Source: a virus
Length of the DNA stretch: 21,669 nt
Reading direction: 5' to 3' (one strand)
Virus record (IMG/VR): IMGVR_UViG_3300034068_000549
Location: 1 to 21,669 of that record
The notes below the pieces were generated by a model. That model was given only the letters and a program-made list of their open reading frames with translations. It had not been told where the DNA came from and did not search any database. Below are positions 1 to 21,669 of this stretch, one piece after another. How positions within the stretch are numbered: the first letter of the stretch is position 1; each line of letters begins with the position of its first letter. Made by a program: the position numbers and the translations under genes.

Positions 1-75
1 GCTACTATTACGATAGATATTAACACACATTACGATGGAAGTAATTACATTGTATTTGCAATAAACATAATATAA
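1..75 (+). CDS. C-terminal end of an upstream late gene (partial)
   Basis: Frame 1 is open from the first base and ends in TAA at 73-75, giving 24 residues rich in Ile, Thr, Asn and Tyr that look like a beta-strand tail. The stop overlaps the next start as TAATG, a common translational-coupling arrangement in phage late operons, so this is probably the 3' end of another virion gene. The function cannot be told from this fragment. That the frame is coding is an inference from the overlap and the lack of any other leader for the next gene. Confidence 0.55.
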   Translation, partial: ATITIDINTHYDGSNYIVFAINII

Positions 76-3000
76 TGGAAGAGATAAAAGCACCAAAGAA
101 AGAAAGGAAATTTTTAAAAGCCATTGGCAATATCGGCAAAGTTTTAGCAGAGGAATTAGTCATGGGAATAGCAAGAAAGTTTATCGGCAAAGCCATTGAC
201 AAAGTAGGCAACAAAAAACAAGGACTTGTTATTGCTTTTCTTTTGGTGGCAGGAATATCTTATGCCTCTATTGATTCGATTCCTTACCCAATTACAGGCA
301 ACAAACAAAGATTAGGTTTTCAGACTACCGGAAACGGCTTGGTATGGAGAGGTCTTGTTTCTGACACAATAACTAAGCCGACAAGCTATGCAGATAAGAA
401 TGTAAAAGCCTATTTAGTGTTAGATAGTGTAACGGGGAGTATATATGTTTGGAAACAAGGCGCCTGGGCATCTTTAGTAGGTGGCGGCTCATTTACGCAG
501 CCTGTTGACTCTTTATTTTTTGATACAAGTGTTTCACCTAACAATGTTGACACGGCTAAAATGCGATGGGATTCGGAGTTAGGTACAGTTGTTTTGGGAA
601 TGTATGATGCCGTGCCTAATGAAATAGGATTTAAAAACTTTTGGCTTGTCAAGAATCAGACAGGCTCAACCATTACAAAAGGAAGTCTTGTTTATGCTAA
701 TGGCACGGTTGGAGCAAGTGGAAGAATAACGATTGCAAAATTTATAGCCAATGGCACAATAGATGCAAAATTGCTATTAGGAATAACCGCACACGATTTA
801 ACTAATGGAGAAGATGGCTATGTTATTTCCTTTGGCAAGATAAGGCAAGTTAACACTGATACATTTGCGGCTGGTGCTATTCTTTATCCTTCGCCAACTA
901 CTGCTGGTGTTTGGACAGATGTTGAGCCAGTTGCACCAAACATTGATATGCCTATTGGCTTTTGTATAAATTCATCTTCAAACAATGGTACAATTTCAAT
1001 TCGTGTGGCATCGGGTTATGCATTGCATGAGCTTCATGATGTTGCAATCACGTCACCTTCTGCAAACGCAAGTTTATATTATAAAAGTGGATTATGGCGA
1101 GACACAACGCCAACACTTTTAGTAAGTGACACGGCTGCAATGTTAGCCAACTACGCAACTAAAGCATACGCAGATACAACTGGTCGATTATATGCAAGAC
1201 AGGATTATACCACAGGCGTAACAACGTCAACTTTAACTTGGACACAAACAGACACTTTAATTCCTGGGGGAGTTACCTTTATTCAAGTGTATCGCAACGG
1301 ACAAATCTTATTACCTTCTCAATACACCGTACCAACGTCAACAAGCGTGGTTATTTCAGCTTCATCATTTAAAGTTAACGATAATTACACGGTAATTTTT
1401 CCCCGTGGTGGTGGTGCTGGTTCCGGTGGAGGATCTGGAAGCCTTACTTCAATTTCAGGCGGAACGGGAATAATAGTTAATCCTAATCCAATAACAACCA
1501 CGGGCACAGTATCGGCTGACCTTTCTGTATTAATGGAATTAACCGATACGACTTTATTAAACCTTACTTCCAGATTTGCATCAAAATTAAACTCAGCTGA
1601 CACGGCTTCATTATCAAATAGAATAGATGCAAAAGGAACGGGCACGGTTACAAGTGTAGGTTCAGGCTTCGGCTTGCTTGGAGGAACAATAACAACGACG
1701 GGAACTTTGCGTTTAGATACGTCAACCATATACGCAAGGTTACAGGATTCAATAAACGTTGCCATTGGTGGCGATACCATAAAGATTTTAAAACAAGAAT
1801 ATCAACCAGCCTTATCAAGTGTTTTGACGTGGACAATAACGCCTAAATTTCCTATCCAATTAAAGGCTTATATTTTGGTATTTAGGAATGGACAACTTTT
1901 AAACAATGACCAGTATAATTTAACTGACACAAATAAAATTACCATTGTTTCGACATCTTTTAAAGTAGGTGCTAATTATACGGTTGCAACGGTTAGCGGT
2001 ATTGGTTCGGTCGGTTCGGCTCAAGGAGGAAATCCAATCTATCCAGAGGCAGGCATTGCACTATCTACGGGCACAACTTGGGCATCTTCAATCACAAATA
2101 ATTCGAGTAATTGGAATACCGCATTTACCGACAGACTAAAATGGGATGGAGGTAGCACTGATTTAATTGCATCTACAGGTCGAACAAGTTTAGGAGGTTC
2201 GACTATTGGACAGTCAATATTTACATTAACTAATCCTTCAGCCATTACTTTCCCAAGGTTTAATGTTGACAATAGTGTTTCGGCTTTATCTGCTACTGAC
2301 TTTCGTACAGCCATAGGAGCAGGAGTAGGAAGTGGTAATGGTACTGTAACAAGTGTAACGGTTTCCGCAACAAGTGGAAATCCTTTATCTATTTTAAATA
2401 CAACTACCACTCCAATCATTGAATTATTAAGTGCAACAAGTGGAAGAAATGGGTATTTAACCTCAACGGATTGGACTACATTCAATAATAAACAAAGTGC
2501 TTTAGGATTTACTCCAGCAAATAGCACAATCACCATAGGAACAACCGCACCATTACAAGGTGGAGGAAATTTGACGGGAGATAGAACTATATCTATTTTA
2601 TCTGCATCTCAAACTCAAAGCGGTATAGTAACCACAACTTCACAATTATTTGGTGGTAGTAAAGTTTTTAAAAATCGTGTGACTATTGATTCCCTATTAT
2701 TTCTAAATACTACAACTGATATACCAACTCAAATACTTGGATTAAACACAACTAGTGGAGTAAATTCTGTTGGTAGATTTACTTTAGGTTCTGGATTAAA
2801 TATAACTTTAGGTGGCACATTACAAGCTGATACTTCATTTTTATTTACGCAGTCCGATACTTTAAGCCTTAACCTTACTTCCAGATTTGCGGCAAAGCAA
2901 AACACATTAACCAACCCAGTTACTGGCACAGGAACAACAAACACTTTGCCATTATTTACAGGCACATCTACATTAGGTAATTCTGTCATTCAAGAAAGCA

Positions 3001-3815
3001 GCGGAAATATTGGGATTAATACTACTCCTTTTGCCTCATTGACTTTAGGTCAGGGTAAAAATATAATGTTAGATGCAAGTTCAAATAATGTGCCGCGGTT
3101 ATTATTTTACGAAACAAATGCAAGAAATGAAAACGACGTCCAATTTGGTGCAAAAATACAATACAATTCCCCGAGTGATAGATTAGAATTTGTAATGCGC
3201 GATTCATTCTCAGCCGACCCAAGTGGCGATGAATTGGCAATTTCAATTGTAAGACAAACGGGAAATGTTACTATTCATAAACCAACAACTTTGTCAAGTA
3301 CACTTGCTGTTCAAAGTGATATAACCGAAAACGGCAACAATGTTCTTACAAGTGCGGATACTACAACAATGTTAGCGCCGTACATTGAACGTGGCGACAC
3401 GGCTACAATGCTAAATCCTTATTGGAGGTCTGGAAGATTTTCGGGAACATTGCCTATTGCCAACGGTGGAACTGGTGCGGAAAGTGCATCGGTGGCAAGA
3501 ACTACTTTGGCGGTTGGTTATCTATTCATTGAAGTAACTGCAGGTACAGTTGCTACACTTACAAGTAATAGAGTATCTCTTGTAAATACAGGAGGATCTT
3601 TAACAACACAATTAGATTTAACGACTGCAACTAATGGAAGAATGTACATGATTAAAAACCTTGCAAGTGGAACAATTGTCAGCACGGCATCAAATGTAAT
3701 ACCTTTTAACGGTGGTTCGGCTGGTACTGCAATTTTAGGCGCTGGTAACGTTACCCCTCAATGGTGTACATTAGTTGCAGATGGTACAAATTGGCATATA
3801 ATGCAAAGAAATTAA
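75..3815 (+). CDS. Large phage tail fibre-like protein
   Basis: A 1246-residue protein rich in Thr, Ser, Gly and Asn, typical of receptor-binding fibres. Residues about 9-48 are basic and amphipathic, followed by one hydrophobic segment (about 50-66). A module at about 75-140 is homologous to the N-terminus of the next gene. A beta-rich module containing RNGQ occurs twice (about 384-443 and 582-640). Gly-rich hinges, two LNLTSRFA repeats, a FNNKQSALGFTP motif, several DTA/DT-x-M-L repeats and a PIANGGTG motif (about 1127-1134) follow; these are recurrent in phage fibres. The start overlaps the preceding stop (TAATG). The membrane segment is unusual for a fibre and may mean membrane insertion before assembly. 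Being a fibre is inferred from composition and motifs; no enzymatic domain is seen. Confidence 0.8.
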   Translation: MEEIKAPKKERKFLKAIGNIGKVLAEELVMGIARKFIGKAIDKVGNKKQGLVIAFLLVAGISYASIDSIPYPITGNKQRLGFQTTGNGLVWRGLVSDTITKPTSYADKNVKAYLVLDSVTGSIYVWKQGAWASLVGGGSFTQPVDSLFFDTSVSPNNVDTAKMRWDSELGTVVLGMYDAVPNEIGFKNFWLVKNQTGSTITKGSLVYANGTVGASGRITIAKFIANGTIDAKLLLGITAHDLTNGEDGYVISFGKIRQVNTDTFAAGAILYPSPTTAGVWTDVEPVAPNIDMPIGFCINSSSNNGTISIRVASGYALHELHDVAITSPSANASLYYKSGLWRDTTPTLLVSDTAAMLANYATKAYADTTGRLYARQDYTTGVTTSTLTWTQTDTLIPGGVTFIQVYRNGQILLPSQYTVPTSTSVVISASSFKVNDNYTVIFPRGGGAGSGGGSGSLTSISGGTGIIVNPNPITTTGTVSADLSVLMELTDTTLLNLTSRFASKLNSADTASLSNRIDAKGTGTVTSVGSGFGLLGGTITTTGTLRLDTSTIYARLQDSINVAIGGDTIKILKQEYQPALSSVLTWTITPKFPIQLKAYILVFRNGQLLNNDQYNLTDTNKITIVSTSFKVGANYTVATVSGIGSVGSAQGGNPIYPEAGIALSTGTTWASSITNNSSNWNTAFTDRLKWDGGSTDLIASTGRTSLGGSTIGQSIFTLTNPSAITFPRFNVDNSVSALSATDFRTAIGAGVGSGNGTVTSVTVSATSGNPLSILNTTTTPIIELLSATSGRNGYLTSTDWTTFNNKQSALGFTPANSTITIGTTAPLQGGGNLTGDRTISILSASQTQSGIVTTTSQLFGGSKVFKNRVTIDSLLFLNTTTDIPTQILGLNTTSGVNSVGRFTLGSGLNITLGGTLQADTSFLFTQSDTLSLNLTSRFAAKQNTLTNPVTGTGTTNTLPLFTGTSTLGNSVIQESSGNIGINTTPFASLTLGQGKNIMLDASSNNVPRLLFYETNARNENDVQFGAKIQYNSPSDRLEFVMRDSFSADPSGDELAISIVRQTGNVTIHKPTTLSSTLAVQSDITENGNNVLTSADTTTMLAPYIERGDTATMLNPYWRSGRFSGTLPIANGGTGAESASVARTTLAVGYLFIEVTAGTVATLTSNRVSLVNTGGSLTTQLDLTTATNGRMYMIKNLASGTIVSTASNVIPFNGGSAGTAILGAGNVTPQWCTLVADGTNWHIMQRN

Positions 3816-3825
3816 AAACATAAAC

Positions 3826-5754
3826 ATGAAACAACTCCTTTTCCTCTTCCTCTTCCTTTTGCCTTGTCTTGCATGGGCACAGTACCCGAGCAATGGTAAT
3901 CAAAAGATAACGCTCGGAGAACAGAGTACTGCCGATGGGCTGGTGTATCGAGGCTTAGCGGCTGACACAAATGTCATTACACCATTTAGCGATACAAGTG
4001 CGTACATCATTCTTGATACGGTAAACAACAGGTTTTTTCATTATAAAATAAATACAAATGTTTGGAGCGTGGCAGGTGGCGGTGATACAACATCCATAGC
4101 ATACGTTAACACTTATGGCGCACAAACGGTAAATGGTGCTAAGACATTAACCTCAAATTTAATTTTAAAAAACAGTCAAGAGCCATCAAGGGCAGCGATT
4201 GTCACCACGCAAGGCTTTGCAGCTGATACGACAAATTGGACGCGTGGCACAGGTTGGACATTTAACGGAACACAGGCAGTAGCAACGGCAGCAACGGGAG
4301 ATTTAACTTACACGCCTTCATTAACCGTTACAAGTGGCAATGCGTATGAAATTACATACACGCTTACAGGTTATACAGCTGGAACATTAACAGTAGCTTT
4401 TGGTAATGTGAGTTTAGCTTTACCAACACAAAATGCAACGGCAAACGTAATTTTATTATTACCAACAATCGCAACAGGTGGTTTTCGATTTACTACTTCA
4501 TCATTTACGGGAAATCTTGACGATATTACAGTCGTCCAAATATCAAATCCTGCGCCTGTTTTATTTGCAGGGCAAGACGATGGATCTGCAACTTTGTATA
4601 GTTCATTAAGAATGCCAAATAGCACAACATTTGCTTTTGGTGGAGGTGCAATTTATACAACAGGAAGTAATAATGCAGCTATTGGTGTAAATGCACTTCG
4701 AGCTAATACAACAGGAAGTAACAATGTAGCAAATGGTCAAAGCGCACTTCAAAATAATACAAAAGGTATTAGTAATGTTGCTAATGGTGTAAGTGCACTT
4801 CGAGCTAATACAACAGGAAGTAATAATGTGGCTAATGGTGCAGGCGCACTTCTAAATAATACAACAGGAGATGGTAATGTTGCTAATGGTCAAAGCGCAC
4901 TTCAAAATAATACAACAGGTTCTGAAAATATAGCTAATGGTGTAAATGCACTTCTAAATAATACAACAGGAAATCTTAATGTTGCTAATGGCTCAAGTGC
5001 ACTTCGAAATAATACAACAGGAAGTAAAAATGTTGCTAATGGTGTAAGTGCACTTCGAGGTAATACAACAGGAAGTAATAATATAGCTACTGGTGAAAGT
5101 GCACTTTATAACCCCAGCGAATCATTGACAGGCTCAGATAATATTGCGATAGGTGCATTTGCAGCTGATAATATTAGGTCTACAGCCACTCGCAACGTAG
5201 TTATTGGCAGTTACCTTGATTTACCTGTTCAAGATGGCTCATATCAAGGTGTTTATCAAAATGCTTTATTTATAACAGGTGCAAGTGGCACGGGAACAAC
5301 CATAGCAGGTAATGTAGGTATAGCCGTTAACACTCCTACCGCACGCCTTCACCTTGTAGCAGGCACGGCAACGGCATCCACCGCACCATTAAAATTTACA
5401 AGTGGTGTTAATCTTACAACCGCTGAGGCTGGATCGATGGAATTTAATGGAACAAATCTTTTCTTTTCCCCATCTACAACAAGACACACAGTCAACCACG
5501 GATTAACAGGTTCAGCAACATTGAATTTTCCATCAACTACAACTTTGTTATCAGCTGATTTAACAATTACAGTAACAGGCGCGGCAGACGGTGACGTTGT
5601 GTCCCTTGGCGTTCCCAATGGTGCTGTGAATGCAAATACGTGTTATACTGCATGGGTATCAACCGCAAACACGGTGACGGTAAGATTTAATAATTATTCA
5701 AGTGGTACAGTTGACCCAGCTTCAGCATTATTTAAAGTATTCGTAACAAAATAA
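3826..5754 (+). CDS. Secreted-type tail fibre/adhesin with YadA-head-like repeats
   Basis: A 642-residue protein. It begins with a clear Sec signal peptide (MKQLLF..., hydrophobic to about residue 16, cleavage after AWA before Q). Residues about 22-92 repeat the N-terminal module of the preceding fibre gene (GLVYRGLAADT here, GLVWRGLVSDT there). Residues about 136-240 resemble a beta-sandwich carbohydrate-binding-like domain. Nine repeats of 17 residues (about 278-430, pattern NTTGSNNVANGxSAL) match the head repeats of YadA-type trimeric adhesins. The last 160 residues begin with NVGIAVNTPTARLHL and then a TAPLKFTSG stretch, both common at the ends of Bacteroidota phage fibres. It lies 10 bases after the first fibre gene with an A-rich leader. 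Role inferred: trimeric host-binding fibre; a secreted adhesin is the alternative. Confidence 0.8.
   Translation: MKQLLFLFLFLLPCLAWAQYPSNGNQKITLGEQSTADGLVYRGLAADTNVITPFSDTSAYIILDTVNNRFFHYKINTNVWSVAGGGDTTSIAYVNTYGAQTVNGAKTLTSNLILKNSQEPSRAAIVTTQGFAADTTNWTRGTGWTFNGTQAVATAATGDLTYTPSLTVTSGNAYEITYTLTGYTAGTLTVAFGNVSLALPTQNATANVILLLPTIATGGFRFTTSSFTGNLDDITVVQISNPAPVLFAGQDDGSATLYSSLRMPNSTTFAFGGGAIYTTGSNNAAIGVNALRANTTGSNNVANGQSALQNNTKGISNVANGVSALRANTTGSNNVANGAGALLNNTTGDGNVANGQSALQNNTTGSENIANGVNALLNNTTGNLNVANGSSALRNNTTGSKNVANGVSALRGNTTGSNNIATGESALYNPSESLTGSDNIAIGAFAADNIRSTATRNVVIGSYLDLPVQDGSYQGVYQNALFITGASGTGTTIAGNVGIAVNTPTARLHLVAGTATASTAPLKFTSGVNLTTAEAGSMEFNGTNLFFSPSTTRHTVNHGLTGSATLNFPSTTTLLSADLTITVTGAADGDVVSLGVPNGAVNANTCYTAWVSTANTVTVRFNNYSSGTVDPASALFKVFVTK
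4657..5115 (+). repeat. Nine in-frame 51-bp repeats in the fibre gene
   Basis: Nine consecutive units of 51 bp encode the 17-residue YadA-head-like repeats. Some copies are nearly identical: 4774-4827 and 5029-5082, five units apart, differ at one base in 54. Others differ at several codons, so the array has probably grown or been homogenised by internal recombination. Confidence 0.9.
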
Positions 5755-5764
5755 ATTTATCATA

Positions 5765-6376
5765 ATGAAAAGAATTATTTATTTCATAGCCTTGTTTTAC
5801 TCCAGCTTTACAATGGCTCAAAATCAGGTTTTTGATACGACTTATGTTTTGCCGTTAAACGGAAAATTTTACTTAGTAAACAGAATTGAGTATGATGATG
5901 AATCTTACTATGAAAAAATGACAATGATTGGTGACACGGCTCAATTTTACTTATCAGCGTTGCAAAAGTTTGAAAGCACGGCAAACAGTTTTGCCAACTT
6001 TGTGAATGGTTCATATTTTTATGGCAAGGAAACAACTGGAGCGATAAGGGAGAATGCAGGCATTGAATCAATCACGGGCAAAAGTCCTATTGATACATTG
6101 GGCGTGCGTACCTTTGAATTTCTTTCAAATGATAAGTTTAAATGGGTTATTAACAACGTTCCGATTACATTTACAATCACGGCAAATAAGGTACTAAGAT
6201 ACACAGTGGAAGCAACGGCGGCGCGGACAATGTTTGGATTTGGAAAGAATATGATACGCCTTACAAGTTACCCAACGACAGGTAGCTTTCTTGATTTGTA
6301 TTGGGATGAAGGGAGAAAATTATACGTTTCACAGGATGGTAAAATAAACCTCCGAAGAATATCTGCAACACGATGA
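5765..6376 (+). CDS. Secreted hypothetical protein of the late operon
   Basis: A 203-residue protein starting with a signal peptide (MKRIIYFIALFYSSFTMAQ, probable cleavage before the final Gln). The mature part is mixed alpha/beta and ends in a basic RRISATR tail. I do not recognise a family. It sits 10 bases after the fibre gene and overlaps the holin start by four bases (ATGA), so it is translated with the lysis genes. It could be a minor tail component, a spanin-like or envelope-acting protein, or a superinfection factor; the sequence does not decide. No lipobox Cys is visible, so a lipoprotein is unlikely. Confidence 0.7.
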   Translation: MKRIIYFIALFYSSFTMAQNQVFDTTYVLPLNGKFYLVNRIEYDDESYYEKMTMIGDTAQFYLSALQKFESTANSFANFVNGSYFYGKETTGAIRENAGIESITGKSPIDTLGVRTFEFLSNDKFKWVINNVPITFTITANKVLRYTVEATAARTMFGFGKNMIRLTSYPTTGSFLDLYWDEGRKLYVSQDGKINLRRISATR

Positions 6377-6777
6377 AAACAACTTTAATCAATCTTTTGC
6401 ACCTTGGGTGGGAAAAAATAACATACGCCATTTGTTGCGGCTGGATATTTTCATTTTTTGTTCCGATTAAAGGATTTTTGATTTTTACAATCTTCGTTGT
6501 TTTTGCGGACATGGGAACGGGAATCATGGCTGCAAAAAAGGAAGGGCAAAAGATAAATAGCCGTGGACTTTATCGGACAATAGAAAAAATAGTAGTGTAT
6601 TTTTGTGCTATCCTTATTTTTGAAGGTGCAAGAAATACTTTTAGCCTTCCTTTTAACATTACATACATGGCAGCGTTTTTAATTGCAACGGTGGAGTTAT
6701 ATTCCATTTCGGAAAATATAAAACGTATCACGGGTGTAAATCTGGGCGTTTTAATCACACGTTTTTTTAATCGTTAA
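6373..6777 (+). CDS. Phage holin (holin 4 family-like)
   Basis: A 134-residue membrane protein. It has hydrophobic segments at about residues 17-33, 35-52 and 72-102, with the motif DMGTGIMAAKKEGQKINSRGL between segments two and three. That pattern (small residues, A-x-K-x-G, S-x-G) is characteristic of the Phage_holin_4_1/toxin-secretion holin family. Holins form the inner-membrane lesion that lets the endolysin reach peptidoglycan. The gene overlaps the preceding stop (ATGA) and lies one small gene ahead of the amidase, the usual lysis-cassette arrangement. The short basic tail (TRFFNR) is also usual for holins. Confidence 0.85.
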   Translation: MKTTLINLLHLGWEKITYAICCGWIFSFFVPIKGFLIFTIFVVFADMGTGIMAAKKEGQKINSRGLYRTIEKIVVYFCAILIFEGARNTFSLPFNITYMAAFLIATVELYSISENIKRITGVNLGVLITRFFNR

Positions 6778-6787
6778 AATAAATAAT

Positions 6788-7081
6788 ATGCAGACTAATT
6801 TAAAAGAAGCATTAAAAAGTGCAGACGGAATAAAATCACCAATGGGTGACATCGCTTGTTACTCAATGAACTTTGCGGAACTTGCAAGTGAAATTAATGT
6901 TCATCTTGAGGGAAACAAAGTGAAATTTACTTGGCGTGAATATATCCAACTTGCTCAAATCATTTGGGATAAAATTAAAGAAACAAGCCGCGAATGTGCT
7001 GGGAAGGAGATTGAAGTAAAATTACCTGCAAAGCTATCATTGATAAGCGCGGCTTTTGCCCTTATTGGTTTTAAATTATAG
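6788..7081 (+). CDS. Small hypothetical protein in the lysis cassette
   Basis: A 97-residue soluble-looking protein with no clear membrane segment except a mildly hydrophobic C-terminus (LSLISAAFALIGFKL). Ten bases separate it from the holin, and an A-rich leader precedes the ATG. I recognise no domain. Its position between holin and endolysin suggests a lysis accessory or regulatory role, but that is positional inference only. Confidence 0.7.
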   Translation: MQTNLKEALKSADGIKSPMGDIACYSMNFAELASEINVHLEGNKVKFTWREYIQLAQIIWDKIKETSRECAGKEIEVKLPAKLSLISAAFALIGFKL

Positions 7082-7107
7082 GCGCAGAGAATCGCTACCT
7101 TAGTGCC

Positions 7108-7137
7108 AAGGGGATAGGATTAATTTCTTATCCCCTT
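7108..7137 (+). terminator. Stem-loop before the amidase gene
   Basis: A perfect 9-bp stem (AAGGGGATA at 7108-7116 with TATCCCCTT at 7129-7137) around a 12-base loop. It is followed by AAAAATATAAAAT, not a U-tract, so on the + strand it is more likely an mRNA-stabilising or partial-termination hairpin than a strong terminator. It ends 13 bases before the amidase ATG. Confidence 0.55.
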
Positions 7138-7150
7138 AAAAATATAAAAT

Positions 7151-7813
7151 ATGAAAGCAAATGAATTTTTAATATGCCTTGATGCCGGGCATGGTGGCAT
7201 GAGAAACGGAACGGGCCCAGAGAAATATGTTACCTATCCTTCAAAGTGCTACCAACATCGCACAGGCAAGTTTCATTCCTATGGATGGTTTTTTGAGGGA
7301 GTGTTTAATCGCTCTTTAGCTAACTATTTAGAGCAGTACCTTCTTGACTATGGCTTTAAAGTTAAAAAGATATACGAGCCTATCAATGACACAACATTGA
7401 ATAAACGCTGCCAACTTGCCAACTCCTACGCATCGGTAGCCAAACACTCTGTACTTGTTTCTATTCATGGCAATGCTGCCGCAGCAACAACTGCCAGAGG
7501 ATGGGAGATATTTACATCACCAGGAGAAACAAAAGCGGATCTCCTTGCAACTTGCATCGGGGAGCAGGTGAAAAATGCTACACCAGGCTGGGTGCATAGA
7601 GCTGATTATTTAGATGGAGATTTGGATAGGGAGGCAAGGTTTACCATGCTTACCAATGTGTCAATGCCTGCGGTGTTGTCTGAGAATGGATTCTTTACCA
7701 ATTATTCTGATGCTGGTTTAATGATTGATTTGTCTTGGCAGCAGAGTATTGCTAAAGCGCACGCAAAGGGCATCTTAGACTACGCTGTGCAGCAAGGTGT
7801 ACAATGGGAATAA
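7151..7813 (+). CDS. Endolysin: N-acetylmuramoyl-L-alanine amidase
   Basis: A 220-residue zinc amidase of the Amidase_3 family, which cuts the bond between MurNAc and the L-Ala of peptidoglycan stem peptides. The zinc ligands are visible in order: His14 in LDAGHGG, Glu49 in FFEGVFN, and His106 in SIHGNAA. The catalytic Glu178 lies in LSENGFFTN. The catalytic domain fills the whole protein. No signal peptide or cell-wall-binding domain is present, so it depends on the holin for access. The start follows an A-rich leader and a stem-loop. It is the last + gene before the convergent junction. Confidence 0.93.
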   Translation: MKANEFLICLDAGHGGMRNGTGPEKYVTYPSKCYQHRTGKFHSYGWFFEGVFNRSLANYLEQYLLDYGFKVKKIYEPINDTTLNKRCQLANSYASVAKHSVLVSIHGNAAAATTARGWEIFTSPGETKADLLATCIGEQVKNATPGWVHRADYLDGDLDREARFTMLTNVSMPAVLSENGFFTNYSDAGLMIDLSWQQSIAKAHAKGILDYAVQQGVQWE

Positions 7814-7841
7814 AAAAGGCGCAAGTATCTCTCTTGCGCCT
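7812..7841. terminator. Bidirectional intrinsic terminator
   Basis: A 9-bp GC-rich stem (AGGCGCAAG at 7817-7825 with CTTGCGCCT at 7833-7841) and a 7-base loop. A run of six A at 7812-7817 overlaps the base of the stem and reads as a U-tract on the - strand; TCTT follows on the + strand. It lies between the convergent amidase gene and the leftward operon ending at 7869, the expected place for a shared terminator. It is stronger for the - direction. Confidence 0.85.
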
Positions 7842-7868
7842 CTTAAACACCTTAAACATCAACAAACA

Positions 7869-8171
7869 CTAATTAACAACTATATCCTGCAATAACTTAT
7901 TTAATAATCTAACGGCAGATTCTTTGACATCCTCTTTCTCGTTGTTTATTTTAACTACCTGCCATAACAAAGATACCATTCTTTCCGGATTCATATACTG
8001 GTAAAATTGTTTGTTTCTTTCATCTTTTGAATTATAAAAAGATACAAGTGTTGATGCGGAGGATACGACATTATTTGTCTTTATTCCTTTTGGATACTTT
8101 GCTATCATAGCATCACAAAGTGCTATCTGCTTTTTATCCAGTCCATAGTTTTTAGCAGCCATGTGTTCCAA
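7869..8171 (-). CDS. Hypothetical protein, end of the leftward operon
   Basis: A 100-residue, mainly helical protein with no family I recognise. Two starts are possible: 8171 (MEHMAAKN) and 8162 (MAAKN). Either overlaps the 3' end of the 58-residue gene upstream, by 20 or 11 bases. It is the last gene before the shared terminator. It follows the RuvC-like resolvase with only a small ORF between, so a recombination or packaging accessory role is possible but unsupported. Confidence 0.7.
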   Translation of the reverse strand: MEHMAAKNYGLDKKQIALCDAMIAKYPKGIKTNNVVSSASTLVSFYNSKDERNKQFYQYMNPERMVSLLWQVVKINNEKEDVKESAVRLLNKLLQDIVVN

Positions 8172-8328
8172 TTTTTAGTAGTGTGAGTTTAGTTTTCTCT
8201 TGTTTCATGCGATGTTCAATAATGCCCATAAACCATTTATCTTGTTTTCTCCGATCCTTCATTGATTCGGCTATGTATATTTGTTCAAGATTGTTAAGAC
8301 GTTTCCTAATTACTTTTTCCTGTATCAT
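8152..8328 (-). CDS. 58-residue basic helical protein
   Basis: A short frame of 58 codons plus stop. Its ATG at 8328 overlaps the TGA of the resolvase gene as ATGA, a strong sign of coupled translation. It fills a gap that would otherwise be empty in a tightly packed operon. The protein starts MIQEKVIRKR, is rich in Lys, Arg, Glu and Gln, and looks helical, perhaps coiled-coil. Its end (THGC) overlaps the next gene by up to 20 bases. No function is recognised. Coding status rests on the overlap and gap-filling. Confidence 0.6.
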   Translation of the reverse strand: MIQEKVIRKRLNNLEQIYIAESMKDRRKQDKWFMGIIEHRMKQEKTKLTLLKIGTHGC

Positions 8329-8783
8329 TTGAAATATGCTTTTGATATTAACGCTAATTGAAATGCGTCAATTTCATCTTGTGATAATTTTTTGTTTCCA
8401 GTCACTTCGAGTTTCATTCCTTTAATTACGGACATGGCATAATCCAATGTCCATTTGCTGCCTTTATCCTGTGGTGATATTCCTTTAACTGTATGGCCGT
8501 ACAATTCCAACCAATCAATAGTAAATCTACTGGCTCCTTGATTCATGCCGACATTTCGACTAATCTTTGTTCTTGCCCTTCCATCGACATATTTTCTAAA
8601 AGTAATATTTTGCAAAGAAGAATCTTCGACTACTACTTTTATATCTGTTGCCCAGGTCAATGCGTCTTTTGCCCAGTCGGCAAGTTTTTTGTACTTTCCA
8701 AAATAAACTTTATCCTCATCAATAATACAAACGGCAAATCCGTTAAGCCTCATAGATGGGTCAATGCCTACGAATTTTGCCAT
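8325..8783 (-). CDS. RuvC-like Holliday junction resolvase
   Basis: A 152-residue RNase H-fold nuclease. Acidic metal-binding positions resemble those of RuvC: Asp8 in VGIDPSMRLNGFAV, Glu53 in VVVEDSS, and a D-x-x-D pair at 136/139 in QDEIDAFQLAL. RuvC-type enzymes cut four-way junctions symmetrically; phages use them to resolve recombination intermediates or trim branches before packaging. The length is near that of cellular RuvC. The start at 8783 overlaps the membrane-protein gene by 23 bases. The family is clear from motif order; strict Holliday-junction specificity is inferred. Confidence 0.8.
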   Translation of the reverse strand: MAKFVGIDPSMRLNGFAVCIIDEDKVYFGKYKKLADWAKDALTWATDIKVVVEDSSLQNITFRKYVDGRARTKISRNVGMNQGASRFTIDWLELYGHTVKGISPQDKGSKWTLDYAMSVIKGMKLEVTGNKKLSQDEIDAFQLALISKAYFK

Positions 8784-9660
8784 AATTTATTTTTTTATTT
8801 AGAAAGTTACGTTTAACATATTTGCTCACAAATTTTAGTAAATCGTAATAGTCATAGTATTTATTTTTATACTTCCATACACCTGCCAATGGAAAGTATT
8901 CAAAGTTTTGTGTGCCGTAGGTCATGAACATGGTATTATCATAGGTAGTCCTTGAATATCCATCCCAAAGGTTTATTCCGGATAACATATCATAAGTTAT
9001 TGTATCAACTGTGTAAGAGTCATCTGCCTCACTGTAATAACATCTTTCTAATTGTTTATTTCCTATCTTTTCAAGGCTCATAGTGTTATAAGCAAAGAAA
9101 TGATTGTTCTGTGCTGGTAAATAGCCAACTGCCAAGATAAAGCAAACGGCCATAGTAAACTTGATCGGCTGCGTGCTACTAATGTTTGTTTTAGTTACCT
9201 CCCTTACTACTCTCCTCCTTGTCCTTGGCTCTTTTACTCCTATGCCGTATGCCTCTATGCCTTTTTCGATAAACTGTATTTCAAGAACATAGCCAAAACA
9301 AATAATAGCACCAATGAAGAAAAACATTGCCCAAAACTCTGCGCCAGTGCTTTGTCCTTGAATACTAAACCACAATTCCAACAATGCTATTACTGTAGCA
9401 ATGGCAGCAACACGCGGAGGGTATTTACTGCGCTTGTCAGATGGATTAAGGAAATCAATAAAGACAACGGCAAATCTGCCAAACTGGAGCATTAGAGAGG
9501 CAGGAATGGATAGCAGCAGAGGAAGGGGAAGGAAGTACACATTGAGAGCTGCGGTAATAAGGTATGTTAAAATTATACCTGTAAAAATAATCTTTGGCAT
9601 TGAGGAGGTAATGTCCTGGAATAGCCATTCAAAGTTCTGATTGTTAAAATTCTTTTTCAT
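8761..9660 (-). CDS. Multi-pass membrane protein of unknown function
   Basis: A 299-residue protein with hydrophobic stretches at about residues 22-44, 46-68, 84-100, 107-128 and 167-184. An Arg-rich cytoplasmic-type stretch (about 146-153) precedes the last one. The C-terminal 115 residues are soluble and rich in Tyr, Asn and Asp. I recognise no family. It is the first gene after a terminator and a palindromic motif, so it probably heads its own transcript with the resolvase and two small genes. Possible roles include superinfection exclusion or envelope modification, but nothing in the sequence fixes this. Confidence 0.75.
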   Translation of the reverse strand: MKKNFNNQNFEWLFQDITSSMPKIIFTGIILTYLITAALNVYFLPLPLLLSIPASLMLQFGRFAVVFIDFLNPSDKRSKYPPRVAAIATVIALLELWFSIQGQSTGAEFWAMFFFIGAIICFGYVLEIQFIEKGIEAYGIGVKEPRTRRRVVREVTKTNISSTQPIKFTMAVCFILAVGYLPAQNNHFFAYNTMSLEKIGNKQLERCYYSEADDSYTVDTITYDMLSGINLWDGYSRTTYDNTMFMTYGTQNFEYFPLAGVWKYKNKYYDYYDLLKFVSKYVKRNFLNKKINYGKIRRH

Positions 9661-9691
9661 GTTTGTGATGTTTTAATGATTAATGATAAAC

Positions 9692-9710
9692 AAATATACA
9701 AAGTATATTT
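9692..9710 (-). promoter_or_regulatory. Palindromic promoter/operator-like motif (copy 1)
   Basis: AAATATAC-AAA-GTATATTT, a perfect 8-bp inverted repeat around three bases. It begins 32 bases upstream of the membrane-protein start and just past a terminator. On the - strand it includes TATATTTG, which fits the Bacteroidota -7 box TAnnTTTG. No convincing -33 TTG is seen at the right spacing. Seventeen bases are identical to a second copy at 15299. Confidence 0.5.
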
Positions 9711-9727
9711 ATATATAATAATAAAAT

Positions 9728-9760
9728 AAAAAAAAAGTGGGAAATAAATTACTTCCCACT
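9728..9760 (-). terminator. Intrinsic terminator, - strand
   Basis: An 8-bp stem (AGTGGGAA at 9736-9743 with TTCCCACT at 9753-9760), a 9-base loop, and nine A at 9728-9736 that form the U-tract of the leftward transcript. It lies between the stop of the 62-residue gene and the membrane-protein gene, ending the nucleotide-metabolism operon. Confidence 0.85.
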
Positions 9761-9772
9761 ACAAACCACTAA

Positions 9773-9961
9773 TCACTCCTTTCGGAAAAGTTCTTCTCTG
9801 CGCTTGTGCATCTCATCTGCTGGCACAATGGTTAACTCTTTTGCACTTGTTTCGATGCGTAATTCTTTAAATCTTTCAATAGCCTCTGCCACATCATTAG
9901 CAGCTACACTAACAATTCCTTCTCTGTACTTTATTATAAAGCGCTTTGTTTTAACTTCCAT
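9773..9961 (-). CDS. Small hypothetical protein (62 residues)
   Basis: Start chosen at ATG 9961 because it overlaps the upstream stop as TAATG; a start three codons earlier (9970) is possible and gives 65 residues. The protein begins MEVKTKRFII. It has a short beta-like segment followed by two Glu/Lys/Arg-rich helices, resembling many small phage proteins of unknown role. It is the last gene of the dCTP-deaminase operon, directly before a terminator. No function is recognised. Confidence 0.65.
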   Translation of the reverse strand: MEVKTKRFIIKYREGIVSVAANDVAEAIERFKELRIETSAKELTIVPADEMHKRREELFRKE

Positions 9962-10089
9962 TAGTACCATTTTTTTAAGGTGTCAACAATAAAAAAAATG
10001 GCATAAGCAAGAGTTAGCAACCCTCCAGCGGCTACAATAATAAGTGCAATGTCTTTGCCTAATTTCTGTTTTTCTTGTTCTGTTAGCAT
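9961..10089 (-). CDS. 42-residue single-pass membrane protein
   Basis: A short frame of 42 codons plus stop. Its ATG is two bases after the dCTP deaminase stop, and its TAA overlaps the next start (TAATG). A hydrophilic N-terminus (MLTEQEKQKLGKD) is followed by one strongly hydrophobic segment (about residues 14-36) and a basic end (LKKWY). Placement in an otherwise empty 120-base gap with coupled ends supports translation. The role is unknown; such micro-proteins may act as membrane modulators in phage operons. Confidence 0.6.
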   Translation of the reverse strand: MLTEQEKQKLGKDIALIIVAAGGLLTLAYAIFFIVDTLKKWY

Positions 10090-10091
10090 GA

Positions 10092-10625
10092 TTATCTGTT
10101 TAAATAGTTTTTACTTGCTACTGGATCTTTGCCTTGGTCTTTATACTTGGCATCGGCTTTTGAGGCATAATCGGTGTAAGGCATTTCAGATATGTCATGA
10201 TAGCAGATTTGTGCAATCTTCATGTAAGGATATATTTTGACTGGCTGTACACAAACAAGCTCCAGCGTCCAGTGTCCTTTAAAGTTCACATCTCCAAAAC
10301 CTGCCGTTACATGGACAAATAATCCTAATCTTCCAAGGCTTGATTTCCCTTGTATAATTGGTACATGGCGCAAGGTCTCCGTATATTCTACTGTTGAGGC
10401 AAGGTATAAAACATTTGGTCTTAAAATCATTCCTTCTTCCGGTATAATAAAAGGTGCATAAGCATTCTTCTTCCTGGTGTCAAGAATAGTATCGGTGTAC
10501 ATTAGCAAAGTGTTGCTTAGTGTTAAATCTACACTATTAGTACCAATGTTTGCTTCTATTAATGGCTCAATGACGATGTTTTTTAAGGCGATTTCGTCGA
10601 TGATTGTTTTGTCTGTAAGTATCAT
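10092..10625 (-). CDS. dcd: dCTP deaminase (Dcd/dUTPase superfamily)
   Basis: A 177-residue trimeric dCTP deaminase-like protein. The core motif GKSSLGRLGL (93-102) is followed by HVTAGFGDVNFKG (105-117) and TLEL with the catalytic-type Glu122. It should convert dCTP to dUTP and ammonia, feeding dUMP to thymidylate synthase. The TAGF-x-D-x-x-F-x-G-x-x-TLEL pattern also resembles bifunctional DCD-DUT enzymes that release dUMP directly; which activity applies cannot be read from sequence. The gene overlaps the preceding one by four bases and is three genes after thyX, giving a coherent dTTP-supply operon. Confidence 0.92.
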   Translation of the reverse strand: MILTDKTIIDEIALKNIVIEPLIEANIGTNSVDLTLSNTLLMYTDTILDTRKKNAYAPFIIPEEGMILRPNVLYLASTVEYTETLRHVPIIQGKSSLGRLGLFVHVTAGFGDVNFKGHWTLELVCVQPVKIYPYMKIAQICYHDISEMPYTDYASKADAKYKDQGKDPVASKNYLNR

Positions 10626-10825
10626 TTTTCTATTTTTTTATAAGTTTCGTTGTAATATTGTTCTGGATCATGCTTTAATGCCCATCCATTATATAAATTT
10701 CCTTCTTTAAAAGCCTCCGTTATCTGCTCCTTTTCCATTTGTATTGCTTTCATAAATACTTCAAGTCCACGATTTTTATTAATATATTGCTCAATTACCC
10801 ATTCAACTGCCGTTTGTTTGCTCAT
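10622..10825 (-). CDS. Small hypothetical phage protein (67 residues)
   Basis: A helical, acidic protein starting MSKQTAVEWVIEQY and containing a Tyr/Asn-rich C-terminus (PEQYYNETYKKIEK). Proteins of this shape are frequent in Bacteroidota phages but I know of no function. Both ends use four-base ATGA overlaps: with the dATP/dGTP-hydrolase-like gene before it and with dcd after it. It is therefore a fixed member of the nucleotide operon and might bind one of its enzymes (inference). Confidence 0.75.
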   Translation of the reverse strand: MSKQTAVEWVIEQYINKNRGLEVFMKAIQMEKEQITEAFKEGNLYNGWALKHDPEQYYNETYKKIEK

Positions 10826-11274
10826 TTTTGTAAATCATTTAATTCTGGATGAGTAAAATAAAATTCAGTCAGCATTCCAGCATTTGCCATTAAGTGCGCT
10901 GAATGCAAAAGCCCACTTTCAGCGTCTATCATTTCACCAAGTCGCATGGCTTCAAGGTGTCGCATAGCGGAGGCAATGACAACGGAAAAGGGAAAGCCTT
11001 TCTCCCAGTTACCGGCAGGATACTTTTCTAAACCTTGTGTCCACACTTTGGCATACTCACGTTGCGCAATGGCTGGGCAAAGGTCGTAGCGAAGTTTATT
11101 TTCATTTGTCCTATATGCTCCATATTCTTCAATGCAAGGATTCCTTCCAGAAGCTATCATTAACTCCTTAACCCTTTCTTCGTTTGTTTTTGTTTCTAAT
11201 TTTTCAACTTTATTCATTATTTCATTTGACTTGTAAAGTTCAATATAGGTTTTTAAAAAATTAAGTTTATTCAT
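10822..11274 (-). CDS. dATP/dGTP diphosphohydrolase-like protein (DUF5664/MazZ-like)
   Basis: A 150-residue all-helical protein. Motifs in order: LRYDL (61-65), GLEKYPAGNWEKG (81-93), MRHLEA (104-109) and GEMIDAESGLLHSAHLMAN (113-131). This is the conserved pattern of the dGTP_diPhyd_N/DUF5664 family, MazG-related enzymes that include MazZ of 2-aminoadenine phages, which split dGTP or dATP to the monophosphate. The Glu/Asp/His cluster is consistent with metal-dependent pyrophosphate release. The ATG overlaps the thyX stop (ATGA); an internal Met at residue 20 is the alternative start. Substrate and biological purpose are inferred. Confidence 0.75.
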   Translation of the reverse strand: MNKLNFLKTYIELYKSNEIMNKVEKLETKTNEERVKELMIASGRNPCIEEYGAYRTNENKLRYDLCPAIAQREYAKVWTQGLEKYPAGNWEKGFPFSVVIASAMRHLEAMRLGEMIDAESGLLHSAHLMANAGMLTEFYFTHPELNDLQK

Positions 11275-11912
11275 AGGTGAAATGCTTCTAAAGATAATAT
11301 AAATTTATTTGTAAGTTTTAACTCATGCAGCATCTCCATGGCTATATATCTTGTTTCTGCCTGGGCATTTGCGTCAATGCGTAGCTTAAACATATTTATG
11401 TACGCGTAGAGAGATCCAGTCCAGATAAAGGTAGTATTTAAGTTTAACGGTAAAATAGTACGCGCTTGTTCCTTTGATACTCCAAGTTCTATTAAGGTTT
11501 GATACGCTCTTTTAGCATGGTCAATAAGTTGCTCCTCTATAAACTTTGCCTTCTCTGCGACATCGGTAAACAACATACCTTCGCTGCCTTGCTTACTTGA
11601 TTTACTTTGTTTTCTCCATACATTTACCTTAGTGTATGTATCGGAAAAATCAACGTATCTACCAGAGATACTATTGGCAGATAAGCCTACCTGGTGCTTT
11701 AACAACTGCCGTTCAACGTAAATAGGGCAAGTTATCCGGTATTGGATTTGCGGATGGCGAAAGGGGGAAGTGTGACCATGTGAGGCAAGGTAATTTATTA
11801 GGCTTTTGTTCTCGCCACTGGTGTAATTGGTTGCGTCCTTGCCATAGCTAACTCTGGCGGCATTAACTACCATTTCATCATTGCCAAATATTTCTAATAG
11901 TTCTATTTTCAT
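11271..11912 (-). CDS. thyX: Flavin-dependent thymidylate synthase ThyX
   Basis: A 213-residue enzyme that methylates dUMP to dTMP using methylene-tetrahydrofolate, FAD and NADPH. Visible motifs: GHTSPFRH (46-53), the signature region around KHQVGLSANSISGRY (72-86), and LRIDANAQAETR (177-188) near the C-terminus. The usual RHR of the ThyX signature is KHQ here, while the later Ser, Ser and Arg-Tyr are kept. Length and motif order are normal. It heads the overlapping run thyX, DUF5664-like, a small gene, dcd, so dCTP would be routed through dUMP to dTMP. Confidence 0.92.
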   Translation of the reverse strand: MKIELLEIFGNDEMVVNAARVSYGKDATNYTSGENKSLINYLASHGHTSPFRHPQIQYRITCPIYVERQLLKHQVGLSANSISGRYVDFSDTYTKVNVWRKQSKSSKQGSEGMLFTDVAEKAKFIEEQLIDHAKRAYQTLIELGVSKEQARTILPLNLNTTFIWTGSLYAYINMFKLRIDANAQAETRYIAMEMLHELKLTNKFILSLEAFHL

Positions 11913-11945
11913 TGTTTATCATTTTGTTAATGTCAACGATATGGT

Positions 11946-12122
11946 TTAACGAAAAAATCCAATTAACCAAATTGGACAGTATAATATCCAAGCAATAAAT
12001 CTTTCACTAAGACTTACTGCTAAATTTTCTTTGCCTATTTCTTTACAGTCGTTTCTCCAAATTAAATAAAATGGTATAAATAAAACAAGTTGTAATAATA
12101 TACAAATTAATAATGTTTTCAT
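11946..12122 (-). CDS. Small two-segment membrane protein (58 residues)
   Basis: The preferred start is ATG 12122 (MKTLLICILLQLVLF), giving 58 residues. A start at 12134 would read through the tandem repeat and add only MSLK. There are two hydrophobic stretches (about residues 2-21 and 43-57) with a charged middle. The first could also be a signal anchor. No family is recognised. It stands between the tRNA-like region and thyX, with an AAATGTCT repeat block directly before its start, which may be part of its control region. Confidence 0.6.
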   Translation of the reverse strand: MKTLLICILLQLVLFIPFYLIWRNDCKEIGKENLAVSLSERFIAWILYCPIWLIGFFR

Positions 12123-12153
12123 TTTAAGAGACATTTAAGAGACATTTAAGAGA
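12123..12153. repeat. 11-bp tandem repeat (2.8 copies)
   Basis: TTTAAGAGACA occurs at 12123-12133 and 12134-12144, with nine bases of a third copy to 12153. On the - strand the core reads AAATGTCT followed by CTT. The same AAATGTCT core with the same 11-bp period forms the array at 19666-19720. It sits right before the start codon at 12122. Confidence 0.8.
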
Positions 12154-12166
12154 AGTTTTTAATTGT

Positions 12167-12287
12167 GCAAGGGCAGGATTCGATACCTGCAAAGCTTCCG
12201 CACTTCTGCGTTGATACCCTTTTTGTTTAACGTGAGGGTTAGCGTACCTCATTACAGTTTTTTAGCGTCTATCTTCCGCCACCTTGC
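12167..12287 (-). ncRNA. tRNA-like element, class II (Leu/Ser-like), degenerate
   Basis: On the - strand both ends match a tRNA. A 6-bp acceptor-like helix (GCAAGG at 12287-12282 with CCTTGC at 12172-12167) is followed by TGGCGGAAGATAGACGC, very like the tRNA-Leu D-arm. Near the 3' end stand a 4-bp hairpin like a variable arm (CGCA-GAAG-TGCG) and a T-arm-like hairpin (GCAGG-TATCGAAT-CCTGC) with an 8-base rather than 7-base loop. About 74 bases lie between D-stem and T-stem, roughly twice the class II norm, and no standard anticodon arm folds. The best candidate is TGAGG/CCTCA with a 9-base loop containing GCT. No CCA is encoded. It may be a decayed tRNA, a tRNA with an insertion, or a tRNA-mimicking RNA. 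Confidence 0.4.
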
Positions 12288-12402
12288 TATTTATCTGTCT
12301 AATTCCAGATTGCCAATTCATCCTCTGACGCGAATAGGTGGAAAGAAATGTCTAATCAGGGGAAAATAACATAACACCTAAACCCGAGGTCTGCAAATAT
12401 TT

Positions 12403-12813
12403 TTAAGTAGTCATGTGTCCTACTAATATTCTTTCCTGCCTAAAGCTACTAAGCAAAGTTCGATAATTATCGGAAGTTACTAATAATAACTTTTGAACGG
12501 CTCTACATTGTTCGAAGATCGCCGTAGCTTTTGGGTATTTCCCTTTAACATAAAAATCGGTTAATGTGGAGGAGTGCTTAACTCTTTTATACTCCTCCTC
12601 TGGCATATCGCGAATGCAAGTCATCATTAGATAAGAATAAATACTTTCGTTCATACCAGATATAACCGTGTATCGAGAGTAATAAGCAGATAATTGTCTC
12701 AAATATTCATCACATTCATCTAGCATTTCAGCCGATGGGGCTGTGCTTATCCAGGCGTTAACCTCCTCACAAAAAGCTTTAATTTCTAACATCTTGCTAT
12801 TATATTCTTTCAT
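12403..12813 (-). CDS. Hypothetical helical protein (136 residues)
   Basis: An all-helical, Cys-containing soluble protein (starts MKEYNSKMLEIKAF; several Tyr-rich stretches such as AYYSRYT). No catalytic motif or known family is seen. It lies 9 bases after the 73-residue coiled-coil gene. It is followed by a 270-base stretch on the - strand that has no convincing protein gene but holds the tRNA-like element. The role is unknown. Confidence 0.7.
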   Translation of the reverse strand: MKEYNSKMLEIKAFCEEVNAWISTAPSAEMLDECDEYLRQLSAYYSRYTVISGMNESIYSYLMMTCIRDMPEEEYKRVKHSSTLTDFYVKGKYPKATAIFEQCRAVQKLLLVTSDNYRTLLSSFRQERILVGHMTT

Positions 12814-12822
12814 GATAGTTTT

Positions 12823-13044
12823 TTAAAATGGAAATCTTTCGTCACTCATCAATCCATCTTTTAGCCCTTTTTCGTAGCCTTTTTCAAAAGCTTCATCTCT
12901 ATCTGACTTAACTTGTTCATAGAGTTTTTCTACATCTATTAAATCTTGTTCAAGTTCTTCTATTTTTTTTGTTAACAATATAAAAACTGAATTCATATCA
13001 TTTAATATATTATCTAATACTCTTTCTAATGATTTGTCGTTCAT
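12823..13044 (-). CDS. Small coiled-coil protein (73 residues)
   Basis: A highly charged helical protein; residues about 20-62 are Glu/Lys/Asp-rich with Leu/Val spacing that fits a coiled coil (KKIEELEQDLIDVEKLYEQV). Its C-terminus is SDERFPF. It probably works as an oligomer or as a binding partner of another phage protein. No family is recognised. It precedes the 136-residue gene by 9 bases and follows a 21-residue micro-ORF. Confidence 0.7.
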   Translation of the reverse strand: MNDKSLERVLDNILNDMNSVFILLTKKIEELEQDLIDVEKLYEQVKSDRDEAFEKGYEKGLKDGLMSDERFPF

Positions 13045-13055
13045 CTTAATTTATT

Positions 13056-13121
13056 TTAAAAATCAAAAAATCCTTCACTGTCTCCCCAGAACTCGGGGCA
13101 TATATTATTATACTCTTTCAC
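13056..13121 (-). CDS. Possible 21-residue micro-ORF
   Basis: A GTG at 13121 overlaps the TGA of the nuclease gene as GTGA and opens a 21-codon frame (MKEYNNICPEFWGDSEGFFDF if initiated with Met), ending 11 bases before the next gene. The sequence is rich in aromatic and acidic residues, unlike random AT-rich translation. The stop/start overlap and tight fit argue for translation; the very short length argues against. Evidence is only positional. Confidence 0.35.
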   Translation of the reverse strand: MKEYNNICPEFWGDSEGFFDF

Positions 13122-14014
13122 TTTACATCTTTTACCGTAAGCAATGTAATTGTCTTAGTTTCTTCTGTCGCTACACCGTAAAGTATTTCCTGCTTCTTCT
13201 GTGCAGCCAGTTGCTCCTCCCTCTCTTGTAATTCTGGGCTATGAGTATATGACTTTTTCTGATAGGTGCTATAACTTAAAATCTTATTATCAACTTGAAC
13301 CATGTACCTACTATTCTGCAACTGCTGCTCTATTTCCTTTCTATATTTATCTCTTTTTTCTGTTAACCATTTAACACCATTGTCACACTCTATATAATTA
13401 AATATTAAAAGTTCTAAATCCTCATTACAATGCAGCTCATAGGCTTCCGCTATTTCCTCCGCTGCTTTAATAATTCTCATTTGTACTAATGCTAAATCAG
13501 TCATAGTAAATGTATGCTGATATGTTTCATGCACATCTGTCCACTCCATGCTTTTGCCTTTTATCCTTGTCTTGTAATAATCAATAAAACAAGTAGGGAT
13601 AATGCCATATTGCTGAAATATTACATAGCTATAGGCTTGCATTTGTAAACTGTTTTCTAATCTGTCTTGTGTCCAGGCAGCAGTGCCTGTTTTAAAGTCT
13701 CGGATAATCTCAAAGTTTTCGGAGGCATTGTCAATGTAGCCAATAAATTTAAAGTCACCAAAATCGTACTCTAACTTATGCTCAACATGAGGATAAATTA
13801 ATATATCGTTTAGAAAGTTATTAGGAAAATTAAACTCTCTTTTCTCTCCTTTGCAATAGTCCTCAATGTCGGAGGCAAACTGCTTTCCAAATTCCATCAT
13901 AGGCGAAGGAGCATCGGGAATGTTTAGGAAATACCTCTTCATGTAAGCGGAGGGATCGGACTCCCAGAGATTAATCTGCGAGATAGAAAGGTGTGGTCGT
14001 GGTAGTTTAAGCAT
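13118..14014 (-). CDS. PD-(D/E)XK nuclease, RecB/Cas4-like
   Basis: With ATG 14014 as start the protein has 298 residues. An upstream TTG at 14041 would add nine residues but deepen the overlap from 8 to 35 bases. Motifs in order: LSISQINLWE (9-18), EFGKQFASDIEDY (41-53), GYID with Asp95, DFKTG with Asp106 and Lys108, and Q-x3-Y (124-128). This is the RecB-family PD-(D/E)XK arrangement seen in phage exonucleases and Cas4-like proteins. No cysteine cluster for an iron-sulfur centre stands out. In phages such nucleases degrade or recess DNA for recombination. Its neighbours are a possible OB-fold protein and small genes. Confidence 0.8.
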   Translation of the reverse strand: MLKLPRPHLSISQINLWESDPSAYMKRYFLNIPDAPSPMMEFGKQFASDIEDYCKGEKREFNFPNNFLNDILIYPHVEHKLEYDFGDFKFIGYIDNASENFEIIRDFKTGTAAWTQDRLENSLQMQAYSYVIFQQYGIIPTCFIDYYKTRIKGKSMEWTDVHETYQHTFTMTDLALVQMRIIKAAEEIAEAYELHCNEDLELLIFNYIECDNGVKWLTEKRDKYRKEIEQQLQNSRYMVQVDNKILSYSTYQKKSYTHSPELQEREEQLAAQKKQEILYGVATEETKTITLLTVKDVK

Positions 14015-14255
14015 TTTCTTCTGTTGTATATTGTGTTTCAATAAATTTCTTTACTTCATATTTTACATAATCTATTGCTTCCTCTATCTCTTTTTCATTA
14101 TTATATTTATTAGTGTCTATTTTATTCTTTATATGCGTAATAGTATTTACCAATAAAGCTAATCTTGTACTTCCATTAAATGCCCAAGTTTGTATTTTTT
14201 GTTCATCATGGTCATAAAATGAAACATTGAACGGTGTTTTTCTATCTAAAGCCAT
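14007..14255 (-). CDS. Small hypothetical protein (82 residues)
   Basis: The N-terminal half is beta-like (TPFNVSFYDHDEQKIQTWAF) and the C-terminal half a charged helix with many Asn, Lys and Glu. No family is recognised. The stop overlaps the start of the RecB-like nuclease by eight bases, so the two are co-translated. The leader is A-rich and begins directly after a terminator-like hairpin. Confidence 0.7.
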   Translation of the reverse strand: MALDRKTPFNVSFYDHDEQKIQTWAFNGSTRLALLVNTITHIKNKIDTNKYNNEKEIEEAIDYVKYEVKKFIETQYTTEENA

Positions 14256-14276
14256 TTGTTTTGTTTTTAAGTTTTT

Positions 14277-14304
14277 AAAAAAGAGGCAGCGCAGATACTG
14301 CCTC
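14277..14304 (-). terminator. Intrinsic terminator/attenuator, - strand
   Basis: A 7-bp stem (GAGGCAG at 14283-14289 with CTGCCTC at 14298-14304), an 8-base loop, and six A at 14277-14282 giving a U-tract on the leftward transcript. It follows the 134-residue gene. The next ATG is only 27 bases beyond the stem, leaving little space for a separate promoter, so partial termination is plausible. Confidence 0.8.
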
Positions 14305-14316
14305 GTATGTAGTCAT

Positions 14317-14721
14317 TCACCTCAATTTCTGAAATACCTGTATAAAGATAGTGCTTGTCGCTGCCGTTGCACTTTCATGCGGCACTCCAGCCTCACTTAT
14401 CTTATTGTAAATGTCAATGTATGCCTGTGAGTAAATGGCAGACAACTCAAACACTAATGCAGCCAAGTCTGGCTTTTCGCTTTGCTCTGCCTGTACTGGC
14501 ATTGTTTGCGGCTCATCTTCAACTACCTTGTATTTGCCTTTATCATCTATTAGCTGTATGTTCTGCCCAGACTTATATCTCTCAATAACATCGCCAGGCT
14601 TTCCGTAAACTCTGACTTGGCTTTGATCCTCCAGAGTTACAAGGATGTTTATTGAAGGCCCATATTGTCCTTCCCTTGGCGCACCTGCACCATATTTTAC
14701 CACACCTTTAACGATTTTCAT
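14317..14721 (-). CDS. Possible OB-fold (ssDNA-binding-like) protein
   Basis: A 134-residue protein. Residues 1-67 are a run of beta strands with a Gly-rich turn (KYGAGAPREGQYG), then VRVYGKPGDVIERYKSGQNIQLI and a KGKYKVV strand, which looks like an OB-fold nucleic-acid-binding domain. A Glu/Pro/Gln linker leads to a helical C-terminal half. Phage ssDNA-binding proteins often have an OB core, but this one lacks an obvious acidic tail. It overlaps the preceding gene by 14 bases and sits near the RecB-like nuclease, which fits a recombination or replication role. Assignment is structural guesswork from sequence. Confidence 0.5.
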   Translation of the reverse strand: MKIVKGVVKYGAGAPREGQYGPSINILVTLEDQSQVRVYGKPGDVIERYKSGQNIQLIDDKGKYKVVEDEPQTMPVQAEQSEKPDLAALVFELSAIYSQAYIDIYNKISEAGVPHESATAATSTIFIQVFQKLR

Positions 14722-14971
14722 AATAATCTTCTTTTTTGCAGTCTAAAATCTCTTGATTATATCTATCCCACACATCTGTGAGCTGCTCCGCTATCCAAGG
14801 CACATCAAGTGCTTCTGTCATGATTTCGTTAAATAACACTTGCTGGGCATCGTCAAGTAATTCATAGCGGAAGATTTTGTTAATGGCTTTGTCAACATCC
14901 TCCTCTGTTGTGCCTTTGATGTGATAGTCATCCATTAGGTAGGATGCAAATCGTTTGCTAATGTCGTTCAT
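14708..14971 (-). CDS. Small acidic hypothetical protein (87 residues)
   Basis: A helical, acidic protein (MNDISKRFASYLM at the start; DDAQQVLFNEIM and WDRYNQEIL later) with no recognised family. It overlaps the OB-fold-like gene by 14 bases. Its leader reads CACCTTAATAAAAACAAAC, shared in form with the leader at 15252-15275, and follows a terminator-like hairpin. Confidence 0.7.
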   Translation of the reverse strand: MNDISKRFASYLMDDYHIKGTTEEDVDKAINKIFRYELLDDAQQVLFNEIMTEALDVPWIAEQLTDVWDRYNQEILDCKKEDYYENR

Positions 14972-14992
14972 GTTTGTTTTTATTAAGGTGAT

Positions 14993-15019
14993 AAAATAGG
15001 GCAGCTGGGGGACTGCCCT
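14993..15019 (-). terminator. Terminator-like hairpin, - strand
   Basis: A 7-bp stem (AGGGCAG at 14998-15004 with CTGCCCT at 15013-15019) and an 8-base loop, followed on the leftward transcript by ATTTTA. The U-tract is short, so efficiency may be modest. It lies 14 bases after the stop of the 72-residue gene and 26 bases before the next ATG. Confidence 0.65.
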
Positions 15020-15032
15020 GTGAAATTTATTT

Positions 15033-15251
15033 TTAGTATCCTCTATTTAGGAGTTGTGTAACTCTTTTCGCAAAACCTTTTTCAGTGTAAAATCTTATTA
15101 CATCTTTTTTTATTGAAAAAGTATATTTGCCCTCATAAAAAGTTATCATATTAATTCCATCTCTTGAAATTGCATACCAACCAGCATTATCATTAGCCGT
15201 CCAGAATACATTTTTTTCGTTTCTTTCTAAATTAATTTCTAAAGTTGTCAT
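15033..15251 (-). CDS. Small hypothetical protein (72 residues)
   Basis: A mixed alpha/beta protein, MTTLEINLERNEK at the start and a basic end (AKRVTQLLNRGY). The central sequence (WTANDNAGWYAISRDG) looks like beta strands. No family is recognised. It is the first gene after the AT-rich control region with the second palindromic motif, and is bounded downstream by a hairpin, so it may be made from a short monocistronic transcript. Confidence 0.65.
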   Translation of the reverse strand: MTTLEINLERNEKNVFWTANDNAGWYAISRDGINMITFYEGKYTFSIKKDVIRFYTEKGFAKRVTQLLNRGY

Positions 15252-15298
15252 AATCTTTGTTTTTTAAGGTGAAATATCGTTTGTTTGTTTCAATACGT

Positions 15299-15318
15299 AA
15301 ATATACAAAGTATATATT
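15299..15318 (-). promoter_or_regulatory. Palindromic promoter/operator-like motif (copy 2)
   Basis: The sequence AAATATACAAAGTATAT at 15299-15315 is identical over 17 bases to 9692-9708. The right arm continues ATTT after a two-base insertion, so the palindrome is less perfect (ATATAC/GTATAT arms). It is 48 bases upstream of the 72-residue gene in a 96-base, very AT-rich spacer. It is probably a promoter region, an operator, or both. Confidence 0.5.
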
Positions 15319-15347
15319 TAATATACATAATAATATTTAAATTATTT

Positions 15348-16076
15348 TTATTTTTTTATCACTTTCCTCCACACAGCCAATTTCTGAGCAATCACTACTG
15401 CTCTTTTCATGTTTCCCTGTTCTATTTTCTTTGCATGGCTGCGGATGGTCATAAGGTCTAATGACTCTGGTGGCTCTTTAAGTGCGATGGCCTGAGCTTC
15501 TTCCCATAACGCTCTTTTCTCTCCTTCGTCGTATGTTATCATGTCAAATTTTAAGCACATATCATACCAGTATAGCGGCACATCTTCCCATGTCTTACCG
15601 GTAAACTCTTTTATCATGGTTGGAAATTCTGCGTACAATTTCTCTCTCTCCAATCTTCCGCGTTCCTCCATCTGCACCTGGTGTCGGAGTGCTGCTACTT
15701 CATTGTCATGACTTGCTATTATTTTCCTACGGTAAGTCATATACCCATTTAGTATTTTGCCAATGGTGTGCATATTAGCTTTGCCATAGAATTTAACATC
15801 ATCATCCAGTTCTAAAGTTTCTGCGGAGAAAAGGCGAAAGGCTATTTCAATCTCATTGGCTGCTATCTGCCCAAATGTTTTTACTATCTCCTTGGCTATG
15901 TTTGCATAAAAAGCTAAATCGCCATCAATGCCGTACATTGGAAACACGGAGCTGATAACATTCAATGTTTGTTTGTAAGCATGCTTTTGCTCCATGTTAG
16001 CAATGCGATTAGATCGGGCTGTGATGATTGCCTGCTCGTCGGAGTTACGCGGTTGGTACTTTGTTAAATTACTCAT
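15348..16076 (-). CDS. Hypothetical protein, possibly replication-associated (242 residues)
   Basis: A helical, charged protein. It has no metal-binding or ATP-binding motif. Conserved-looking stretches are VFPMYGIDGDLAFYANIA (about 45-62) and KFYGKANMHTIGKILNGYM (about 95-113), followed by a long basic/acidic helix (about 125-150). Such proteins occur near initiator genes in Bacteroidota phages. A helicase-loader or replication-partner role is possible, by position only. It overlaps the next upstream gene by eight bases and shares an operon with the winged-helix protein. Confidence 0.7.
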   Translation of the reverse strand: MSNLTKYQPRNSDEQAIITARSNRIANMEQKHAYKQTLNVISSVFPMYGIDGDLAFYANIAKEIVKTFGQIAANEIEIAFRLFSAETLELDDDVKFYGKANMHTIGKILNGYMTYRRKIIASHDNEVAALRHQVQMEERGRLEREKLYAEFPTMIKEFTGKTWEDVPLYWYDMCLKFDMITYDEGEKRALWEEAQAIALKEPPESLDLMTIRSHAKKIEQGNMKRAVVIAQKLAVWRKVIKK

Positions 16077-16275
16077 TAGTAAATTGTTTTAGTTTGTGAT
16101 AGCTTCTTTGGTACTCTATGTACTTCTGCCTTTCCTCCCTGCTCATGGCATGGTACTTAGCACGAAGGCGTTGGTTCTCCCGTTCGCGGATCTTCTTGTA
16201 AGTGTATTCATTCATAGTGGCGCGGTACTTCTTCATATACTCACGCATATAGGCATTGCGGTCTTGTTTAGTCAT
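16069..16275 (-). CDS. Small, very basic protein (68 residues)
   Basis: More than a third of the residues are Lys, Arg or His, with regularly spaced Tyr and Met (AYMREYMKKYRATMNEYTYK). The whole chain looks helical. The composition suggests binding to DNA or RNA. It is joined to its neighbours by an eight-base overlap downstream and ATGA upstream. No defined family is recognised; it resembles the basic linkers that precede HNH domains in some phage proteins, but no HNH follows. Confidence 0.65.
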   Translation of the reverse strand: MTKQDRNAYMREYMKKYRATMNEYTYKKIRERENQRLRAKYHAMSREERQKYIEYQRSYHKLKQFTNE

Positions 16276-16511
16276 AGTTTAAAATTTGCATAGTTTACTA
16301 ATTCTACTTCAACTTCATGCCAGTACTCGTATGCTTTGTATTTTTTTTGTGACCACTTTTCCGCTTGCATTTGGCTTGCAAAAAACAATGCGCATTGTTC
16401 TGCAAGGATTGAGACAAGGATTTCCTGCCCTAATTCTCCTCCAATTTCTTGGATTAAAATATAGTAGTGGTCAAAGAGCTCCTTGGCTTTCTCTTTTGGT
16501 GTTTGTTTCAT
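16272..16511 (-). CDS. Small hypothetical phage protein (79 residues)
   Basis: The start is placed at ATG 16511 (MKQTPKEKAKELFDHYY), preceded by an A-rich leader. A longer frame from 16556 adds an implausible hydrophobic-aromatic 15 residues and overlaps the upstream gene. The protein is helical with a hydrophobic middle (GQEILVSILAEQCALFFASQM) and ends in a Trp/His/Glu-rich helix. This pattern recurs in small Bacteroidota phage proteins of unknown role. ATGA overlap couples it to the basic protein downstream. Confidence 0.7.
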   Translation of the reverse strand: MKQTPKEKAKELFDHYYILIQEIGGELGQEILVSILAEQCALFFASQMQAEKWSQKKYKAYEYWHEVEVELVNYANFKL

Positions 16512-16536
16512 AAATTTTAAGTTTTTAAAATAATAA

Positions 16537-16893
16537 TTATTCCATATAATCATCATATATAGTAATAGTTGGTGTTTTATTTATAGAATCTCCATTTTCA
16601 ATAATTAGAGTTCCATATTTATCAATTAGTTTATGCAAATCTTCTAAGGTATTTATATCAATAATGTATAACAATTTATCTTCTATTTGCCTTATTATAT
16701 TGCCATCTAAAGTTGTAGTGTGATTTATTCCTTTTGAACGCCATAAACCTAACCTTTGACTATAATGTTCGTCAAAATATTCCTCAGTACAAGAACGTTC
16801 TTGCCAATTTTCAAAAGGTCTTAAAACGGCTTCTTCGCACGGGGATTCTTTTTTAATAAAGTGATCACTTGCTCTTTTAATTATGTATATCAT
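16537..16893 (-). CDS. Hypothetical protein (118 residues)
   Basis: The N-terminal half is charged and Trp-containing (FENWQERSCTEEYFDEHYSQ, then GLWRSKGINHTTT). The C-terminal half looks like a beta-alpha domain with IEDKLLYIIDINTLEDLHKLIDKYG and a final IYDDYME. Proteins of this style are found in several phages but I know no function. It lies 17 bases after the replication protein gene and before the small helical gene. Confidence 0.65.
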   Translation of the reverse strand: MIYIIKRASDHFIKKESPCEEAVLRPFENWQERSCTEEYFDEHYSQRLGLWRSKGINHTTTLDGNIIRQIEDKLLYIIDINTLEDLHKLIDKYGTLIIENGDSINKTPTITIYDDYME

Positions 16894-16910
16894 TTTTTTT
16901 TGTTTTAAAA

Positions 16911-17846
16911 TTATGCTTCAAATTCATTTACAAGCCTCTCAATTTCCTCCTGCCTCCGCTTCTCCTGTGCGGCAGGGTTGGAATACATAAATTTAGTATA
17001 AATATTATTTGCTTGTGAGTAGATATTGCTTATTGTAAAGTTAGCTTTAAGCCACTTATCGCTTATCTGCCATGCAGCAGTGGTAAACATTGTGATCATT
17101 TCATCTGGTGCCTGCTCACTGGCACTTACCTTCTTTAGCCATGTTACTAACTTTTTACAGTTTGAACCATCTTTAGCTGTCATGATATAATTATTCTTAT
17201 CAGAAGGATAGGTAACACCTGCCAGCCGTTCATAGGTGGAGGCGAATGCGGAAAAGCATAGGTAGGTTTCCGAAGGCTCGCGGCTTTCTTTTTCTTTTTG
17301 CGGCGCAAAAGTTTTTTCTTTTTCTTTAAAACCTTGCTCATGGGAAATGGAATCAAGGATGGATTGCCTTGTAAAAGAATTTTTTATTTTTGTTTTAATA
17401 GGAGTGAAAGGCATTTCACAATCCTTTAATACTTTAATATTGTTAATACTTCTATTGGCTAATACTTCTTGGGTGTTCATGGTTGAAGGTGTCCCCCCTT
17501 CATGTGTGAAGGTGTCCCCCTCTTCATTGGTGAATGGGGTGGTATCCAAATTTGACATACTTTTGCCTGTGACAAACACTCCTATAAATTCAGTTTCAAT
17601 TTTATAAAGGTTACTTGTTTGGCTTCCGTCGGGTCTAAACCTTTGTTTTACACTAATGATTTTTCTTGTTACCAATTCGTTTTTAATCCTTAAAATCTTT
17701 GAATCGCTAAATTTACATTGCTCAATCAATTTTTTGTTTGAAGGAAAACACATTTTATTCTCATTCATAAAATTAACAATGTGGCAAAGAAGGAATAATT
17801 GGTCTGGTGTTACCTGTGGCAAAAGCCTTGTATCTATGTTTATCAT
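16911..17846 (-). CDS. Winged-helix replication initiation-like protein
   Basis: A 311-residue protein. Residues about 10-85 form a winged-helix domain: a helical start, CFPSNKKLIEQCKFSDSKIL as the helix-turn-helix, then RKIISVKQRF and SQTSNLYKI as the wing. This resembles HTH_36-type phage replisome organisers. A low-complexity linker (about 95-195) contains the iteron-like DNA. The C-terminal part (about 196-311, starting LCFSAFASTYERL) is helical, DnaD-like in composition. Such proteins bind origins and help load the helicase. An origin inside the initiator gene, as in lambda O, fits the repeats seen here. The exact family is uncertain. Confidence 0.65.
   Translation of the reverse strand: MINIDTRLLPQVTPDQLFLLCHIVNFMNENKMCFPSNKKLIEQCKFSDSKILRIKNELVTRKIISVKQRFRPDGSQTSNLYKIETEFIGVFVTGKSMSNLDTTPFTNEEGDTFTHEGGTPSTMNTQEVLANRSINNIKVLKDCEMPFTPIKTKIKNSFTRQSILDSISHEQGFKEKEKTFAPQKEKESREPSETYLCFSAFASTYERLAGVTYPSDKNNYIMTAKDGSNCKKLVTWLKKVSASEQAPDEMITMFTTAAWQISDKWLKANFTISNIYSQANNIYTKFMYSNPAAQEKRRQEEIERLVNEFEA
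17427..17547. repeat. Iteron-like repeats, candidate replication origin
   Basis: Inside the linker of the initiator gene. Three units of 23-24 bp start with TTCA-N4-TGAA: TTCATGGTTGAA (17476), TTCATGTGTGAA (17499) and TTCATTGGTGAA (17523). The first two continue with the same GAAGGTGTCCCCC (17485-17497 and 17508-17520). The flanking AT-rich part carries TAATACTT three times (17427, 17444, 17460). The first two units are 23 bp apart, so they are read in different frames, which argues for selection on DNA. Confidence 0.55.
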
Positions 17847-17858
17847 TTTTCCATTATA

Positions 17859-18278
17859 TTAAAGTATAAAATTATTGTCATCGCAATATTTTTCAAATTT
17901 ATCAACAACTTCTAAAACATTTTTTGTAGTTATTGTAAACCATTTTCTTTTAAAATAAACTTCCGTTACGCTTTGCTCGGAAACTTTTACATCTTCATTC
18001 ACATCATTTATATTATGCCTAAATACAATTACAGTAACTTGTTTATTTCCATCTACCATAGCATTTGCTAAATGTTCAAGTGCCATTCTTTGCCCTTTAG
18101 GTATTTCAGCATCACCATATTTACCTTCTAAAATTATAAAGGCTTTTCCGTTGTAATCTATTAATCCATCAATATCCGTAGGTGTAATATTTCTCCTTCT
18201 TAATAATCCAGAGAAACTATTTATTTGTTGGGCTCTTGCTTTATGTTTTATATTACCTCTTTGTGTAGGTTGTTCCAT
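17859..18278 (-). CDS. Small PD-(D/E)XK-like nuclease
   Basis: A 139-residue protein. The core TDIDGLIDYNGKAFIILEGK (34-53) gives Asp35/Asp37, a beta hairpin, then Glu51-x-Lys53, followed by Gln63: the PD-(D/E)XK catalytic order, similar to small VRR-NUC-type or restriction-type nucleases. The N-terminus is basic. It overlaps the methyltransferase gene by 26 bases and ends 12 bases before the initiator gene. It could be a replication/recombination nuclease, or a cleavage partner of the methyltransferase. The fold call rests on motif spacing. Confidence 0.6.
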   Translation of the reverse strand: MEQPTQRGNIKHKARAQQINSFSGLLRRRNITPTDIDGLIDYNGKAFIILEGKYGDAEIPKGQRMALEHLANAMVDGNKQVTVIVFRHNINDVNEDVKVSEQSVTEVYFKRKWFTITTKNVLEVVDKFEKYCDDNNFIL

Positions 18279-19242
18279 ATTTCTTAAATTCGTTAATAAA
18301 ATTGTTTACATTAGAACCTATATAACATATCATTTGACCTTGTAATGGGGCTTGACCTAAATTACCATATTTGTCAATAAACCTAATCCTACTTTGATGG
18401 AAACAAACCGCAGATGAATTACTTAATAATAATTGTCCCCATTGCGTTTCAGTCCCATTATTTACTAAAACAATAGCTTGATTAACTCCTTTTGATTCAA
18501 CAAGTTTAGAAATAAACTGGAATATTAATGGTTGTGAATAAGGTGGGTTCATCCATACATTACCATACCAATCAAAAGATAATCCATCATCATCCTGTGT
18601 ATAAAATTTATTTGCCTTTACTCTTTCGTTTGCAATTATTGAGGATGCAGGATCTAAATCAATACTACCCATTACTAACCTTGCACTTTCAATATAACAC
18701 TCTGGTGTGTACCACTCATTTTCCCCTGAATTATTAGAAACGTGTGCTTTTGATTTTTTTTCATCAATTATAACTTCAATACTATCATTTATTACATTTG
18801 GCCAATCCTTAACTAATTTTACTTTTTGATTGGTAATCATCCATTCGTTTGCAACTGATTGAACCTTTGCAGAGGTTATAGGCTGCCTTGTTTCCTCGCT
18901 TTGTTTTACAACTTCATTCCAAACCTCTTTTTGTATTTCAGGTTCCAGACTTGTAAGAGGTCTTACTTGTCTTTCTGATTCTGGTAAAAGTGAACCCATG
19001 GGCTCACTTTGTAAATTAGTTACAGTTTCGTAGGCTCTTATTAATCTTGTTGCGCTTTGTTGAACCATTCCCCATTTATGGGTACAATAATCCTCAAAAG
19101 TTTTAAAACTAATTCGGTATAACCGTTTTTCTTTAATAGTCATTAAAGCCTGTCCAACCTCAATAAAAGTTTGCAATCCCTGTTTAATGACAACTTCGCA
19201 TCTTTCGAGTTCGTGCGATTCTTCAATGTTTAGTATTTCCAT
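18253..19242 (-). CDS. DNA N6-adenine methyltransferase with N-terminal DUF3102/ParB-like region
   Basis: The preferred start is ATG 19242 (MEILNIEESHELERC), giving 329 residues. The frame stays open to an ATG at 19275, but that start lies inside the terminator hairpin and its first codons translate the U-tract. Residues 1-75 resemble DUF3102/ParB-associated helical domains; RPLTSLEPEIQKEVW (94-108) is a ParB-like motif. The C-terminal part is a phage Dam-family methyltransferase: NEWYTP (175-180), DLDPAS (195-200) and the catalytic NPPYS (232-236). It should transfer methyl from SAM to adenine N6, protecting phage DNA or marking it. The target site is unknown. Confidence 0.85.
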   Translation of the reverse strand: MEILNIEESHELERCEVVIKQGLQTFIEVGQALMTIKEKRLYRISFKTFEDYCTHKWGMVQQSATRLIRAYETVTNLQSEPMGSLLPESERQVRPLTSLEPEIQKEVWNEVVKQSEETRQPITSAKVQSVANEWMITNQKVKLVKDWPNVINDSIEVIIDEKKSKAHVSNNSGENEWYTPECYIESARLVMGSIDLDPASSIIANERVKANKFYTQDDDGLSFDWYGNVWMNPPYSQPLIFQFISKLVESKGVNQAIVLVNNGTETQWGQLLLSNSSAVCFHQSRIRFIDKYGNLGQAPLQGQMICYIGSNVNNFINEFKKYGTTYTKR

Positions 19243-19248
19243 AGGTAG

Positions 19249-19286
19249 AAAAAAAATGCCCCAATAGGTAGACATCTATCGGGGCA
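19249..19286 (-). terminator. Strong intrinsic terminator, - strand
   Basis: On the leftward transcript TGCCCC-G-ATAG pairs with CTAT-T-GGGGCA around an 8-base loop (19286-19257; one G-U pair). Eight U follow (A at 19249-19256). It ends only seven bases before the methyltransferase ATG, a position that suits an attenuator as well as a plain terminator. Confidence 0.9.
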
Positions 19287-19355
19287 AAGGTGAAACAAAG
19301 ATTTGCTTCAATCTCCTTTGGGACGTTGTCTACTCCGTTCCAAAGGATAAGCAAA
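19249..19355 (-). ncRNA. Candidate structured RNA or 5' leader attenuator
   Basis: Upstream of the terminator lies a second, larger hairpin. CCTTTGG (19346-19340) pairs with CCAAAGG (19321-19315), with an inner ACG/CGT extension beyond one mismatch and a 10-base loop. An outer TTTGCTT/AAGCAAA stem (19355-19349 and 19308-19302) could extend it. A 15-base linker joins it to the terminator. No protein frame covers 19243-19368. With the promoter box at 19352-19359 this would make an RNA of roughly 100 bases. It is either a free small RNA or a riboswitch-like leader of the methyltransferase gene. Confidence 0.55.
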
Positions 19356-19359
19356 GATA
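19352..19359 (-). promoter_or_regulatory. Bacteroidota-type -7 promoter box
   Basis: TATCTTTG on the - strand, followed by C, matches the Bacteroidota -7 consensus TAnnTTTG. Transcription would start near 19346, just at the large hairpin. The expected -33 TTG is not seen about 20 bases upstream, where the sequence is a T/A-run, so strength is uncertain. Confidence 0.45.
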
Positions 19360-19368
19360 CATTATTTT

Positions 19369-19662
19369 TTAAAAATCGTTATATTTAATTTTACCACCTT
19401 GATGTGCAAACATCAAAGGATAGTCTTGATATTCTGGATTTGAATCATACAATTCTCTTAATGCTTCTTTAGTATGGCATTGCCTTACTTTAATAAGTAG
19501 TTCATCTGGGTCAATTTCACCATCCGGTATAACTTTAGTAGGTATAACATCCTTTTTCTTATCTAACCCATCTCCCCAATACCTTACTCCATCGGCTGGT
19601 TTTTCAAGCGTATAGCGTACTTCAGTTTCTGATACTTCAACAAAATAACCTAAGTTTCCCAT
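19369..19662 (-). CDS. Hypothetical protein (97 residues)
   Basis: A soluble, acidic protein beginning MGNLGYFVEVSETEV. It has a beta-rich first half, a Lys/Pro/Asp linker, then a helix (DELLIKVRQCHTKEALRELY). The end, NPEYQDYPLMFAHQGGKIK, is compact and aromatic. The alternation resembles small phage proteins found beside recombination genes, but no family is certain. The five-copy 11-bp repeat lies directly before the start; the candidate RNA starts just after the stop. Confidence 0.65.
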   Translation of the reverse strand: MGNLGYFVEVSETEVRYTLEKPADGVRYWGDGLDKKKDVIPTKVIPDGEIDPDELLIKVRQCHTKEALRELYDSNPEYQDYPLMFAHQGGKIKYNDF

Positions 19663-19665
19663 AAA

Positions 19666-19720
19666 TAAATGTCTAATAAATGTCTAATAAATGTCTAATA
19701 AATGTCTAATAAATGTCTAA
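19666..19720. repeat. Perfect five-copy 11-bp tandem repeat
   Basis: TAAATGTCTAA is repeated exactly five times (55 bp) with no mismatch. The period is about one helical turn, so all copies face the same side of DNA. The array lies in the leader of the 97-residue gene, and its right end supplies the stop codon of the upstream 77-residue gene. A single AAATGTCTAAT occurs at 12346, and a related array at 12123. Confidence 0.95.
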
Positions 19721-19950
19721 TTCTTTTCTCCAATTTGTTTCACCTCATTCTTATCCTCTATAAATCCACTGCCATGACTCCCTCCCACTATCTTTAGATA
19801 CTGGTTCTCTACACTCGCAGAATTAATGATTACCTGGGCAACATCTGCCACAACCTTGGCTTTGGCAATGTCGTAGGTGGAATCGGGATCGGTCAGTTCT
19901 TCGAGAACGGAAAAGAGGTGGTTGCGGAGGTCGCTGATTTTGTTTTTCAT
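19717..19950 (-). CDS. Small hypothetical phage protein (77 residues)
   Basis: A helical protein, MKNKISDLRNHLFSVLEEL, then DIAKAKVVADVAQVIINSA and a polar C-terminus. The RNHLF...LEEL...AKAKVVADVAQVIINSA pattern is common in short phage and prophage proteins of unknown role. It begins in an ATGA overlap with the preceding gene. Its stop lies in the 11-bp array, so the array may have been added or expanded at this 3' end. Confidence 0.75.
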   Translation of the reverse strand: MKNKISDLRNHLFSVLEELTDPDSTYDIAKAKVVADVAQVIINSASVENQYLKIVGGSHGSGFIEDKNEVKQIGEKN

Positions 19951-20162
19951 TTTGCTAATCTTTTAATTAAGTCGTTAAAATTATCTTGGGTTGTTCTACC
20001 ATTTCTGCGTTTATCATCGCCAAACATTTCTAATTTGTATTGCAAATCAAATAGTTTGTCAAACACTCCTAATTCTTTATAATAAGGATTTTCTACTACT
20101 TTGTACTTATACTCTCCCATTGCTTCCGCTAATATTCGAGCTTCGTCTTTTGTTAGTCTCAT
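19947..20162 (-). CDS. Small hypothetical protein (71 residues)
   Basis: A charged helical protein (MRLTKDEARILAEAMGEYK; LFDLQYKLEMFG; a basic DDKRRNGR segment). No family is recognised. It overlaps the end of the HNH gene by 56 bases, and the next gene by four (ATGA). If the HNH gene inserted here, this gene start may have been kept by reusing HNH 3' sequence. Confidence 0.65.
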   Translation of the reverse strand: MRLTKDEARILAEAMGEYKYKVVENPYYKELGVFDKLFDLQYKLEMFGDDKRRNGRTTQDNFNDLIKRLAK

Positions 20163-20796
20163 TTGCTATTCTTTTAATTTGGTTTACTAATTGCTGCACT
20201 TCTTTCAACTCTGGCGAAACACGGCTTGTCCATCGGTTAAGCACTGCCAGTTCTCCCCGTGACATAAGGCAGAGGTTGTCAAGGTTATTATTGTCTATAT
20301 TCCCATCCATGCGGAAAACAACGTAGCCTTTGGGCACTGGTCCGTGTACTTGTTCCCAGGTGTGCCTACTTAAAGAAATCCATCTGCCGTGATCGACTTT
20401 AATTTCTACATACTCAACTATCTTTCTAATTGAGCCAATGGGCTTATAATTGTAAGGAATATTACCTTTTACATAACTTGATTCTACTAACTTTGCTCTA
20501 TGCTCTGGGCTTAATTGTTTGCCTTTGTTCCAAGGGGTAAAGCCTTTTTTAAAGCAGGTATTTCTAAACGGTGATTTTATTCTACCTATTCCAGATGCAC
20601 GACGCATATTTAAAGATAAAAATCCTTTACACTTCTTAATACCAAGTTTACTGGCTGCTACTCCAATGGATACAGATGTTCTGCCCATTATTAAAGATAA
20701 ATCTTCATTGTGTATAAATGGGTAATAGGTTTTAAGAAAGTCTATTTCATCATCTCTGTAACGAATCTTAACACTTTTTTTTATAATCTTGCCCAT
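20107..20796 (-). CDS. HNH endonuclease, homing-type
   Basis: A 229-residue protein. Residues about 12-55 are a helix-turn-helix-like domain (DLSLIMGRTSVSIGVAASKLG) of the kind that guides HNH homing nucleases. A NUMOD-like motif FKKGFTPWNKGKQLSPEHR (82-100) follows. The HNH_3 domain is RHTWEQVHGPVPKGY (144-158), then DGNIDNNNLDNLCLMS (164-179): His145, Asn166/Asn170 and Asn174. Free-standing enzymes of this type nick or cut DNA and promote their own spread between phages; some help packaging. The last 56 bases overlap the next gene. Confidence 0.88.
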   Translation of the reverse strand: MGKIIKKSVKIRYRDDEIDFLKTYYPFIHNEDLSLIMGRTSVSIGVAASKLGIKKCKGFLSLNMRRASGIGRIKSPFRNTCFKKGFTPWNKGKQLSPEHRAKLVESSYVKGNIPYNYKPIGSIRKIVEYVEIKVDHGRWISLSRHTWEQVHGPVPKGYVVFRMDGNIDNNNLDNLCLMSRGELAVLNRWTSRVSPELKEVQQLVNQIKRIANETNKRRSSNISGSNGRV

Positions 20797-20805
20797 GACT
20801 AATAA

Positions 20806-21522
20806 TTATAAAACAATAGAATAATCAAGTTCATCATAATTGCTATATGTTAAATCACTTGATCCATACCTTGCAGAAATATGTGTGAAAGTAATCCCTC
20901 TTGGTTTTAAAAACTCCTGTAATGATTTAAAACTGTTCATCGTGCGAATAGAGTGCCCAGTAACAAAATAAGAATCCTCTGGCCATAATTCTCTATATTT
21001 ACTATAATAAGAATGACCTTGAAATTGACCTCCATCAAATCCCATTAAATAGAATTTTTTAATACCTAAATGCAAACCAAGTCCAATAGCATCAAACAAA
21101 ATTGAACCTCCAACAAATAAAGTATTAGGTATTTTTTCTACAATCGGCTTAACATAGACTTTTGTAGATTCACATACTGGCATACCTTTGTACTTGTAAA
21201 AATCTCCTTCCATTTGTGTTACACCTCTTCTTTCATCGTTGCAGTCAAACTCTGGCAATATGTGTTTGTTAGGATGTCTGTAAATCTCTTCTTGCCATAA
21301 TTGTAAATATCCTTCTGGTAAATCTTTTACTGTATGGTGATTTATACAATAATCAAATTTTATTTTATCATCTTTCCACATATCACCTACACAAATAATT
21401 AAGTCGTCAATCCAAAACCTATTACATATATCTGCATATGGTAAATAATCTAATGATGCTCCGCTGCCTATTAATAAACAGCTATCATAATATTTGTGTG
21501 ATAAATTATCTATCCATTTCAT
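20806..21522 (-). CDS. DUF115/MptE-like protein
   Basis: A 238-residue alpha/beta protein. Two motifs suggest the DUF115/MptE-like superfamily (also found in flagellin-glycosylating Maf proteins): LLIGSGASLDYLP (16-28) near the N-terminus and VGGSILFDAIGLGLHLGIKKFYLMGFDGG (137-165), with GGS and the GFDGG end as key residues. Family members bind nucleotides or sugar-nucleotides. No signal peptide is present. It is one base after a 47-residue ORF and 9 bases before the HNH gene. The substrate is not evident; sugar transfer to a phage or host component is one possibility. Confidence 0.6.
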   Translation of the reverse strand: MKWIDNLSHKYYDSCLLIGSGASLDYLPYADICNRFWIDDLIICVGDMWKDDKIKFDYCINHHTVKDLPEGYLQLWQEEIYRHPNKHILPEFDCNDERRGVTQMEGDFYKYKGMPVCESTKVYVKPIVEKIPNTLFVGGSILFDAIGLGLHLGIKKFYLMGFDGGQFQGHSYYSKYRELWPEDSYFVTGHSIRTMNSFKSLQEFLKPRGITFTHISARYGSSDLTYSNYDELDYSIVL

Positions 21523-21523
21523 T

Positions 21524-21667
21524 TTAATATTCCATTTCGGGAAAACTGGCTTTTACTGTCCAGTATTCTGTTGATAAATTACTTCTTACTTTCCAAAGAT
21601 TACTTGTATGGTAGCCGCTTTTGTAAAAACATTTACAAGTAGCATCTACAATGTTTTTAGCACTCAT
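21524..21667 (-). CDS. 47-residue ORF at the right edge
   Basis: ATG at 21667 opens a 47-codon frame whose TAA is one base before the DUF115-like start. The product is basic and aromatic, starting MSAKNIVDATCKCFYKSGYH and ending PEMEY. Tight spacing supports a real gene. Because the window ends two bases upstream, the true start may lie further right and this may be the C-terminus of a larger protein. Confidence 0.5.
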   Translation of the reverse strand: MSAKNIVDATCKCFYKSGYHTSNLWKVRSNLSTEYWTVKASFPEMEY

Positions 21668-21669
21668 GC

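Follow-up and report, generated by a model that had tools for sequence, protein, structure and literature searches.

A stretch of phage DNA of 21,669 nucleotides (IMG/VR virus record IMGVR_UViG_3300034068_000549, positions 1 to 21,669; here termed the window) encodes a small RNA that is previously uncatalogued and absent from Rfam. The RNA has three hairpins, the last of which is an intrinsic terminator whose loop is complementary to that of the first, and the three-hairpin structure, including this loop-loop or kissing helix, is close to certain. The RNA is probably a portable transcription switch. In our preferred reading, which we hold with a probability of roughly 0.55, promoter, kissing-loop leader and terminator constitute a modular cassette by which the following gene is attenuated in cis, with an RNA of about 98 nucleotides set free.

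The element is read from the minus strand in the order TAHHTTTG box, first hairpin (H1), second hairpin (H2), terminator hairpin (H3) with a tract of eight U, and the ATG of a methyltransferase gene. The -7 promoter element TATCTTTG, of the Bacteroidota TAHHTTTG type, lies at 19352-19359, and transcription is predicted to start at the first base or bases of H1 (19346-19347). H1 (19314-19347) is the 5'-terminal hairpin, with arms at 19347-19338 and 19323-19314, and carries in its loop the heptamer GUAGACA (K1, 19327-19333). H2 (19292-19309; GAAGCAA-AUCU-UUGUUUC) follows, and H3 (19257-19286) bears the heptamer UGUCUAC (K3, 19268-19274), in which inspection reveals perfect complementarity to K1 over 7 bp. 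The U8 tract (T8 in the DNA, 19249-19256) forms the predicted 3' end, giving an RNA of about 98 bases. The three hairpins were identified by folding and covariation, and H3 also by a terminator scan. The downstream gene (18253-19242, minus strand) encodes a Dam-type DNA adenine methyltransferase (PF05869, E = 2.4e-18; PHROG 111, E = 9.1e-33), and a 97-aa ORF (19369-19662) lies on the other side of the element.

The initial annotation of this DNA had described a TAnnTTTG box, a large hairpin, a short linker and a strong U8 terminator in a gene-free stretch of 126 bases. Box (TATCTTTG, 19359-19352), hairpin (19347-19314) and terminator (stem 19286-19257, then T8 at 19256-19249) are all present on the minus strand, and the gap between the ORFs (19243-19368) measures 126 bases. 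The supposed linker is in fact H2 (19309-19292), and six bases (19248-19243), not seven, separate the terminator from the ATG at 19242. The annotation had named a lack of covariation in homologues as grounds for refutation. Strong covariation was observed, and the statement that no known riboswitch class applies agrees with the lack of any matching Rfam family; a structured RNA that has a promoter and a terminator of its own is therefore supported. The annotated feature is confirmed, and there is more to it than had been described: both H2 and the complementarity between the H1 and H3 loops were missed.

The predicted fold energy was -40.2 kcal/mol, compared to -22.3 +/- 3.2 for shuffled sequences (z = -5.6), and none of 200 shuffles was as low. 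Of the terminator-like sites in the window's right third, H3 was the strongest. The TAnnTTTG box by itself was not significant (24 found, 32 expected), and its significance derives from a position that is fixed across homologues rather than from mere occurrence. A possible pairing of promoter TTTGCTT with AAGCAAA in H2 was dropped, as TTTGCTT precedes the predicted transcription start and shows no conservation.

Relatives were collected by several routes. Leaders located before methyltransferase homologues by protein search alone retained H1, H2 and H3 but had different loop pairs, among them GUAGAGG/CCUCUAC, GCACUAC/GUAGUGC, GUGCAAG/CUUGCAC and GUGAUAG/CUAUCAC. Scans with a loop-pairing descriptor together with DNA seed searches yielded 48 distinct copies (alignment A1), of which 17 were used to build a covariance model (R1) that included H1, H2 and H3 and left out the loop-loop pairs. 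R1 matched 67 copies in one contig set and 77 in contigs fetched only through their replication-initiator protein; the total in IMG/VR phage contigs was 143 copies, corresponding to 73 distinct RNAs and 93 distinct neighbourhoods. Bona fide matches scored 50-103 bits and opposite-strand echoes about 30 or less. The descriptor behind the first 48 copies required loop complementarity and some of these copies were used in building R1; the protein-only routes are free of this bias, and R1 itself holds no loop pairs. One copy (L114) that R1 found and the descriptor missed also has matching loops. Among the long contigs searched, up to two copies occur per contig.

At the gathering threshold, Rfam 15 gave no match in the window; below it, the family scoring highest over the element was PyrR, with 24.4 bits where 54 are required. 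Ten loci with relatives gave only tRNA-family matches, elsewhere in the loci. Among the leader-bearing contigs, tRNA-family matches just above the threshold were seen at L024:1248-1339, L169:110-230 and L006:2828-2900, those in L024 and L006 lying about 1-1.4 kb ahead of the first leader. The RNA family is without description in the titles and abstracts of the open-licence literature searched.

The secondary structure is supported by extensive covariation. In an alignment of 43 distinct rows (A4), 97.9% of cells were paired and 28 of 34 pairs had two-sided changes; the covariation score was 0.596, whereas shuffles reached 0.206 +/- 0.009 and sliding the partners by 1-3 columns lowered the score to 0.08-0.10. 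Two-sided changes were found in 7/10 pairs of H1 (94.8% of cells paired), in 4/7 pairs of H2 (98.3%, with many G-U pairs) and in all 10 pairs of H3 (99.3%). Conservation in alignments A4 and A5 sits in the helices, and the linkers differ in length and sequence. All seven pairs of the kissing helix had two-sided changes and none had a one-sided (G-U) change; the stems, unlike the kissing helix, are rich in G-U pairs. This would follow if loop-loop helices of such short length accept Watson-Crick pairs alone.

Each of the 73 distinct RNAs has a Watson-Crick match of at least 7 nt between its own loops, and the heptamers fall into 20 classes. When loops were swapped between RNAs, H1 and H3 matched in 345 of 345 same-class combinations and in 278 of 4984 between-class combinations (5.6%). 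The complementary hairpin loops are kept by compensatory change, which is the mark of a kissing-loop RNA. The 7-bp helix may form within one molecule or may join molecules into dimers.

The position of the RNA relative to its promoter and to the next gene is equally regular. A TAHHTTTR-like box stands 4-5 nt before H1 in 83 of the 93 neighbourhoods and 3 nt before it in another 7, and a co-directional ATG follows 5-22 nt after the end of the model in all 93, most often at 7-8 nt. Promoter, RNA, terminator and start codon thus stand in fixed order and spacing, as in a leader with an intrinsic terminator. Flavobacterium johnsoniae uses TAHHTTTG as its -7 element, with transcription starting 4-5 nt past it (PMC6847099); by this rule, the RNA should begin at the first base of H1. 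In most copies H3 and the start codon lie too close together to accommodate another promoter, hence any transcript that enters the gene has to run through H3, and the leader would limit expression to the extent that H3 terminates.

We favour the following sequence of events. Transcription would begin at the first base of H1, after which H1, H2 and the terminator hairpin H3 would fold one after another and the H1 loop would lock onto the H3 loop through the 7-bp kissing helix. Most transcripts would stop at the U tract, giving a compact RNA with little single-stranded sequence at its 5' end, while some polymerases would pass H3 and express the downstream gene, so that the cassette would act as an attenuator in cis. 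The loop-loop contact would aid termination and is probably the adjustable step: if it were broken or pre-empted by a phage or host factor, by the state of transcription or translation, or by another RNA, read-through would follow. The places where transcription starts and stops, termination itself, the part of the kissing contact in controlling it, and the signal are all matters that we infer.

A comparable layout is found in the lambda pR'-6S RNA-tR' region, where promoter and terminator enclose a short RNA ahead of the genes under control. The phage leader differs in that no Q-like factor was found, the RNA is shorter and has a kissing structure, the terminator lies 5-22 nt before the ATG, and many phages have more than one copy. 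The nearest known architecture appears to be that of the cobalamin riboswitch of the env8 type, where an aptamer loop kisses an expression-platform loop (L5-L13) and the helix between the loops must contain a bulge to be ligand-dependent (PMC10907184). In both leaders the loop of an upstream hairpin kisses that of a regulatory hairpin near the gene start; however, the phage leader has no cobalamin core, its partner hairpin is an intrinsic terminator, and its seven Watson-Crick pairs have no bulge and a sequence that is free to vary.

The initial annotation had left open whether the element was a free small RNA or an attenuator or riboswitch-like leader. The genomic data favour the leader or attenuator, because a co-directional ATG closely follows the model in every neighbourhood, and a metabolite riboswitch is unsupported, given the unrelated downstream genes and a search for conserved alternative antiterminator helices that came up empty. 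We regard it as unlikely that the terminated transcript of about 98 nt is itself the product, acting in trans on phage or host targets, with the proximity of the ATG due to compact packing. Such an RNA would account for the promoter and terminator in nearly every copy, for the presence of up to two copies in the long contigs searched, and for a 5'-terminal hairpin and kissing closure that fit a stable RNA; furthermore, in compact phage genomes read in one direction, an independent RNA gene also tends to precede an ATG. However, the invariable orientation and the 5-22 nt spacing argue against it, H3 would then block the next gene, and the loop pair is highly variable, with no conserved unpaired seed-like stretch for a common target.

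The diversity of the loops also bears on a dosage sensor acting in trans, in which terminated leaders would pair through their loops with nascent leaders of other genome copies and thereby raise or lower termination, different loop sequences keeping the copies of one genome independent. Complementary loops in as many as 20 sequence classes and the frequency of replication initiators among the downstream genes are in keeping with this, as is the finding that, wherever a contig carries two copies, their heptamers differ (30 such loci, with 15 combinations as counted). Shuffled combinations likewise gave no coincidences, so that avoidance of the same loop is without statistical support, and intramolecular pairing is a simpler account of the complementarity; we consider such a sensor rather improbable. 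Plasmid copy-control RNAs (ColE1 RNAI/RNAII and attenuation in pT181 and pIP501) employ an antisense RNA from the opposite strand. They resemble the phage leaders in loop-loop pairing over about 7 bp, in loops that diverge with complementarity kept and in serving as leaders of replication genes, but the phage leader has both loops in one RNA and no opposing promoter is shown. If a dosage sensor were the true function, phage replication and cargo gene expression would track genome copy number, and the loop classes would be like plasmid incompatibility groups, also between co-infecting phages.

As to how an attenuating cassette would be switched, no conserved nested antiterminator was found among the nested, non-pseudoknotted alternatives covered. 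Before its 3' arm emerges, the 5' arm of H3 has a mean pairing probability of 0.33, exceeding 0.5 in only 7 of the 73 RNAs, and the conserved alternative helix with the terminator 5' arm that marks a classical attenuator was not found among these alternatives. This would leave the kissing contact or a factor to act as the switch, and regulation through loop contact, a bound factor or some other RNA is likelier than a switch of the classical kind. The same result is compatible with an antitermination site of the HK022 put or nut-like kind, where H1 and H2 would bind polymerase or a phage factor that then passes H3 and later terminators. The HK022 putRNA, which acts on polymerase alone, is a precedent, and both are promoter-proximal structured phage RNAs at the start of transcription units (PMC9378689). 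The put element suppresses termination by binding polymerase, whereas the phage leader carries its own terminator and a loop-loop contact; a put-like element needs no complementarity to a terminator loop, the H1 and H2 sequences change a great deal and no antiterminator protein was identified, which makes such a site decidedly improbable.

The genes that follow the leaders include Dam methyltransferases, N6/N4 methyltransferases (some with ParB_N), HNH and HNH-helicase proteins, MUG113/T5orf172 proteins, GmrSD_N/ParB-like proteins and several replication initiators; these families are mutually unrelated and share no pathway. Despite a leader, pseudoknot and terminator architecture that would suit it, a small-molecule riboswitch, such as a sensor of S-adenosylmethionine before the methyltransferase, was rejected as extremely improbable given these unrelated genes, the negative Rfam searches and the lack of a conserved unpaired ligand-binding core.

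The cassette is portable between unrelated genes. An RNA with a GTGGAGA loop, identical over 94 bases, stands before genes for an N6/N4-methyltransferase, a small MPRKR-type protein and a GmrSD/ParB-like protein. Two loci, L035 and L046, have the identical RNA before replication initiators with unrelated N-termini. The replication initiator of the window (16911-18278) begins 13 nt past the previous ORF and has no leader, and its close homologue in L046 has one. In addition, a phage with closely matching neighbouring genes (G008) has the loop pair of the window in a leader before a MUG113-domain gene rather than a methyltransferase. As the same RNA precedes different genes and the leader is missing before the replication gene of the window, the cassette is portable and optional. 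A variable cargo slot can be seen by comparing L211 (142-1161) with the window (18253-19242), where similar neighbours flank either a MUG113-domain protein or a Dam methyltransferase after the leader.

The -7 promoter type points to Bacteroidota hosts. A BLAST search of isolate phages with the element returned no match, and a second leader variant gave short, weak matches only. The isolate phages Flavobacterium tant8-1 and Croceibacter P2559S (in part) had no convincing RNA, and their replication proteins are distant. Among only 10 candidates scored per genome in about 790 Bacteroidota genomes there was no RNA match, which makes this a weak test, and a contig of a Chitinophagaceae MAG has a replication homologue and no RNA match.

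These results add a well-supported RNA family for phages whose -7 boxes point to Bacteroidota, hosts in which RNA control is little studied. As a way of controlling transcription, a terminator whose loop is held by the loop of an earlier hairpin is unusual, and the 20 interchangeable natural loop pairs make the idea directly testable by loop swaps. The leaders may offer ready-made gene-control parts for Bacteroidota, and the cassette marks a variable cargo slot with methyltransferases and nucleases.

Several other features were observed in the window. A perfect 11-bp tandem repeat, AATAAATGTCT, is present in 5.3 copies between two small genes (19664-19721); copies of its motif TTAGACATTTA also sit immediately before the leader promoter in L016, L017 and L018, where the motif is possibly an operator. 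A 51-bp tandem repeat of about 9 copies (4655-5106) lies inside a long ORF that is possibly a tail-fibre gene, and a hairpin at 14996-15021 scores as a terminator on either strand.
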